64,000 nt of DNA, from contig DYIU01000002.1 in NCBI GenBank assembly GCA_020723485.1, positions 529,543-593,542 on the forward strand. The letters are read 5' to 3'. The notes beneath the pieces are model-generated. The model saw only the letters and a list, made by a program, of their open reading frames with translations. It made no database searches and had not been told where the DNA came from. The stretch comes from Acidimicrobium ferrooxidans (GTDB lineage Bacteria > Actinomycetota > Geothermincolia > Fen-727 > Anoxymicrobiaceae). The position numbers were made by a program, and so were the translations under genes. Of the stretch, positions 1 to 64,000 are shown piece after piece (positions within the stretch are counted from its first letter, which is position 1; every line of letters begins with the position of its first letter).

Positions 1-259
1 CCCAGACGCTTCCCGGTTTCCGTGGGGTCAGCAGCAGCAGGTACGAGTCGTCATCGAGGGTCCTGGCCCTCCCGTCTATCCAGCCGAAACAGAGCGCTTC
101 CTCGACGGCCTCCTCATAGGTCACCCCTGGTTTCCGGCTGCCCTTCTTCGAGATGACTATCCAGGCGCCAGGGGAAGCCGCGTAGTTATTCTCCAGCCAT
201 GAGCGAAGACGGCTCCGGCTCTTTGGCTCCAGTCTCTCAAGTTCATCAGCCTTCGCCAC
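1..259 (-). CDS. YdeI/OmpD-associated family protein, N-terminal part (GTG start, runs off the window edge)
   Basis: Manual minus-strand translation from GTG at 259: VAKADELERLEPKSRSRLRSWLENNYAASPGAWIVISKKGSRKPGVTYEEAVEEALCFGWIDGRARTLDDDSYLLLLTPRKPGSVW; the EALCFGWIDG motif is typical. Missed by the ATG-only track. Confidence 0.75.
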   Translation of the reverse strand, partial: MAKADELERLEPKSRSRLRSWLENNYAASPGAWIVISKKGSRKPGVTYEEAVEEALCFGWIDGRARTLDDDSYLLLLTPRKPGSVW

Positions 260-277
260 TTAACCCCCCGACGGTGA

Positions 278-527
278 AAGCAACACGTGATGATTGACTG
301 GCGTGGTGCGCTTGGAGGGATTCGAACCGCCCTCCGTCGCTTCGCTCTCCATAGGGGGGGCAGGCCCCCCTCTGGCGCTCGCTCACGCTCGCTGTCACCC
401 CCCCCGAGTCAGATTTCCGGGGGGATGCTCCCCCCGGAAAGAAATCGACCCCCCTGTCGGGGATTCGAATCCCTCCAAGCAACACGTGATGATTGACTGG
501 CGTGGTGCGCTTGGAGGGATTCGAACC
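278..527 (-). mobile_element. tRNA-3'-end-nested palindromic element A (at tRNA-Arg): 51-bp direct repeats 278-328 / 477-527 flanking a GC-rich hairpin core with an inverted T-arm copy (461-480)
   Basis: Direct comparison: identical AAGCAACACGTGATGATTGACTGGCGTGGTGCGCTTGGAGGGATTCGAACC at offset 199; inverted GGATTCGAATCCCTCCAAGC at 461-480; 12-bp hairpin TTTCCGGGGGGA-TGC-TCCCCCCGGAAA at 414-440. Confidence 0.85.
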
Positions 528-578
528 CCCGACACGTGGCTCCGGAGGCCACTGCTCTGTCCCCTGAGCTACAAGCGC
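503..578 (-). tRNA. tRNA-Arg (anticodon CCG), CCA encoded
   Basis: GCGCTTG-TA-GCTCAGGGGACAGAGC-A-GTGGC-CTCCGGA-GCCAC-GTGTC-GGGGG-TTCGAAT-CCCTC-CAAGCGC-A-CCA; cloverleaf folds, anticodon loop CTCCGGA. Confidence 0.95.
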
Positions 579-594
579 ACGGTGAAAGTGAAGG

Positions 595-1104
595 TCAGTC
601 GGCATGCTGCCGGCAGTACTCCAGGTAGCGTTCCCACTCAGGCCTGAGGGGTCCCAGCTCCAGGCTCACCGTTGCCGGCCCCCTGGGAACACCCGGCTTC
701 CGGAAGGGCTTCAGGCCGGCCTCGACAGGAAGCTTGTCGCGTTTCCTGCCGTTGCACTTCCTGCAGGCTGCGACTACGTTCTCCCAGGCGTGCCCGCCGC
801 CCCTGCTCCGCGGCACCACGTGGTCGACGGTCTCAGCCGGGCCCCCGCAGTACTGGCAGGTCCAGCTGTCGCGCGCGAACACCGCCCTGCGTGAGAGGTT
901 CGCCCGGCCGTAGTAAGGCACTTTAACGAAGTACGAGAGCCTTATCACCGACGGTATCGGTATTGTGAGCCTCTCGGAGTGGAAGGCGTACCCGTCGGAC
1001 TCTAGCACCTCTGCCTTTCCCTTGAGGAGGAGCACCACGGCGCGCCGCGCGCTCACCGCGCACAGCGGCTCGAAAGTAGCGTTCAGAAGCAGGACCCTGT
1101 TCAT
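595..1104 (-). CDS. HNH endonuclease
   Basis: ORF with CQYCGG...VDHVVPRSRGG...ENVVAACRKCNGRK HNH/zinc motif. Confidence 0.9.
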   Translation of the reverse strand: MNRVLLLNATFEPLCAVSARRAVVLLLKGKAEVLESDGYAFHSERLTIPIPSVIRLSYFVKVPYYGRANLSRRAVFARDSWTCQYCGGPAETVDHVVPRSRGGGHAWENVVAACRKCNGRKRDKLPVEAGLKPFRKPGVPRGPATVSLELGPLRPEWERYLEYCRQHAD

Positions 1105-1237
1105 AATCCCCTCAAGGGGCCGGCCGACTCTTGCTCAGTATATTACATCAACGGCCGTGGTCCGTCAGCGCCACCGAATGAGCCGGGGCCCGAGAGCCCC
1201 GGCTCAAACGCTGTTCACTACTGTTACTGATGTTGCT

Positions 1238-1262
1238 AACGCAACGAAAGTGGTCTGACCCC
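1238..1262. repeat. REP-like half-site AACGCAACGAAAGTGGTCTGACCCC
   Basis: Matches the arms of the inverted repeat at 32320-32414 (AACGCAACAAAGTGACCTGACCCC). Confidence 0.7.
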
Positions 1263-1267
1263 ATTCG

Positions 1268-2653
1268 TTACAGTTTGAACTCGGTCTTTTTGCCCCAGAT
1301 GCCGAGCGATACGCCGAGCTCCTCGTGCTCCTGGCCGGCCTCCTCGAGGGGGACGCCTTTCATGGCCGCGTCTATCGCCTGCCGGAAGGCCTTCGCGCCG
1401 GCAACCGGGCCGTACGGGTGGGCGTGTATGCCCCCGCCCGAGCCTATCATCACCTCGTTGCCGAGTTCGCGGACGATGTCGGGCACGTTCGTTGGCGTTA
1501 TGCCCCCCGAGGGCATGGGCATGGTGGGCTTGAGGTCGCCGAACGGGTAGGTCAGGCACATCGTGGTCTGGCGGAACCGCTCCGGCAGGTACGGCGCCTT
1601 GCCGCCGAGCGCGAACGGGACGACCAGGAAGTCCGCGCCGCAGAGCCTCGGTATCTTGCCCAGCATTATCCACGAAGAGACACCGTGTTCCGGCGACATG
1701 TAGAAGGCTCCGGCGCAGTCCATGTGCGCGAGGACGGGCAGGTTGACCTGGTTGTCCTCGGCGATGGACCTCATGGCTTCGGGACCGACGGCCAGGTAGT
1801 TGACCATCAGGGCGTTTCCGCCGGCGTCCTTCACCGCACGAGCCAGGTCGAGCATCTTGGGCAGGCGGTCGGTGATGTTGACCGTGTAGAGGGTGTGCTC
1901 GCCGGTCTCCTCGAAGACGCGCTTTTCCATCTTCATGTAGGCTTTGACCCTCTTGATGACGCCGTTATACGCCATGTCCGCGATGAGCTCGTCGTCCTTG
2001 ACCACGTCACACCCTCCGAGGGCGGCCTTGTAGAAGAGGTCCGTTCCGACATCGAGAGGATATCCGCTGCAGGGTTTTATCATGTTGTTGAGAAGGGGGC
2101 GCCTCTTGTTCTTCGGGATGCCGAGAGACTTATAAACCCCGTCGATACCGAACCTGGGCCCCTGGAACCCGTCGAGCAGTACCCTGGGCATCCGCAGGTC
2201 GAGGAGCTTTATCTTCCCGCCCATGCTGATGTTGCCGAGGCACGCCGTCAGGAGCATCGGGATCTGTGACTCGATGTTGGCGGCCGGGAAGGCCACCTGG
2301 GCGATGTACTGGCGGTCCGTAACGTCCGCCGGGACTATCCACTCGTACTCCGGGGCCTCGTAGATGGCGATGACCTTCGCCACGTGCTGCGCCCGGATCT
2401 CGGGGGTCTCCATCGGCGTCGGCGTCCAGGTGCCGGTCGACTGCTCGATCGCGAGCACCGGCGCGAGCGCGACGACGTCCAGCTCTTTCGGGAACGAGAT
2501 GTAGTAGGTTGCTATGACGTGGTTCTCGAAGTCTATCCCCTCCGGCAGGGCGCGCGGCTCGGCGTCGTACGGCCCGAGCTCGCAGACGTCCGCCGCGGCG
2601 GCCTTCTTCGGCGCCGCTTTCTTCGACGCTGCTTTCTTCTTTGCTGCTGGCAT
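1268..2653 (-). CDS. RuBisCO-like protein (RLP, form IV-type) with Lys/Ala-rich N-terminal extension
   Basis: RuBisCO large-chain features GGCDVVKDDE (K201/D203/E204 equivalents), MIKPCSG, PSGGI, GSGGGIHAHPYGPVAGAKAFRQA; several substrate-binding residues substituted. Start supported by AAGGAGG Shine-Dalgarno upstream of ATG. Confidence 0.85.
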   Translation of the reverse strand: MPAAKKKAASKKAAPKKAAAADVCELGPYDAEPRALPEGIDFENHVIATYYISFPKELDVVALAPVLAIEQSTGTWTPTPMETPEIRAQHVAKVIAIYEAPEYEWIVPADVTDRQYIAQVAFPAANIESQIPMLLTACLGNISMGGKIKLLDLRMPRVLLDGFQGPRFGIDGVYKSLGIPKNKRRPLLNNMIKPCSGYPLDVGTDLFYKAALGGCDVVKDDELIADMAYNGVIKRVKAYMKMEKRVFEETGEHTLYTVNITDRLPKMLDLARAVKDAGGNALMVNYLAVGPEAMRSIAEDNQVNLPVLAHMDCAGAFYMSPEHGVSSWIMLGKIPRLCGADFLVVPFALGGKAPYLPERFRQTTMCLTYPFGDLKPTMPMPSGGITPTNVPDIVRELGNEVMIGSGGGIHAHPYGPVAGAKAFRQAIDAAMKGVPLEEAGQEHEELGVSLGIWGKKTEFKL

Positions 2654-2723
2654 CCTGGTCCTCCTTATCCTTAAACCTCTACCGGCTTTCTCTTTCCGTC
2701 CATCTATCGTCTCGCCGCCGGGC

Positions 2724-4256
2724 TCAGCCCTTGTCGGCGTTTATCCTCCGGTACAGCTTCTTGAGGCTCCTGTAGGACTCCTTGAACGTCTCGAAGCTCT
2801 TCTCGTAGAGACCGGCGTACTCGCTCCTGGGCTTGAAAGTATCACGCACCTTGACGACGTTGCGCAGCGAGGGGTAGTCGGGATACGCGCCCAGCCCCAC
2901 CGCGGCGATCAGCGCCGCGCCGCGCGCTCCGGAGTGCTGCGGCTCGGCCACCGCCTCGATCGTCACCCCCATCACGTCGGCGAATATCTGCATCCACAGG
3001 TCGCTCTTCGCCCCGCCGCCTATCGCCCTGAGGAGAACGTCATTGAATCCGCAGGAGCGGACGCCCTCCAGCATCCAGCGGCCGTGCAGCGCAACGCCCT
3101 CGAAGACGGCCCGCACCATGTCGCGGCCACGGTGGTCCAGGCTCAGGTTGAGGAAGCCGCCCCGCACCGTGGTGTCGGGGATGGGCGAGCGCTCACCGTA
3201 CATCCAAGGATTGAATATGAGGCCGTGGCTACCCGGCTCGGCGGTGGAGGCGACCTCGTTCAGGAAATCCATCAGCTCGAGGTCGGCGCTCTGCTCTATG
3301 TCGCAGGGCAGCAGGTGCTCGCTGAACCACTTGAAGCACGCGCCGGCGCTCTCCGTCTCGGACACCAGTATGTGCCGGTTGGGGTCGGCGGAGGCAATGC
3401 TCACTATGCCCATGCGCCCGTTGTTCACGGACTTCGGCATGGTGACCGCTATCCACCCCGAGGACCCGACGTACACGTGGCCCTGCCCGTCTATCAGCGC
3501 CCCCGAGCCGACCGTGGCGCTCGGCACGTCGCCGGTCCCCGCGAACACCGGGATCCCCGGCGGCAGGTTCATCTCCTCGGCCGCCTTTCCCGTCAGTTCT
3601 CCGGCCTTGTCGTGCGAGGCCGCGAGGCGCGGCATCTTGTCTGTGTCTATCCTGAACAACTTGAAGAGAGTGTAATCCCAGTCCTTCTTCTTGAAGTTGA
3701 ACCCGCCGGTCGCGGAGGCGGCGGAGTAGTCATAGACGAACTCGCCGCAGGAGCGGTGGACGAGGTAGCTGTCCACCTCCAGTATCTTGTGCGCCGCGTT
3801 GTAGATCCCGAGCTCGTGCTGTTTGAGCCACATCAGTTTCGCAATGACGTCCTTGCCTGTCGGAATCCCTCCGGCAACGGCGAGGAGCAGGGGTTTGGTC
3901 AGCCAGCGGACTATCTTGTCCGCCTGCTCCTGGGCGCGGCCGTCCAGCCAGATTATGGCCGGCCGGAGCGGCTTTCCCTCCGGGTCGACAGGGAGCACTC
4001 CCAGCATCTGCGTCGAGAAGACGATGCCGGCCACACGGGAGGGGTCCACCCCCGTCTCCGCGAGGACCTCGCGTGTCGTCCCGGTAACAGCCTGCCACCA
4101 GTCGTCGGGGTCCTGCTCGGCCCAGTTCTCCCTGGGAAAGCTCGTCTCGTAGGGGGAAAAGCGGTCCGCGAGGATGTTCCCCTCCAGGTCGCATAGGGCT
4201 GCCTTGCTGCCCCCGGTCCCGACGTCGTGGGCTATCAGGTACCTGTCTTGCGACAC
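2724..4256 (-). CDS. FGGY-family carbohydrate kinase (xylulokinase-like)
   Basis: HDVGTGGSKAALCDLEGNIL, IIWLDGRAQ, AIGGGAKSDLWMQIFADVMG, HSGARGAALIAAVGLG motifs. Confidence 0.9.
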   Translation of the reverse strand: MSQDRYLIAHDVGTGGSKAALCDLEGNILADRFSPYETSFPRENWAEQDPDDWWQAVTGTTREVLAETGVDPSRVAGIVFSTQMLGVLPVDPEGKPLRPAIIWLDGRAQEQADKIVRWLTKPLLLAVAGGIPTGKDVIAKLMWLKQHELGIYNAAHKILEVDSYLVHRSCGEFVYDYSAASATGGFNFKKKDWDYTLFKLFRIDTDKMPRLAASHDKAGELTGKAAEEMNLPPGIPVFAGTGDVPSATVGSGALIDGQGHVYVGSSGWIAVTMPKSVNNGRMGIVSIASADPNRHILVSETESAGACFKWFSEHLLPCDIEQSADLELMDFLNEVASTAEPGSHGLIFNPWMYGERSPIPDTTVRGGFLNLSLDHRGRDMVRAVFEGVALHGRWMLEGVRSCGFNDVLLRAIGGGAKSDLWMQIFADVMGVTIEAVAEPQHSGARGAALIAAVGLGAYPDYPSLRNVVKVRDTFKPRSEYAGLYEKSFETFKESYRSLKKLYRRINADKG

Positions 4257-4903
4257 TCGGCATCACCCCTCTTCCCCCCGCCTGAGGCGGGACCGTCCGC
4301 GCCGGCGCCGTCGAGAAGCAGCGTGAGCGCGGCCTGTTTCATGTTCCTGCCCACCGAATCGAACCGCCTTCCGGTGCCGATGATGGTCCCGTAGAAATCG
4401 AGTCCCTCCGTCATGGCTATAACGAGGTCGGCCATCTGGCGGGGTTCCATCTCCCTTACGACCCCGAGCTCCATCAACCGGCCGAACTCCACGGAGAGCA
4501 TGTCGGCGAACCGCGAGTACATGCGCCTGAAGCGCTTGTGTATCTCCTTGTTGTGAAACCCAAGATAGTGACACGCGTTGAACACGCTCTGGTCTACGTA
4601 GACCATCCAATCCCTGCTGAAGAGCATTTCGAGGATGGCGGAAAGGCGCTCCTGCGGGTCCTCGATGTCCCCGATCCAGCCGAGGTAGGTCTCGCCGTAC
4701 TGCTGGGCGATATAATCCACCAGCGCGAGCGTCATCTGCTCCTTGGTTGAGAAGTAGTGGATCAGGAGGCTCGGGTGCACTCCCATCGAGCCCGCTATCT
4801 TGGCGAGCGACGAGCCCTCGATGCCCTCTTCGCCCAGCACCTTGTAGAAGTGCTCGAGGATCTCCTGCTTCCTGATGGGCGCCCTGTCGCTCGGCCTGGC
4901 CAT
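4235..4903 (-). CDS. TetR-family transcriptional regulator
   Basis: N-terminal HTH: IRKQEILEHFYKVLGEEGIEGSSLAKIAGSMGVHPSLLIHYFSTKEQM. Confidence 0.9.
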   Translation of the reverse strand: MARPSDRAPIRKQEILEHFYKVLGEEGIEGSSLAKIAGSMGVHPSLLIHYFSTKEQMTLALVDYIAQQYGETYLGWIGDIEDPQERLSAILEMLFSRDWMVYVDQSVFNACHYLGFHNKEIHKRFRRMYSRFADMLSVEFGRLMELGVVREMEPRQMADLVIAMTEGLDFYGTIIGTGRRFDSVGRNMKQAALTLLLDGAGADGPASGGGKRGDAECRKTGT

Positions 4904-4980
4904 GATTAATTCACCGAACCTTCAATTAATTATCCAGGATAATAGAACGCGGCGCGCGGCAAAGTCAAGGAACTTCCCTC

Positions 4981-5661
4981 TCAGGCCAGCGGTCGGGGAG
5001 CACGGCAGGCCAGGCGCTCGGCGGCGAGCGCCCCCAGCGCGGCGAGGTCTTCCGTATGGAGGTAGAAAGGGGCGCTGGGCCTGAAGAGCACGCGCGCTTC
5101 CCCGGCTACATCCTCGCAGGCCGGCCATAACACTACCAGGAGGGGGACCCTGGGCAGGGCCGGTATCAGGAAGGCGTACCTGCCGGCGTCTTCCGGCTCT
5201 CCCCCCAGCGCGGCGGCCGCATCCGCGAAAGCATCCGGGGCTTCCCCGAAGTGCCGGGCCAGCTTCGCCTCGGCCATCGCCTCGAAAGCGCGTGAGAAAT
5301 CCCTGCCCCCCGGCATGTCGCGGTAGGCGAGCCACCCTTCGGCCCGCAGCGGCTCTCCCCGGTAGAACAGGTAGTGGAGCGCGATTATCGCCGTCGCCCC
5401 CGAGAGCCTCCTCCCCTCATCGCCCGTCACCTCGCCGGTGGCTGACGCCACACGAACCTCCGCTCCCAGGAACGGCAGCACGAAAGTTCCCGCTTCCTCG
5501 TCGAACGCGATGCCGCGCTCCGCGGCCGCCATTACCGGGTCCAGGGCCCGCACCGACTCGACCGCCTTCGCCTCCGCAATCGCGTACGCCCCGCGGTCCT
5601 CGAACATCATCGGCAAGGAAGCAGCACCTCCGTTTTGCGTCAACTCCTGTAGAATACACAC
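4981..5661 (-). CDS. DUF3786 domain-containing protein
   Basis: ORF resembles DUF3786 (FEDRGAYAIAEAKAVE..., ALHYLFYRGE, FEAMAEAKLARHFG, PVLLVVLWPA-like core). Confidence 0.6.
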   Translation of the reverse strand: MCILQELTQNGGAASLPMMFEDRGAYAIAEAKAVESVRALDPVMAAAERGIAFDEEAGTFVLPFLGAEVRVASATGEVTGDEGRRLSGATAIIALHYLFYRGEPLRAEGWLAYRDMPGGRDFSRAFEAMAEAKLARHFGEAPDAFADAAAALGGEPEDAGRYAFLIPALPRVPLLVVLWPACEDVAGEARVLFRPSAPFYLHTEDLAALGALAAERLACRAPRPLA

Positions 5662-5691
5662 GTACCGTAGCTATTCTAGCAGGGGAACATA

Positions 5692-6147
5692 TTGCACTGG
5701 ACGACTCACGTAGTGGCCGGGGCGGCCGCGGGCTACCTGGTCGGGAGCCCCGTGCCCGCCGCTCTTCTCGGTTTCGCGAGCCACCCGCTGCTCGATATGG
5801 CCCCCCACTACGACCCGGACTCGGAGGTCGGCTACGTGCTGGACGCGGCGACCGGCTGCGTCGCCATGTCGCTCCTGGCCGCGAACGGGGCCATCCGAAG
5901 GACGGACAGGCATCGCGCCGCGCTCTGGGGTGCCGTCGGGAGCGCGCTCCCTGACCTCGAGCTGCTGGTCAAGCTGGTCGACAGGGATTTCGAGACCGAG
6001 AGCTACATCTTCCCGTGGCACAACGGGAAGCTCCCGCACCGTCAGACCCATTTCGCGGGCTCGACCCTGCTGCAGCTCGCGCTGGTGCTGGTGATGCTCA
6101 GGCTGATAGCGGGCAGGGTGAAGAAGAGGCGCCTCAGGCAAGCTTGA
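5692..6147 (+). CDS. Putative membrane-associated metal-dependent hydrolase-like protein (YdjM-like)
   Basis: [43 protein letters not shown]: His/Asp arrangement and TM segments. Confidence 0.5.
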
Positions 6148-6880
6148 GCAGCTGGTGCACCCGTGGGATGACGCGTACGTCGGGATAGAGCTCGAGCGCC
6201 CTCCGCTGCATATCGAGCAGCGGGCCGCCGCCGAGCCCGACCTCGCCGCGCCGGCCTGTCACCGGCTGTATCACTATCGTCGCGTCACGGCCCGAGGCCT
6301 TGACCAGCTTCACACCGGCCATGACCTCCTGTGCGTCGAACTCCTCGGTGACGACGAGCTTGACGAAGAGGTGCGGGACCTCGCAGGCTTTCAGGAACTC
6401 GAGGTTCACCTCGAACCTCTCCTCCTCACCTGTGCAGGACGGGAGTTTGAGGTCGGCCGATATGTAGTCGACGTGCTCCACTATGCCGGGAAGCTCCTCC
6501 GGAAAGGTGCTGTTCGTCTCCAGGTATATACTGTGGCCCCCGGCCTTTAGAGTGGAGACGAGCTCACGGACGAAGTCCGGCTGGACCAGCGGCTCGCCCC
6601 CCGTGATCGACACGGAGTGATGACCCGGCACCCGCAGCTTCTCCACGAAACCGAGGACGTCCGGTACGACCATGGTGTTGGGGAAGTAATCGTACCGGCC
6701 GGTGCCGGGGATCGTCTCTATCCTGCACGTGGCGGCGGGCCTCCTTGCCTGAGGCGTATCGCAGTATGCGCACCCCAGGTTGCAGCCCCCGAGCCTGACG
6801 AACACCTGGCGCACTCCGAGCAGGGGCCCTTCCCCCTGGATCGAGTCGAATATCTCTTCGACGTTACCGCGTGTCGCCAA
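6134..6880 (-). CDS. queE: 7-carboxy-7-deazaguanine synthase (radical SAM)
   Basis: [56 protein letters not shown]. Confidence 0.92.
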
Positions 6881-6931
6881 ACTGCAGTCCTTTCATTCCA
6901 GCCGGAGAATCAAGACGGCCGGGAGCCGGCG

Positions 6932-7516
6932 CTACAGCACGGGCCGGACCTTGCTCGAGTCGGTCTTGACGTTCTTTATCTCTTCGATGAAAAGCCTGGC
7001 AACGTCCACCGCGAACCGGTCGACGTCATCGACTCCCAGCTCCTCCAACCCTGCGGTCACAACGGGCGTGCCCTCGGTGGTGATGTTGAGGCCCAGGTGT
7101 ATGAGCCCGGACACCGGGCTCACGGTGGCCACGGACACGCTGAGCTTGCCCCGCTCTTTCGCCCCCGGGGCTGTCGCGAAGATGTTGTCGAACTCGCGCT
7201 CTATCTCGGCGTCCTCATCCACTACGTCCTGCAGGGCCTCCATCACCACGCCGACGAGCAGCCGCTGGGCAAGCACTATCTCGCCTATCCCCACCCCGAA
7301 GAGCTCGATCAGGAAGTGGAGCATGTCGGCGGAGGCGATAGTCGCGTGCTTGCGCTTGTCCTCCATGTCGACCATGAACTCGTCGGCCACGTTGCAGGGG
7401 CCCCTGAAGGATATGACGCTGTCTCCCAGGACATCGAAGTTGGCATACGCCCAGAGGGGCGCGAGCTGGGAGCCGTCGTACTCGATGTTCTTACCCTTGA
7501 GGTACTTGCCTTTCAA
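6932..7516 (-). CDS. DUF366 family protein
   Basis: LAPLWAYANFDVLGDSVISFRGPCNVADEFMVDMEDK...; lies between queD and queE. Confidence 0.7.
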   Translation of the reverse strand: MKGKYLKGKNIEYDGSQLAPLWAYANFDVLGDSVISFRGPCNVADEFMVDMEDKRKHATIASADMLHFLIELFGVGIGEIVLAQRLLVGVVMEALQDVVDEDAEIEREFDNIFATAPGAKERGKLSVSVATVSPVSGLIHLGLNITTEGTPVVTAGLEELGVDDVDRFAVDVARLFIEEIKNVKTDSSKVRPVL

Positions 7517-7613
7517 GACCGGTCTCCTCCGAAGCGTGAATCCGCTTGACGTTTCGCTGTCAGGCTTGCCGCGTTCCAGCCAGATATTCTATCGTCACCG
7601 GGCCGGGAAGTCA

Positions 7614-7988
7614 TCAGGCCGAATACCGCGCCATGGCGTCCGGTGACTCCCAGACGGCGACCGACTGGAGGCTCGCGGTCCAGCCTGCGCGCGCGGCTAT
7701 GTCCGTTAGCCTGTCGTAGAGTACCCTGGCGACGTTCTCGGCGGTCGGTTGAAGCCCGCTGAACTGCTCGATCTCGTTGAGATAGCGGTGGTCCAGGGGG
7801 CCTATCGCCTCCTGCAGCGCCCCGACGGCATCCTCGAAATCTATGACCAGGCCGCCCGGGCCGGTGTCCGGCGAGCCGAAAACCGCTTCCACCCGCCAAG
7901 TATGCCCGTGCGTGCGCGAGCACTTCCCCGGGTGCCCTTCCAGGTGATGGGCGGCGCTGAAATGGCTCTTCACGCTGATACTGTACAT
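7614..7988 (-). CDS. queD: 6-carboxytetrahydropterin synthase
   Basis: MYSISVKSHFSAAHHLEGHPGKCSRTHGHTWRVEAVF...LDHRYLNEI; internal ATG at 7988 preferred over the 8189 start. Confidence 0.92.
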   Translation of the reverse strand: MYSISVKSHFSAAHHLEGHPGKCSRTHGHTWRVEAVFGSPDTGPGGLVIDFEDAVGALQEAIGPLDHRYLNEIEQFSGLQPTAENVARVLYDRLTDIAARAGWTASLQSVAVWESPDAMARYSA

Positions 7989-8031
7989 GCGGTCCGCCTC
8001 TGGTGAGAGATGGGATGCACGAAAGATTATA

Positions 8032-9099
8032 TCACGGGGCCGGCGGCCTCCCGGGCTCCGAGGGCAGTCCCTGGGGGCCCAGGTTCTCGCCCAGGACCTG
8101 GATGAAGTTCTCCAGGCGCGCCCTCGCCGTGGCGCCCAGGCCGCCGGGGCAATCGCACTCAATAGTGAGAAGAGGCGCCTCGAGCACACGCGAGAAGATG
8201 ACGTCCTCCATGTTGCGGTGACAGAAGCTCTGCACGTAGTGGACCAGACCGTCCAGCCGCCTTCTGCCGGCCTCGAGGTTTATGTCGCGGGCCCTGCCCC
8301 TGACGCTGTAGGGGTACGTGTACGACAGGTACTGATCGACCAGGTCCGTTGACGCCCCCGGCATCGAGAACTGGCGCTGGACCTCCAGGAACACGAACCG
8401 TGCTCCGAGCGATTCCGCGAGCGGGAAAAGGCCGGGCTCGATGGGGGGCACGCCTATGTATCCCAGCCTTACCTCCCGGGAAAAGGGAAGGCCCGAGCGC
8501 TCGTCCAGGGGCTGCCTGGCAGCGGCCTCAGCGGTGAAGGCCTCCAGCCGCCGGCCGAACGCCTCCGGGTCTCCGCAGAAGTCACTCGAGCTCACAAGCC
8601 AGGCGTGCGCTTCCTCTCCGCTCACTCTTCCTTCCCGCCAGCACAGTACGTCCAGCCGCTCCAGCATCCCCCGGACCGGCGTGAGGCGGGCCTTCCACTC
8701 CTCGGCCGCGTCCGCCGTCGTCCCGAGCCGGCTGCAGAAACGCTGGAGCTCGCACTCCATCTCCCGCGGGTCGGGGGGCAGCGGGTAGGCGAACGGGATA
8801 ACCTCCACTCCTTCGAGCTCGAGGGCTTCGAGCAGGACCTCTGTTCCGGAGCAGTCGCCCCTTATGACCCCGATGACCCGGCCGGGTCCTCCGGAAGATG
8901 CCACCGCACCGTAGATCCCCTTCAGCCAGGCGCAGGACCCCTGGGGAAAACCCCGTGTGAGCGCCAGTTCCACCAGGGCGTCTCTGTCGGGGTGTGAGAT
9001 GAACACGTTGTTGAGGTCCAGGGGGACAAGGCCGGCTGCGAGCACCGCCTCCACGGGTACCGTGGTCGTGAGTCCGACCCGGCGATCCGGTTCAGGCAT
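8032..9099 (-). CDS. 2-hydroxyacyl-CoA dehydratase D-component-like protein
   Basis: VGLTTTVPVEAVLAAGLVPLDLNNVF, GVIRGDCSGTE, SFCHRNMEDVIFS, ECDCPGG (HgdB/FldC-type layout). Confidence 0.75.
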   Translation of the reverse strand: MPEPDRRVGLTTTVPVEAVLAAGLVPLDLNNVFISHPDRDALVELALTRGFPQGSCAWLKGIYGAVASSGGPGRVIGVIRGDCSGTEVLLEALELEGVEVIPFAYPLPPDPREMECELQRFCSRLGTTADAAEEWKARLTPVRGMLERLDVLCWREGRVSGEEAHAWLVSSSDFCGDPEAFGRRLEAFTAEAAARQPLDERSGLPFSREVRLGYIGVPPIEPGLFPLAESLGARFVFLEVQRQFSMPGASTDLVDQYLSYTYPYSVRGRARDINLEAGRRRLDGLVHYVQSFCHRNMEDVIFSRVLEAPLLTIECDCPGGLGATARARLENFIQVLGENLGPQGLPSEPGRPPAP

Positions 9100-10129
9100 C
9101 GCTTTCCTCCGGATTGGCGGCCGTGCGCGCCGGAGAGGCGGCGCACAGTTGGGAACCATCTTCAACGGCGTAGGCGTCCCTTCCTGCACGGCGCAGGCGG
9201 CATGCCGAGAGTTCAGGGTCGTGTGCCGTGAGGAGGAGGGCCCGGCGGTCGGCGCACTGCTCCAGGAGCGCGGCCTTACGACCGTATACCTCGACAGGGT
9301 CTATGTCCCATGCCATCAGCCAGTTCAGCTTCAGGTGCGCCATCGTAGGAACGATGTCCCCGATGAACAGGGCCTCTTCGCCAGAGGAAGATATCCTCAC
9401 GACCTGATGGCCGGCCGTGTGGCCGCCGGTGAGCTCGACCCTGAGCCCGGGGGCCACGTCGGTATCGCCATCCAGCAGTTCGAGGAGCCCAGACCCGGCG
9501 AGCGGCTCGAAATCCTCGGTCCTGTATGAGCCCCGGGTCCAGGGGTGCGGGGCCGTCGCCGCCTCCCATTCGAGGCGCTGGACCATCACCCTCGCGTTTT
9601 CGAAAGCCGGCACGGCTCTGCCGCCGGCGTCCAGGACGGTGCACCCGCCCGCGTGGTCCAGGTGCAGGTGCGTGAGCACCACGATGTCTATCTCGCCGGG
9701 CGCGACGCCCATCGCCCCCAGCGCGGTCACCGCCTCACCGCCTCTGGGACCGTAAATCTCGCGCTGCTTGGCGTCGTACTTCGACCCCATGCCCGGCTCG
9801 ACCAGCACCAGCGCGCCGCCCGTCTCGATAAGCAGTGAGTTCGAGTTGAGGGATATGCGGTTGGCGTCGTCCGGCGGGGCCTTCTTCTCCCAGAGGACCT
9901 TCGGGACGACGCCGAACATAGAGCCGCCGTCCAGGCGGAAGCGCGACGAGACAAACGGCGTGACCGTGATACCGCCTATATCGATGCTGCCCGGGGCCGG
10001 ACCCGGGCTCCGCGACTGACCCCGCGGTTCCACTGACAACGTACCCCCTTTGACCCTCCACCCGGATGTCAAGAGTCCATACGGCGTGCCGATATAATAG
10101 CAGACGGCGCGCAGGTCAATCGTGCGCAT
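9092..10129 (-). CDS. MBL-fold metallo-hydrolase
   Basis: VVLTHLHLDHAGG, GGHTAGHQ, LFIGDIVPT motifs. Confidence 0.9.
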   Translation of the reverse strand: MRTIDLRAVCYYIGTPYGLLTSGWRVKGGTLSVEPRGQSRSPGPAPGSIDIGGITVTPFVSSRFRLDGGSMFGVVPKVLWEKKAPPDDANRISLNSNSLLIETGGALVLVEPGMGSKYDAKQREIYGPRGGEAVTALGAMGVAPGEIDIVVLTHLHLDHAGGCTVLDAGGRAVPAFENARVMVQRLEWEAATAPHPWTRGSYRTEDFEPLAGSGLLELLDGDTDVAPGLRVELTGGHTAGHQVVRISSSGEEALFIGDIVPTMAHLKLNWLMAWDIDPVEVYGRKAALLEQCADRRALLLTAHDPELSACRLRRAGRDAYAVEDGSQLCAASPARTAANPEESDA

Positions 10130-10583
10130 CGATAGAACCGTTTATAGAGCGAAGCGGTACTCGAGGCCCTTCCCGATCGCGTTCGGGGAGCGGTGGAGGA
10201 AGATGAGGAGACCCGGGCCAAGAGCGCGAAGCCAGCGGGGATTCACCATCGTCGAGATGATGATAACCCTCGTTATACTTGGGATACTGGTGGGCATAGT
10301 CGTGCTCTCCATGATGGTCTCCAAGACCAAGGCCCAGGAGTCCAGCTGCAAGGCGAACCTCCGGATAATCGAGAGCGCCATCCAGCAGTACTGCAGCCTG
10401 CATGACGGTGAGCTTCCGGACCCGCTGTACATACTCTCCGACGAAGGCTACATCGGCAGGAACTTCGATTGGACGTGCCCGGCGGGGGATTACAAGGGCA
10501 AGTCGGGAGACTACGGGGACAAGCATAATTACAATCCCAAGACCGGGGAGGTCACCTGCCCTCATCCGGGACACCAGATCTGA
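10122..10583 (+). CDS. Type IV pilin/pseudopilin-like protein (GspG-type)
   Basis: Prepilin signature RGFTIVEMMITLVILGILVGIVVLSMM. Confidence 0.88.
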   Translation: MRIDRTVYRAKRYSRPFPIAFGERWRKMRRPGPRARSQRGFTIVEMMITLVILGILVGIVVLSMMVSKTKAQESSCKANLRIIESAIQQYCSLHDGELPDPLYILSDEGYIGRNFDWTCPAGDYKGKSGDYGDKHNYNPKTGEVTCPHPGHQI

Positions 10584-10610
10584 GGGACGGAAGACGGGGA
10601 AGGAGACGGA

Positions 10611-11438
10611 TTGAAGTACTCGAGGTTTGAGCTGCTGGCGGTAGCCGTGGTCCTCTGCGCGGTGGTGGGCACCATCTTCGCCACCGTCTCAGACTCCAAC
10701 CGGGTCGCGGACATCGTGGGCCAGCTGATGATAGTCGTGGTCCTCATCGGCGGCCTCCATTACGGCAGGAAGGGAGCCCTCATATCGTTCCTCATAGCCA
10801 CGGGCTTCTACGCGATATTCGCCTTCGGCTTCAGGAGCGAGAGCATCGACATGGCGACCGCCGCGGAGGTGTTCGGGATCAGGGTCGGCATCTTCGCCAT
10901 AGTCGCCTTCGTGGCCGGCGAGCTCAACGTCAGGCTCAAATACCTCTTCATCAAGCTCGAGCATCACGACTACGTTGACAGCATCACGAGCCTCTACAAC
11001 TCGAAGTACCTCTCGAAGCTCATCGAGAAGTACATAAGCGAGTTCGACCGCTACGGCTCCAAGTTCTCGCTCACCAGCTTCACGGTGAACCCGGAGCTGC
11101 TCGAGCCGCTCAAGAAGAAAGCCCGTGTAAAGATGGTCAAAGACCTCGGCAACTCCGTCATCCGTGGCAATATCCGGGGGGCGGACGAGGCGGCCCGGCT
11201 GGAGGGTACTACCTTCACCGTGCTCTTCCCCAACACCAACTTCGACGGGGCCACCTGCGCGTCCATCAGGGTGAAGGGAAAGATAACCGGTTACCTGGAG
11301 AGGCACGGGCTCGATACGGACGACGACGAAACCATCCAGACGGAGATACTCGAGTACCCCAGGGACAAGGACACCGTGGAGATAATGGCGGTGAACCTCC
11401 AGAACGCGAGCCCCCCGGAAAAGTCCGGGCCTGTCTGA
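10611..11438 (+). CDS. Membrane protein with degenerate GGDEF-like domain
   Basis: N-terminal TM helices; SITSLYNSKYLSKLIEKYI...RGADEAARLEGTTFTVLFPNT resembles a GGDEF domain lacking the GGDEF loop. Confidence 0.65.
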   Translation: MKYSRFELLAVAVVLCAVVGTIFATVSDSNRVADIVGQLMIVVVLIGGLHYGRKGALISFLIATGFYAIFAFGFRSESIDMATAAEVFGIRVGIFAIVAFVAGELNVRLKYLFIKLEHHDYVDSITSLYNSKYLSKLIEKYISEFDRYGSKFSLTSFTVNPELLEPLKKKARVKMVKDLGNSVIRGNIRGADEAARLEGTTFTVLFPNTNFDGATCASIRVKGKITGYLERHGLDTDDDETIQTEILEYPRDKDTVEIMAVNLQNASPPEKSGPV

Positions 11439-11441
11439 GCC

Positions 11442-11891
11442 CTACTCGCCGCAGGGCCAGATCACCATACGCCGCTCGCTGGCGTTCGCGAACCTCCCGT
11501 AAAAAGAGAGGATGCTCTCGTCTGACGGGCCCGCGGAGGCTTCCAGCTCCCTGCACCCGCGGCGCCGGGCGGCGGCGATCACCGACTCCATCAGCGCCGT
11601 GCCAAAGCCCCGACCGCGGTGCCCGGCGTCGACTATCAGGGCGGTCAGCCTCGCCTGCTCTCGGGAGCCGTAGAGGGTCAGGTACCATCCGACGGCCGCG
11701 AGCCCGACGGGCACCCCGTCGTCGCGCGCCACAAGGAACAGCCACGAGTCGGAGTTGAGGAGTTCGGCCAACACCCGGTCCCAGCGGTCGCGGTCCGCCT
11801 CCGGACTCCATCCCTGGGCCTCGGCGAAGTCGAGGAGCAGGCCGGTGACGACTCCGTGGTCCTTTACGCCGGCCCTTTCAATCTCAAGCAT
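11442..11891 (-). CDS. GNAT-family N-acetyltransferase
   Basis: ALIVDAGHRGRGFGTALMESVIAAARRRGCRELEASAG; start trimmed to MLEIERAGVKDHG. Confidence 0.88.
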   Translation of the reverse strand: MLEIERAGVKDHGVVTGLLLDFAEAQGWSPEADRDRWDRVLAELLNSDSWLFLVARDDGVPVGLAAVGWYLTLYGSREQARLTALIVDAGHRGRGFGTALMESVIAAARRRGCRELEASAGPSDESILSFYGRFANASERRMVIWPCGE

Positions 11892-12020
11892 GACGCCTTC
11901 CCTCCGCATGACAACCGTCAACCGGGCCTTCCGGCTTTGATGATAGAATAAACGCGAAACAGAATCCAACGACCACCGGCGCCGGTGTTGCGACCCGGCG
12001 CTGGAGAGCAAACGGGGCCG

Positions 12021-12440
12021 ATGAGGATGCCGGAGAGAAGCCGAAGGAGGACATGGAGACTCCGGGCGGGTGATATCGTGATCGTGGCGCTCGTCACGGC
12101 TCTCGCCGCGGTCTCGATGGTGATGGTCACCCGGGCGGACGCGAACGTCAGGGGCTCCATGGCCGTGGTCGAGGTCAACGGCAAGGTAGTCCGGAAGGTC
12201 ACTCTCGGGTCCGGCCAGCCCGCGAGGAAGTACACGGTCGAGGGCTGGCAGGGGCCCAGCACTTTCGAGGTCGCCGACGGGAGGGTGCGGATGGTCTCGA
12301 GCGAATGCCGGGACAAGATATGCATCGGGATGGGCTGGACCGGCACGAGCGGCAGGAGCATAGTCTGCCTGCCAAACAGGGTCATCATCCGCGTGACCGG
12401 CGGCAGGGGCCCCGGCGGGGTCGACACAGTTACGGAGTAG
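12021..12440 (+). CDS. NusG domain II-containing membrane-anchored protein
   Basis: Single TM then AVVEVNGKVVRKVTLGSG...FEVADGRVRMVSSECRDKICIGMGWTGTSGRSIVCLPNRVIIRV; paired with Gx transporter. Start approximate. Confidence 0.8.
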   Translation: MRMPERSRRRTWRLRAGDIVIVALVTALAAVSMVMVTRADANVRGSMAVVEVNGKVVRKVTLGSGQPARKYTVEGWQGPSTFEVADGRVRMVSSECRDKICIGMGWTGTSGRSIVCLPNRVIIRVTGGRGPGGVDTVTE

Positions 12441-12450
12441 GTGGTCCCGC

Positions 12451-12957
12451 TTGACGCCGACTCGCCGCGTTACCAACCTCGCACTGCTGGTCTCGGTCGG
12501 ACTGGTCTTGAGCATCATCGAGAGCATGCTGCCCCCTCTGCTGCCGGTCCCGGGAGCGAAGCTCGGCCTGGCCAATATTGCCACGGTCATCGCTTTATAC
12601 CTGTTCGGCCCCGGGATGGCGCTCGAGGTCACCGTCCTGAGGTGCCTGGTCGGGGGGCTGCTACGCGGCAGTGTTATCGGGCTCTTCCTGAGCCTTTCCG
12701 GCGGGATCGCGAGCACTCTCGTAATGATCTTCCTCTTCCTGGTCGCGGACAGGCTCATCAGCGTGGTAGGCGTGAGCGTCGCGGGCGCCGTGACGCACAA
12801 CGCCGCTCAGCTCGCCGCCGCCTACCTGATCGTGCAGAACACCGCGCTCTTCTATTACCTCCCGTACCTGCTCATCGTGTCCGTCCCGACAGGCCTCTTC
12901 GTAGGCTTCGCCTCCAGACGGGTGGCGCTCTCCCTGGAAGGCCTCTCGCTTGCGTGA
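12451..12957 (+). CDS. Gx transporter family protein (heptaprenyl diphosphate synthase component I-like)
   Basis: TPTRRVTNLALLVSVGLVLSIIESMLPPLLPVPGAKLGLANIATVIALYLFGPGMAL. Confidence 0.85.
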   Translation: MTPTRRVTNLALLVSVGLVLSIIESMLPPLLPVPGAKLGLANIATVIALYLFGPGMALEVTVLRCLVGGLLRGSVIGLFLSLSGGIASTLVMIFLFLVADRLISVVGVSVAGAVTHNAAQLAAAYLIVQNTALFYYLPYLLIVSVPTGLFVGFASRRVALSLEGLSLA

Positions 12958-13801
12958 GTCAGCGGCCGGCTGCGGCGCGGGAGGCTCGAGCATCCGGGTT
13001 GAGGGCCTGCGCTTCTCTTACCCCGGTTCAAGCACCGAGGCGCTCCGGGGGGTAGACCTCGAGTTCCGGCAGGGTGCGTTCCATGCCCTGGTGGGGCGGA
13101 ACGGCTCGGGAAAGTCGACACTCGCACGGTGCATGAACGCCCTGCTGCCCCCTTCTGCGGGGCGGGTGCTCTCATGCGGCATCGACAGCGCCTCCGCCCC
13201 GGACCGCCGCGAGATACACAAAAGGGTGGCGATGGTCTTCCAGGACCCGGACACCCAGATGGTGGGCTCCACCGTCGAGGAGGAAGTGGCGTTCGGGCCT
13301 GAAAACCTTGGCCTCGAGCCCGCGGAGATAAGGCGCAGGGTGGACGGCGCGCTCGACAGGGTCGGGATAGTGCATCTCGCCGGGCGCCAGCCCGCCAGGC
13401 TGTCGCAGGGCCAGAAACAGCTGGTGGCCATCGCGGGCGCCCTGGCGATGGAGCCGTCCTTCCTCATATCGGACGAGTCGACGTCGATGCTCGACTACAC
13501 CTCGAGGCGGAAGGTGGTAGAACTGTTCATGGAGCTCACCTCCGCTGGCATCGGTATCGTGCACGTGACCCACTTCCTGGAGGAGGCCGCGCTGGCGGAC
13601 TCGGTGGTCATCCTGGACGGTGGCGCCGTGGCCGGCCGGGGCGCTCCGGCCGAAGTCCTGAGCGACCCGGTGCGCCTCAGAGAGCTGGGTCTCGACCCCC
13701 TGGCGGTCACGCTGGTCGCATACGAGTTAAGGAGGGCCGGCCACCAGGTGCCGGGCGACGTCCTCGATGTCAAGGAGCTGGTCTCATGGCTTTACGCCTG
13801 A
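12950..13801 (+). CDS. ecfA1: Energy-coupling factor transporter ATPase 1
   Basis: Walker A VGRNGSGKST, LSQGQKQLVAIAGALAM, LISDESTSMLD. Confidence 0.88.
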   Translation: MRESAAGCGAGGSSIRVEGLRFSYPGSSTEALRGVDLEFRQGAFHALVGRNGSGKSTLARCMNALLPPSAGRVLSCGIDSASAPDRREIHKRVAMVFQDPDTQMVGSTVEEEVAFGPENLGLEPAEIRRRVDGALDRVGIVHLAGRQPARLSQGQKQLVAIAGALAMEPSFLISDESTSMLDYTSRRKVVELFMELTSAGIGIVHVTHFLEEAALADSVVILDGGAVAGRGAPAEVLSDPVRLRELGLDPLAVTLVAYELRRAGHQVPGDVLDVKELVSWLYA

Positions 13802-14646
13802 GCCTCGAGAACGTGCACTACTCGTACCCCCTGCCCGGGCGCGAGGACGCTCCCGCCCTGACCGGCGCCGACCTTGCGGTCGAGCCCGGCGAGGTTCTCT
13901 GCGTCGCAGGCTCCAACGGGTCCGGAAAGTCCACGCTGGCGCAGGTCTGCGCCGGGCTCCTGCTCCCGGATTCAGGAGAGGTGCTCTACGGTGACGCCCC
14001 GGTGGAGGGGCGAGCGGGCCTGCGGGAGTTCAGGAGTAAGGTGAGCCTCCTCTTCCAGTCCTCCGAGGACCAGCTGTTCGCGGACACCGTGGCGAAGGAC
14101 ATCGCGTTCGGGCCTAAGAACCACGGGCTCCGCGGCGGCGAGCTGGAAGAAGCGGTAAGACGGGCCTGTGCCCTGGTCGGCCTGTCCCTCGAGGAGCTCG
14201 GGTCGAGGTCCCCATTCTCCCTGTCCGGCGGAGAAAAACGGAGGGCGGCGCTCGCAGGCGTCCTGGCCATGGACCCCGAGGTGCTGGTGCTGGACGAGCC
14301 GTTCATCGGCCTCGACCACACCGGCCGCGAACTGCTGAAATCGACGCTCGAGCGGTACAGGGAGGAGCGTGGGGCCTCCGTGGTCATTGTGACCCACGAG
14401 CTCTCCGACGCGTGGGGTCTGGCTGAGCGTTTCGCGCTGCTGTCGGGGGGGAGACTGTTGAAAGTGGAAGACAAGTCCGACCTTCTCTCCGGTGAGGTCG
14501 AGCTGTCCTCGCTCGGGATGAAGCTGCCGCAGTGGGGTGAGCTGGTGCGCGAGCTGCTGGGCTCCGGCATAGCGGTCACCGACCCGTCCGACCCGCGGAT
14601 GATAGCCGGGGCCATGGCGTCTTTTAGGGAGGCCCGGGGTGAGTGA
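13786..14646 (+). CDS. ecfA2: Energy-coupling factor transporter ATPase 2
   Basis: Walker A AGSNGSGKST, LSGGEKRRAALAGVLAMDPEVLVLDEPFIGLD. Confidence 0.88.
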   Translation: MALRLSLENVHYSYPLPGREDAPALTGADLAVEPGEVLCVAGSNGSGKSTLAQVCAGLLLPDSGEVLYGDAPVEGRAGLREFRSKVSLLFQSSEDQLFADTVAKDIAFGPKNHGLRGGELEEAVRRACALVGLSLEELGSRSPFSLSGGEKRRAALAGVLAMDPEVLVLDEPFIGLDHTGRELLKSTLERYREERGASVVIVTHELSDAWGLAERFALLSGGRLLKVEDKSDLLSGEVELSSLGMKLPQWGELVRELLGSGIAVTDPSDPRMIAGAMASFREARGE

Positions 14647-15427
14647 TAGGGACATCACGATAGGCCAGTACATGGCCAAGGACACGGCGCTGCACAGGGT
14701 CGACCCCCGGCTCAAGTTCGCGGCCGTCGCAGTGGGCGTGGTGATGATCTTCATCTACAGCGGATGGGCCATGGTGGCGTTCTCCGTGCTCCTCCTGGCC
14801 GTCCTGGCGGTGGCGAGACTGCCGCTCCTGGCGGTCCTGCGGTCGCTCCGCACGGTCTGGGTGATACTGGTGGTGACGTTCCTGCTGCAGGTCTTCCTCA
14901 CGCCCGGCGAGGTCATCTGGCAGTGGGGGTTCCTGAGCGTCACGGACACCGGGCTCTACAACGGGGCGCTATTCTCGGCGCGGGTCGTCCTTCTTGTCAT
15001 CCTGCTGGCCGCCCTGACCATGACGACTCCTCCCCTGGCCCTTGCCGACGGCCTGGAGTCCATACTCCGCCCACTGAGGTACCTCAAGGTCCCCGTCACC
15101 AGGGTGACGACGGTCGTCAGCATCACGCTCATGTTCATCCCCAATATCCTGGAACAGAGCAGGCGGCTGGTTAAGGCTCAGACCGCGAGGGGAGCGGATT
15201 TTGAATCAGCGAACGTGTTGCGCCGGGTCAAGGACATACTCCCGGTCCTGGTGCCGCTATTCGTGAAGGTCTTTCACGACGCTGACGAGCTTGCCGTGGC
15301 GATGGACTCGCGCGCCTACTCGGGCGGCGAGGGCAGGACCCGCCTCCGCCCCCTGAAGATAGGCCCCGTCGAGGCGGTGCTCACCGCCGCTTTCGCCGCG
15401 GCCTCAGTCGCCCTTGTCCTGCTCTAG
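14639..15427 (+). CDS. ecfT: Energy-coupling factor transporter transmembrane protein
   Basis: HRVDPRLKFAAVAVGVVMIF; C-terminal AQTARGADFES and AMDSRAYSG coupling motifs. Confidence 0.88.
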   Translation: MSDRDITIGQYMAKDTALHRVDPRLKFAAVAVGVVMIFIYSGWAMVAFSVLLLAVLAVARLPLLAVLRSLRTVWVILVVTFLLQVFLTPGEVIWQWGFLSVTDTGLYNGALFSARVVLLVILLAALTMTTPPLALADGLESILRPLRYLKVPVTRVTTVVSITLMFIPNILEQSRRLVKAQTARGADFESANVLRRVKDILPVLVPLFVKVFHDADELAVAMDSRAYSGGEGRTRLRPLKIGPVEAVLTAAFAAASVALVLL

Positions 15428-17304
15428 GTCTCGCGCGAGGGCTTGAGGGGAGCGGACTCCCTTATCAGGTCCTTCTCCGAGGAAGAGCGTTCGCCCGGCG
15501 GCTCGAGAGCCCTCCCCTGTTCTATCTGGCTTGCGGCTTCAGCCTGAGCCCCCGTTGCTTCCAGTGCCAGCCCCAGCACGACGTGCGAGATCCACGCCGA
15601 CGGATTGAGCGCCAGCGCGGTGGTGCTCTCGGCTATCGCCTGCCCGTCGTCCCCCCCGGCGAGGTAAGCGCGGGCAAGCCACTCGTGCGGGTACCAGAAG
15701 TACGGGTCGGCGCCTGCCGCCTGCGAGAAGTCGGCTACCGAGGCAGCGTTGTCCTCGAGGGCCAGCCTGGCCTGCCCGCAGTCGACCACCACGGGCAGCC
15801 CCCCAGGCGAGAGGTCCCGGGCCTTCAGCCAGTAGTCGAGCGCGGGGCCTGTCTTTCCGGCGAGTTCCTCCTGCACGCCGAGGTCCTGGTAGCCGTCCGC
15901 CATCAGCGCCGGCTCTTCGCTCGAGACCAGGCGGCGGAAGGCGGCGTCGGCGAGAGCCGACCTTCCAAGTCGCAGGTAAGCCGCGCCGAGCGAAGCGCTC
16001 GCCCGGTAGTCATCGGGGTCCACCTCCAGGGCCCTGACGAGGTACTGCGCGGCGCGGTCGAGGTCCCCGCTCAGGGAGTAGACCAGTGCCATGACCTGGT
16101 ACGCTCTCGTTCGACGCGGCTCGGAGGCCGCGGCCCGTTCGAGCAGCTCCAGGGCCCCGGCCGTGTCCTGCCTCAACAGCTCGACCGTCCCGAGGCCCGT
16201 GAGAGGCCTGCTGCCCTCCGGGTCCAGCTCGAGCGTTTCCTTGAACCACTTCTCCGCCTCGCGGAGGTCGCCTCGCCCGAGCGCGGCCTGCCCCATGCCG
16301 AAGACCGCTTCCAGGGATTGGCCGTCCGCCCTGCGGGCGCTCGAGAAAGCCTCGCCTGCCTCACTCCACCTGCCCTCGAGCAACTCCAGGGTGCCGAGCC
16401 CCGCCGCCGCCTGGGACAGTTGGGGGTCCAGGGCCAATGCCCTGTCAAACTCCGACCTCGCGCCCTCGAATTCCCGGGCGTCAAGGAGCGCCCTGGCGAG
16501 GTTCACGTGGCTGAACGCGTCGTCCGGCGCGGCGCTGATGCGCTCCCTCGCGTCGTCCTCGGCTTTTTCGCGGGTCGCCTCGTTACGGAAGTAAGGCTCG
16601 ACCTGCAGGTATACGAAGTAGGGGAATCCCGGGGCGGAGAGCGATGTCGCCGCGACTTCTACCACTGCCGGCTCCCCCGGAGGTCGCCCGGGCTCGCATA
16701 CGGCCTGGGTGCCCGCGGTGACCGTCACGCTCCCTTCACCGTTCTCCAGGAGGGCGCTCCCCGATGCCACTACAACCGTCGTCCCGCCCCCGGGCTCGAC
16801 CTTGACTCCCATGCTCCACCCGGCGTTCTTGGCCGGCTCGGGGACCAGGGCTGCGGCCGGGGTCCCCACGGTCGAGTTCTCCGGGCCGACACCGTCCATC
16901 CAGACCTCACCACGCGAGAGCTCGACGCGCACAGCCTTTCCCTGGAGGCCCATCCTGAGCATTGACCCGCGGGCCACCGCCATCCGTCCCCCGTCGGAGA
17001 AGAGCATGAAGATATCTCCGCCCCGGGACGCCCAGACTGAGTCCCCCGCGAGGAAGGACATCCCGGCGAAGGCGGCCAGCCAGCAGTCGCTTCCCGATAA
17101 GCAAGCGTCGAGCCCGGCCTCGGCCTGGACCGCGACGGCGATGACCGGGAACTCTTCGGCTCCTTCCCGGGAGCTCTTTGTGCACGAGGCGAGGCACACC
17201 GTCGAGGCGAGAATGAGGACGCAGAGGACAGACGCGGCCGCGCGGCGGCGGCCGGTCTCCTGATATGGCGCGGCAGGGCCGGCTGGATGGACTGACCTGT
17301 GCAT
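15424..17304 (-). CDS. Lipoprotein-like FecR/TPR-repeat protein
   Basis: Signal/lipobox VLILASTVCLASC; FecR-like region; multiple TPRs (SQAAAGLGTLELLEGRWSEAGEAF etc.). Confidence 0.75.
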   Translation of the reverse strand: MHRSVHPAGPAAPYQETGRRRAAASVLCVLILASTVCLASCTKSSREGAEEFPVIAVAVQAEAGLDACLSGSDCWLAAFAGMSFLAGDSVWASRGGDIFMLFSDGGRMAVARGSMLRMGLQGKAVRVELSRGEVWMDGVGPENSTVGTPAAALVPEPAKNAGWSMGVKVEPGGGTTVVVASGSALLENGEGSVTVTAGTQAVCEPGRPPGEPAVVEVAATSLSAPGFPYFVYLQVEPYFRNEATREKAEDDARERISAAPDDAFSHVNLARALLDAREFEGARSEFDRALALDPQLSQAAAGLGTLELLEGRWSEAGEAFSSARRADGQSLEAVFGMGQAALGRGDLREAEKWFKETLELDPEGSRPLTGLGTVELLRQDTAGALELLERAAASEPRRTRAYQVMALVYSLSGDLDRAAQYLVRALEVDPDDYRASASLGAAYLRLGRSALADAAFRRLVSSEEPALMADGYQDLGVQEELAGKTGPALDYWLKARDLSPGGLPVVVDCGQARLALEDNAASVADFSQAAGADPYFWYPHEWLARAYLAGGDDGQAIAESTTALALNPSAWISHVVLGLALEATGAQAEAASQIEQGRALEPPGERSSSEKDLIRESAPLKPSRET

Positions 17305-17362
17305 CACGACTAATTGTTCTGCGGGCCGTGCGCGTGACCCTTGCCGGGAGGCGCCGGGGCGG

Positions 17363-18208
17363 TCAGGCGGCCGTGGGGGCCTTGGACTTCTTGCGCTGTG
17401 CGGCAGTCGGCTCCACCCGAACGAGCACGTCGGTGGGGCAGACCTCGATGCACTTCCCGCACTGCGTGCATTTCTCAAAGTCGATGCGCGCGCAGTTGTC
17501 CACCACCTTGATGGCGTCGAACTCGCAGGCCTTCTCGCACTTCTTGCAGGCGATGCAGCAGACCGAGCATACCTTCTTTGCCTTGGCGCCTTTGTCAGCG
17601 CTGTTGCACATGACCAGGACCTGCTGGTCCCGTGGGACCAGCTCGATGAGGCTGCGGGGGCAGACGTCCACGCACAGTCCGCAGCCCGTGCAGCGGTCGC
17701 GGTCCACCTGCCGGCGCCGGTCCTCGTCTATCGTGATGGCGTTGACCGGGCACACGGACTTGCACGTTCCCAGCCCCAGGCACCCGTAATCGCACGCCTT
17801 GAACCCGCCCGCGATCTTGTCGGCGGCGGCGCAGGAGTCGATGCCGTGGTAGACGGCCTTCGGAGCGGATTCAGCGAGGCCTCCCTGGCAGTGCACGAGC
17901 GCCACGCCGCGCTCACCCATCGAGGCCTCTACTCCCATTATCCTTGCCACCGCCTCCGCGCACTTCTGTCCCCCGGCCACGCATACGTCGACGCCGGCCT
18001 CGCCCGCGAGGACCGCTTCACAGGCAGGCTCGCACCCGGGGTACCCGCAGGCGCCGCAGTTCGAGCCCAGCACGGCCTCCAGCAGCTCGTCGAGCCTGGG
18101 GTCGGTCTCCACCTTGAAGCGGAGGTAGGCTATGGCTAGCAGCACTCCGAAGAAGAACGCGAGCGCCCCGAGCGCCAGAGCCGCCTTCCAGACCAGTGAC
18201 AAATCCAA
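17363..18208 (-). CDS. rnfB: Rnf complex subunit B
   Basis: GSNCGACGYPGCEPACEAV; multiple CxxCxxCxxxC ferredoxin motifs. Confidence 0.95.
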   Translation of the reverse strand: MDLSLVWKAALALGALAFFFGVLLAIAYLRFKVETDPRLDELLEAVLGSNCGACGYPGCEPACEAVLAGEAGVDVCVAGGQKCAEAVARIMGVEASMGERGVALVHCQGGLAESAPKAVYHGIDSCAAADKIAGGFKACDYGCLGLGTCKSVCPVNAITIDEDRRRQVDRDRCTGCGLCVDVCPRSLIELVPRDQQVLVMCNSADKGAKAKKVCSVCCIACKKCEKACEFDAIKVVDNCARIDFEKCTQCGKCIEVCPTDVLVRVEPTAAQRKKSKAPTAA

Positions 18209-18223
18209 CTATCCATCAGCTCC

Positions 18224-18844
18224 CTATAGACCGAGAAGGTTCGCGAAGCCCATGAACGCGAGCGAGAGGCACGCCGCGATTATGAACGCGATGGGCGCCC
18301 CCTTGAACGCGTGAGGGACCGGGCTGGTCTCGAGCCTCTCCCTTATGCAGGCGAAGACTATCAGCACCAGCCCGAAACCGAGGGCTACACCTATTGTGTA
18401 TATCAGGGCTTCGGGCAGCGAGAAATGATATGCGACATTGAGCTTGAGGAACCCGGGCTTGACGGCTTCCGTGGCCGCGGCCAGCACGGCGCAGTTGGTC
18501 GTGATCAGCGGCAGGTATATGCCCATCGCGCGGTAGAGCGGTGGGCTCACTTTCTTGATGAACATCTCCGTGAACTGCACCAGCGAGGCGATTATGAGTA
18601 TGAAGACCGGGATATACAGGAACTCGCCCACCCCCAGCGGCTCCAGGATATAGTTCCAGGCGACCCACGAGGCCGTGGTGGCCATGGTCATGACGAACAG
18701 CACCGACATGGCCATACCGATGGAGGTCTCGACCTGGGTGGAGACGCCGATGAGAGGGCAGAGCGCGATGAACCGTATCAGCAGGATGTTGTAGATGAGC
18801 AGGGCTCCAAGGAATATCAGGAAGTATCGGTATGCCTCGTTCAT
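18224..18844 (-). CDS. rnfA: Rnf complex subunit A
   Basis: LLIRFIALCPLIGVST, ITTNCAVLAA. Confidence 0.9.
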   Translation of the reverse strand: MNEAYRYFLIFLGALLIYNILLIRFIALCPLIGVSTQVETSIGMAMSVLFVMTMATTASWVAWNYILEPLGVGEFLYIPVFILIIASLVQFTEMFIKKVSPPLYRAMGIYLPLITTNCAVLAAATEAVKPGFLKLNVAYHFSLPEALIYTIGVALGFGLVLIVFACIRERLETSPVPHAFKGAPIAFIIAACLSLAFMGFANLLGL

Positions 18845-19461
18845 TCTGCCTTCCTCATCTTGTAGCGGTTCAGGAGGGCCATCAGGCAGGCGAACGTCAG
18901 GAACGCCCCGGGGAACAGTATGAATATCGCGGGCGGGTTATACGGGGGGGCGATGTTGAACAGGGTCTTGTCGAAGAGCACTATCTTGCCTGTGCCGAGC
19001 AGCTCCCGTATGAAGCCCATTATCAGGAGCACGCACGTGTACCCGGCGCCCATCCCCAGGCCGTCTGCCAGGGCGTTCTTCACGTTGTTCTTGTATGCGT
19101 ACCCCTCGGCGCGCGCCAGGATGATGCAGTTGACCACGATGAGGGGTATCCAGACGCCCAGCCGGTCGTACACCGGCGGGAAGTACGCCTTGAGGGCAAG
19201 GTCGACTATCGTCACGAAAGACGCGATGACGACGATGAAGATCGGTATTCGTATCTGGTCGGGTATCCACTTCCGGATGGCGGCGATGATGACGTTCGAG
19301 AACACCAGCACGAAAGTGGCGGATATCCCCATGAAGATGCCGTTCTCCAGGCGGTTGCTGATGGCCAGGGAGGAGCACAGCCCCACCATCAGGACCATAA
19401 GCGGGTTCTCGAGTATGAATCCCTTCTTGAACTCGTACCAGAAAGTTGTCTGTTCTTCCAT
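18841..19461 (-). CDS. rnfE: Rnf complex subunit E
   Basis: ENPLMVLMVGLCSSLAISNRLEN, IPLIVVNCIILARAE. Confidence 0.92.
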   Translation of the reverse strand: MEEQTTFWYEFKKGFILENPLMVLMVGLCSSLAISNRLENGIFMGISATFVLVFSNVIIAAIRKWIPDQIRIPIFIVVIASFVTIVDLALKAYFPPVYDRLGVWIPLIVVNCIILARAEGYAYKNNVKNALADGLGMGAGYTCVLLIMGFIRELLGTGKIVLFDKTLFNIAPPYNPPAIFILFPGAFLTFACLMALLNRYKMRKAE

Positions 19462-19470
19462 GAGCGTTTC

Positions 19471-20013
19471 CTACCTGATGACCTCGTAGGCCTGGAGCGC
19501 CTTCTTCACCTGCAGGGCGACGGCCTTGCTGGTTATCGTGGCCCCGGTGACGGCCTGCACGTCCTCGCCCACCTCCAGGGGGTCCTTTGAAGTCTTACCC
19601 TCGAACCTGGCCAGGTTGTCCTCTTCCAGCACCTTGCTCCCCAGGCCCATGGTCTCCCTGTTCGAGATGACGGACACCCCGACCACCTCTCCGTCTTTGT
19701 TAATGCCTACGGCCAGCATGAGCGGGCCGCCGTAGCCTTTCGTGTTGATCTTGAATATGTAACCCTTGTCCGATGTGAACACCTTTTCGACCCCCGGGAC
19801 CTCCTTTGCCGCCTTCCTGGCGAGGTCCCGCTCTTCTTCGAGCTCACTGATGGAGTTGACCCCCGGTAGTGCAGCAACGGCCGCCTTGGCCTCCACCTCG
19901 CGGTCGTAGGCCTCGATCTTGTCGCGCGTCACCGAGTACGTGAGGCCGAGTCCGACGGCCGCCACCAGGCCCACCACCATGAGTGTCGTTCCCATTTTGA
20001 GTACCTGCTTCAT
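19471..20013 (-). CDS. rnfG: Rnf complex subunit G (FMN-binding)
   Basis: FMN-binding domain; flavinylation motif VTGATITSKAV. Confidence 0.93.
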   Translation of the reverse strand: MKQVLKMGTTLMVVGLVAAVGLGLTYSVTRDKIEAYDREVEAKAAVAALPGVNSISELEEERDLARKAAKEVPGVEKVFTSDKGYIFKINTKGYGGPLMLAVGINKDGEVVGVSVISNRETMGLGSKVLEEDNLARFEGKTSKDPLEVGEDVQAVTGATITSKAVALQVKKALQAYEVIR

Positions 20014-21113
20014 GCGGCCTCACCCGCCTGTTCTGCCTCCGCGGCCGCCTGGGCGCGGCGCATAGCCCTCACCCCGTACGGCACCGGCTTTACGTAGCGG
20101 TCGATGAGCGGGGTGAACCCGTTCATGAGGAGGATGGCGAACATCACGCCCTCCGGGAGGTTCGAGTAGAAGCGCAGCACCGTTGTGACGATGCCGCACC
20201 CGACCGCGAATATGACCTTTCCCCAGGCGGTCATCGGGTTGGTCACGTAATCGGTCGCCATGAAACACGCCCCGAAGAGCAGCCCGCCGGCCAGCGCCGC
20301 GAACAGCGGGTCCATGCCCAGTATCCACGAGAGGACCACCACCGTACCTACGTAGCAGACCGGTATCCTCCAGTCCACCAGCCCCTTGTACAGCAGGATG
20401 GCGAGGCCGACCAGGATAAGGACGGCCGATACCTCGCCTATGCATCCCCAGGGATTGCCCACCAGGAGCGGGCCGTAATAACGGGACGCGGCGACGGTCA
20501 GCTCGTCCTTTCGCACCAGCCCCTGGGCGGCCAGGGGCGTGGCGGTGGTTATCGCGTTTATGCTCTTTATGCTCTGGCTGGCGAAGACAGGCGCCTTCGG
20601 AGAAAACAGGTAGGAGGTCGTCATGTACTTGGAGTACGAGACGAAAAGGACAGCGCGGCCCACCAGCGCCGGGTTGAAGATGTTATGGCCCAGGCCACCG
20701 AACACCTGCTTTCCGAGGGCTATTGCCACTATGCCTCCGAGCAGCGGCATCCAGAAAGGCAGCTCGGGAGGAAGCGTGAGCCCCAGAAGCAGGCCGGTCA
20801 GCACGGCGGACAGGTCGTTCACGGTCACGGGCTCGTGCCTCAAGCGCTGGATGACGGCCTCGGTAGCGACAGCCCCCAGTATGCTCATCGCCACGACTAT
20901 CGCCGCCGAGACGCCGCCCATGTATATACCGTAGGCGGTTATCGGGAGCAGCGCCACTATCACCCAACCCATGATACCGGCAGTGGTGCTACTGTCGCGG
21001 ATGTGCGGCGAGACCCCTATGTTCAGGAGCCGGCTCTCCGCGCGGGCTTCATCCGGCTCTACACCGGCCTCCTGCTCTTTCTCGAGTTCGCTGTCAGGCT
21101 GTTTTTCCGGCAT
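20010..21113 (-). CDS. rnfD: Rnf complex subunit D
   Basis: KQVFGGLGHNIFNPALVGRAVLF, TTATPLA, CFMATDYVTNP. Confidence 0.94.
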   Translation of the reverse strand: MPEKQPDSELEKEQEAGVEPDEARAESRLLNIGVSPHIRDSSTTAGIMGWVIVALLPITAYGIYMGGVSAAIVVAMSILGAVATEAVIQRLRHEPVTVNDLSAVLTGLLLGLTLPPELPFWMPLLGGIVAIALGKQVFGGLGHNIFNPALVGRAVLFVSYSKYMTTSYLFSPKAPVFASQSIKSINAITTATPLAAQGLVRKDELTVAASRYYGPLLVGNPWGCIGEVSAVLILVGLAILLYKGLVDWRIPVCYVGTVVVLSWILGMDPLFAALAGGLLFGACFMATDYVTNPMTAWGKVIFAVGCGIVTTVLRFYSNLPEGVMFAILLMNGFTPLIDRYVKPVPYGVRAMRRAQAAAEAEQAGEAA

Positions 21114-22500
21114 TCTCTTTCTCTTCGGCCTCTTCGGACGCTTTCTCCGCGAGCGCTTCCATCTTCCGCTTCCTGCGGTTAAAGCCCTCTTTGCCGACCT
21201 TTATGAGCTGTACCAGGGGGTTCTTCGTCGGGCAGATGTAAGCGCAGCTGCCGCACTCCATGCAGTCGTTTATGTAGAGGTCCTCCAGATGGTCCCACAT
21301 CCCGGCGTCCGAGTAGGAACCCAGCAGGTAAGGCCTCAGGTTCATCGGGCAGCGCCTCACGCACCGGCCGCACCTTATGCAGGAGAAGTGCCCCGGCTCC
21401 TCGCAGAAGACGCTCCCCTTCTTGAAAACCAGTATCCCGCCGGTGGCCTTCGTGACCGGGACGTCCATCGTGTACTGGGCGAGCCCCATCATCGGGCCCC
21501 CCAGTATCACCTTTCCGGGGTCCCCCGAAAGCCCTCCGCAGAAATCTATTACCTCCCGGACCACGGTGCCTATGCGGACTTCGAGGTTCGCGCGCCCGGC
21601 GACCCCGTCGCCGGCCACAGTCACTATCCTCCTCGTCAGCGGCATCCCGGTCAGGAAGAGCTCGCTAATCGCGGCGCACGTGCCGACGTTGTCGACGATG
21701 GCCCCTACGTCCATGGGGAGCCCTCCGCTCGGCACCTCGCGCCCCAGCACGGTCTTGACGAGGGTCTTCTCCGCGCCCTGGGGGTAGATGCCCGGAAGTA
21801 TGAAGACCTCGATGCCGTCGTCCGGCACAGCCTCCCGCATGGCCGCGATAGCCTTCGGCCCGGTCTGCTCGATGGCTATGATTATCCGCTCCGCCCCGAC
21901 CGCCCTGCGGATTATCCTGGCCCCGTGGATGATGTCCTGGCCGCGCTCCAGCATCAGTCGGTAGTCGCCGGTCAGGAACGGCTCGCACTCCGCCCCGTTG
22001 ACGATCACCGCCTCGATGGGCCTGTCGGACGGAGGGCTAAGCTTCACGTGCGTTGGGAAGACGGCTCCGCCGAGCCCCACGATGCCACCTTCGCGCACTC
22101 TCCTCCGTATCTCACCGGGCTCCATGCTCAGGGGGTCGGGAGCGGGGCCCAGCCCGGGTGCGGGGGCGTCTTCCCCGTCCGAGCTTATCTCGACCGTCAG
22201 GACGTCTCGGCCAGATGGGTGCGGGAACCTCTGTATCGAGGTGACCTCGCCGGATACGCTGGAGTGCACCGGGGCCGAGATGTAGGAGTCCGAATCGCCG
22301 ATCTTCTGTCCGAGCAGCACCCTGTCGCCCTTTTCCACGAGCGGCTCGCAGGCGGCTCCGACGTGCTGCGAGAGGGGTATCAGAACCCGCTTCGGTTTCG
22401 GCCCGTCAGATATCTTGACGCCGGCCGCCAGCTTGCTGGCGGGTGGGTGCACTCCCCCTTTTACGAGGAGCGAGCGTTTGAGGTTATCAGCCCATCCCAT
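21094..22500 (-). CDS. rnfC: Rnf complex subunit C
   Basis: KGGVHPP, ISAPVHSSVSG, GLGGAVFPTHVKLSPP, CIRCGRCVRRCPMNL...CMECGSCAYICPTKNPL. Confidence 0.94.
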   Translation of the reverse strand: MGWADNLKRSLLVKGGVHPPASKLAAGVKISDGPKPKRVLIPLSQHVGAACEPLVEKGDRVLLGQKIGDSDSYISAPVHSSVSGEVTSIQRFPHPSGRDVLTVEISSDGEDAPAPGLGPAPDPLSMEPGEIRRRVREGGIVGLGGAVFPTHVKLSPPSDRPIEAVIVNGAECEPFLTGDYRLMLERGQDIIHGARIIRRAVGAERIIIAIEQTGPKAIAAMREAVPDDGIEVFILPGIYPQGAEKTLVKTVLGREVPSGGLPMDVGAIVDNVGTCAAISELFLTGMPLTRRIVTVAGDGVAGRANLEVRIGTVVREVIDFCGGLSGDPGKVILGGPMMGLAQYTMDVPVTKATGGILVFKKGSVFCEEPGHFSCIRCGRCVRRCPMNLRPYLLGSYSDAGMWDHLEDLYINDCMECGSCAYICPTKNPLVQLIKVGKEGFNRRKRKMEALAEKASEEAEEKENAGKTA

Positions 22501-22601
22501 AAAATAATTCCGTTCGAGGCTCCAGGGCCCAACAGACCAGAAGTGCCCGCAGTCGGGTGCCGCGGGCAAACTGCGAGTATAATACCAGAGATTAGCAAAC
22601 C

Positions 22602-23663
22602 ATGAAACAAAAGAAACTACTGAATATCCTCATCGTGACAGTGCTCGCCGCCGGGACCGTGGTCCTGGTGGTGTTTCTGTCGAGCCGCGGGGGCGGTGGC
22701 TCGGAGCCGAAAGGCACCTACCATTCTCCGACGGTCTTCGCGATGGACACCACGCTGGACATCACCATACAGGGCCGCAGTTCCGGGCAGGCGCAGGCGG
22801 ACGCCGACGCCGCAATAGCGCTCGCGCGCGAAATCGAGGCGCGCACGAGCAGGTTCAAGCCGGAGAGCGACATCGCGCTCGTCAACGCCGGCGCCGGCGT
22901 CGCGCCAGTGAGAGTGAGCGAGGACACGTTGTACCTCGTCGGCAAATCCATAGAGTTCGGCCAGGCGATGGGCGGCGGATTCGACATCACCGTGGCCCCG
23001 GTTGTCTCGCTGTGGGGATTCTACGACGAGCGGTACCGGGTCCCGTCGCAAGCTGAGATAGAAGCCGCGCTGGCCCTGGTAGGCCAGACAAAGGTGGTCA
23101 TCGACCGGGCCGCGGGCACCGTCTACCTGCCGTTGAAGGGCATGGAGCTCGACCTCGGAGGCGTGGCAAAGGGGTACGCGGTGCAGAAGATGTACGAGCT
23201 GCTCGAGAGCCGCGGGGTGAAGAGCGCGCTGATCAACTTCGGTGGTTCGGTAGGGGCGCTGGGCAGGCGGTCGGACGGCAAGAAATGGGTGATCGGCGTA
23301 AAGCACCCCAGGGCCGGCGGCGGCGCGCTGGTCGGCGAGCTGGGGGTCGAGAACATGTTCGTGAACACCTCCGGCGACTACGAGCGCTACTTCGAGCAGG
23401 AGGGCAAGCGGTATTTCCACATCTTCGACCCCGCCACCGGCCGTCAGCCGGAGGGCACCATGAGCGTGACCGTGGTGGGCCCCGACGCGATGGTGGCCGA
23501 CATCCTCTCGAAGGCCCCGTTCGTGATGGGTATCCAGAACGGGCTCAAGTTCATAGAGAGCCGGCCTGGTTTCGAGGCCCTCGCCATCGACTCGACAGGA
23601 AACACGGCCTATACGCCGAACATGAAGAGCGAGTATGTCATCACGATGACGGAGAATATCTGA
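22602..23663 (+). CDS. apbE: FAD:protein FMN transferase
   Basis: MDTTLDITIQG, DLGGVAKGYAVQKM, INFGGSVGALG, HIFDPATGRQP. Confidence 0.93.
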   Translation: MKQKKLLNILIVTVLAAGTVVLVVFLSSRGGGGSEPKGTYHSPTVFAMDTTLDITIQGRSSGQAQADADAAIALAREIEARTSRFKPESDIALVNAGAGVAPVRVSEDTLYLVGKSIEFGQAMGGGFDITVAPVVSLWGFYDERYRVPSQAEIEAALALVGQTKVVIDRAAGTVYLPLKGMELDLGGVAKGYAVQKMYELLESRGVKSALINFGGSVGALGRRSDGKKWVIGVKHPRAGGGALVGELGVENMFVNTSGDYERYFEQEGKRYFHIFDPATGRQPEGTMSVTVVGPDAMVADILSKAPFVMGIQNGLKFIESRPGFEALAIDSTGNTAYTPNMKSEYVITMTENI

Positions 23664-24115
23664 TGAAATGCACCGGTACGGTCCTCGCGAGCCGCGGGGA
23701 GATAGCTTCAGTCCTCATAGAATCGAAGGCCTGCGACCACTGCCAGGCGTGCGGGTTCGGCGCGGTCCGCGACCCCAAGGCGCTCGAGGTCAACGCGCTG
23801 AACAGGGTCGGCGCCGAGGCGGGCGACACAGTCGACCTCGAGGTCTCAGGCAAGAAGGTGATGGAGGCCTCGGCCATACTCTTCCTCATCCCGTTCGCGG
23901 GCTTCATTGTGGGATTCCTGGTCGGCTACTTCGCGATAGGCCCAATATTCGATGCGAGGACGCCTGCCGCGATAATAACCGGGTTCGTGCTGCTGGCCGC
24001 GTCCTACTACCTGGTCTACCTGCTGGGCAACAGGAGCGAGTTCGAGTTCGTCATAAAGGGCGTAGCCGAGGGCCCCGAACCCCTCACACCGTACGAGTCG
24101 CCGAGCCTCCGCTGA
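23663..24115 (+). CDS. RseC/MucC-family SoxR-reducing system-like membrane protein
   Basis: CDHCQACGFGAV motif followed by two TM helices; ATGA-coupled to apbE. Confidence 0.75.
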   Translation: MKCTGTVLASRGEIASVLIESKACDHCQACGFGAVRDPKALEVNALNRVGAEAGDTVDLEVSGKKVMEASAILFLIPFAGFIVGFLVGYFAIGPIFDARTPAAIITGFVLLAASYYLVYLLGNRSEFEFVIKGVAEGPEPLTPYESPSLR

Positions 24116-24212
24116 GCCGCGCAGGTCTATTCCCCGGGTTTTACGGGCCGGCCGACAAATGATACAGTGACCGGGTCAAGTGGCAACTGGTTTCGAAAGG
24201 TTGGTGGGTCTT

Positions 24213-24467
24213 ATGCCTGAAGAGGAGATCGGCCGTATCACTCACTACTTCAACAAGATCAGTGTCGCCGCGATTGAGCTTTCCGGGACCCTCGAGGTCG
24301 GGGACACAATCCACGTCAAGGGTCACACCTCCGACTGGACCCAGAAGATCGACTCGATGCAGATCGAGCACGACTCGGTTGAAAAAGCCGGTCCAGGGGA
24401 CTCAGTCGGCATCAAGGTGGACGGTCACGCCCACGAGCACGACGCGGTATTCAAGGTCACCGACTGA
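24213..24467 (+). CDS. Translation elongation factor-like small protein (EF-Tu domain 2-like)
   Basis: IGRITHYFNKISVAAIELSGTLEVGDTIHVKGHTSDWTQKIDSMQIEHDSVEKAGPGDSVGIKV. Confidence 0.75.
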   Translation: MPEEEIGRITHYFNKISVAAIELSGTLEVGDTIHVKGHTSDWTQKIDSMQIEHDSVEKAGPGDSVGIKVDGHAHEHDAVFKVTD

Positions 24468-24517
24468 CAGAGGCCGGCCTTCTTCACGTGCAACTTCCAG
24501 CGCGGGTGGAGCCCCAG

Positions 24518-25285
24518 CTACTTGTCATGAAGCAGAGCGGTCCCGTGCTCCCTGAAGAACCCGGCGTTGATGAGGCGCGTCCGGCCGCGGACCGCGGTCG
24601 CGGTACGGGGATGGTGCACGTGGCCGAAGTAGTGCACGGAAGGCTCGTACCTGTCGATGTATTCGAGCAGGGCCTCGCTGCCCACCTCGTCCCTGGCGGC
24701 CAGCTCGTCCCAGGTCAGCTCGGGAACCGCGGGAGGGTAGTGCGTGCACAGCACCTCGGCCGGCTCCAGCTCCGCCACCCGGCGCTCGTACTCGGCGGGC
24801 TCGATCTCACCTGGCAGTCCGACCGTCCATGGGCCGTGGGGAGAGCCGCTCAGCATCGCGAACCTCTGGCCCTCTATCTCGACGACGCCTGCCTCGACCA
24901 TCTCCGCCCGGCCGCCCCCTATCTCCCTGATGAGCCACGGGTTGTCGGTGTTCCCGTAGATCATGAGGCAGCGACAGGGGATGCTTTCGAACAGTCTCCT
25001 GTAGCTCTCTGCCACCAGCTCGCCGATCCTGGCCGACTGCTCTGACGAGCTGCCTACCACCTCGCGGACCCGGCGGCGCGCCTCGTGCGGATCGCCCCTG
25101 GCGAACAGCTCGAGCGCCTGCGCGACCTGCTCCTTCGAATAGACGTCGGAGAGAATCCCCTCGAGCGTCTGAAAATCTATCAGGTTGACGTAATCGCCGA
25201 GCAGTACGGCGGTATCGCCGGGCTCAAGCTGAGCCGCGAGGGCGCCGTACTCCCCATGGATGTCCGAGATGACCTTCACTGCCAA
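24518..25285 (-). CDS. Metallophosphoesterase
   Basis: VISDIHGE, LLGDYVN, YGNTDN, GHVHHPRT motifs. Confidence 0.88.
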   Translation of the reverse strand: MAVKVISDIHGEYGALAAQLEPGDTAVLLGDYVNLIDFQTLEGILSDVYSKEQVAQALELFARGDPHEARRRVREVVGSSSEQSARIGELVAESYRRLFESIPCRCLMIYGNTDNPWLIREIGGGRAEMVEAGVVEIEGQRFAMLSGSPHGPWTVGLPGEIEPAEYERRVAELEPAEVLCTHYPPAVPELTWDELAARDEVGSEALLEYIDRYEPSVHYFGHVHHPRTATAVRGRTRLINAGFFREHGTALLHDK

Positions 25286-25286
25286 A

Positions 25287-26258
25287 TCAGCGGTACTCCT
25301 TGAGTAACTCGGTGGCCTTTGTCCTTACACTCTTCCTCAGCTCCTTGGGCGCCTGTATTTCCACCCTGTCTCCGAACCGCAGGAGGTAGTTGGACAACCA
25401 CTCCAGGTTCAGCGTCCTGAGCTCCACCAGCACAGTGCCGTCCTCCTCGACCGCGCACGTGGCGGCCGGCCACTCCTCTACAATGCGGCGTCCCTCCCTG
25501 CCGGCGAACCTGAGCCTGACCTGGTGCGCCTTCCTCCCCGGCTTGTACTCGCCCACGAGCGCGGGCACGTTGAAAGACTCGCGCGCCTCCCAGGACGCGG
25601 GCTCGCCGGTGAGCTCGACGCTCTTTATCCTGTCCAGCCTGAACAGGCGGGTGTCCGACGCCAGGTGGCACCACCCCAGCAGATACCAGTGCCCTCTCGA
25701 CCACACCAGGGAAAGCGGCTCGACTTCGCGTTCGGTCATCTCGTCCCTGGAGAAGCTCAGGTACTCGATCAGCAGGACCTGCTGCTTCTGCAGGCCTTCC
25801 TCGATGATGTCCCTCCAGCTGCCCGTGTAAGCGCTCATCTCGACGTCGATGCGCTCGGCGAGCTCCTCGATGTCGGCCTTCTCCCTGTCCGACAGCAGGC
25901 GTCCCACCTTGTCCAGGGCGGTCCCCAGGGGGCCGTCCTTTTCGAAGACCCCGGCTTTCACCAGCGCGCCGCCGGCGACGTACAGTGAGACGGCCTCCTC
26001 ACGGGTGAGGTTCAGCGGTCTCTCGAAATAGTCCGCCAGCATCATGTATACGCGGTCGCCTTCTATCCAGTAGTCCATCAGGTCCGCCGGGGTGTACTCC
26101 GGCACCCCGCACATCCGCAGCGTTTCGAGGTCGCAGACCAGCTCTTCCCTGCTGACACCAAACTCCTTGCAGAGCTCTCCCACCGAAGCCCCGTCCGCGG
26201 CCACGATGAAAGGGACCATTAGCAGTATGCGGTTCAGCCTCTGGCTAACCTTTGTCAT
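25287..26258 (-). CDS. WYL-domain regulator (PafC-like)
   Basis: WYL-type core HWYLLGWCHLASDTRLFRLDRI; start trimmed to MTKVSQRL. Confidence 0.85.
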   Translation of the reverse strand: MTKVSQRLNRILLMVPFIVAADGASVGELCKEFGVSREELVCDLETLRMCGVPEYTPADLMDYWIEGDRVYMMLADYFERPLNLTREEAVSLYVAGGALVKAGVFEKDGPLGTALDKVGRLLSDREKADIEELAERIDVEMSAYTGSWRDIIEEGLQKQQVLLIEYLSFSRDEMTEREVEPLSLVWSRGHWYLLGWCHLASDTRLFRLDRIKSVELTGEPASWEARESFNVPALVGEYKPGRKAHQVRLRFAGREGRRIVEEWPAATCAVEEDGTVLVELRTLNLEWLSNYLLRFGDRVEIQAPKELRKSVRTKATELLKEYR

Positions 26259-27256
26259 CACCTGGTTCTCAATCCCCTGACTATCCCCCGCAGGCGCTCG
26301 GTCACCATCTCCTTGAGCTCCACCGGCGCCGTTATCCTCGCGTCGGCGCCGAAGCCCAGGACCCATTCCACGAAGTGCTCCGGGTCGCTGACCTCGTAGG
26401 TGACCTCGAGGCTCCCGTCCTCGTACCTCGTCTCGCTCAAGTGCCTGGCCGGGCCGCTCTCCCTGGCGAACGCGAGCCGGGGAGTGAAGTGCACCACAGA
26501 CTCTATGTCCTCCACGCCCCGCGCCGGGGGCCACTCCCACGGTATCTGGTCCCGGATCTCGAACCCCTGCGGCAGCTCGAAATCCGCGGTCTTCGGCTTC
26601 TTCTCGTTCACCTCGACGTCGGAGACTATCCTGTCCAGCTTGAAGCACCTGGTCTCCTTCCTGGTGTGACAGAGTCCGACCAGGTACCAGCACCCCCACC
26701 TGTTGAACAACCCGTAAGGCTCCACAGTGCGTTCGATAGGCTCGGCGGCGTCGAGGGCACGGTAAGAGAACCTCAGGTACTTGCGGCGCATGAGCCCGTC
26801 GAGGATCGACGCGAGCGCCTCCCTGTCTCCCGGCGACTCCACCCATCGCACGTGCGGTACGTCGCTGAGGGAGGCGTCCTCGTCGAACACCAGCTTCAGG
26901 AAAGCGCTGTGGGCGGGACCGCTGAACGGGGTCCCCGAGCCCAGGAACAGCCGGGACACGATCGTCAGGGCGACCTTCTCCTCAGGGGTGAGGTCCAGGT
27001 GCGGGAGGTAGTACCTGCCGCGCGGTATTACGTAGCCCTCCTCCCCGTCCCTGGTCTTCCTGACCTCGATGTTCACGCCCATGTCCCTGAGCTCTTCCTT
27101 GTCGCGCTCGAACATCTTGTGAAGGGCGTTCTTCTCCGCCTTCGTGCGGTGGGGCTGCGATTTATAAACGGTATCGGAGAGCTTCTCGAACGTCACGGGC
27201 CTGGACGTATCCAGGAGGTACGCCATCAGGTTTATGAGCCTCTCGATCTTATCCAT
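26258..27256 (-). CDS. WYL-domain regulator (PafB-like)
   Basis: CWYLVGLCHTRKETRCFKLDRI; start trimmed to MDKIERLINLMAYLL. Confidence 0.85.
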   Translation of the reverse strand: MDKIERLINLMAYLLDTSRPVTFEKLSDTVYKSQPHRTKAEKNALHKMFERDKEELRDMGVNIEVRKTRDGEEGYVIPRGRYYLPHLDLTPEEKVALTIVSRLFLGSGTPFSGPAHSAFLKLVFDEDASLSDVPHVRWVESPGDREALASILDGLMRRKYLRFSYRALDAAEPIERTVEPYGLFNRWGCWYLVGLCHTRKETRCFKLDRIVSDVEVNEKKPKTADFELPQGFEIRDQIPWEWPPARGVEDIESVVHFTPRLAFARESGPARHLSETRYEDGSLEVTYEVSDPEHFVEWVLGFGADARITAPVELKEMVTERLRGIVRGLRTR

Positions 27257-27399
27257 AGGGTATTCCGCTGCTGCCGCGGTTTCATTCTCGACGACGAGGA
27301 AATGATATAAGGGGCGGACTGGTGAGTCCACCCCTCATACATTGATCTGCCGCCTCTCACCCCCGCGCGCGGGGCGTTGAGCCGGCATGCCCTGAACCT

Positions 27400-28548
27400 C
27401 TAGGCGAGCAGCTCGCGGGCTATGATGTAGCGCTGTATCTCCGAGGTGCCGCCGCCGAGGACCCCAAGCTGCGCGTCCCGGTACGAGCGCTCGACCGCGT
27501 ACTCCTTGGTGTACCCGTAGCCACCGTGTATCTGGATGGCGTTGCGGGCCGCCTTCAGTGAGACCTCGGTGATGTAGAGCTTGGAAAGGGACGCGGTCAT
27601 GGTGTCCATGATGCCCTGGTCCTTGTTCCAGGCGGTCTTGTACAGTATCCAGCGCGATGTCTCGAGCCACATCTTCATGTCCGCCAGCATGAACTGCACG
27701 GCCTGGAACTTGGCGATGGGCCTGCCGAACTGCTTGCGCTGCTTGGCGTAGCTGATGCACTCCTCGAGCTGTATCTCCTGGCCTCCGATCGCGGCGGCGA
27801 GCATCACCGAGCGCTCCCATTCGAGCGTAGCCATGGCCACGCCCAGGAAGCCCGCGTTCTCAACACCGAGAAGGTTCTCAGCCGGGACTTCGGCGTTATC
27901 GAAGATGAGCTCCGAGGTCGGTGAGGAGCGGTTGCCGGTCTTGTGAATCTCCTTGCCGATCGAGAAACCCGGGAAGCCCTTCTCGACTATGAACCCGGAG
28001 ATGCCGGCCGGGCCCTTCTCCTTGTCGGTCTTTGCCAGGACGACGAAGACGTTCCCGACCGGGCCGTTCGTGATGAAGGTCTTTGTGCCGTTCAGCACAT
28101 AGTAGCCGTCTTTCTTGTCGGCTGTAGTGAGCAGTCCCGCCGCGTCACTTCCCGCCTCGGGCTCCGTCAGGCCCAGGCCGGAGATCCACTCGCCGCTCGC
28201 GATCTTCGGCAGGTACTTCTTCTTCTGCTCCTCGGTGCCCAGCTGCCAGATGGGGATGCCGCCGATGACTACGTGCGCGCCCCATGACAGGCTGAATCCC
28301 GCGTCGCAGCCGCCGTATCCTATCGCCTCGCCGGCGATGCTCGTATCGACCACGCTCGCGCCGCTGCCGCCGTACTCCTCGGGGTACGGGAGGCCCATCA
28401 GGCCGAACTCCGCCGCCTTGTCCCAGACATCGCGGTCGAACCTCGCCTCCTCGTCCCGCTCGGCCGCCCCGGGCAGAATCTCCTTCTGGGCGAACTCGAT
28501 AACAGACTGCTTGAACAGTAACTGCTCCTCGGTGAACGCAAAATCCAT
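27400..28548 (-). CDS. Acyl-CoA dehydrogenase
   Basis: [48 protein letters not shown]. Confidence 0.95.
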
Positions 28549-28638
28549 CTTTCCTCCCTTTCTAAGAACCCCTCAAGACTCAATCTCAGACACCAGAAAT
28601 GACCCTGAGGTCAAAAATTCCCACACATTTCTATCACA

Positions 28639-29127
28639 TTATTCCTCTGGAACAAAGTAGAAGTCCCGTGTCCTGCCGGTGCGCTCTTCGGGCGGAAGGA
28701 ATTCAGCCTGTACGGGCAGGCCCGCGCGCAGGACCGCGGGGTCGGCCGGCTTCAGTATCGCGATGACCGGGTAGCGGGCCCCCTCGAGCAGGACGCCGCC
28801 CTGGTAGAAGGGCACTTCGGTCCGCATCTCGGAAAGGGATATGTCCACGCGCCCGAAGATAGTTATCGTCCCGCGCGGGGGCATCTCCACCCACTCGCAA
28901 TCCACGTAGCAGTCGTGGCACCAGGACCTCGGCCAGAAATATACCGAGCCGCATGCCGGGCAGCGGGTTCCCATGAGGCGCGCGTTCTCCTTGAGCTCGA
29001 TGTAGAAGCGCGAGAGCTCCCCCATCGAAGCAAGGTAATCCACCTTCCAGCGGTCCGGCATGAGGGCGGCGCCTTCCTTCTCCCTAATCGGTTCGAGCCT
29101 GGGGTCTATCTCGTCAGGCATGTTCAT
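28639..29127 (-). CDS. DUF35 / zinc-ribbon OB-fold acyl-CoA-associated protein
   Basis: RCPACGSVYFWPRSWCHDC rubredoxin-like zinc ribbon followed by OB-fold. Confidence 0.85.
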   Translation of the reverse strand: MNMPDEIDPRLEPIREKEGAALMPDRWKVDYLASMGELSRFYIELKENARLMGTRCPACGSVYFWPRSWCHDCYVDCEWVEMPPRGTITIFGRVDISLSEMRTEVPFYQGGVLLEGARYPVIAILKPADPAVLRAGLPVQAEFLPPEERTGRTRDFYFVPEE

Positions 29128-30302
29128 CACCCCTCGAGGACCACAGTGACGCTGTACGCGCCCCTGGCCCCTCCCATGCTCTGCGCGATACCGATGTCCG
29201 CGCCGGGTACCTGCCTCGCGCCTGCGACGCCCCTCACCTGCCTGGCGACCTCCGCCACCTGGTAGACGCCTGTCGCCCCTATCGCGTGTTCGCCCCCGAT
29301 CAGGCCGCCGGACGGGTTCACCGGGTTGCTCCCGCCCATGGAAGCGCTGCCTTCGCGCAGGAACCGGGCCCCCTCTCCCCAACCGCAGAGGCCGAACTCC
29401 TCGTAAAGGCATATCTCGACCCCGGAGAACGCGTCGTAGACCTCCGCGACCTTCACCGCCGAGCGGGGGTCCTCGATGCCCGCCATCGCGTACGCCGCTA
29501 CGGCGGACCGCCGGACGGCCGGGAACAGTGAGCTGCCCGGGTCGTCCCTTTCCGCCTGCCTCCCGGACTCGGTGCTTGCCCCGATGCCGGTTATCCATAC
29601 CGGGTCGCGGGCGAACCTGCCGGCGGCCTCCTCGCCAGCCAGCAGGATAGCGGCCGCCCCCTCGCTGTTCAGGCAGTGGTCCAGTATCTTGAGCGGGTAG
29701 ATGACGGTGGGGCTCGCCAGCACATCTTCGACGGTCAGTTCCATCGGCGACTGGGCGTCGGGGTTGTTCCTCGCGTTTCCCTTGTTCTTGACCACGACGC
29801 GCGCCATGTCTTCCTCTGTGGTGCCGTAGTTCTCCATGTGCCACAGGATGGCGCCCCCGTACGAGCCCGCGGGCGAGCCGTGGTAATGTGCCTCGAAGAA
29901 CGGGTCCGCCGCAAAGGTGATGGACTTCACCATCTCGAAGACGTTGGAGACGTCCGCCACCTTCTCCACCCCGACCACCAGAACGACGTCGTGAAGCCCG
30001 CTTGCCACCTCGGCGAACGCGGCCCTCACGGCGTACCCGCCTGTCGCGCCGCCGGTGGTCACCCTGACCGCGGGCCTGCGGGCGAGCCCGAGCAGGTAGT
30101 GCACGTGGTGGTCCGGCATGGCGCAGTGCTCGAAGAAGTCGTTGTAGATGCCATAGACGGCGCTTTCCACGTCACCGGGCGACGCGCCGGCGTCCTCCAG
30201 GCAGTCCCTTACGGCCTCGTAGGCAAGCCGCGGGAACGTCTTGTCCATGTGGCGCGCCTTGAACGCGGTGTTCCCTGCTCCGACGACCGCGACTCTGTTC
30301 AT
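29127..30302 (-). CDS. Thiolase-family protein (SCP2-thiolase type)
   Basis: VAVVGAGNTAFKARHMDKTF, EVYDAFSGVEICLYEEFGLC, VNPSGGLIGGEHAIGATGVYQVAE. Confidence 0.9.
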   Translation of the reverse strand: MNRVAVVGAGNTAFKARHMDKTFPRLAYEAVRDCLEDAGASPGDVESAVYGIYNDFFEHCAMPDHHVHYLLGLARRPAVRVTTGGATGGYAVRAAFAEVASGLHDVVLVVGVEKVADVSNVFEMVKSITFAADPFFEAHYHGSPAGSYGGAILWHMENYGTTEEDMARVVVKNKGNARNNPDAQSPMELTVEDVLASPTVIYPLKILDHCLNSEGAAAILLAGEEAAGRFARDPVWITGIGASTESGRQAERDDPGSSLFPAVRRSAVAAYAMAGIEDPRSAVKVAEVYDAFSGVEICLYEEFGLCGWGEGARFLREGSASMGGSNPVNPSGGLIGGEHAIGATGVYQVAEVARQVRGVAGARQVPGADIGIAQSMGGARGAYSVTVVLEG

Positions 30303-30348
30303 GTCTCCTTCCATCTCCCGGACCCGTGTTGCCGACCGGAGGTCGGCG

Positions 30349-31914
30349 CTACAGGTGAACTGGGCGTTTCTCCACGACGTACTCGGCCTTTATGTGGGTC
30401 TTCTCGAACAGCTCGTCCTCGAGCTTGTCCCGGTCCGTCTCGTGGACTATCTCGTCAGGCGTCACCTCGGTTGTCCCCTTGACGTTCTTGCGCACCTCTT
30501 CGGCGACCTGTGCGAACTCGAACCCGTCCTGGACCGCCAGCCTTATCACCAGGCGGTCGCGCGAGAACTCGTCCCCGGGGACCTCCTTGTCGAGGACCGC
30601 CTGGAACTGGTAAACGCCGGCCGTGTCGCGGATGGCGGAGATGAGCTCGAGCATCGCGACCCTGGTCCCCTTGAGCTTGGTGAAGTCCTTCTTCGCCCTG
30701 GCTATCGGTGGGCTCATCATCTGGTAGGAGAGCCCGCAGTGCGGGCACCGCTCCCAGCGGACCCCGCCCAGCACCAGGTCTCCCGTGAAGTAACGCAGGA
30801 AAGTGGTCCCCCTCCAGTCGATGTGGCTGAACGTCAGCACCCCGGGCTCGCCTTCCGGCACCGGCTCGAGCGTGTCGGGGTCGAGCAGCTCCCAGTAGAA
30901 GTACTTCGGGTTCAGGTGGATGTTGCTGCGCTCGGTGCACTCGTAGAAGGCGATCTTCATCTCGGTCATGCCGTAGCCCTGGACGAGCTTGAAGTCGTCG
31001 CGGCCCCCGGCCCTGGCGACCATCTCCTTTATGTACTTGCGGAGCGACTCGGTGAGCGGCTCCGCGGCGACCAGGGCGATGAACATCCTGGAAAGGGGCT
31101 CCACCTCGCCGCTCTCCACCATCTCCACCGCCCGCCTCAGCCAGTAGACCAGGTAGGACGGTATCGCGATTATCCCCTCGAAGCCGCCCTCGCTGAAGAG
31201 CTGTATCTGCCTCTCGGTGGGGACCACGGTGCCCCCGAACGTGTCGAAGCCGCTCGAACCCCCCAGCCACTTTCCCATCACCACCTGGAAGAACGCGAGG
31301 TGGGGCGCGCCCGGGAAGATGTTGAGGGCGCGCATCGTCCAGGGGACTTCCTCGCCGCTCCAGAAAGCCGAGGCGGTCTCTTTGACGCTGTGGTGCAGGT
31401 CCCTGTGGGTATAGACCGCCGGGGTAGGGTCGCCTGTCGACCCGGCTGACGCGTGGAAGTGAATGGGATTCCATTCGAGCGCGGCCCGGCGGCCGATCTT
31501 CAGGTACTTGAAGCCCTCCTTGTAGTTCACGCGATAGAGGGCGGCGTAGTCCCTCGGGTAGTTGAAAACGCCCTGGGCGACGTACTTCATGATGAACTTC
31601 GCGCCTATGCGGGCGGTCTCGTAGCGGGGCTCGACCCCCGGGAACGTCGGCTGGAGTATGAACGCTATCGGGTCCGGCTTGTAGTCGTCCTTGTATGTCA
31701 CGGGGATCCTCGCGAGGTCCTCCGGCCGCCGGATGGAACGCGGGTCGATGCCGTTTTCCTTGAAGAGCCTTCGGTAGTAGGGGTGATACGGATAGATGAC
31801 CTCGCGGATGTAGTCGGTGAGCCTGCGGAAAGACGCTTCTCTCTGCTCCTCGGCGCTCTTGAGGTAGAAGTTGCTCACGGCCCTCACCCCCATTCCGCTG
31901 AATGCTTTGACCAT
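30349..31914 (-). CDS. Phenylacetate-CoA ligase family (AMP-dependent) protein
   Basis: YHPYYRRLFKENGIDP, ASAGSTGDPTPAVYT, QGYGMTEMKIAFYEC. Confidence 0.85.
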   Translation of the reverse strand: MVKAFSGMGVRAVSNFYLKSAEEQREASFRRLTDYIREVIYPYHPYYRRLFKENGIDPRSIRRPEDLARIPVTYKDDYKPDPIAFILQPTFPGVEPRYETARIGAKFIMKYVAQGVFNYPRDYAALYRVNYKEGFKYLKIGRRAALEWNPIHFHASAGSTGDPTPAVYTHRDLHHSVKETASAFWSGEEVPWTMRALNIFPGAPHLAFFQVVMGKWLGGSSGFDTFGGTVVPTERQIQLFSEGGFEGIIAIPSYLVYWLRRAVEMVESGEVEPLSRMFIALVAAEPLTESLRKYIKEMVARAGGRDDFKLVQGYGMTEMKIAFYECTERSNIHLNPKYFYWELLDPDTLEPVPEGEPGVLTFSHIDWRGTTFLRYFTGDLVLGGVRWERCPHCGLSYQMMSPPIARAKKDFTKLKGTRVAMLELISAIRDTAGVYQFQAVLDKEVPGDEFSRDRLVIRLAVQDGFEFAQVAEEVRKNVKGTTEVTPDEIVHETDRDKLEDELFEKTHIKAEYVVEKRPVHL

Positions 31915-31970
31915 CCAGGCGAACTATAAAGGACTTTCGGTGGGGCGGTCAACCGCGCATGGTGATTCCA

Positions 31971-32306
31971 TTACCACTTCTCGACGTATTCCCGGAAGTG
32001 AGAAAGGAAAGAGTACTCGCAGAGCACGTCCTGCCGCTCCAGGTGTTTCCTCTGGAGGAAACGCATGTCGCGCCCCTCTCCCTTCCTGCCCTCCTCTTCT
32101 ATCTGCGCCAGCAGCTCCCTGTTGAACGACTCAAGCTCTGCAATGCGCCTGTGGTAGCCCGGTATCGATATCGCGACCAGGTCCTCCCCGCTGTAACGCC
32201 CGGTGGCCCCGCAGTGAGCGCACCTGTACTCCCCGATCGCATCCCGGGCCACGCCCTCCAGCCCGGCGCTGCACAACGCGCACTTGCGCTCGACTATCTC
32301 GTCCAT
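31971..32306 (-). CDS. Small zinc-ribbon protein, unknown function
   Basis: MDEIVERKCALCSAGLEG...YRCAHCGATGRY; start trimmed because the longer ORF begins inside the repeat at 32320-32414. Confidence 0.6.
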   Translation of the reverse strand: MDEIVERKCALCSAGLEGVARDAIGEYRCAHCGATGRYSGEDLVAISIPGYHRRIAELESFNRELLAQIEEEGRKGEGRDMRFLQRKHLERQDVLCEYSFLSHFREYVEKW

Positions 32307-32319
32307 GAGGACATGATAT

Positions 32320-32414
32320 TGCAACGCCGGGGTCAGGTCACTTTGTTGCGTTTCACAGGTGCACAAGGTCAGCCGCATTCAAACGCAACAAAGTGACCTG
32401 ACCCCGGTGTTGCA
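32320..32414. repeat. REPIN-like inverted repeat: two ~34-nt arms (32320-32353 and 32381-32414)
   Basis: TGCAACGCCGGGGTCAGGTCACTTTGTTGCGTTT ... AAACGCAACAAAGTGACCTGACCCCGGTGTTGCA; reverse complements with one mismatch. Confidence 0.9.
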
Positions 32415-32427
32415 TTAGACTGGGGGC

Positions 32428-33816
32428 ATGAACATCGCCGCAAGGTCCGTCCTCGCTTTCGGAAAATCGGTAGGCGCCGCAACCAGGGTGTTCAAGCTGG
32501 GCGGCGGCTCCACGCTGCCAGGAAGGATTGCTCGCAGGCTCTACCCGGGATTCGTCCCTTCGATGGTCCGCGAGCTCCCTCTCGGCTGCGCGCTCGTGAC
32601 CGGCACGAACGGCAAGACGACCACGTCCACGCTCCTGGCGTCCGTGCTGGACGGTGCCGGCATCACGCCGGTGCACAACAGGACAGGGGCGAACCTCATG
32701 GCGGGCATAGCCTCGGCCCTCATTCGCGAGTCGGACCTCTCCGGGAAGCTCGCCGCCCGCATCGGGCTGTTCGAGGTCGACGAGGCTGCGCTGCCGGCGG
32801 CAATCAGGGAGACCTCGCCACGGCTGGTGCTCGTCAACAACCTCTTCCGGGACCAGCTGGACAGGTACGGCGAGCTCGACACCCTCGCCGGCAGGATGAG
32901 AGAGGGCATCGAGGGGATGGACGGCGGCGCGACGGTGGCGCTCAACGCCGACGACCCGCTGGTCGCTTCGATCGGTGACGGCCTGGAGCAGAAGGTGGTC
33001 TATTATGGGATACAGTCGGAGCGGTATGCCAGCGACACCATGCAGCACGCGGCGGACAGCAAGCACTGCACCGCCTGCGGCGCGCCCCTCGCCTACGAGT
33101 ACTATCTCTTCGGGCACATGGGTAAATACAGATGCCCGGAGTGCGGCCGCGCCCGACCCGAGCCAGACATCGCGGCCGTCGACCTCGAGATGCTGGGGAT
33201 GGAGGGGACCCGGTGCACCATAAGTTACCCGGGGGGCTCCGTACGGCTCAGGGTGCCCCTCCCGGGCCTGTACAACGTCTACAACGTCCTGGCCGCGACA
33301 GCGGCTGGGCTGGCCCTCGGCGTCGAGCCGGAAACGGTCTTCGCCGCCGTGGAGTCCTTCACGGCGGCGTTCGGGCGCGTCGAGCGGGTGGATGCCGGGG
33401 ACCACCAGCTCCTGATGATACTCGCCAAGAACCCGGCGGGTTTCAACGAGGTCATAAGGACGCTCTCAACCCAGCCGGGGCGAAAGGACGTCCTGCTTGC
33501 CCTCAACGACAACATCGCCGACGGACGGGACGTCTCCTGGATCTGGGACGCGGACTTCGAGATGTTCACCGGGAGGCTCCATAACGTGACGTGCTCCGGA
33601 ATCCGGGGGTGGGACATGGCCCTGCGGGTCAAGTACTCGGAGCTCGGGGAGGCTTCACTGGCGGTCGAGACCGACCTGGAGCGCGCCCTCGACGCTTCAC
33701 TCGAGAAGGTCGCCTCCGGCGGGACACTCTACGTCGTGCCGACATACACTGCCATGCTCGACCTCAGGGCCGTCCTTGTCGGGCGCGGCCTGGTGACCCC
33801 CTTCTGGGAGGGTTGA
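32428..33816 (+). CDS. murT: Lipid II isoglutaminyl synthase subunit MurT
   Basis: VTGTNGKTTTSTLLASVL, NADDPL, CTACGAPLAYEYYLFGHMGKYRCPECG, DUF1727 C-terminus. Confidence 0.92.
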   Translation: MNIAARSVLAFGKSVGAATRVFKLGGGSTLPGRIARRLYPGFVPSMVRELPLGCALVTGTNGKTTTSTLLASVLDGAGITPVHNRTGANLMAGIASALIRESDLSGKLAARIGLFEVDEAALPAAIRETSPRLVLVNNLFRDQLDRYGELDTLAGRMREGIEGMDGGATVALNADDPLVASIGDGLEQKVVYYGIQSERYASDTMQHAADSKHCTACGAPLAYEYYLFGHMGKYRCPECGRARPEPDIAAVDLEMLGMEGTRCTISYPGGSVRLRVPLPGLYNVYNVLAATAAGLALGVEPETVFAAVESFTAAFGRVERVDAGDHQLLMILAKNPAGFNEVIRTLSTQPGRKDVLLALNDNIADGRDVSWIWDADFEMFTGRLHNVTCSGIRGWDMALRVKYSELGEASLAVETDLERALDASLEKVASGGTLYVVPTYTAMLDLRAVLVGRGLVTPFWEG

Positions 33817-34553
33817 TGAACGTAAGGATCGGGTACCTGTACCCGGACTTGATGAACATATACGGGGACCACGGCAACGTGCTGACCCTGGTGAGGCGCT
33901 GCAGGTGGCGCGGCATCGCGGTCGACGTGGATGAGCTAAAGCCCGGCGACCCGGTCCTCCCCGGGCGCCACGACATATTCTTCATGGGCGGGGGCCAGGA
34001 CCGCGAGCAGGTGATGGTCGCCCGTGACCTGATCGAGGTCAAGGGCGAGGCGATAAACCGTGAGATCGAGGACGGGGCCGCCGCGCTGGTGATATGCGGC
34101 GGGTACCAGCTCTTCGGGAGGTTCTACCGCCCGTTCGATGGCGAAGAACTCCCCGGCATAGGGGTCTTCGATGCGTACACCGTGGCTGGCAGGAAGCGCT
34201 GCATCGGCAACGTGGTCGCCAAGTCCGCCCTGGGAGGCAAGGCCGGCCTCGTCGTGGGCTTCGAGAACCACTCCGGCAAGACCTACCTGGGGCAGGGCTG
34301 CACCCCGCTGGGCATGGTAACCGTCGGCTGCGGGAACAACGCGGAGGACAGGACCGAGGGGGCGGTGCACCTCGGGGCGGTGGGAACCTACCTGCACGGG
34401 TCGCTCCTGCCGAAGAACCCGGGCGTCGCGGACTTCCTCATAGAAAGAGCGCTGTCGCGGCGAGGCCACCTGCTTCCCCTCAGGCAGCTCGACGACACCA
34501 TCGAGCTGCGCGCCCGCCAGGCCGCGATAGCCCGCGCGAAGAAGACCCACTGA
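33816..34553 (+). CDS. gatD: Lipid II isoglutaminyl synthase glutamine amidotransferase subunit GatD
   Basis: YLYPDLMNIYGDHGNVLTL, ALVICGGYQLFG, GFENHSG, TYLHGSLLPKNP. Confidence 0.92.
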   Translation: MNVRIGYLYPDLMNIYGDHGNVLTLVRRCRWRGIAVDVDELKPGDPVLPGRHDIFFMGGGQDREQVMVARDLIEVKGEAINREIEDGAAALVICGGYQLFGRFYRPFDGEELPGIGVFDAYTVAGRKRCIGNVVAKSALGGKAGLVVGFENHSGKTYLGQGCTPLGMVTVGCGNNAEDRTEGAVHLGAVGTYLHGSLLPKNPGVADFLIERALSRRGHLLPLRQLDDTIELRARQAAIARAKKTH

Positions 34554-34735
34554 AGGGCCGGCGACGCACGGCTCCCCACGGCGAGTAACCTTTGCCACCT
34601 TTCTTCGTTTTAGCAGGGTAAGGTAACATAGTGGTGCGACACTCTTGGCTCGACGCGTCGCGAATCGGAAGCGTGCTACTCACAACCGGCAGAAGACACG
34701 TGCAAATACGCGAATACCTGAGACTGGGGGTAACG

Positions 34736-37700
34736 ATGTCAGTTTCTGCATCAAGGCTCGCCAGGGCCTCCGTGGCCGTGGCGCTCTCGATGGCGCTCGC
34801 CCTCCTGATAGTCCCCGCGCTGGCGCCGCAGGCCCACGCCCAGCCCATTACGGGTGCCATATCCGGGACGGTCAGGCTGCCCGGGGGCGCACCCATGGCC
34901 GGGTGCAATATCGAGGTGCGAGCCTACTCCGATGGTTCCCTGAGGGGCGAGACCACCACTGACGGCGCAGGTTTCTATACGGTTGCAAACCTGGGTGAAG
35001 GCCAGTACGCGGTACATTTCATGCCGGGTGACAACGTTCATCAGAACCAGTGGTATAACGGCAAGACCGACGAGGATTTCAGGAGGCAGACAGACTTGCC
35101 CGACCCGGTAACGGTTACGCCGCCGGATACCACGCAGAACATCAACGCCGCCCTCGTGCGCGGAGCGTCCATATCCGGCAGGGTAACATCGACCGCCGGC
35201 GGTGTTCCCGTGACCTCATGCCTCGTGCACGCGCACATCCTCAGGTGGAACACTCACGGGTGGAGCACCGAGAAGGTCGGCACCGACGCGGTGGACAGCA
35301 ACGGATACTACAAGGTGGGGGCCCTGGAGAGCGCCCCGTACCTGGTGGAGTTCGAGCCCACCGACGACGTGCACGCCGGCGAGTGGTACAACGACAAGCA
35401 GACCAGCAGCAGCGCGACCCGCCTTTACCTTACGGCGCCGAATGAAACGAAGAGCATCAACGCGGTGCTGGCGGCGGGAGGCAGAATACGGGGCAGCGTC
35501 AGGTCATCCACAGGAACTGCGCTTTACGATCACCCGGTCTATCTGAGGATCTACGACAACAGCTCCAAGACGTGGGTCCCGTACTCGGTCGGTGAGAACA
35601 CTACTGATTCCGCTGGTTACTACAGCCTGGGGCCGGTGGCGCCCGGGAAGTACAAGGTCTATTTCGGTGTTCCGGCCGGTACCAAGTCTCATTTCCCCGA
35701 ATGGTACGACGACAAGCAGAGCGAGGACGAGGCTGCCCAGCTCTCCGTGGCGGCGGGCGAGACCAAATCGAACATCAACGCCGTTCTCGCCAAGACCTGC
35801 TTCATCGTCGGCAGGGTCACAAGGGACTGCGGGGATAATGAGCCGATACCCGGGGTCCTGGTCACGGCCTACATGAGGGTCGGAAACAACTGGGAGGTAG
35901 TCGCCGAGGAGAAGACCGACGGTAATGGTGATTACTACATCCTGGGTCTCAAGGCCGGCACGTACAGGGTGAAGTACACCTCGCCCCGGACCGCGTGGTC
36001 GAGCACCTGGTACAACGGCAAGGGCTCGCTGTCCTCGGCGACGAACGTGCCGCTCGAGATCTATGAGACTAGACGCATAAACCTGAAGCTCAAATGGTCG
36101 AACAACACTCCTTACGCCGTCTTTGCCGGTAACGCCTTCAACGATTACGGTGAGGTCCTCACCGGCCTCAACCTGCCCTTTGAACCTTTCAGTGCCGCTG
36201 ACCTGCAGGACGGCTGCCTGCTCTCACACTACAGGTACCTGTTCATGAACTGCACCAACGAGCTCCACGACTGGGACGCGGATCCCTCGGTGCTCCAGCA
36301 GTTCGTGAACGGCGGAGGCTACCTCTTCACTTCGGACTTCGCCGGTTTCACGATGCTCAACCGGTGTTTCCCGGGCCACGTGACGTTCGCCGACCCCGTG
36401 GAGCAGGGAACCGCGCAGAAGCTCACCGGAGCCGTTATCGGCCCTTCACTGAGTGACTACCTGGGCAAGGATGCGACGCCGTTAGTCTACGACCAGGGAG
36501 GCTGGTCGGTCATCAACGGGACACAGGCCGGCACGAGCATCCTCATCAGGGGCAACGTCCATACTGAAAACACCGGAACACTCGCCAACAGGCCCCTGCT
36601 GGTCTCGTTCGCCCACGGCAGCGGCAAGGTCTTCTACAGCACGTTCCACGAGAGCAAGCAGGGTGAGCTCGGAAAGCAGATAGTCTCCTACTACCTCGCT
36701 CAGGGCGCCGCCCGAGGCAGCTGGTACCTCGCCGAAGGTTCGACCGACGGAGGGACTGAGACCTGGCTCACCATTCAGAACCCGAACACGCTCGCCGCAA
36801 ACGTAAGCGTCACCTACATGGGACCCGGGGGAGTCACCTGGGGGCCCACCCTCGCCGTCCCCGGCAAGTCCAGGGCCTCGGTCCAGGTATCAAAGACCAT
36901 AAGGGACTACCAGGTCTCCACCAGGGTGAGCAGTGAGAGCCCGATCGTGGTCGAGCGGTCCATGTACGGGAACAACAACGCCTGGGGTACGGATTCCATC
37001 GGGGTGGTGACCCCGTCCGCGACCTGGTACCTGGCCGAGGGATCGACGAACGGTGGCATGGAGACCTGGATAACCGTGCAGAACCCGAACACCACCGACA
37101 CGAAGGTCTCCCTCACCTACATGACGCCGTCGGGCGCGGTGCCGGGGCCCAGCGCTACCGTGAAAGCCAGGACGCGCATGTCTTTCTATACCGCGGACAC
37201 CGTGCCGAACGTATGGGACGTATCGACGAAGGTGACGAGCGACCTGCCTGTCGTCGCCGAGCGCTCCATGTACGGCAACGGTAAGACCTGGGCCACCAAC
37301 TCCATCGGTGTGGTGAATCCCTCGACCGCCTGGTACCTGGCCGAGGGTTCCACGAACGGTGGCATGGAGACCTGGATAACCGTGCAGAACCCGAACAGCA
37401 CCGACGCGAAGGTCTCGCTCACCTATATGACGCCTTCCGGTTCGGTGAAGGGACCGAGCACTACCATAAAGGCCAATACCCGGAAGTCTTTCTACGTGGC
37501 CGACACTGTGCCGAATGTCTGGGACGTATCGACGAAGGTGACGAGCGACCGACCTGTCGTCGCCGAGCGCTCCATGTACGGCAACGGTAAGACCTGGGCC
37601 ACCAACTCCATCGGTGTGGTGAATCCCTCGACCGCCTGGTACCTGGCCGAGGGTTCCACGAACGGTGGCATGGAGACCTGGATAACCGTGCAGAACCCGA

Positions 37701-37933
37701 ACAGCACCGACGCGAAGGTCTCGCTCACCTATATGACGCCTTCCGGTTCGGTGAAGGGACCGAGCACTACCATAAAGGCCAATACCCGGAAGTCTTTCTA
37801 CGTGGCTGACACCGTGCCGAATGTCTGGGATGTCTCTACCAGGGTAGGGAGCGACTGGCCGGTCGTAGCCGAGCGCTCCATGTACGGCAACGGCAAAAGT
37901 TGGGCCACCAACTCCATCGGGTATTCACCGTAG
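34736..37933 (+). CDS. Large secreted/surface protein: carboxypeptidase-regulatory-like repeats plus four ~102-aa WYLAEGST repeats
   Basis: Signal peptide MSVSASRLARASVAVALSMALALLIVPALAPQAHA; repeated ISGTVRL...GFYTVANL modules; C-terminal repeats starting at 36722, 37025, 37331, 37637. Confidence 0.85.
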   Translation: MSVSASRLARASVAVALSMALALLIVPALAPQAHAQPITGAISGTVRLPGGAPMAGCNIEVRAYSDGSLRGETTTDGAGFYTVANLGEGQYAVHFMPGDNVHQNQWYNGKTDEDFRRQTDLPDPVTVTPPDTTQNINAALVRGASISGRVTSTAGGVPVTSCLVHAHILRWNTHGWSTEKVGTDAVDSNGYYKVGALESAPYLVEFEPTDDVHAGEWYNDKQTSSSATRLYLTAPNETKSINAVLAAGGRIRGSVRSSTGTALYDHPVYLRIYDNSSKTWVPYSVGENTTDSAGYYSLGPVAPGKYKVYFGVPAGTKSHFPEWYDDKQSEDEAAQLSVAAGETKSNINAVLAKTCFIVGRVTRDCGDNEPIPGVLVTAYMRVGNNWEVVAEEKTDGNGDYYILGLKAGTYRVKYTSPRTAWSSTWYNGKGSLSSATNVPLEIYETRRINLKLKWSNNTPYAVFAGNAFNDYGEVLTGLNLPFEPFSAADLQDGCLLSHYRYLFMNCTNELHDWDADPSVLQQFVNGGGYLFTSDFAGFTMLNRCFPGHVTFADPVEQGTAQKLTGAVIGPSLSDYLGKDATPLVYDQGGWSVINGTQAGTSILIRGNVHTENTGTLANRPLLVSFAHGSGKVFYSTFHESKQGELGKQIVSYYLAQGAARGSWYLAEGSTDGGTETWLTIQNPNTLAANVSVTYMGPGGVTWGPTLAVPGKSRASVQVSKTIRDYQVSTRVSSESPIVVERSMYGNNNAWGTDSIGVVTPSATWYLAEGSTNGGMETWITVQNPNTTDTKVSLTYMTPSGAVPGPSATVKARTRMSFYTADTVPNVWDVSTKVTSDLPVVAERSMYGNGKTWATNSIGVVNPSTAWYLAEGSTNGGMETWITVQNPNSTDAKVSLTYMTPSGSVKGPSTTIKANTRKSFYVADTVPNVWDVSTKVTSDRPVVAERSMYGNGKTWATNSIGVVNPSTAWYLAEGSTNGGMETWITVQNPNSTDAKVSLTYMTPSGSVKGPSTTIKANTRKSFYVADTVPNVWDVSTRVGSDWPVVAERSMYGNGKSWATNSIGYSP
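36722..37930 (+). repeat. Four tandem ~303-306 bp in-frame repeats; units 3 and 4 near-identical
   Basis: WYLAEGST(D/N)GG(T/M)ETW(L/I)T(I/V)QNPN... recurring every 101-102 codons. Confidence 0.9.
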
Positions 37934-37996
37934 CGGCGCCGGTGGCGGGCGCCTCTGTGGCGACCTGGTGTGCTAAAATACCAGGCACCTCGGCGT

Positions 37997-38071
37997 GGGC
38001 GTTTAGCTCAGCGGGAGAGCGCTGCCTTCACACGGCAGAGGTCACTGGTTCAATCCCAGTAACGCCCACCA
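37997..38071 (+). tRNA. tRNA-Val (anticodon CAC), CCA encoded
   Basis: GGGCGTT-TA-GCTCAGCGGGAGAGC-G-CTGCC-TTCACAC-GGCAG-AGGTC-ACTGG-TTCAATC-CCAGT-AACGCCC-A-CCA. Confidence 0.95.
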
Positions 38072-38301
38072 CGCATACTTAACCTCCACTCATCGCGTTA
38101 CTGGGATTGAACCAGTGACAGGGGGGTTATGCCTTTTTCCGGGGGGAAGGTCCCCCCGGAAATCGTCCATGGGGGGTCACAGCGAGCCCGCCCTGCGGGC
38201 GAGCGCCATAGGGGGGCTTGCCCCCCTGTGGGGAGCGGAGCGACGCAGCGAAGCGAGGAGAGCAGCGACGTCACTGCGTTCAATCCCAGTAACGCCCACC
38301 A
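38072..38301 (+). mobile_element. tRNA-3'-end-nested palindromic element B1 (at tRNA-Val): inverted T-arm/acceptor copy, hairpin core, direct 3'-end copy
   Basis: Inverted copy GCGTTACTGGGATTGAACCAGTGAC 38095-38119 (25 nt perfect complement of tRNA 38041-38065); hairpin TTTCCGGGGGGA-AGG-TCCCCCCGGAAA 38136-38162; direct copy 38270-38301 GTCACTGCGTTCAATCCCAGTAACGCCCACCA. Confidence 0.85.
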
Positions 38302-38502
38302 CTCCAATTCAGCGATTAGGCCACGCGTCTGGGTGCAGAACCAGTGATGGGGTCACCGCGCGCCGCACTGCACGATCACCATGCGGGCTGCGAATTCCAT
38401 CTGACATTGCAGTGGCGACCTGATATTGATCTGAATAAGATCTAAATCAATTCCTGGAGCCTCGCGGCGTGTGGGGTGGTTCAATCCCAGTAACGCCCAC
38501 CA
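38302..38502 (+). mobile_element. Degenerate tandem element B2 with third tRNA-Val 3'-end copy
   Basis: 23 nt after the second CCA: degenerate inverted copy GCGTCTGGGTGCAGAACCAGTGAT (38325 on); third copy GGTTCAATCCCAGTAACGCCCACCA at 38478-38502. Confidence 0.65.
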
Positions 38503-38516
38503 CTCCTATTTAATCG

Positions 38517-39017
38517 CTATCGCCGGAGCAGCTCCTCCAGCGGTTCGGTGCCGATAACGGCGAATCCGCTCTGGCCAAGGTTGACCAGATAACCACCGTG
38601 GTCCCACACCAGCCTGAGGACCGCGATGTGTAAGTCCTCGAAATCCGGGTGCAGGTACCCAGCGCCCCAGTCCTCGATGACGTAGTACCTGGCAAACCGG
38701 TGCAGCGCCTCGAAAGTATTGAGCGTCAGCGATCCGACATGGGAGCCGTCGTCAATGATCAGGTCAAAGGGGCCGTATTCCTCTCCGAATCTCACGAGCC
38801 CTTCTGTATCGGCCTGGTCCAGTTCCACCATCGTGACCCCTTCGATGGGATCTGGAAGTGTTATATCGATACCGTATACCTCACACCCGTAGAAGTCCCG
38901 AGCCCACTCGAGGGAGCCGCCGTTGTAGATACCTATCTCAAGGTACTTGCCACAACGGGGAAACAACGACTCGTAGGCCCTTATTATTCCTGATCGGTGC
39001 TTGTCCGTTTCTCTCAT
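38517..39017 (-). CDS. Class I SAM-dependent methyltransferase
   Basis: GKYLEIGIYNGGSLEWARDFYG...VYGIDITLP...DLIIDDGSHVGSLTLNTFEAL. Confidence 0.8.
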   Translation of the reverse strand: MRETDKHRSGIIRAYESLFPRCGKYLEIGIYNGGSLEWARDFYGCEVYGIDITLPDPIEGVTMVELDQADTEGLVRFGEEYGPFDLIIDDGSHVGSLTLNTFEALHRFARYYVIEDWGAGYLHPDFEDLHIAVLRLVWDHGGYLVNLGQSGFAVIGTEPLEELLRR

Positions 39018-39159
39018 GCGGCCACTTCCGTGTGATTATCCCCTTCAGCCCGAGTGGATTCTACCTCAAGCCAAAAAGCGTCATCAACCCGATCCTGACC
39101 GTCTCTCCCGTGTCCGTCTTCACTGGTATCATCAGGTAAACGCGACAAGGAGGGTCAGG

Positions 39160-39816
39160 ATGCTTCCAAGGGTCGTGATTCACAACGCGATGACCGCCGA
39201 CGGACGGCTGACGGGCTTCATGCCCGACATGGGTCTTTACTACGAGCTGGCTGGTTCATTCGCCGAGGACGCTACGCTGTCCGGCGCCGATACCGCTCTC
39301 GCCGGGCTGGAGCAGTTCGCCGACGACGCGGCCGGATTCGAAGAGGCGGGCGCCTTGGAAGACCGCTCCTCTCTGCCCCTGATGGTCATCACCGACTCGA
39401 GGGGCCGGGTGAGAGCCTGGCGTCAGTTCCTCGGCATGCCGTTCTGGCGGGCGGGCGTCGCGCTGGTGAGTCGTTCGACGCCGGCCGACTACCTCGCGTA
39501 TCTCGAGGCCGAAGGTGTCGACACAATCGTGACCGGAGAAGAGCGCGTCGACCTTCGCGCCGCGCTCGAGGAGCTCAACGCCCGCTACGGCATCGAGAAC
39601 ATCAGGATGGACAGCGGCGGCACACTGAACGGGGCCATGCTCCGCAGCGGCCTGGTCGATGAGCTGAGCCTGCTTGTCAGCCCGTGCCTGATCGGCGGCC
39701 GCGACTTCGTCTCGCTCGTCACCGCCTCGGATTTTCCGCCTCTCGACCTCGAGCTCGTGAGCGCACGGGAGCTGCGGGGCGGGAACGTCTGGCTTCGATA
39801 CCGGGTTGTGAGATAG
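39160..39816 (+). CDS. RibD C-terminal / dihydrofolate-reductase-like protein
   Basis: VVIHNAMTADGRLTGFMPD, IRMDSGGTLNGAMLRSGLVDELSLLVSPCLIGG. Confidence 0.85.
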   Translation: MLPRVVIHNAMTADGRLTGFMPDMGLYYELAGSFAEDATLSGADTALAGLEQFADDAAGFEEAGALEDRSSLPLMVITDSRGRVRAWRQFLGMPFWRAGVALVSRSTPADYLAYLEAEGVDTIVTGEERVDLRAALEELNARYGIENIRMDSGGTLNGAMLRSGLVDELSLLVSPCLIGGRDFVSLVTASDFPPLDLELVSARELRGGNVWLRYRVVR

Positions 39817-39825
39817 AGCGGATCC

Positions 39826-40707
39826 TTAGTCCATCGGGTCGCCGTGCTGGAGAAAATCAAGCATCTGGTCGATGCCCTCCTGCGACGCAAGCCAGGGGGT
39901 GGGCTCCTTTGGGAACCAGTCGCGCTTCCTGAAGTCCTCCTCGGGCCACGTGTAGGGCAGCTCGACCACGGTACCGGGCTCCGTGGCCGTCTCCACCAGC
40001 TCGAACATGTGCTCGAGCAGCCTGCCCTGCATCTCCCTGTCGTCGGGGTGCCCCCAGATCATGCCGAACGGGAACTCCACGGCGACCGCGCGCGGCACGC
40101 CGATCTTTTCGGTCACGAAGGGCATGTTGGTGAGTGAGACCGTGACCAGGCCGCGCGACTCCATCGCCCTCTGCGCCAGCCCCACGGACTGGTTGCACAG
40201 AGGTCAGCCCGACGAGAGAAGCACGACGTCGACATCCATCTCGAGCATGCGGTCCGCCATGCGGGGAGCGGTCTCGCGCACGAACGTCCCGAGTCTCGGC
40301 TGGTAACCCATGAAAGTCAGATGTCGCTCCGCGATGTTCCCTATCCTGCCCTCGGCGAGCGCGGCGTCGAGCGCGGCCAGGGGCAGGATGCAGTTGCAGT
40401 CATCGAGGGCGTGTGAGTTATCGTAATGAAGGTGCGCGATGCGCACTTCTTCCTGGGAGATGTCGCGGGGCACCTCTCGGAATGAGGGGTCCCCCCAGAG
40501 CGGCTCCGCTCGTTCCCGGTCCAGGTCGAACGGGGTGTCGTCCCTGTGATACAGGCCCCCCGACGATACCAGGGCCACCGTGCTCTCCTTCAACGGTTTC
40601 CGGGGTTCCGCCCAGGGTATTGGCTCCCCCGAGGTATCGACGTAAGGCCAGACCTTGAGCGACTCCGCCAGCGTCCTCGACATGAACTTGAAGCTGTTGA
40701 CCGCCAT
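39826..40707 (-). CDS. GrdB-like glycine/sarcosine/betaine reductase family selenoprotein (in-frame UGA = Sec at codon 168)
   Basis: Two ORFs in the same frame separated by TGA at 40204-40206: ...VDVVLLSSG-U-PLCNQSVGLAQRAMESRG...; UxxC motif and candidate SECIS stem CCUCUGUGC/GCGCAGAGG right after UGA. Confidence 0.88.
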
Positions 40708-40811
40708 GGCTCGCGACCTCCCCGGTCTGCTCCCGGCGCCCCGAGCGGCGCCCGCCCGCATCATGGAATGCTAGTATAGACGAAATCCACGCCGGGAAGT
40801 GAGGTGCCGAG

Positions 40812-41330
40812 ATGGACGACGTACCCGATTTTGAGAAGTACCCGGTCAGCGACGAGGAGATGGGCAGGCGCTACCGCAACTGGACCGAAGCCCTGTCCAG
40901 GCAGGTGGTGACCCTCTATCGCATCGGCAAGGAGGTGGGCGGCGAGAGGTTCGTCCAGAGGCTCAAGGAGGAGTTCAACAGGCAGGGCCGGAAGGGCGCT
41001 CACGTACTCGCGGCCCTTGCCGGGTGCAGCCCGGAAGATTTCGAGGACTGCACCGGGCTCGCGAGGCTCCAGGACTTCATCGACGACAGCTTCGCGAACT
41101 TCTGGGACGGCTACGTCGAGAACACGCCGGCTGCACTCGAGAAAGAGCTCATGACCTGCCCGGTGGCAAGGGTCTGGTCAAGGGAACCGGACCTGTGCGA
41201 GGTCATGCTCGCCTCTTCGTTCGAAGGGATGCTGGAGGAGCTCAACCCTGGATTCAAGACTGAGGGGTTCAGCTGCCTCCTCTCGAAGGGCGACGGCTGC
41301 TGCCGCTACAGGATAGAGCTTGAGAGCTGA
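40812..41330 (+). CDS. L-2-amino-thiazoline-4-carboxylate hydrolase-like family protein
   Basis: C-terminal SFEGMLEELNPGFKTEGFSCLLSKGDGCCRYRIEL typical of the ATC-hydrolase-like family. Confidence 0.6.
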   Translation: MDDVPDFEKYPVSDEEMGRRYRNWTEALSRQVVTLYRIGKEVGGERFVQRLKEEFNRQGRKGAHVLAALAGCSPEDFEDCTGLARLQDFIDDSFANFWDGYVENTPAALEKELMTCPVARVWSREPDLCEVMLASSFEGMLEELNPGFKTEGFSCLLSKGDGCCRYRIELES

Positions 41331-41402
41331 CGGGGCTGCCGCCTCACTTCGCGTGATATGCTTTCGAATGCCGACACTGACGCTCGAGCAGGGGGTGCGC
41401 GG

Positions 41403-43490
41403 ATGGATGCCGGGAGATCGGTTCCGGACGAGCAGGTGATTTTCTCAGACGTGCTTGCCGCCGGCGGCGAAGAGCGCGAGAGGCGGATCGACGCGCTCGT
41501 TGCCCGCATGTCTCTGCGCGAGAAGGTCAACGAGATGTCCGGCAACTCGAACATGCTGAAGCTCCTGGTGATGGCGGTCAGGTACGGCATCTGGACCTTC
41601 GACTCCGGCGGCTGCAAGCGTCTGGGTATTCCCGCTCTCAGGTTCACCGATGGTCCGCGTGGGGTCTGCCTCGACCACTCCACCTGCTTCCCGGTGGCGA
41701 TGGCGCGCGGCGCGACGTGGGACCCCGCGCTCCAGGAGAGGGTCAGCTCCGCCATAGGGGTAGAGGCGAGAGCGCAGGGGGCCACTTTCTACGGCGGGGT
41801 GTGCATCAACCTCCTGAGGCACCCCGGCTGGGGGAGGGCTCAGGAGACGTTCGGGGAGGACCCTTACCACCTGGGCGAGATGGGGGTGGCGGCGGTCAGA
41901 GGAGCCCAGAAACACCTGATGGCGTGCGCCAAGCACTATGCCTGCAACAGCATCGAGGAATCCAGGTTCTACGTCGACGTCCGGGTGGACGAGAGGACCC
42001 TCCGCGAGGTATACCTCCCCCACTTCAGGAAATGCGTCGACGCCGGCGCCGCTTCCGTCATGAGCGCATACAACAGGGTCAACGGGACCTACTGCGGCCA
42101 CCACCCCCACCTGCTCACGGAGATACTGAAGGATGAGTGGGGCTTCAAGGGTATCGTGATGAGCGACTTCGTGTGGGGCGTGAGGGACGGACAGGAAGCC
42201 GCCAACGCCGGCATGGACATGGAGATGCCCAGGAGATGGCGTTTCGGTTTCGGCTTCAAGCGGAAGGTCGCACGCGGTCTCGTCGACATCGAAAAGGTCG
42301 ACGACGCCGCCAGGAGGATAATCAGGCAGAAGGCGCGCTTCGCGACCGTCGGTGACCCGGCCGGGTACGACGGGAAGCAGGTCGCCTCCCGAAGGCACAC
42401 CGAGCTCGCGCTCGAGGTGGCCCGCAAGGGCACGGTCCTGCTCAAGAACGAGAGCGGCGCCCTTCCCCTTGACCGGGACGCGGTCAGGAAGGTCTCGGTG
42501 GTGGGCGAGCTCGCGGCGCTTCCCAACATCGGCGACAGGGGCTCGAGCCGGGTCAGCCCACCGTACGTCGTCACGCCGGTTCAGGGCATAAGGGACGGGG
42601 CGGGCAAATCGGTGGAGGTTGCCTACGACAACGGGCATGACCTCGAGTTCACCAGGCGAAAGGTCGCCGGCTCGGACGCGATAGTCGTCGTGGCCGGTTT
42701 CACCTACAAGGAGGAAGGTGAGTACATCTCCGCCATGCTGCGCGCCGGCGGGGACAGGATGGACCTCGGGCTCCCGGAGGACCAGGTGGAGCTCATCAGG
42801 GCGATGGCGGCCGAGACCGACCGCTGCGTGGTCGTCCTGGAGGGCGGCTCGGCGGTGACGACGGACCCGTGGGACCGGGAAGTCGAGGCCATCGTCATGG
42901 CCTGGTACCCGGGGATGGAAGGCGGCACCGCGCTCTCGGAGATACTTTTCGGAGACGTCAATCCCGGCGGGAGGCTGCCGATAACGTTCCCCGAGTCCGT
43001 GTCCCAGCTGCCGTTCTTCGACAAGAGAGCAAAGAGCATCGAGTACGGCTACTACCACGGGTACCGGCACTTCGACCGTGAGGGGCTCGAGCCCTCTTAC
43101 GCTTTCGGTCACGGGTTGAGCTATACGTCGTTCGCGTACAGCGACCTCGTGGTGCGCCCCGCCGAGATAGGCGCCGAGGGCGTGCTCGAGGTCAGCGCGA
43201 CTGTCACCAACAGCGGGAGCATGTCCGGCGACGACGTGGTGCAGCTATACGTCAGCTGTCCCGGTTCGTCGGTGGACCGGCCGGTGAAGGAGCTGAAGGG
43301 ATTCGAGAGGGTCACCCTCGGCCCGGGTGAATCCACGACAGTGGTCATGGATGTCCCCGCCTCGGAGCTCGCCTACTACGATGTCGACAGGGGTTCGTGG
43401 GTGGTGGAGCCGGCGGGGTACGAGCTCCTGGTGGGCGGCTCGTCGCGAGATTCCGACCTGCCCCTGAGGGCTTCCTTCAGGGTGAAGTGA
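41403..43490 (+). CDS. Glycoside hydrolase family 3 protein (beta-glucosidase-like)
   Basis: RFTDGPRGVCLD, KHYACNSIEESRFYVDV, IVMSDFVWGVRDGQEAANAGMDMEMP; fibronectin type III-like C-terminus. Confidence 0.92.
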   Translation: MDAGRSVPDEQVIFSDVLAAGGEERERRIDALVARMSLREKVNEMSGNSNMLKLLVMAVRYGIWTFDSGGCKRLGIPALRFTDGPRGVCLDHSTCFPVAMARGATWDPALQERVSSAIGVEARAQGATFYGGVCINLLRHPGWGRAQETFGEDPYHLGEMGVAAVRGAQKHLMACAKHYACNSIEESRFYVDVRVDERTLREVYLPHFRKCVDAGAASVMSAYNRVNGTYCGHHPHLLTEILKDEWGFKGIVMSDFVWGVRDGQEAANAGMDMEMPRRWRFGFGFKRKVARGLVDIEKVDDAARRIIRQKARFATVGDPAGYDGKQVASRRHTELALEVARKGTVLLKNESGALPLDRDAVRKVSVVGELAALPNIGDRGSSRVSPPYVVTPVQGIRDGAGKSVEVAYDNGHDLEFTRRKVAGSDAIVVVAGFTYKEEGEYISAMLRAGGDRMDLGLPEDQVELIRAMAAETDRCVVVLEGGSAVTTDPWDREVEAIVMAWYPGMEGGTALSEILFGDVNPGGRLPITFPESVSQLPFFDKRAKSIEYGYYHGYRHFDREGLEPSYAFGHGLSYTSFAYSDLVVRPAEIGAEGVLEVSATVTNSGSMSGDDVVQLYVSCPGSSVDRPVKELKGFERVTLGPGESTTVVMDVPASELAYYDVDRGSWVVEPAGYELLVGGSSRDSDLPLRASFRVK

Positions 43491-43503
43491 CCGACTCCGG
43501 TCT

Positions 43504-44604
43504 TCAGGGGCTGTTGAGAAACTCGACGATGCCGTTGCGCAGTCCCCAGGCCACCTTCCACCGGAACTGCTCATCCGAGAGCAGGCTGTCGTCCCTGGGA
43601 TTAGTGAGAAAGCCTATCTCGGCCTCGACGACGGGCACCTTCGACCAGTTGAATCCCGGCATGTCGTGACGGTCGAGCGCTCCAAGGTCGTCTGTCGCGC
43701 ATGACTTTGTGAGCTGCTCCTGTATGAGCAGCGCGGCGGTCTTGCTCTTCTCGTAGAACTCCCCCGTCCACCTGTCCCGCGCCGGGTACAGGGTCTCGAT
43801 GCCCATCATCGCCGGGTCGGAGGAGTTGCCGCAGTGTATGCGCAGGTAAAGGTCCGACTCCGCGTTGGCCGCGATCTCCGCGCGCATCACTTCGGGCAGG
43901 TCGATCGTGCTCGTCTCCCTGGTCATGACCACGTTTATGCCGTCCTTCTCGAGCAGGCTCTTGAGCTTCAGCGCCGTGTCGAGAGTGACCAGGTATTCGT
44001 CGTTGCCCGTCAGGACCCCCCTGGCCCCGCTGTCCCCCGGGAGCCGCCTGGTCATGCCGGGGTCGGCCCACTCCTCCCGGGAGGGCAGCGCCTGGCTGCC
44101 CGGGTCGATGGTTATCGTCCGGTCCGAGAAGGGGCCGGTCCCGGCCTGCTCGCCTCCCGGCTGTGAGGAGGCAGCCTGCCCGGGGGCCGGCCCGGTGTCC
44201 GTCTCCGGCCCCTTGCTCACGGTCAGCTTTATCCCGCTTCCCTTGCCCTCGACCTTTCCGGCGCCGGGGCTCTGGGCCAGTACAACGCCGTCCGAATGCT
44301 CGCTCGAAAAAGCCCACCCGGTGACCGTAGGGACGAAGCCGCTGTCCCGCGCGGACTCGAACGCCTCGGTCAGGGTCTTTCCGATGAGGTCCGGGACCTT
44401 CAACCCGGACGGCGGCCAGAGGAGGATGACCGCGAGGATAACAGCGCCGAGGGCCAGCAGGGCGGCCACGGCGATGAGCGCCGGCTTCCAGTTGAACGGT
44501 TCCCGGCGCGCGATGAGGGGGGCCGCGGGCTTGAAGTCCGCCAGCTCCTCGGGTTCCAGATCGAAGAAACCTCGCTCGTCAGTCCCCGGCATATCCGCAC
44601 TCAA
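43504..44604 (-). CDS. PASTA-domain N-acetylmuramoyl-L-alanine amidase (amidase_3)
   Basis: TM, PASTA VPDLIGKTLTEAFESARDSGFVP, amidase ITIDPGSQ..., VVMTRETS, EIGFLTNPRDD. Confidence 0.85.
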   Translation of the reverse strand: MSADMPGTDERGFFDLEPEELADFKPAAPLIARREPFNWKPALIAVAALLALGAVILAVILLWPPSGLKVPDLIGKTLTEAFESARDSGFVPTVTGWAFSSEHSDGVVLAQSPGAGKVEGKGSGIKLTVSKGPETDTGPAPGQAASSQPGGEQAGTGPFSDRTITIDPGSQALPSREEWADPGMTRRLPGDSGARGVLTGNDEYLVTLDTALKLKSLLEKDGINVVMTRETSTIDLPEVMRAEIAANAESDLYLRIHCGNSSDPAMMGIETLYPARDRWTGEFYEKSKTAALLIQEQLTKSCATDDLGALDRHDMPGFNWSKVPVVEAEIGFLTNPRDDSLLSDEQFRWKVAWGLRNGIVEFLNSP

Positions 44605-46307
44605 TCCGCGAACACGCTGACGAAATCGAACTTGCCTACGTCAACCAGACCCCGGTCCGTCAGCTTCAGTTCCGGTATGACTGGAAGCGCCAGGAAGCTC
44701 ATGGTCATGAAGGGGTCCTCGAGGACGCACCCGAGCTCTGAGGCGGCGCTGTTCAGCGCCTCGACCCGCGAGGCCGCCTCTCCGACCGGCAGCCGCGACA
44801 TGAGCCCGGCTATCGGGAGCGGGAGCTCCGCCTTTATCCCGCCTCCCGCCGCTACGGCCTGTCCGCCCTGCATCTGTATCACCCGCTCCACCGCGGCGAC
44901 CATGTCGGAGTCCGCCGCCCCGACCACGACTATGTTGTGTGAGTCGTGGGCGACGCTTGACGCCAGGGCGCCGGCCTGGAGCCCGAATCCGCGTACGAAA
45001 GCCACCCCGACGTTCCCGGTCCCCCTGTGGCGCTCGACGACCGCTATCTTCAAGAGGTCGACCGAGGGATCCGCCACCGCCTTCCCACCGTCCACAACCA
45101 CCTGCTCGGTCAGCGCGGCTGTCACTATCTGCTCCGGGACTATCCCGATCACCCGTACCCTCTCTCCGGCCGCCGCGACCTCTAGGCTGTTTGCGCTGAA
45201 GCCTTCCACTCTAAAGCTGGAGCCGGCCTCAGGCCCTTCTCCGGGCGGCTCCTTCAGCTCGCCTCCTTCAACCACGACCTCGCCATCCTTGACGACGATA
45301 AAAGCAGAGAACTCCTCGAGGTCGTCGAACGCCACCAGGTCCGCTCTGTACCCGACCCCGACAGCTCCACGGTCACGGAGCCTGAAGCGCGCGGCGGTGT
45401 TGAGCGTCGCCATCTGGATGGCGGTCATCGGGGAGACACCGGCCTTCACGAGCATCCTCAGCATGGAGTCGATGTGTCCCCGCTCCAGCAGGTCGCCGGG
45501 ATGCCTGTCGTCGATGCAGAGACAGCAGCGGCGGCTGTTGTCGGAGTTGGCCACGGGCAGCAGGTCCAGGAGGTTGCGCGCGCCCGTACCCTCTCTCATC
45601 AGGATGTACATCCCCTTCTGCAGCTTCTCCTCCGCCTCCTGCGCCGTGGTGCACTCGTGGTCGGAGTCCGGCCCGGCGGCGATGTAAGCGGCCAGGTCCC
45701 TGCCGCTCAGGCCGGGAGCGTGCCCGTCCACCGGCATGTCCTTGAAGAGCTCCAGCTTGGCAAGTACGTCGGGCGCACCGGCCACCGTTCCCGGGAAGTT
45801 CATGAGCTCGCCCAGCCCTATCACTCCCGGCTCGACCATGAGCGGCGCCAGGTCCCCCGCCTCGAGAGACGCCCCTGAGGTCTCGAGCGGCGTGGCGGGT
45901 ACGCATGACGGGAGCATGACGAACACGTCCATCGGGGCCTCTTCAGCCGAACGCATGATGTACCGGATACCCTCGACGCCCATGACGTTGGCTATCTCGT
46001 GGCAGTCGGTGACCACGCTGGTGGTGCCCCGGGGGACCACCGCTCGAGCGAACTGCCCCACCGTTACCATCGAGCTCTCGAGGTGCACGTGGGCGTCGAT
46101 GAGCCCGGGGGCCAGGTAGCGTCCCCCGAGGTCGATGGTGCGCTTTGCCGTGTAACCCCCGTCGAGGCCGACCACGACGCCTCCTGACACCGCCACCGAG
46201 GCGGGGTGCACCCTTCCCGACAGCACGTCGACCAGCAGGCAGTTGACCAGGAGGAGGTCCACTTCGCCCTCTCCCCTGGCGGCCTTTATCCTCTCACCGA
46301 GTTCCAT
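44601..46307 (-). CDS. ade: Adenine deaminase
   Basis: GLIDAHVHLESSMVTVGQFARAVVPRGTTSVVTDCHEIANVMG; IDDRHPGDLLERGHID; SVAHDSHNIVVVG. Confidence 0.93.
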   Translation of the reverse strand: MELGERIKAARGEGEVDLLLVNCLLVDVLSGRVHPASVAVSGGVVVGLDGGYTAKRTIDLGGRYLAPGLIDAHVHLESSMVTVGQFARAVVPRGTTSVVTDCHEIANVMGVEGIRYIMRSAEEAPMDVFVMLPSCVPATPLETSGASLEAGDLAPLMVEPGVIGLGELMNFPGTVAGAPDVLAKLELFKDMPVDGHAPGLSGRDLAAYIAAGPDSDHECTTAQEAEEKLQKGMYILMREGTGARNLLDLLPVANSDNSRRCCLCIDDRHPGDLLERGHIDSMLRMLVKAGVSPMTAIQMATLNTAARFRLRDRGAVGVGYRADLVAFDDLEEFSAFIVVKDGEVVVEGGELKEPPGEGPEAGSSFRVEGFSANSLEVAAAGERVRVIGIVPEQIVTAALTEQVVVDGGKAVADPSVDLLKIAVVERHRGTGNVGVAFVRGFGLQAGALASSVAHDSHNIVVVGAADSDMVAAVERVIQMQGGQAVAAGGGIKAELPLPIAGLMSRLPVGEAASRVEALNSAASELGCVLEDPFMTMSFLALPVIPELKLTDRGLVDVGKFDFVSVFAD

Positions 46308-46317
46308 GCTCACCCCC

Positions 46318-46393
46318 GGGGTCTGACCACATCTTTGTCGTTGCTCCGTCCAGACAAGTTTAACGCTATCATGCAAAGATGGGGTCTGACCCC
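46318..46393. repeat. REPIN-like inverted repeat
   Basis: GGGGTCTGACCACATCTTTG (46318-46337) versus reverse complement of CAAAGATGGGGTCTGACCCC (46374-46393). Confidence 0.8.
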
Positions 46394-46409
46394 TTTGTTC
46401 ACGTTCGCG

Positions 46410-47477
46410 CTACAGGTCGATGCACGCCGCGCAAAGGCACAGCGTGACCACCTCCGGCACGATGTCCTCGTAACGCGCCCCGGTGAGCGCCCGCGGCGTC
46501 GCGTCCGCGACAGCGCAGACCGCGCGGCTCACGCGGTTCCTGATTATCCTTCCCTCCGCCCCCAGGAAGACGGCGTGCTCGATTGCGCCGTCCGGGGATT
46601 CACATATCCCGATCCCTTTTCCCTTCCCGTATTCGACATCCTGGAAGACCCCGGGGTTCACTCCCTCGGCGTCACTTATCTTCCGTATCAAGCTCGCGGA
46701 CGCTCTGGCCTCGTCGAGCAGGAGCAGCGACCGGTCCAGCGCCGTTCCCCCTTCCCTTGTCACGGGCCTGTAGTAGGACCCGCGGTAGAAGCCGTAGGCA
46801 TCCTCGCCGGACCTCGCGTCACGGGATAACCCGGCGGCCCGGAAGGCCGGCGCCGGGGGAGCTTCTTCGGCCTGTGAGACACCGGCAAGGGCTGCCCCAC
46901 GCAGCCGCCCCCGGGAGAGCTTCAGCCTTGCGCCCCAGTACGAGCAGTCGCGCGCGAGCGTCTTCAGGGTGGAGGCGAGCTCCCGGAGCGGCCGCCCGTC
47001 CCCACTCATCGCCGCCCCTCCAGGCACTACCATCCCGAACCCGAACGGGCTGCCGGAAGCCTTCCCGAACGCTTCCCTGATCTCCGCGATGAAGCGGCGT
47101 GGTCCTTTGTATAGAACATCGTCACGGAGCGCCCTTCCGACGTCGGAGATCACCTCGAGGTGGGATGCGACGCGCTCGTACTCGGCAGCGACCGCCCTGA
47201 ACACCTCCGCCGCGTCGTCGACCTGGATACCCAGGGCTTCCTCCAGGGCCTGGCAGTACGCGAGAGAATGGGAGATGGTCGAGCGCGCGCAGATGCGTCC
47301 GGCCACCTCGAGCCCCTCCAGCGGTGTCAGCCCCTCGAACATGAGCTCCAGGCCCCTGGCGCCGAGGCCGGTCTCGATACGCGCAGCGCTCACCCGGGGG
47401 CCATCGAGCTCGAATTCGAGGGCGAGCGGCTGGCGCAACGCGGCATCGAACGGTCCGAGCGGCAGCCTACCTTTCAC
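46410..47477 (-). CDS. Group-4 [NiFe]-hydrogenase large-subunit / NuoD-like protein with incomplete Cys ligands
   Basis: GLTPLEGLEVAGRICARSTISHSLAYCQALEEALG (L1 Cys2 to Ser) and C-terminal LCLCAACIDL. Confidence 0.78.
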   Translation of the reverse strand: MKGRLPLGPFDAALRQPLALEFELDGPRVSAARIETGLGARGLELMFEGLTPLEGLEVAGRICARSTISHSLAYCQALEEALGIQVDDAAEVFRAVAAEYERVASHLEVISDVGRALRDDVLYKGPRRFIAEIREAFGKASGSPFGFGMVVPGGAAMSGDGRPLRELASTLKTLARDCSYWGARLKLSRGRLRGAALAGVSQAEEAPPAPAFRAAGLSRDARSGEDAYGFYRGSYYRPVTREGGTALDRSLLLLDEARASASLIRKISDAEGVNPGVFQDVEYGKGKGIGICESPDGAIEHAVFLGAEGRIIRNRVSRAVCAVADATPRALTGARYEDIVPEVVTLCLCAACIDL

Positions 47478-49207
47478 CGGCCCCGCCCCCCGACTCGCTG
47501 GCGGACGGCACCCGGGATGGGAACGGCGGAGTAACCAGAGGACCGGAAGTCGCCCCGCGCCCCGGCCATGAACGGCTCGAAGCGGCTCGCGGGGCCCTCT
47601 GAGGGGCGGACGGCTCTACTGGCCAGGTACACCGAGACGACTATGACGGCGGTCGCAACCAGGAACGCGGCCGCGTCAGCGGACCACCCCGTGTAGTACA
47701 CGAACGCCTTCCCGACAGGCGCGCCGGTGCCCCTTATCGCGACACCCGGGCCCGTGAACCCTGCGGAATAAAGGAGCCGCGAGCCGCCCGGGATGAAATT
47801 GTCCCAAAGCAGGTGCGGGAACAGCCCGAGGAGCAGGGAACCCGCACACAGACCGACCGCGGCGAATCCCTCCACGGGCGACTGCCTGTTCACCGGGACG
47901 ACCCGGGGCCCGGCGGGAGCAAAGACCCCTCCGACCGTCCTCCCCAGCGCGACGGCAGCCGCCGCGACCGCCGCGAGTGAGAGTCCGGCGGCCAGTGCGC
48001 CCACCGGGGCGGCAGACGCGGCGTCGATGTCGGCCAGCCAGGCGGCCGCCTTGCTCACGAAACCGTCCAGCGGGGGCAGGCCGGCGAGGGCCATCCCGGA
48101 GAGGAGGAGGCCTACGCAGGCCGCGGGGGCCAGCCTCGCGGAGATGCCCTGCCTGTTGAGCTCGCCGGTCCCGCGCAGGGTCTCGAGGGTCCCGGCGCAC
48201 ATGACCGTTGCCGCCAGCGAAAGCGGTATCACCAGGAGCGTGAACAGGCAGCACTCGAGGCCCGCCCTCGAGAAGAGCCCCAGGGAGGTCACCAGGAAGC
48301 CGGCCTGCATGGTGTACATGCCCGTGACATAGTCGCGGACCGTGGGACGCGCGAGCGCGATGAGCGGCCCGGCGGCAATGGACACCATTCCCACGACTGT
48401 GATGGCGAGGCTCCAGTCGGAGGCGACCAGCCTACCTGTGAAGACCGCCGCGGCCACCATCCGGAGCCCCCCGAACAGGAAGCTCGCCGCGCCCAGGAAG
48501 AAAGCGTTCCAATCGGGCGGCGCTGCGCTCAGCATCTCGCGTATCCATCCGTGAAGCGGGAAAGCTCCGAGCCTCACCAGGGCGCCGGCAAGGAACAGTG
48601 CGGCCACAGCTACGGTCTGGGCCTCGCTCCCCTTCGTGAGCGGAGGCGTGATGAAGACCGCCGTCTCGTCGAGCAGTACCCAGCACAGCAATGCCCCGGC
48701 GGCCAGCAGGCAGTCCGAGGCCAGCCACGGGAGGAACGCCCGAGCCTTCCTCCTGAAACGCGCCGGGCCCGAGGCCGCCAGCGCGGCCAGTGCAGAGGCG
48801 CTCACGCCCTCCCAGAGGCATACCTGCAGGATTACCCCCCTCGAAAGAAACGCGAGGCACGCGAAGCCTGCGCCTGCGAGGACACAGGCAGGCACCAGCG
48901 AACCGCCGGTCTCACCGCCTTTCCTGAAACCGGCGTACAGCACCGCCGCGGCCGTCACAAGATTGAACATCAGGAACACGGGGAAAGTGAAAGCGTTCAG
49001 CCTGAACGGGCCCCATCCCGGCGCGGCCCGGAGTTCCAGGTACCCGTTTAGCAGAGCGAGCGAAAGGCCCGCGGCCGCCACCGAGTAGGTCGCGGCAAGT
49101 ATCCTGCGCAGGCGCGCCGCGCGCGAAGCGGCAGCCACAACCAGCGCGAACCCGAACGGCATGACAAGGGATATCTTCAGTATGGTGCCCATATCACCCT
49201 GCGACAC
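47474..49207 (-). CDS. Proton-translocating antiporter-type membrane subunit (NuoL/M, HyfB-like)
   Basis: Polytopic; VRLGAFPLHGWIREMLSAAPPDWNAFFLGAAS; LPPLDGFVSKAAAW. Confidence 0.82.
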   Translation of the reverse strand: MSQGDMGTILKISLVMPFGFALVVAAASRAARLRRILAATYSVAAAGLSLALLNGYLELRAAPGWGPFRLNAFTFPVFLMFNLVTAAAVLYAGFRKGGETGGSLVPACVLAGAGFACLAFLSRGVILQVCLWEGVSASALAALAASGPARFRRKARAFLPWLASDCLLAAGALLCWVLLDETAVFITPPLTKGSEAQTVAVAALFLAGALVRLGAFPLHGWIREMLSAAPPDWNAFFLGAASFLFGGLRMVAAAVFTGRLVASDWSLAITVVGMVSIAAGPLIALARPTVRDYVTGMYTMQAGFLVTSLGLFSRAGLECCLFTLLVIPLSLAATVMCAGTLETLRGTGELNRQGISARLAPAACVGLLLSGMALAGLPPLDGFVSKAAAWLADIDAASAAPVGALAAGLSLAAVAAAAVALGRTVGGVFAPAGPRVVPVNRQSPVEGFAAVGLCAGSLLLGLFPHLLWDNFIPGGSRLLYSAGFTGPGVAIRGTGAPVGKAFVYYTGWSADAAAFLVATAVIVVSVYLASRAVRPSEGPASRFEPFMAGARGDFRSSGYSAVPIPGAVRQRVGGRGR

Positions 49208-49595
49208 GGCGCACCGCCTCCCTCAATGCTGCCGGGTCGATGGGGCACCCGGCCAGCGGCACCGCGCGCGCCGGACCGGCCGGCGCCTCGCGCCCGGTGC
49301 TCCCCCGCCCGCCGAAGATCCCTTCTCCGAGCGCGCAGTCCCCGACCAGTATCACCCGGCACGACCCGGGGGCCTGGGAGATAACGTGCAGCGCCGGGCC
49401 GGTCAGCCCGGGCGTCCACAATCCCGTGACGACGATGACCGAGGCGTGGCGCGGGGACGAGCATTCCGCCAGGGGGCCCGGCCGCCACCCATCTCGAAGG
49501 ACGGAGTCCACCGCGTCAGCACACCCCGAGCACCCGCCCATCCTGATGTGGAACACGTCGGCGCGCCTTCTCCAGAGGACAGCGAGGGGATTCAA
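49194..49595 (-). CDS. NuoB/HycG-like small Fe-S subunit
   Basis: RMGGCSGCADAV...GDCALGEGIFGG...LAGCPIDPAALREAV: proximal cluster cysteines. Confidence 0.82.
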   Translation of the reverse strand: MNPLAVLWRRRADVFHIRMGGCSGCADAVDSVLRDGWRPGPLAECSSPRHASVIVVTGLWTPGLTGPALHVISQAPGSCRVILVGDCALGEGIFGGRGSTGREAPAGPARAVPLAGCPIDPAALREAVRRVAG

Positions 49596-50530
49596 GACGC
49601 GCTCCCGATCCAGACCAGTATGAGTCCGGCGACCGCCAGGACGCCTCCGGCGCCCAGTGCCAGCGCCAGCGCCCGCGGCGAACCGAGCTCCGGTGAGACA
49701 ATATCGACCAACCCCATCAGCAGGGTGATACCTGCAACCTTCATCACCCAGAACGCCACCTCGGCGACGGTCGAGGCGGGGCCGGCGAAGAAGAGGGCCG
49801 CGAGCAGCAGTGCCGCCGTGAACAGGGAAGCGGCATCCGACAGGCGAAGCATCGCCAGCGGCGGGCCGGACATATCCGCTGTTATCCCCCCAGGCGGGTC
49901 ATCAAAAAGCCCGGGCGAGAGCGGCCGCAGGCGCGCGATGCCGAGCGCCGCCAGCGCGGCCGCGGCAAGGCTGAGCGCGACACCAACCTCAGTGAGCACC
50001 CCTGTCGATGTCGGCGCGATAAGTATGCCGTTTGAGCTCTGCCACCCCATGACCCCGGCGAAGCTAACCTGCCCGGTCCTCAGGGCGACGGTCGCAAGCA
50101 CAAGGGCAAGCGGAATTCCCCAGCCGGCTGACCGGGCGCATTCAGCGAAGCAGCTCTGCCTGACCCTCGGGTTCGAAGAGCAGGAAGCTACGAGAACATC
50201 GGCCGCGGAAGAAATCGCGAGCAGCGCGAACACGAGGGCGAGGTCGCCGCCCCGGTAGCCGAAGATGATGCATGTCACCCAGGACAGGGCCGCGAGCTTC
50301 ACGACGGGAGCGATCCACTGGACCGCTCGCAGCGCCCCGTCCGCCGCAACGCTCTCGTCCGCAAACAGTCGAAGCAGGCCAGGCATGCCGCTTCCCGGTC
50401 CTTCGGAAGAGGCGCCCGTCACCACCGAGGACATGCCGCCCAGGATCGCCCGCGCAACAAGCCCGGTCAGCGCGATAAAAAGGAGGCCCGGGAAGAGGAC
50501 CAGGTTAGCGAGCTTCCCGACAAACGCCAT
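49592..50530 (-). CDS. NuoH/HycD-like membrane subunit
   Basis: Polytopic membrane protein in operon with small and large subunits (LVLFPGLLFIALTGLVARA..., LALVFALLAISSAADVL). Confidence 0.75.
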   Translation of the reverse strand: MAFVGKLANLVLFPGLLFIALTGLVARAILGGMSSVVTGASSEGPGSGMPGLLRLFADESVAADGALRAVQWIAPVVKLAALSWVTCIIFGYRGGDLALVFALLAISSAADVLVASCSSNPRVRQSCFAECARSAGWGIPLALVLATVALRTGQVSFAGVMGWQSSNGILIAPTSTGVLTEVGVALSLAAAALAALGIARLRPLSPGLFDDPPGGITADMSGPPLAMLRLSDAASLFTAALLLAALFFAGPASTVAEVAFWVMKVAGITLLMGLVDIVSPELGSPRALALALGAGGVLAVAGLILVWIGSAS

Positions 50531-50821
50531 CGACCGCCTCCTAAAAGAGAATGCCCTCAAAAGATTTCAGGGTCCGTTCCGGACGAGCCGACCCGTTTTC
50601 CTTAAGACCTCTTGAGGGCTAGTTGAATCTATTAAATTACCGCGCCTCAGTCAAGTGCAATCGGCTTTATTTCGCCGTTAACGCACATTTCCAGAAGCGT
50701 CCGGCGTGGTCGCGCCAAATTGCCTGATAACTTTCAAAGTATTATGATTCCAAAAGGCCGTCGCCGAATCGCAATCTCCGGCGGCCTGCCGGTAGGGTCG
50801 CGGGCTCGACAGGGGGCGGAC

Positions 50822-51868
50822 ATGGATAACCCCGTTGCGAAAACGGAGAGGGTGCTGTCTCGTTACCGGCGCCTGTGGGACGACTACTTCCCCACCTCAC
50901 AGCATTCCTCCACCCCGGTCAAGCTGACCGCCTGTCTCACCGAATCCGCCGCGCTGTGGGGAGCGACCGGCGGCGTTATCATGCTGGAGGTCGCCGGGTC
51001 GAACATCCTCGAGGTGTCGGCCGTCAGGGGGGCCGCGCTCTCCAGGGATACCCGGATAGCTCCAGCTCCCGGCTCGATCATCTGGGAATGCTACTCGCGG
51101 GGCAAGCAGGAGATGTTCGAGAGCGATGGTGAGGACCGGGAGATACTCCCCGGCGTTCTCGCCGGTTCCGCGGTATGCCTTCCGGTCCTCTCGGGGGCCT
51201 CGGTCAAGGGCGTTTACCTGCTGTGGTCGGACGAGAGCGCTCACTTCGGCGGGCTCGACCTGACCGGCCTTGCCCTCTTCGCGTACTACGTCGCGGTACT
51301 GCTCGAGGTCGACTCACTGGGTGAGCGGCTCGGGGAGAACCTGGTCATCGATCCCCTTACCGGCCTGCACAACCGCAGGCAGTTCGAGAGGCGGCTGCGG
51401 GACGAGGTCCTGCGCGCCAGCCGGTATTCCATAAACCTCTCGCTGGTAGTCTTTGACGTCGACCACCTCGAGGAGTACAACAGCCTCTGCGGCTACATGC
51501 TCGGGAACCTGGCACTCTCTGACATCGCCACCGTCTTCAAGAAGGGCGCGCGCGAGGTCGACGTGGTGGCCCGGATCGGGGCCGACGAGTTCGGGATAAT
51601 ACTGCCTGAGACCACCAGGATAGGTGCCCTGAGGTTCGCCGACCGCCTGCGGTCGGAGGTCGCAGCCTACCCATTCCCCGTGTCGGGGCAGGACGAAAGC
51701 GGAAGCCTCACCGTCTGCGCGGGCATCGCGAACTTCCCCAGCTCGGCATCCGACGAGGTCACTCTCCTGGCGAACGCCTACGAGGCCCTCGAGCAGGCGC
51801 AGGGACAAGGCCCTGACAACATCAAGCTGTTCGGGGAGACTCCTTCCGAGGGCAGGCCCGCGGAGTAG
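50822..51868 (+). CDS. GAF-GGDEF protein (diguanylate cyclase-like)
   Basis: DPLTGLHNRRQFERRL...VVARIGADEFGIILPET. Confidence 0.85.
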   Translation: MDNPVAKTERVLSRYRRLWDDYFPTSQHSSTPVKLTACLTESAALWGATGGVIMLEVAGSNILEVSAVRGAALSRDTRIAPAPGSIIWECYSRGKQEMFESDGEDREILPGVLAGSAVCLPVLSGASVKGVYLLWSDESAHFGGLDLTGLALFAYYVAVLLEVDSLGERLGENLVIDPLTGLHNRRQFERRLRDEVLRASRYSINLSLVVFDVDHLEEYNSLCGYMLGNLALSDIATVFKKGAREVDVVARIGADEFGIILPETTRIGALRFADRLRSEVAAYPFPVSGQDESGSLTVCAGIANFPSSASDEVTLLANAYEALEQAQGQGPDNIKLFGETPSEGRPAE

Positions 51869-51895
51869 AAGAGCGGCCGCCCGCCGTTCCGGTGC

Positions 51896-53026
51896 CTACT
51901 TCTGCCAGAACGGCCTCTTGGTCACGTCGAAGCCGGGATCTCCGGAAGCCCTGATGACGTAGACCGGGGTATTGGCCTCGACCATCTCGAACAGCTGCTC
52001 GACGTCCTTCATGTACATCCGGACGCAGCCGTGTGAGACGGACTGGCCTATGGACCACGGTGACGGGGTCCCGTGGATCAGCACGCCCGACGCGTTGAGC
52101 GCAAGCGCCCTAGTGCCGAGCGGGTTGCCGGGACCGGGCGGTATCGACGCAGGCATCGACCTGGCCCAGGCCGAGCCGGGATTGCGCCAGGTCGGGTTCC
52201 TCTGCTTTTCGACTATCTTCCATATGCCCACCGGAGTGGGATAGGTGGAAGACCCACAGGCCACCGGGAACTCGGCCTGGACCTGCTCGCGGTCATAGAG
52301 TGAGAGTTTGTGTTCCGCAAGGTTGATGATTATCAGCTTGCCGAAGACGGCGTCGGTTATTTGCGCCGGTGTGTACCCCACCTGCACCTTGACCGTCCTG
52401 TCGGGCCTCATGAGAGCGGCGTCGGTGTCGGCCAGCAGCACGTCGAGGACGGCGTTCCTGCCGTCCTTGGCCTTGACGATGACCGGCTTGCCGCTCGTCA
52501 CGTCGACGTACGCGTCCTGTGGATGGCGGTTGATGGAGTTTATGGTCGTGGAGACCCAGCTGTTCACCTTGTCCGTGTCGGAAGAGCCGAGAAGCGAGAT
52601 GTTTATCTCCTTCGGCCTGTTTGTGAACCGGCGCCCCATCCTCTCGAAGATGTTGACGCTCCAGGCTTCCTTGTACGCGCGGTCCACCATCCCCTCGTAA
52701 TCGAGCATGAGACCTATCTCTTCAGGGGAAATCTGGTATTTCTCGTCGTCCACCGTGAGGGTGAGGGGCCTGCTGGCCACTTCGGCAAGCTCCCGCCTGC
52801 ACTTCGCGACCGCCTCGGTCCTGTTTAGCCCCGCTACGCTCACGCCAACGACCTTGACCCCGGACGGGAACGAGCCGAACGCGAACAGGTCCTGGATGAA
52901 GAGGTATGCGAACATCACGATGAGGAGCGCCAGGAGCAGCGAGCTTGCCAGTATGAGCATTATGCGAGAGAGCTTCTTCTCGCTCAGCCAGCCGGCCGAC
53001 CGGGCCGGAATGCTCACAGCCTTCAA
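51896..53026 (-). CDS. L,D-transpeptidase (YkuD) with putative peptidoglycan-binding domain
   Basis: N-terminal TM; C-terminal IHGTPSPWSIGQSVSHGCVRMYMKDVEQLF catalytic motif. Confidence 0.9.
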   Translation of the reverse strand: MKAVSIPARSAGWLSEKKLSRIMLILASSLLLALLIVMFAYLFIQDLFAFGSFPSGVKVVGVSVAGLNRTEAVAKCRRELAEVASRPLTLTVDDEKYQISPEEIGLMLDYEGMVDRAYKEAWSVNIFERMGRRFTNRPKEINISLLGSSDTDKVNSWVSTTINSINRHPQDAYVDVTSGKPVIVKAKDGRNAVLDVLLADTDAALMRPDRTVKVQVGYTPAQITDAVFGKLIIINLAEHKLSLYDREQVQAEFPVACGSSTYPTPVGIWKIVEKQRNPTWRNPGSAWARSMPASIPPGPGNPLGTRALALNASGVLIHGTPSPWSIGQSVSHGCVRMYMKDVEQLFEMVEANTPVYVIRASGDPGFDVTKRPFWQK

Positions 53027-53128
53027 TAAAACCTCCTGGTGGACCTCGGCTCGCACGTATTATAGCCACCGCCTCACGGCGGCACAATGCGATTGCTCAG
53101 GCTATATGTACTTTTGCCGGAAAGGCTC

Positions 53129-53836
53129 TTATCCCTTTTCCAGGCGCTCGAGTGATTGGCGCGTCGCGGCGATCATCTTTTCCATCCGGCCCCGGGCGAG
53201 GGTCCCGGTCGTGCTCTCCTCCCGGACTTCCAGGCTGCCCAGGAACCCCTCGAGGGTTTCGACGGCCTCCCCGCCTCCGATGTTCCCGAGGGCTCTCACC
53301 GCGGCGTAGACCTTTCCCCAGTTGGTGCTGCCGGCGGCGTCACCGGCATCCGCCCGTGCTGCGAGGTAATCCCGGAGCACGGGGACCGCCGCGGGCTCCC
53401 CACTGGCCCCGTAGGCCCTAATAGCGCCTGTGTCTACCGCGCCCGTCTCCGCCAGCCGCTGCGTATAGCCCCCGGGGTCCACCGACTGCAGCAGCTTCCT
53501 CGCGGCCGACATCACCTTGCGGTTGTCACCGTTGATGAACTCGGAGAGTATCTCGGAGTAGCGAGCAGCCTCGTGTATCCGCCCCAGCGAGCGCAGGGCG
53601 GCCGCCCTGACATCCGGCCTCGCCCCCCACCGGTCGCGAGCTATCGAAAGCAGCACGAGGTTCGCTTTTTCTCCCCCGAGCTCCCCGAGCCCGTACGCGG
53701 CCGCCACCCTCTTCTCGAAGACCGGCGCTTCCAGGGCCTCGAGCAGGTACTCGATGTCACCCCTGGCGACCGCCGCCTCGAGGTCTCCCGGGAGCTCTCC
53801 CTCGGGTGTCACGAATACCGGCATCTGCCTCCCCAT
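53129..53836 (-). CDS. HEAT-repeat protein
   Basis: Repeated alpha-helical units (VRAAALRSLGRI, KVYAAVRALGNIGG). Confidence 0.7.
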   Translation of the reverse strand: MGRQMPVFVTPEGELPGDLEAAVARGDIEYLLEALEAPVFEKRVAAAYGLGELGGEKANLVLLSIARDRWGARPDVRAAALRSLGRIHEAARYSEILSEFINGDNRKVMSAARKLLQSVDPGGYTQRLAETGAVDTGAIRAYGASGEPAAVPVLRDYLAARADAGDAAGSTNWGKVYAAVRALGNIGGGEAVETLEGFLGSLEVREESTTGTLARGRMEKMIAATRQSLERLEKG

Positions 53837-54000
53837 CCTGGTATCTGCTACACGGCAACGATGATTATACGCTGTAGTGTGACCTTCAACAAATGCCTAG
53901 AATCAGGGTTTTATTGCGCTTGTAATGCTAGAAATCCCTTTGATAGAGCGGATTATTGACAGGCGCATGACACGAATCCTTTACTGGTGCGGCATTCCGG

Positions 54001-54029
54001 TTGATTCGCCCAGTCGCATGCCCTATAAT
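54001..54029 (+). promoter_or_regulatory. Putative sigma70-type promoter: TTGATT-N17-TATAAT
   Basis: TTGATT 54001-54006 and TATAAT 54024-54029, upstream of the 3D-domain gene in an AT-richer gap. Confidence 0.5.
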
Positions 54030-54061
54030 TACCTCGCCCCGAGAGGGTGACAAGATTGACT

Positions 54062-55081
54062 ATGAACACTGGCCTCAGGAAGAAGAGTGAGACGCCGATC
54101 CCGCCGGCCGCCGGCGGGTTTGCTTTCGTGCGCGTTCTCACCGCCGCCCTGGGGCTTCTGCTTGCCATCGCCCTGGTCGCGTCCCCCTCCCCGAGCGGGG
54201 GCGGAGCGATCGCGCAGACATCCCCCGGTTCCAGTACCACCGACCAGGACGACATCGTGCGCGAAATAGTGACCCTGGACAGCGAGATCGGGGGCATAAC
54301 CGCGCGCCTGGAGGAACTCCGGGAGAAGTCCGAGGCACTGTCGGAAAAGATCGGAGGCTTGAACGACGAGGTGGCCTCGAGGCGAAGGAAGCTCGCTTCG
54401 AAGCGGCGCGCGCTGGCCGACCGGGCGAGGAACCTGTACGTCAACGGCAGGAGCAACACCCTGGTGATGCTCCTCTCTTCAGGCGACATCTCGGAGTTCT
54501 TCGAGCGGAACGACTACGTCCAGAAGGTGAACCAGCGAGACACCGAGATGGTGGTCTCGGTCAAGCGGGAAGCTGACGACCTCGAAGCGGCGCTTTCGGA
54601 GCTGAAACGCCGCAAGAAGGAGGTTGACGGCGTCGCCGCCGAGCTACAGGGCAGGAAGGAGCGCCTGTCCGCCAGCCGCTCGGAACGGCAGGAGCTTCTG
54701 GCCAGCGCGGGCTCGCAGGCTCCGCAGGTGCAGGCGCAGTCCGAGAGCGTCGAGTCGAAAATGCAGCAGGTGAACCAGTCGGTCCCGAACGGCAAGCACA
54801 CCGGGCGGTTCCTGACTATGGTCGCAACCGGTTACTCCCCCGAGGAGCCCGGCCTGAGCGACGCCACCGCCTCGGGCCTGAAGGCCCAGCGCGGAGTCGT
54901 GGCGGTCGACCCGAGGGTGATCCCCCTGGGGACCAGGGTGCACGTCGAGGGGTACGGCTACGCGATAGCGGGCGACACCGGCTCGGCCATCAAGGGCATG
55001 AGGATAGACCTCTGCTTCGACACGCTCGAAGAGTGCAACGCGTACGGCAAGCGCACAGTGCAGGTGGAGATACTCGACTAG
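54062..55081 (+). CDS. Coiled-coil 3D-domain protein (putative secreted murein-acting enzyme)
   Basis: Signal/TM, long coiled coil, C-terminal VATGYSPEEPG...RGVVAVDPRVIPLGTRVHVEGYGYAIAGDTGSAIKGMRIDLCF. Confidence 0.88.
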   Translation: MNTGLRKKSETPIPPAAGGFAFVRVLTAALGLLLAIALVASPSPSGGGAIAQTSPGSSTTDQDDIVREIVTLDSEIGGITARLEELREKSEALSEKIGGLNDEVASRRRKLASKRRALADRARNLYVNGRSNTLVMLLSSGDISEFFERNDYVQKVNQRDTEMVVSVKREADDLEAALSELKRRKKEVDGVAAELQGRKERLSASRSERQELLASAGSQAPQVQAQSESVESKMQQVNQSVPNGKHTGRFLTMVATGYSPEEPGLSDATASGLKAQRGVVAVDPRVIPLGTRVHVEGYGYAIAGDTGSAIKGMRIDLCFDTLEECNAYGKRTVQVEILD

Positions 55082-57990
55082 GCCTCTTTTCCCTCTGAAC
55101 GCTGAAAATCGGCGACAGCCCTCGTCACCTCGTCCAGTGACACCTTCCGGCGCCTGCCCTCGGGAAGGGACCTCAGCAGGACCTGCCCGTAGCGCATCGA
55201 GGTTATGCGGCTGTCCAGCAGCAGCACCTGGCCCCGGTCGCTGCGGGTGCGGATCAGGCGGCCGACCCCCTGCTTCAGCCGGAGCGCGGCGAGGGGAAGG
55301 CTCAGGCTCATGAAGTCGGACCCACCTTCGAGCTTCACCCGTTCGCTTCTCGCCTCGAACACCGGCCTGCCCGGGCTCTCGAACGGGATGCGCGTCACGA
55401 CCACCAGGCGGAGCGTGCTGCCGCGGGCGTCGACGCCCTCCCAGAAACTAGTGGTACCGAACAGGCTGGCCGTGGGCTCCTCGACGAACTCCTCCGCCAG
55501 GCGGCGGCGCGAATAGCCGGGGAGCTGGCACAGTACCGGCAGGCCCTGGCGGCGAAGCCCGTCGACGACCTGCTCATAGGTGTCCTGCATCAGCTTCCTG
55601 TTGGTGAAGAGCACCAGCACCCCTCCACCCGCCGCCGGGATGACGAGCGAGAGGACCTCGGCCAGCCTGGCCGCGTACTCCACGGACGTCGGCTCGGGCA
55701 TGTCGTGGAGCATCAGTATCTGCATCTGGCGCCTGAAATCGAAGGATGATTCGAGGACGATGGCCTCGACGCCCCTGTCCTCCACGAGGTCCAGACCTAC
55801 CCTCGAAGCGAAGAAGTCGAACGAGGCGTTGACAGTGAGGGTCGCCGAGGTGAGCACCGCTGATTCGAGCCCGTCGTAGAGGTGCTCCTTGAGGAGCCAG
55901 CCCACCTCTATCGGGGAGACCCGCAGCGCCTGCCTCTCGAACCTGTCGGCGTGGCCCGCCGTCGCCCATCTCACGCCGCCGTCCGGCTCGCCCGTGAGCG
56001 TCACCCGCAGAGTGCCCTCGAGCTCAGCGGTGCGCAGCGCCTTGCCCTCGAGGTCTCCTGCCAGGTACTCGAGCTCGCCGCCGTCGGCCGCCTCGTCCTT
56101 GAACGCCGCAAGCGCGCGCAGGAGCCTCACGCCGAGGCGGTCCAGGTCGGAGGAGAGCTCCTCGCCCCTGGAATGGAGGCGCGAGTACTCGACAGATTCC
56201 ACCTGCCCCGGACTGAAGCGGACTTCGGTGGTCCCCGCCTCGTCCCCCTCGTAGAAATCGCAGAGCGCGATGAACATCCTCTCGAGCCCCTCGATACAGA
56301 CCTCGACTGCCTCCTGGGCCTCGCCGATCTCGAAGCGGGCCGGGTCGTAGCTCTCAGGAGTCAGCAGGGACCGGAGGTCCTGGGCCAGGTCCGCCAGGAA
56401 TCCCCCGCCGTCGACCGGAGAGTGCAGCGATTCGAGGAAGCGCCTCACCTCACGGTACTCGAACTCTTCCGTGAACTGCTCGGTCGCGGCCTCTTCGAGC
56501 GTGTGAGCCTCGTCGATGACCGCGTTCTTGAAGGCTAGGTTCACGCCGGCCAGCAGGAGGGAATGGTTCACAACCACGACGTGCGAGCGCTTGGCCCGGT
56601 ACAGCGCCCTGCGGTAGAAGCAGCAGCCCTCACGGGCGAAGTGGCAGCGGTTGCCCGGGCACTCGCGGTGGTTGGCCATCACCTGTTCGGCGAGGCCCCT
56701 GAGGTGGGAGACGTTCAGGAGCGAGATATCACCGGAGTCGCTCTCGGTTATCCAGGTGAGTAGCATCCCCAGCGCCCCCAGCTGCCGCTCCCCGAGCCGC
56801 TTGCGGCTGTTTATCAGGGCCTGGAGCTTGCGCAGGCAGATGTAGTTGCTGTAGCCCTTCAGTACCGAGTACCGGAATGAGCCGGGGCCCATGGCGCCCT
56901 CGAGCGTAGGGAGGTCTTTGGTGAACAGCTGGTCCTGCAGGTTGAGCGTGCGGGTTGATACCACCAGTGGAAGCTCTGTCTGCTCGGACCAGAGAACCCC
57001 CGGGGCCAGGTAGGCCAGAGACTTGCCGGTGCCGGTGCCCGCCTCCACCATCATGAGCTCCTGCTGCTCGAAGGCGCGGCGCACGGCCTCCGCCATCTGG
57101 AGCTGCTCGTCGCGCTCTTCGTAGTCGCAGAACTGGCCGGCGAGTGGCCCGCCTACGGAGAAGATGTTCCTGACCTCCTCGGGACGCACGACCGGAGGCG
57201 AGGAAGCCCCCTCGAGGGGAGGGATGTCCTCCCAGAGCCGATCGCGCCTCGTGACCCGGTCGAGCTTCAGCGCCTCGACCTGCCTGCCCCCCGCGCGCTC
57301 CTCCAGCACCCGGGCCAGGAGCACGGAAAGGCCGCCGCCGTGCGCGGGCGAATGGTCGACAAGGGCCTTCAGGATGCCGGGCGCCGTTCCATAGAGGCCG
57401 TTGAGCAATACGTTGAACACCTCGAACAGCGTGGCCGCGTCGTCGGGCGCCCTGTGCTCGGACCCCACGTCAATACCCCAGGCCGAAGCGAGCTCTGACT
57501 GCCTGTGTCCCGCGAGGGAGGGCATAAGTATGACCGCGAGGTCCATCACGTCGAGGTAAGGGTTGGAGAAGCGCCCGCCGCCGAACCGCCCGTACAAGTC
57601 GGTCAGGAAATCCTCCTCGAACCTGGAGTAAGCCACGACCATGTTGTCGGCGAGGAACCCCGCGAGCTCGTCGAAGAACTCGTCGATGGTCGGCGCCCCA
57701 CTGACCATGCCGTCATCGATGCCGGTGAGGAGCCTTATGTGGGAAGGGATGTGCCGGCGTGGGTCTATCAACGAGGACAGGCGTCCCGTGACCTCGCCGC
57801 CCTTCGCCCGCAGCACCGCCACCTCGATGATGCCGTCCCGGGCCGGGTCGAAGCCTGTCGTCTCGAGGTCGATGACACAGTATTCGATGTCGCCGGCCAG
57901 GGTGCGCTGGTACTCGCGCCCGAGCCCCGGGAAAGACAGGTACTTGTCCTTGGTGGCTGCATCGCATCTCAGGAACAGGTCTTTCGGCAA
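55078..57990 (-). CDS. dinG: DinG-type helicase with N-terminal DnaQ-like exonuclease domain
   Basis: YCVIDLETTGFDPARDGIIEVAV; EAGTGTGKSLAYLAP; VIDEAHTLEE; KQGVGRLIRT. Confidence 0.92.
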   Translation of the reverse strand: MPKDLFLRCDAATKDKYLSFPGLGREYQRTLAGDIEYCVIDLETTGFDPARDGIIEVAVLRAKGGEVTGRLSSLIDPRRHIPSHIRLLTGIDDGMVSGAPTIDEFFDELAGFLADNMVVAYSRFEEDFLTDLYGRFGGGRFSNPYLDVMDLAVILMPSLAGHRQSELASAWGIDVGSEHRAPDDAATLFEVFNVLLNGLYGTAPGILKALVDHSPAHGGGLSVLLARVLEERAGGRQVEALKLDRVTRRDRLWEDIPPLEGASSPPVVRPEEVRNIFSVGGPLAGQFCDYEERDEQLQMAEAVRRAFEQQELMMVEAGTGTGKSLAYLAPGVLWSEQTELPLVVSTRTLNLQDQLFTKDLPTLEGAMGPGSFRYSVLKGYSNYICLRKLQALINSRKRLGERQLGALGMLLTWITESDSGDISLLNVSHLRGLAEQVMANHRECPGNRCHFAREGCCFYRRALYRAKRSHVVVVNHSLLLAGVNLAFKNAVIDEAHTLEEAATEQFTEEFEYREVRRFLESLHSPVDGGGFLADLAQDLRSLLTPESYDPARFEIGEAQEAVEVCIEGLERMFIALCDFYEGDEAGTTEVRFSPGQVESVEYSRLHSRGEELSSDLDRLGVRLLRALAAFKDEAADGGELEYLAGDLEGKALRTAELEGTLRVTLTGEPDGGVRWATAGHADRFERQALRVSPIEVGWLLKEHLYDGLESAVLTSATLTVNASFDFFASRVGLDLVEDRGVEAIVLESSFDFRRQMQILMLHDMPEPTSVEYAARLAEVLSLVIPAAGGGVLVLFTNRKLMQDTYEQVVDGLRRQGLPVLCQLPGYSRRRLAEEFVEEPTASLFGTTSFWEGVDARGSTLRLVVVTRIPFESPGRPVFEARSERVKLEGGSDFMSLSLPLAALRLKQGVGRLIRTRSDRGQVLLLDSRITSMRYGQVLLRSLPEGRRRKVSLDEVTRAVADFQRSEGKEA

Positions 57991-58095
57991 TTCTCCCCTA
58001 TTCTCGTCCGTTGACCCCGGGTTCAGGCGCCATTACGTGAAACCCCGGCGCCCGGTCGGCCGGCTCTTGAATGATTATCCGGTAAAGCTGTGACA

Positions 58096-58602
58096 TCAGC
58101 GCGGCGGCGGCACTACGAACTGCTCGAGGGGATGCCGCACGCCCGCCCTCTCTCTCGGCACCGGGCGTCCCACTGCGACCAGCGCGACGAACTCCAGGGC
58201 GTCCGGCACCCTGAGAGCGCGCTCGACGGCCTGGCGCCTGGCCAGTATCTCGCCGAGCCAGCAGGCGCCCAGACCGATGTCGTGGGCGGCAAGCAGCACG
58301 TTCTGGATCGCGGCGCCGGCGGACATCAGGTCCTTCGTGCGGTCGTACGTGGCATCCGAGTCCATGAACACGGCGATGAGCGCCGCGGCGCCGGCGACCA
58401 CGCCGCGGTACTTCGTCATCCCGGACAGCTCATCTATGAGCCGCCGCTCGGTTATGACCATGAAACGCCAGGGCTGGTTGTTCAGCCCGGAAGGGGCCCA
58501 GCGACCCGCCTCGATGAGGATGTCGAGCTCCGGTCCGGTCACCTCTTCACCGGTGAATTCGCGGATGCTGCGCCTGTCCTCGATTGCCCTGCGCGTCTCC
58601 AT
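58096..58602 (-). CDS. Nitroreductase family protein
   Basis: METRRAIEDRRSIREFTGEEV...GRWAPSGLNNQPWRFMVI...GLGACWLGEI. Confidence 0.92.
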   Translation of the reverse strand: METRRAIEDRRSIREFTGEEVTGPELDILIEAGRWAPSGLNNQPWRFMVITERRLIDELSGMTKYRGVVAGAAALIAVFMDSDATYDRTKDLMSAGAAIQNVLLAAHDIGLGACWLGEILARRQAVERALRVPDALEFVALVAVGRPVPRERAGVRHPLEQFVVPPPR

Positions 58603-58604
58603 CG

Positions 58605-60275
58605 CTACTCCGTGACCTCCATCAGTGGAAGGCTGATGCTGGCGGCGCGCCCGGAGTCGTGATGGACCTGATACCTGGAGGGCACCAGCGACGGGAACAC
58701 GAACATCGGGTCGGCCGCGCACAGCACCAGCCTCGCCCGGTGCCCCTTCTTGAAGCGGTGCGCACAGGCTATGAGCTCGAAATCGTACTCCTCGGCCTGA
58801 CCCGGACTCATCTCGCTCTTCATCATGGCGCTGTGGGTGACCAGACGGCAGAAACCCCGCGGGGAGACGTCGTACAGCAGCGCGTTGAGCTGGCATTCGT
58901 GCGTGGTGGAGCTCGCGTACACCCTCAAGCGCGGGACTCCCACCAGGGCCGTGTCCGAGGCGAACGGTTCGGAAGTAAACGCGAGGCTGTCACCGGGGAC
59001 TGAGAACGGCACCCCCGGTACAGGCATGTTGTTTATCGCGTTCAGGCGTACCAGGGACGGCCCGGACGAGTGGAGGCTGCTCACCGTGTTGTTGATGATG
59101 CTCTCCGGCGGCTCGTGGCCGTCAGGCGCGATCTGCGACAGCGCCCCTGCGCTCTCCGCGGCCGCTCCCGTCAGGTAGAAGGTGACGTCGACGAAGCCCT
59201 CAGGCGGCCAGTTCTCCGACGTCCCCATCCGCCCGTTCCACGGCTGGTAGAAGGTGACCGCCGGCTCGGAGTCGATCCCGTTGGCCCTGTCGTCCTTCAG
59301 CCAGTAGTCGAACCAGCGCCTTGCTTCGTCCCATATCCTGTTAGGAACCAGGTAGTCCCCCCTCCCGGGGTCCAGACCGTGGAGGCCGTTGGAGATGTGG
59401 AGCCGCTTGGGCACGTTCAGCCTGCCGTAGAAATCGAGCACCTGGTTGGGCTCGAACAGGTCGTCGTTCCACGAGTGGACTAGGAACATCGGGCAGGTGA
59501 CCTTGTCCACGTCGTGGATGGCCGACCGCGCCTCCAGCTCTCCGCGGAGCTTCCTGGGGTTCCACTCTACGATGAACGTCCACAGCCACCGCACGAGGTC
59601 GTTTCGCGGGTCGAACCTGTGGCCCCATATGCCGCCGAGGAAGAGGGCCACGCTCCACGGGGCCTTCCAGCAGTCGTTGGGGAGCAGGGAGTAGTAGAGG
59701 TCGGTCCACCCGTTCATCGGGGCCGCGGCCTTTATGCGCTCGTCGCGAGTAGCAGCCATATACGAATGGCCCCCGCCGTACGAGATGCCCGTGATGCCTA
59801 TGCGGTCGGCGTCGACCGGGAAGCCCTGAGCCGGGTCGGTCAGCCAGTCGATCACGTCCTCGAGGTCGCAGAGCTCCTTGTCGGGGGCCGCGCAGCACAC
59901 CTGGTCGCCGGACCCGCCCCAACCCCTGCAGGTGTAGGTCAGGACCACGTAGCCACGTCGCGCGAACGGCGCCGCGTAGAGCAGGTCGCACTGAAGTCGT
60001 GAGAACATCCAGGAGTGCACCATTATCACCGCGGGGAACGGGCCTTCGCCCTCCGGCGTCCACACGCTGGCGATGAGCCGCGTGCCGTCCCGGGCCGTGA
60101 CCTTGTGCTTCCTCCGCTGGTAGGGGCTCGGAAGCCTGCCCTCTTCCTCGAGTTTTCGCGCATCCGCGCCGCGAAGCGCTTTCCATACTCCATAGAGCGC
60201 CCTCGCCAGCAGGAGCGCCGGCAGTAGAGCGAGCGCGCGCCATCGCCTGGCCATACCGGGTTTCTTCTTCTTCAC
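58605..60275 (-). CDS. CocE/NonD family hydrolase
   Basis: RDGTRLIASVWTPEGEGPFPAVIMVHSW; GITGISYGGGHSYMAATRDERIKAAAPMNGWTD; C-terminal jelly-roll. Confidence 0.9.
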   Translation of the reverse strand: MKKKKPGMARRWRALALLPALLLARALYGVWKALRGADARKLEEEGRLPSPYQRRKHKVTARDGTRLIASVWTPEGEGPFPAVIMVHSWMFSRLQCDLLYAAPFARRGYVVLTYTCRGWGGSGDQVCCAAPDKELCDLEDVIDWLTDPAQGFPVDADRIGITGISYGGGHSYMAATRDERIKAAAPMNGWTDLYYSLLPNDCWKAPWSVALFLGGIWGHRFDPRNDLVRWLWTFIVEWNPRKLRGELEARSAIHDVDKVTCPMFLVHSWNDDLFEPNQVLDFYGRLNVPKRLHISNGLHGLDPGRGDYLVPNRIWDEARRWFDYWLKDDRANGIDSEPAVTFYQPWNGRMGTSENWPPEGFVDVTFYLTGAAAESAGALSQIAPDGHEPPESIINNTVSSLHSSGPSLVRLNAINNMPVPGVPFSVPGDSLAFTSEPFASDTALVGVPRLRVYASSTTHECQLNALLYDVSPRGFCRLVTHSAMMKSEMSPGQAEEYDFELIACAHRFKKGHRARLVLCAADPMFVFPSLVPSRYQVHHDSGRAASISLPLMEVTE

Positions 60276-60351
60276 CTGCGCACCTCCATCGATACCGCCA
60301 GCGACGAAGTGAGTCTATAGGAAAGGAGTGCCCAGGAGAAGTGCACAAAAG

Positions 60352-60379
60352 GGGTCAGGTCGTTTTGTTGCATTTGCAT
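60352..60379. repeat. Solo REP-like half-site GGGGTCAGGTCGTTTTGTTGCATTTGCA
   Basis: Closely resembles the arms of the 32320-32414 REPIN-like element. Confidence 0.65.
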
Positions 60380-60446
60380 GTTCCGTCAGCAGATCCTCGG
60401 CAGCTGCTCGCCGGAGGGCATGTCCCCGCCCGGAAAAGCCGACCAC

Positions 60447-61589
60447 CTACTCGGTCTGCCGGGAGCTTCCCGTCACCGGCGGGATCCTGTTGAAGAGCGG
60501 CTTCTTGACAGCGCCGAATCTCGCCCTGGCGGTGTAACGATCGATGGCTACTGTGAGCACGTTCCAGGTGAGTATGGATATCGCGACGCCCTCCGGCCAA
60601 GGCGTGTGCAGCCTGACGAGCCCTATGCAGACGCCTATCCCGACCGCATAAATCCACTTTCCGCGCCTGGTGACAGGACTGGTCACCCAGTCGGTCGCCA
60701 TGTAGAAAGCGCCTAGAAAGAGCCCGCCGGCGAGCATCTGGTACAGCGGCTGTTCCCACTCCACGACGAATAACAGCAGTGCCCCACCAAGCACCCCGAC
60801 CGGAATCCGCCAGTCTATCGTCCGGCGGTATATCAGGTAGAGCCCCCCCAGCAGAAGGAGCAGGACAGAGACCTCACCGATGCTGCCCGACCTGAGACCC
60901 AGGAACAGCGAGTGGTGACCCGGTGCGCCCGTGGACGTGAGCCAGGTCGCCCCAACAGGAGTAGCCCCCGTGGTCGTGTCAACCACAATCCTGCCGTTTT
61001 GGATCAGGGACAGAGGGGTTGCATGCGATACAGCGTCCAGGGGGGTGCCGGCGATGGTCTTGTAGACTATGCGCTGTCCGCCCTCGTTCTCGATGAACGC
61101 CTGTATCGGGGTGAAAAAACCGATTCCCCGCCACCAGAACGGCTTTACGAACTTCGTGGTGTAGATGAACAGCGGGGATATCATAATCGCTATCCTGCCA
61201 AAAAGGGCCGGATTGAATATGTTCTTTCCAAGGCCCCCGAACAGCTCCTTGCCCACGGCTACCGCGATGAAGGAGCCTATAGCCACCACCCACAGGGGAG
61301 TGGCTACCGGCAGGAGGAAAGCCAGGAGCAGGCCAGTAAGAACAGCGCTCAGGTCATGCAGCGTCGCCTTCCTGCCGAGAATCCACCTCATCACGAGCTC
61401 CGTGAGCATCGCCGTCGCTACGCTAACGACCATCACCACGAACGCCTGAAACCCGAAGACTATGACCGCCCATACTGCCGCTGGCATCAGGGCGATGAGC
61501 ACGTCCAGCATCGCGCGCTCGATCGTCTGGCCCCTCTCGTGCAGGTGGGGCGAGACCGCCGAATCGTCCCATTTGCCGACTGTGGGCAT
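60447..61589 (-). CDS. rnfD: RnfD-like protein (second copy)
   Basis: KELFGGLGKNIFNPALFGRIAIM, SHATPLSL, AFYMATDWVTSPVTRRGKWIYAVG; start trimmed to MPTVGKWDD. Confidence 0.88.
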   Translation of the reverse strand: MPTVGKWDDSAVSPHLHERGQTIERAMLDVLIALMPAAVWAVIVFGFQAFVVMVVSVATAMLTELVMRWILGRKATLHDLSAVLTGLLLAFLLPVATPLWVVAIGSFIAVAVGKELFGGLGKNIFNPALFGRIAIMISPLFIYTTKFVKPFWWRGIGFFTPIQAFIENEGGQRIVYKTIAGTPLDAVSHATPLSLIQNGRIVVDTTTGATPVGATWLTSTGAPGHHSLFLGLRSGSIGEVSVLLLLLGGLYLIYRRTIDWRIPVGVLGGALLLFVVEWEQPLYQMLAGGLFLGAFYMATDWVTSPVTRRGKWIYAVGIGVCIGLVRLHTPWPEGVAISILTWNVLTVAIDRYTARARFGAVKKPLFNRIPPVTGSSRQTE

Positions 61590-61597
61590 GTCCCTCG

Positions 61598-62980
61598 TCA
61601 CTCCCTCGTCCTCGCAAGGGCGGCTTTTGCCGAGCGTACGTACCTGACGTGCGGGATGAATGCCGGGCATGTGTACGAACAGCACCCGCACTCGAAGCAG
61701 TCCAGCGCCCCCCACATCTGAGCCTTGGGCCATTCCTCTTCCTGGACCGCATCGACGATGAAATTGGGCAGGAGGAACATCGGGCAGGCGTCCACGCACT
61801 TTCCACACCGCACGCACGCCCGCTCTTCCCGCTCATACTCAGGCAATAGCGGGAGCGCGATTATACCTGACATCCCTTTCACAAGCGGTGATTGCGCCGA
61901 GCCCTGAGCCCAGCCGGTCATGGGCCCGCCGGCAATGACCCTCGCCGGTTCGGCCGCAAGCCCTCCGGCGACCCCGAGAAGAAACCCGAGGGGAGACCCG
62001 AGCCTCGCAAGGTAATTGCCCGGCCTCGCCACGAGGGGCCCAGTTATCGTGACCACCCTCTCGTAGAGTGGCTTGCCGGTAGCCGCAGCCTCGTATAGCG
62101 CGACGGCCGTGCCCGCGTTCTGAACCAGGCAACCGACTTCGGACGGGAGCTTGCCTGGAGGAACGTCCCTCCCGGTGAGGACGTGTATCAGCTGCTTCTC
62201 GGAGCCCTGCGGGAACTTAACATCGAGTGCTGCAGCATGGACCTCGGCACATGAAGAAGCCGCGGCCCTGACGCTCTCCACCGCGTCCATCTTGTCGGCC
62301 TCGATGCCTATGATGCCCCGTCGGGCGTCCACAGCGCGCATGAACAACCTCAGGCCTCCGACCAGCTCCGGTGCGCGCTCCAGCATAAGGCGGTGGTCGC
62401 ACGTCAGGTACGGCTCACATTCGCACCCGTTCACTATCACGGTATCGATCGCCTTGTCTGCAGGCGGTGTCAGCTTCACGTGCGTAGGGAACGCGGCTCC
62501 CCCCATCCCGACCAGTCCTGCTTCCCGGGCCACCACGCGTACTCGCTCGGCGGTCAGCCCGCCGGGGCGTTCCCGTGGCGATGCTTCCCGTCCTGGCTGC
62601 TCTGAGTCCACGGCTATCACGACGCACAGGGCAGACTTTCCCCTGAAGTCGGGCACGTCAGCCACGGCTTCAACCGTCCCCGCGGCAGGGGCATGAACCG
62701 GGGCCGCTATGAATGCCCCGGAATCGCCTATGACCTGTCCTAGTTCCACGTGCTCGCCCGGGGTTACTACTGCTTCGTTTGGAGCGCCGATGTGCTGGGT
62801 AAGCGGTACTGACAGGACCGGCGGCAGGGGCGCCCGGAGCACTGCCTTCGACGAGGTCTCAGCCTTGTTTCGTCCGGGATGTACCCCGCCCTTGAAAGTC
62901 CTCGTGCGTCTGATGCTCAAACCCGGTTCCTCGAAGTGTCTCTCATCGCTGATTGATTCCGGTTCCTCGTCCTCGCCCAC
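61598..62980 (-). CDS. rnfC: RnfC-like protein (second copy)
   Basis: KGGVHPGRNK, IAAPVHAPAAGTV, GMGGAAFPTHVKLTPPADK, CVRCGKCVDACPMF...CFECGCCSYTCPAF. Confidence 0.9.
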   Translation of the reverse strand: MGEDEEPESISDERHFEEPGLSIRRTRTFKGGVHPGRNKAETSSKAVLRAPLPPVLSVPLTQHIGAPNEAVVTPGEHVELGQVIGDSGAFIAAPVHAPAAGTVEAVADVPDFRGKSALCVVIAVDSEQPGREASPRERPGGLTAERVRVVAREAGLVGMGGAAFPTHVKLTPPADKAIDTVIVNGCECEPYLTCDHRLMLERAPELVGGLRLFMRAVDARRGIIGIEADKMDAVESVRAAASSCAEVHAAALDVKFPQGSEKQLIHVLTGRDVPPGKLPSEVGCLVQNAGTAVALYEAAATGKPLYERVVTITGPLVARPGNYLARLGSPLGFLLGVAGGLAAEPARVIAGGPMTGWAQGSAQSPLVKGMSGIIALPLLPEYEREERACVRCGKCVDACPMFLLPNFIVDAVQEEEWPKAQMWGALDCFECGCCSYTCPAFIPHVRYVRSAKAALARTRE

Positions 62981-63100
62981 TGCCGGTCCCGGTGCCAGGT
63001 GCTGCCCGGTTTATTCTAGGCACCGGTTGGGATTCCTCCGGGTTCACGGTGGGCGGCGTTTCGAAGCACTTTTCCAGGAAGACTGTTATAACATATAGCG

Positions 63101-63385
63101 ATGATATCTATTAGAATTACTGATACAGGTCAGGAATGCGAGGTTACTTTCATGGGCCAACCTCAAGGACTCATCGTCTTCGACTCGACAAATACCGCCC
63201 TGAGGGTCGAGAAGGTCCTCAAGGACGCAGGGGTGCAATGCGCGGTGATACCCACTCCTCTCGAGATAACCGCCGACTGCGGCATTTCACTGCTGCTGAA
63301 GGAGCCGTGGGTCGAAAAAGCGAAAGAAGCTCTGGCGGCCGCTTCATGCGATGGATACAAGCTCGTCTTTCCGTTCGAGCGCTGA
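63101..63385 (+). CDS. DUF3343 (putative Se/S carrier-like) protein
   Basis: GLIVFDSTNTALRVEKVLKDAGVQCAVIPTPLEITADCGISLLL; immediately upstream of selD. Confidence 0.82.
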   Translation: MISIRITDTGQECEVTFMGQPQGLIVFDSTNTALRVEKVLKDAGVQCAVIPTPLEITADCGISLLLKEPWVEKAKEALAAASCDGYKLVFPFER

Positions 63386-63407
63386 CGGGGCGTCAGGGGG
63401 TGAGAAG

Positions 63408-64000
63408 TTGACCGAGAAGGTGAGGCTGACCGCCTACTCGCGCAGGGCCGGGTGAGCGGCAAAGATAGGTCCGGGCGACCTGCAGCGGATATTGAACAGC
63501 CTGCCCGAGGAGACCGCGCCCGAGCTGCTGTCTTCGGCGCTGTCCGGGGAGGACGCCGGCGTCTACCTGCTCTCGGAGCGAACGGCGCTCGTGCAGACGG
63601 TCGACTTCTTTCCGCCCATCGTCGATGACCCGTACACGTTCGGCCAGATAACCGCGGCCAACGCGATGAGCGACATCTACGCAATGGGCGGCAAGCCTTT
63701 GACGGCGTTGAACATCCTGGCCTACCCCTGCGGGCTCGAGGTCAACGTCATCGAGAGGATACTGCTCGGAGGGCACGACAAGGTGCACGAGGCGGGCGCC
63801 GTGGTCGCGGGCGGGCACACGATCGAAGACGACGAGCTCAAGTACGGCCTATGTGTCACCGGCATCGTGGACCCCGCCGAGATGACGTCGATATCGGGTG
63901 CGCGCCCCGGTGACACCCTGTTGCTCACGAAACCGGTGGGCACCGGAATCCTGTCCACGGCCCTCAAGGCCGGCCTCATCGATGAGGACGGCATGCGCGA
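63408..64000 (+). CDS. selD: Selenide, water dikinase SelD (5' part; in-frame UGA = Sec at codon 16; truncated by window end)
   Basis: TTG start then LTEKVRLTAYSRRAG-U-AAKIGPGDLQRIL...VQTVDFFPPIVDDPYTFGQITAANAMSDIYAMGGKPLTALNI; TGA at 63453-63455. Confidence 0.9.

Follow-up and report, generated by a model that had tools for sequence, protein, structure and literature searches.

Short structured units behind tRNA genes with an inverted end resembling the T-arm of the resident tRNA

The window, the whole stretch of 64,000 nucleotides of Acidimicrobium ferrooxidans DNA that we analysed, carries near its start a tRNA-Arg(CCG) gene on the minus strand. A palindromic element had been reported 3' of this gene by the sequence-only reading, and we find the tRNA at 503-578 (minus strand) with such an element directly behind it. 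In the direction of the tRNA, the locus is laid out as follows (T', inverted copy of the tRNA 3' part; distal T, displaced direct copy).

503..578 (-): host tRNA-Arg(CCG), intact, CCA encoded
481..502 (-): proximal trailer, 22 nt, taken to be the element's left end
455..480 (-): T', a 26-nt inverted copy (one mismatch) of the acceptor 3' strand, T-arm and variable loop
329..454 (-): type-1 core (covariance model R1), GC-rich, structured, non-coding
414..440 (-): core hairpin 1 (TTTCCGGGGGG/CCCCCCGGAAA), 12 bp, supported by covariation
353..371 (-): core hairpin 3 (G6/C6)
335..340 (-): right-end motif GCGACG, conserved, immediately ahead of distal T
304..328 (-): distal T, displaced direct tRNA copy from GGTTCG to CCA
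278..303 (-): second copy of the 22-nt trailer and the first T' bases, taken as the beginning of a second tandem unit that is truncated

Several details of the earlier description were exact: the 22-nt spacer after CCA, the 12-bp and G6/C6 hairpins, and the copy of the tRNA 3' end at 328-304 within direct repeats 199 bp apart. These repeats (278-328 and 477-527) are identical over 51 bp, and identity ends exactly at both borders. The inverted T-arm copy with its single mismatch was also correctly recognized, but it extends over 26 nt rather than the 22 nt (480-459) first assigned. Its best 21-mer matches at 20 of 21 positions, compared with 13.1 on average and 17 at most in 300 Markov-1 shuffles of the region. 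When modelled as single-stranded DNA, the element is predicted to form a single structure closed by the T'/T stem (z = -5.8). The trailer end and the first T' bases have GCTT in common. The trailer had been described as part of the direct repeat, which is true of the Arg copy, but identical trailers on both sides are atypical of the other copies. Because the far-side trailer differs in most copies, that of the Arg copy is most simply explained as the beginning of a second, truncated unit in tandem, like those found behind tRNA-Asn and in genomes G010 and G011. For the same reason we rejected a simple target duplication that includes the trailer.

Upstream of the tRNA lies a conserved HNH endonuclease gene (595-1104, minus strand), beside a gene judged by eye to be large-subunit RuBisCO-like (1268-2653, minus strand). 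The HNH gene was considered as a partner of the unit and rejected, because its synteny is kept also where the unit is missing. At 1230-1262 there is a REP-like sequence, AACGAAAGTGGTCTGACCCC, of the same kind as the flanks of the RAYT gene at G000:C7:67471. A different REP-like palindrome (CTTACCCCTGGGGACAGACACCGTAAGG...) directly follows the CCA of the orthologous tRNA-Arg(CCG) in G005 (locus L009).

A second locus, tRNA-Val(CAC), is host to two units in tandem.

37997..38071 (+): tRNA-Val(CAC), host of two tandem units
38072..38094 (+): unit 1, proximal trailer, 23 nt
38095..38119 (+): unit 1, T', complementary to the resident tRNA-Val at 25/25 positions
38120..38269 (+): unit 1, type-1 core, the best model match of the genome (112 bits)
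38270..38301 (+): unit 1, distal T with one extra C (CTGCGTTC versus CTGGTTC in the host)
38302-38502: unit 2, whole second tandem unit
38329..38348 (+): unit 2, T', imperfect
38349..38477 (+): unit 2, type-2 core (GGGGTCACCGCGC...GTGTGGGGT)
38478..38502 (+): unit 2, distal T

The type-2 core (GGGGTCACCRCGC...GCGTGGGGT) has no sequence relation to type 1, but its architecture is the same. It occurs also behind tRNA-Ala(GGC) and around a RAYT gene. Within 488 kb of the genome's own sequence, the type-2 left-end motif was found in Val unit 2 and four times around the RAYT gene at tRNA-Ala(GGC), on both sides of it, and nowhere else.

In the genome to which the window belongs (3.36 Mb, 95% complete), we examined the loci of 48 recovered tRNA and tmRNA genes, and ~15 of these carry a unit or a relative of one. 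The hosts of units are tRNA-Ala(CGC), Ala(GGC), Arg(CCG), Asn(GTT), Gln(TTG), Ile(GAT), Leu(GAG), Lys(CTT), Pro(GGG), Ser(CGA), Thr(TGT) and Val(CAC) as well as tmRNA; at tRNA-Ser(GCT) there is a minimal unit with an inverted match of just 6 nt (CGAACC). A covariance model of the type-1 core recovered 12 copies, 11 of them directly 3' of a tRNA or tmRNA gene, and the twelfth 2.4 kb from tRNA-Pro, behind a partial tRNA-Pro copy. The expectation that other tRNA genes of the genome would carry the unit was thus borne out. It extended to relatives, and there too the unit was recovered: the model has matches in 9 of 32 genomes of the class and in 23 of 399 sampled Actinomycetota genomes, and both filled and empty tRNA loci are present among relatives. 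Almost all inspected copies lie 3' of a tRNA; in one genome (G019), some are found within REP-like palindromes as well. In distant genomes, the units at the loci that we inspected follow Arg, Pro, Val, Ser, Met, Ala, Gly, Glu, Gln and Lys tRNAs. Since many unrelated assemblies contain the unit independently, it cannot be an assembly artefact. Matches of a pattern scan to contigs of Rhodocyclaceae, Rhizobium, Streptomyces and similar genomes were dismissed as chance, with no tRNA alongside. A search of the open-access literature returned no relevant earlier account of such a tRNA-linked element. The units are a real family, previously unnamed as far as the tools and the open-access literature show.

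The shared type-1 core consists of three hairpins with strong covariation (44 double-change cells compared with 12.1 in shuffled and at most 12 in slid controls). In a search against Rfam 15, the tRNA alone reached its gathering score and all other matches were far below theirs. Weak matches to microRNA families reflect the T/T' hairpin, and a weak match to the HDV ribozyme on the plus strand scored 26 bits, the gathering score being 50.

We compared the loci between genomes. The tRNA-Arg(CCG) locus is syntenic in many relatives on the HNH/RuBisCO side, and in these relatives other sequence directly follows the tRNA. In G001, tRNA-Arg(CCG) is filled, and the unit precedes a gene that comes straight after the tRNA in several relatives with an empty locus. 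Core identity is 0.861 between different isotypes of the same genome, 0.797 between the same isotype of different genomes and 0.802 when both differ, so that same-isotype cores from different genomes are no more alike than random between-genome pairs. Core identity follows the genome and not the tRNA, and within a genome the cores have therefore spread from one tRNA to another. Units often stand in tandem arrays, and the last unit is frequently truncated. In two arrays of G011 (L028 and L035) the distal T derives from another tRNA, with a Tyr 3' end in a tRNA-Ser array and a Ser 3' end in a tRNA-Ala array, indicating exchange between loci. Together, these comparisons show the same core behind many tRNAs of one genome, with orthologous loci empty and the upstream tRNA intact.

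T' was compared with ~134 tRNA 3' ends in 41 copies. The resident tRNA ranked first in 18 of the 41 (strictly so in 13) and was otherwise usually near the top. In the G011 lineage, T' has adapted by no more than 1-3 bases, and other tRNAs often match it as well as or better than the resident one. The tRNA position at which T' begins, near either 43-46 or 52, is also roughly where distal T begins. The T' copies of the own genome are 17-26 nt long, mostly with 0-2 mismatches, and usually end opposite tRNA position 6-7 from the 3' end, a common stop point that copying at insertion would predict too. By our reading of the alignments, one extra pyrimidine stands just 5' of GGTTC, or separates its two Gs, in about one third of distal T copies, and roughly one third show an insertion or substitution immediately after TTCGA. 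The T'/T stem therefore often carries one unpaired base, located at one of these two sites in most distal T copies and missing from some.

In G168, an identical T'-core unit stands behind tRNA-Pro and two tRNA-Arg genes with the same T' mismatch to all hosts, and hence T' moved together with the core. At these three loci the proximal and distal acceptor copies are both host-specific. Across eight genomes, T' fits better where the cores are more diverged (Spearman -0.76, p 0.03; clade confounding possible). Although n is as small as 8, this trend is the opposite of what decay after copying at insertion would predict. The between-copy comparisons caught no intermediate of T' correction within one lineage.

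The trailers bear on where the element begins. Those behind tRNA-Lys, Ala(GGC), Asn and Ile of the own genome share a ACCACCCTATC-like motif, and in G011 one trailer, TTTCCTTTTTC, is common to five different tRNAs. The unit at tRNA-Gly(gcc) of G278 has the same long trailer as the units at Gly(tcc), from which it follows that this trailer arrived as part of the element. On its far side, the unit is flanked by CCATTTTTTAGAAAG, which is similar to the trailer in G208 (CCATTTTTAAAAGTT). In the congener G099, a gap of 28 nt leads to tRNA-Cys and there is no unit. The few clean boundary comparisons are most simply accommodated by a layout in which tRNA...CCA would be followed by the element (trailer-T'-core) and then by TTC...CCA with the native trailer.

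Our overall reading, with a probability of roughly 0.6, is that the units are short, non-coding, structured and non-autonomous mobile elements that sit directly behind tRNA and tmRNA genes, enter after CCA and have their T' corrected. The element, comprising trailer, T' and core, would enter just after the CCA of the tRNA, and the segment of ~25 nt from GG|TTC to CCA would be duplicated on entry; in this way the tRNA gene would never be broken. T' would arrive with the element and afterwards be corrected toward the resident tRNA. The correction would probably be of the quasipalindrome kind, by a template switch from one arm of the imperfect palindrome to the other. Since the tRNA is fixed by selection, only T' would change. 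The T'/distal-T stem would presumably offer a folded single-strand end to an enzyme acting in trans. In E. coli, imperfect inverted repeats become more perfect through quasipalindrome template switching (PMC7202029), which is also reported for highly transcribed yeast DNA (PMC3820800). We consider such switching the best explanation of the host match, though not a proven one.

Among the enzyme classes searched, none is linked to all carriers. RVT_1 reverse transcriptases are missing from 8 of 9 same-class carriers, the own genome included, and Transposase_20 (IS110, DEDD) is likewise missing from 8 of 9; accordingly, a reverse transcriptase route and an IS110 bridge-RNA route were both rejected as general mechanisms. 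Non-Xer tyrosine recombinases are missing from carriers G003, G004 and G011, each of which has two Xer-type enzymes (XerC/XerD) only, and the own genome has two phage-type integrases besides XerC/XerD. No integron integrase was found in the carriers examined, the representatives tested scoring far below the cut-off. Note that the carriers are metagenome-assembled genomes (MAGs), and these absences are therefore not final. Directly behind the unit at tRNA-Gly of G278 (L299, 5290-6000) there is a gene for a LAGLIDADG_3 homing endonuclease, interrupted by an in-frame stop. Such an endonuclease was rejected as a general driver, a six-frame motif scan of 1.46 Mb of loci having revealed no second case.

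For the enzyme, RAYT is the best positive lead. The own genome has three RAYT-like Y1 transposase genes, two of which stand just behind tRNA-Ser(GCT) and tRNA-Ala(GGC), both with T repeats (L141, G000:C3:242875-243060, and L140, G000:C5:225451-225711). The tRNA-Ala(GGC) locus of G001 likewise includes a related RAYT, placed after a type-1 unit. In G019 (MAG nzgw108), type-1 cores are centred in REP-like palindromes (AAAAGG...CCCTTTT) outside tRNA loci, often in tandem, and each copy has a small T/T'-like hairpin at its left end (L142, L143, L149-L153, L159), which suggests a preference for DNA hairpins. With the type-2 left-end motif bracketing the RAYT gene at tRNA-Ala(GGC), these observations speak for an alternative in which Y1 (HUH) RAYT-type transposases move the units in trans as single-stranded DNA, the T-arm hairpin replacing the REP hairpin and the unit being a REPIN-like passenger. 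Like REPINs and REPs, the units are short, GC-rich, hairpin-forming and non-autonomous, with inverted-repeat ends, and RAYT genes adjoin some tRNA arrays. However, the termini of type-1 units are the T-arm of the resident tRNA and not the RAYT's own REP sequence, the units sit 3' of tRNA and tmRNA genes, and the core is a different, multi-hairpin unit. Moreover, Y1_Tnp matches are present in the own genome, G001, G004, G006, G010 and G019 but not in the incomplete MAGs of carriers G003, G009 and G011, only 1 of the 13 Y1 genes of G001 adjoins a tRNA, and IS200/IS605-type transposition is not known to duplicate target sequence. We regard this alternative as unlikely. Another alternative is site-specific recombination: T', core and distal T could form an attC-like single-stranded site that a tyrosine recombinase joins to T-arms at GG|TTC. 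The imperfect palindromic ends with GAAC/GTTC, the tandem arrays, the presumed recombination of a folded single strand and the G019 copies at palindrome centres with junctions at GG would fit, and the one unpaired base in the T'/T stem is reminiscent of the extrahelical bases of attC sites (PMC3053210). In contrast to integron cassettes, the unit is gene-less and its target is the tRNA T-arm. The attC R box (RYYYAAC/GTTRRRY) does not fit beyond AAC/GTT, as the unit ends are GAAC/GTTC with TTCRA between them. Furthermore, a crossover at GG|TTC would pass the donor acceptor strand to the recipient, whereas both acceptor copies in G168 are host-specific. Given also that only XerC/XerD-type recombinases were found in G003, G004 and G011, we consider the cassette explanation distinctly unlikely.

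Could T' instead arise in one step, with the target copied at insertion by snap-back synthesis or by target-primed, retrotransposon-like synthesis? The shared start position of T' and distal T, the length and few mismatches of T' in the own genome and the GCTT shared by trailer end and T' at the Arg locus would be expected from this. The distribution of RVT_1 and the T' that moved with its core in G168 argue against it, and we find it quite improbable. A host-beneficial, cis-acting RNA that controls maturation of the preceding tRNA and spread by selection, rather than selfishly, would account for the conserved covarying hairpins and for the ability of T' to pair with the tRNA's own T-arm, as T and T' are predicted to do in the minimum-free-energy fold of the precursor. 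It is hard to reconcile with the scattered presence among relatives and isotypes, the truncated tandem copies and the G019 copies outside tRNA loci, and is very improbable. Ordinary attachment-site scars of phages or ICEs have hardly any claim on the data. The direct tRNA 3'-end copies do flank the element like attL/attR, and as with tRNA-integrating islands, phages and ICEs the tRNA 3' end is intact, a displaced direct copy lies on the far side and both borders are repeated; the tRNA-Pro array even contains a cargo region and a partial tRNA copy. However, the unit is ~200 bp long and has no integrase-type open reading frame within it, nearly all units lack integrase and cargo, and one conserved structured core has adapted to a dozen tRNA types with an inverted, host-matched T-arm copy. 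Searches of IMG/VR, phage and plasmid collections returned no copies of the unit. The original judgement that simple phage/ICE att duplication is insufficient therefore stands.

Two further systems invite comparison. Casposons insert at tRNA gene 3' ends with target duplication, as the units would, but their duplications are ~14-15 bp, and casposons are large and encode Cas1. MITEs are small, non-coding, non-autonomous and dispersed with terminal inverted repeats, again like the units; in contrast, the inverted repeats of the units are host-specific and follow the target gene rather than the element. The units are best classed as a variant of non-autonomous mobile elements at tRNA genes, the unusual property being the host-matched inverted end. 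More tentatively, they may represent a new category of mobile DNA: its terminal inverted repeats would be taken from, and kept in step with, the adjoining essential gene, so that any tRNA gene could be colonised unbroken and the element carried between hosts with the tRNA, through a so far undescribed enzyme acting on folded T-arm DNA.

Bacterial mobile DNA docks at tRNA genes more than at any other site. The elements known to target them each bring a fixed att sequence and, as a rule, are confined to one tRNA. In this case, up to one third of the tRNA genes of one genome, across a dozen isotypes, are occupied by a gene-less element of ~200 bp whose ends match each resident gene, raising the question of how a mobile element re-tools its ends when it reaches another target. 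Should quasipalindrome template switching be what corrects T', the loci would document this mutational process as it occurs naturally at essential and highly transcribed genes; should an enzyme re-tool T' instead, its activity on tRNA-gene hairpins would be new. tRNA-based island finders are misled by the units as well, since leftover tRNA 3' fragments resemble att sites.

Two loci have additional features. At tRNA-Pro(GGG) of the own genome (L137, G000:C5:120048-122800), two units enclose ~2.3 kb of cargo, judged by eye to contain nucleotidyltransferase and HEPN-like toxin-antitoxin candidates and a lipoprotein. The locus also holds the partial tRNA-Pro copy, which begins at the anticodon arm, and is an island carrying the unit along with its att region. 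At tRNA-Glu of MAG nzgw113 (L194), the trailer before T' contains an apparently complete intrinsic terminator, placing T' ~67 nt from the tRNA, and the terminator-bearing trailer recurs after distal T.

Follow-up and report, generated by a model that had tools for sequence, protein, structure and literature searches.

The window analysed here, i.e. the whole stretch of 64,000 nucleotides, carries on its forward strand an intact tRNA-Val(CAC) gene with an encoded CCA (37997..38071; detected by ARAGORN and matched by Rfam RF00005 at 68.7 bits). Just upstream lies a large protein (34631-37933) with tandem repeats of about 100 residues (WYLAEGSTNGGMETWITVQNPN). Downstream of the tRNA, on the same strand, a G-poor spacer (38072..38094), which we count within the element from its sequence and from the comparison with shuffles given below, leads to an inverted repeat, IR-L (38095..38119). 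The first-pass annotation described IR-L as a perfect 25-nt inverse complement of the T-arm and acceptor 3' strand of tRNA-Val, placed 23 nt past the CCA with its outer edge opposite C70. Repeat comparison gives precisely this: 25 of 25 positions match, and the complemented segment is 38041-38065. Then comes a core of the kind we call type A (38120..38269), delimited by sequence comparison and a covariance model, with three hairpins: P2 (TTTCCGGGGGGA-AGG-TCCCCCCGGAAA, 38136..38162), P3 (CCCGC-CCT-GCGGG, 38187..38199) and P4 (AGGGGGG-CTTG-CCCCCCT, 38210..38227). The element closes with a direct copy of the tRNA-Val 3' end through CCA (38270..38301), a displaced or duplicated target that we call the right copy. 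Its sequence and coordinates had been given correctly, but the extra C that distinguishes it from the tRNA (GTCACTG[C]GTTC) had gone unmentioned. We abandoned the rule that every right copy carries an additional base at a distance of seven bases from the core, since about a dozen of them are exact.

The first-pass annotation also missed what follows immediately on the same strand, a second element (38302..38502) with another core, type B (GGGGTCACCGCGCG..GCGTGTGGGG), and a like end plan: its inverted T-arm, which is degenerate, lies near 38323-38348, and it closes with a third copy of the tRNA-Val 3' end (38477-38502). Type B cores (GGGGTCACCRCGCG..GCGYGTGGGGTGG), bearing an inverted T-arm and a right tRNA copy as type A cores do, are found as well behind Asn-GTT (L014), Ala-GGC (L026), tRNA-Ile of genome G007 (L198), and Arg-TCT (L081) and Val (L075) of genome G003. 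Hence, the architecture of the ends is not tied to one core. The other type A element of the window lies on the reverse strand behind tRNA-Arg(CCG) (503..578). It occupies 278..480, with IR-L at about 455-480, the core at about 332-454 and a right copy (278-331) made of the tRNA 3' end plus spacer; the direct repeat at this locus thus also takes in the spacer past the CCA (278-331 equals 477-530 at 98%). The Val and Arg cores had been said to align, and they do so at 76% over about 146 bp; both reach 98.6-105 bits with one covariance model, which was built from seven copies including these two. A 37-bp inverted repeat (95%; GGGGTCAGGTCAC..GTGACCTGACCCC) at 32317-32417 is an unrelated intergenic palindrome.

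We searched the genome of the window (G000) with a covariance model of the type A core, R1, and took the 3' flanks of its 48 tRNA hits. There are 12 core copies, each directly downstream of a tRNA, a tmRNA or, for one copy, a tRNA fragment. The hosts are Lys-CTT, Arg-CCG, Ile-GAT, Val-CAC, the tmRNA, Ala-CGC, Leu-GAG, Ser-CGA, Thr-TGT, Gln-TTG and Pro-GGG, and the twelfth copy follows a partial tRNA-Pro at the distal end of a 2.4-kb island. This island, at tRNA-Pro(GGG), has a type A element at each end (L022 13249-16000; C5:120048-122809) and encodes a nucleotidyltransferase (MntA-like) and a HepT-like protein; the partial tRNA-Pro that bounds it begins in the anticodon loop. A thirteenth R1 match, weak and antisense, overlaps the Lys copy. 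R1 lists no copy away from tRNA or tmRNA sites in G000, and a truncated relic behind Thr-CGT is not in its list. An initiator-type tRNA-Met of the same genome (L030) has, 108 nt downstream, a perfect inverted T-arm and acceptor copy, which no core follows and which may be a relic. Further trailers recur behind tRNAs of G000, namely GGTAATTG..CTACCCCCAACGT..ACGTTGGGGACCCC (L016, L027, L032) and GCCAGGTCGAACTTACCC..TTTGGATGCC (L030, L017, L035).

Among relatives, R1 matches 6 of 10 genomes in the family; within the order 8 of 14 have a match and within the class 9 of 32, with none in the 17 genomes of families f5 and f7; most of the genomes compared are fragmented MAGs, and the genus of the window is represented by one genome. 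Three carriers are named uncultured Actinomycetota MAGs. A pattern scan of genome contigs returned three uncultured Actinomycetota MAGs of the family and one chance match in Wenxinia; the same kind of scan found no element in viral contigs, nor was any found in the phages and plasmids scanned. Outside genome G016, wherever there is enough unmasked upstream DNA, the core is always preceded by a tmRNA or by tRNA sequence, the latter sometimes only as a fragment or an end; at L077 and L084 the tRNA-matching repeats alone are visible. The tmRNA hosts an element in four genomes (G000, G004, G009, G012), so the common feature of the targets is the T-arm and acceptor, not the anticodon arm.

These copies share one plan: intact tRNA, spacer, IR-L, core and right copy, in about 160-220 bp free of genes. 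At tRNA-bearing loci the element is invariably downstream and in a single orientation. The spacer usually has 12-26 nt and is G-poor. Its similarity between different tRNAs of one genome exceeds that of all 300 shuffles in G000, G007 and G013, so all or part of it moves with the element. The last six bases of the tRNA are missing from IR-L. The right copy extends from about the T-loop as far as CCA, or as far as the mature end for genes that encode no CCA (G009), and frequently reaches upstream past the T-loop to about position 46. The core, of about 90-120 nt, has the three hairpins described above. Covariation, which the first-pass annotation suggested looking for, was tested for P2: we count 25 double-change cells, whereas shuffles average 7.2 and none of 500 attains that count, and all controls with slid pairing fall below the true register. 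P3 varies in sequence, and inspection of the copies indicates that its pairing is possible in most of them. The segment between GAGCG and AGCGACG is variable, with a further hairpin possible, by eye, in many copies. These hairpins are probably recognition structures of a single strand or of RNA. Nothing resembling a terminator was found that would allow the element to be read as one. No Rfam family exceeds its gathering score; there are sub-threshold matches only, of which an HDV-like one on the opposite strand (E 0.36) was taken as chance.

The first-pass annotation held that the core is common to the loci while the ends match each host tRNA, and the comparison of all copies bears this out. 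Confronted with 7 to 48 candidate tRNAs, IR-L matches its own tRNA best in 26 of 36 elements and the right copy does so in 28 of 36. The former is a low figure, owing to detection errors of the script (tmRNA in G000 and G009, Ala in G007, Arg beside His in G004), and most of the remaining rank failures are close seconds or such errors. Cores behave otherwise. For 28 of 49 copies the nearest core belongs to the same genome (permutation mean 6.7, maximum 20), whereas for three it stands behind the same tRNA in another genome; copies behind the same tRNA in different genomes (0.712) are scarcely more alike than unrelated copies (0.699). Within a genome, cores with host-matching ends stand almost identical behind different tRNAs: 99% between Ser-CGA and Thr-TGT in G000, 95-99% among Ser, Gln, Tyr and Arg in G007, 96-98% among seven copies in G013. 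The observation made at the Val locus is therefore real and no artefact. Chance is excluded by the perfect 25-nt inverted match at such a distance, by the position of all 12 core copies of G000 behind tRNA or tmRNA sequence, and by the frequency with which IR-L prefers its own tRNA. Since the ends differ between sister copies whose cores are 99% identical, they must either be drawn from the target or be rewritten at the new site.

Some copies are also old and vertical or locus-bound, because G000 and G003 have orthologous elements at Val-CAC (79% over 294 bp, including the spacer). The T-arm difference between these two genera occurs in tRNA-Val and in both right copies; this matched difference is local concerted evolution and bears out the earlier proposal that ends are either taken from the target or evolve together with it. 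One might then think of the elements as long-term residents of tRNA trailers, functional structured RNAs within the transcript of the tRNA or tmRNA, inherited vertically and with cores homogenised within a genome by gene conversion. The orthology at Val, the constant downstream position in one orientation and the covariation of P2, which fits RNA or single-stranded DNA, speak for this explanation. Yet, occupancy is patchy even within the class (9/32 genomes, with 0/17 in f5 and f7), cores are scarcely more alike behind the same tRNA, and there are tandem arrays, copies away from tRNAs and truncated relics. Moreover, the Ser, Gln and Tyr sites occupied in G007 are empty in G008. Permanent residence is thus unlikely in our view.

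This last comparison, made between congeneric species, also bears on movement. Three genes that carry elements in G007, namely Ser-GGA, Gln-TTG and Tyr-GTA, have plain trailers in G008, while truncated relics stand at Arg-ACG, Arg-TCT and Thr-TGT of G008; elements decay as well. Behind tRNA-Ile (type B) and tRNA-Ala (type A) of G007, the native trailer is found not after the tRNA but after the right copy, and it is of the type that directly follows element-free tRNAs in G008. Hence, the unit was inserted between the tRNA and its trailer. Together with the empty sites of G008, this indicates that the family moves, with ends supplied by the target or rewritten in place. Three further features of these two genomes deserve mention. 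Behind tRNA-Ile, tRNA-Val and tRNA-Glu of G008 (L186, L189, L194) there is a trailer element whose tRNA-like 3' end (GGTTCAAATCCACTATTGTCCACCA) is nearly fixed and unlike that of the host tRNA, a contrast case with ends that do not adapt. In G007 a MITE with terminal repeat GTACCCCGTCCCATAAATACGG and a probable TTAG target duplication (L203, L199) lies within a second, truncated copy of the element behind tRNA-Gln. Finally, tRNA-Gln and tRNA-Tyr differ between G007 and G008 (L203/L181, L211/L180) by a compensatory change of a T-stem pair, both G007 T-arms being GCAGG..CCTGC; these are two tRNAs, too few for interpretation.

If the inverted arm were copied from the tRNA as the element inserts, it should be best matched right after insertion. 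We tested this idea and found it unsupported: the IR-L of younger copies does not match better but slightly less well (Mann-Whitney p = 0.04; Spearman p = 0.25), which leaves copying upon insertion undemonstrated. The first-pass annotation had named ends unlike the neighbouring tRNA as evidence against its view. The rule of matching ends holds overall, with exceptions in G013 and G016. In G013 a Ser-GCT element has the 3' end of tRNA-Tyr, a Ser-TGA copy has the end of another tRNA-Ser, and a double unit at Ala-CGC closes with a Ser end. In G016 most copies lie away from tRNA genes, and these units start at or near GGTTCG, inside palindromes CAAAAGGGTC..GACCCTTTTG; one such unit (L164) starts at GGTTCG and bears a tRNA 3' end. 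There are tandem arrays, with ends taken from another tRNA at L112 and L113. Arrays, foreign ends and the L164 unit are the behaviour of recombination. The exceptions suggest that recombination takes place at the T-arm palindrome or close to it and that copies exchange sequence; they appear to be secondary events, by recombination or relocation, which leave the rule standing.

Which known elements behave like this? The closest are the tDNA islands sought by Islander, in which a tyrosine integrase crosses over at the T-loop or at the T/acceptor junction. Such islands leave a regenerated tDNA and a displaced fragment; their crossovers lie in the anticodon, the T-loop or the T/acceptor junction, and some of them use host Xer (PMC4383910). 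The elements described here share with them the regenerated tRNA, the insert, the displaced 3' fragment in direct orientation with native sequence continuing behind it, the tandem arrays and the use of tmRNA. They differ in that they have some 160-220 bp and no gene, hence no integrase inside, that one core stands behind many tRNAs, that sister copies differ in their tRNA end, and that the left end holds an extra inverted T-arm. Islander discards candidates under 2 kb or lacking an integrase (PMC4383910), and elements of this kind would therefore be missed. MITEs are likewise gene-free and dispersed with terminal inverted repeats, but theirs are fixed, whereas here the ends vary with the host tRNA, even between copies whose cores reach 99% identity. 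Integron attC sites are also folded imperfect palindromes, often with an unpaired base in one arm; here there are no cassettes, no attC consensus was noticed by eye, and both Xer-like genes of G000 score below the integron-integrase cut-offs. The literature searched, like Rfam, holds no description of the family or of any mobile element with host-matching ends of this kind, in agreement with the first-pass annotation, which did not recognise it.

We incline, with some reserve, towards a non-coding and non-autonomous mobile element that inserts at the 3' ends of tRNA and tmRNA genes by means of a recombinase supplied in trans and of rewritten arms. By comparison of copies, the unit between the regenerated tRNA and its displaced 3' copy consists of spacer, inverted T-arm and structured core. 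Most likely, the elements are miniature tDNA islands without integrase and the right copy is the displaced tRNA end. The recombinase, most likely a tyrosine recombinase encoded by the host or a resident island, would act on the T-arm palindrome and leave the segment from T-loop to CCA in two copies, as in tDNA islands. Fold-back or template-switch copying could then make the inverted arm complementary to the resident tRNA, or keep it so, and the direct copies would be matched by local gene conversion. Recombination can make direct copies uniform. Template switching is known to homogenise the arms of inverted repeats (PMC8604942). A plain att-site model is insufficient, because an element-borne tRNA end would give sister copies identical acceptor ends. 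Our confidence in a tyrosine recombinase as mobiliser is low to moderate. No recombinase gene was seen within any copy, and no enzyme family tracks the distribution of the element across the genomes. PF00589 genes occur in every genome of the order, with only two in each of G002, G004 and G013; G000 has four such proteins, two of them XerD-like and XerC-like. G000 also has a phage-type tyrosine integrase gene at tRNA-Lys(TTT) (L176, C10), an ordinary tRNA-targeting element.

The hairpins might instead have been recognised by a Y1 HUH transposase. REP, REPIN and CGTC-tagged palindromic repeats are short non-coding hairpin repeats that spread within genomes, mobilised in trans or by an unknown enzyme, and the end of our core, AGCGACG, reads CGTCGCT on the opposite strand. 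A RAYT (TnpA-REP) would thus move a folded single strand, with REP-like hairpins and cleavage of the T-arm palindrome. REP recognition requires a hairpin and, in E. coli REP, unpaired stem bases (PMC8266576). RAYT genes lie just behind tRNA-Ala(GGC) in G000 and G009 (L026, L083) and behind tRNA-Ser(GCT) in G000 (L033), the latter with a relic of a right end, and motifs resembling types B and C flank one RAYT gene of G000. The RAYT 3' end CGCAGGTTTGAATAAC recurs as a dispersed, T-arm-like repeat CCGCAGGTTTGAATCAC behind several tRNAs. But Y1_Tnp is unmatched in G007, G013 and G002 (assemblies 82-85% complete), two of which show the most recent bursts, and RAYTs are present in genomes without elements. 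None of the three loci read has a RAYT gene with a type A core on both sides. To our knowledge, HUH peel-and-paste transposition does not duplicate its target. The REP-like families also lack the strict tRNA/tmRNA location, the target-matching ends and the three-hairpin core, and the consulted part of the survey of CGTC repeats (PMC3733652) reports no such family, and the word Actinobacteria is absent from that paper. We regard a RAYT-type mobility as doubtful.

Casposons insert at the 3' ends of tRNAs with a target duplication drawn from the tRNA end. Right copies that span from about the T-loop to CCA or the mature end, with the native trailer next, invite the thought of a 20-31 bp target-site duplication, produced by a staggered cut between the T-loop and the mature 3' end by some other integrase. 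Yet, right copies often extend past the T-loop to about position 46, and duplication of the target leaves IR-L unexplained. Here there are no genes, and an inverted copy of the target lies inside the element. Cas1 is absent from all element-bearing genomes of the order, and the two genomes that have it are element-free. This makes a casposon-like transposition improbable. Still less credible is a reverse-transcribed or tRNA-primed retroelement, even though a structured core next to a segment complementary to tRNA resembles a primer-binding site. RVT_1 is unmatched in 7 of the 8 element-bearing genomes of the order, and IR-L omits the very end of the tRNA. In G009, tRNA genes that do not encode CCA have right copies without CCA, so the gene, not the mature tRNA, was the source of the copy. 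By definition, the element is neither a casposon nor a retroelement, and Cas1 and reverse transcriptase are disfavoured as movers.

A bolder variant is that the termini are templated by the target, i.e. that insertion itself duplicates the tRNA 3' end and writes an inverted T-arm copy beside the core. We consider this possible, though not the better bet, and know of no transposition chemistry of the sort. Mobile elements are normally known by their fixed ends, and elements whose ends follow the target escape both sequence searches and island finders. Those described here raise two questions that can be put to the test: how a gene-free unit of 200 bp moves among many tRNA genes while leaving them unbroken, and how its inverted arm becomes re-matched to each tRNA. 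They also offer a natural system for the study of local concerted evolution between tRNA genes and their neighbours. If termini templated by the target were true, they would represent a transposition chemistry in which every copy wears the ends of its host.
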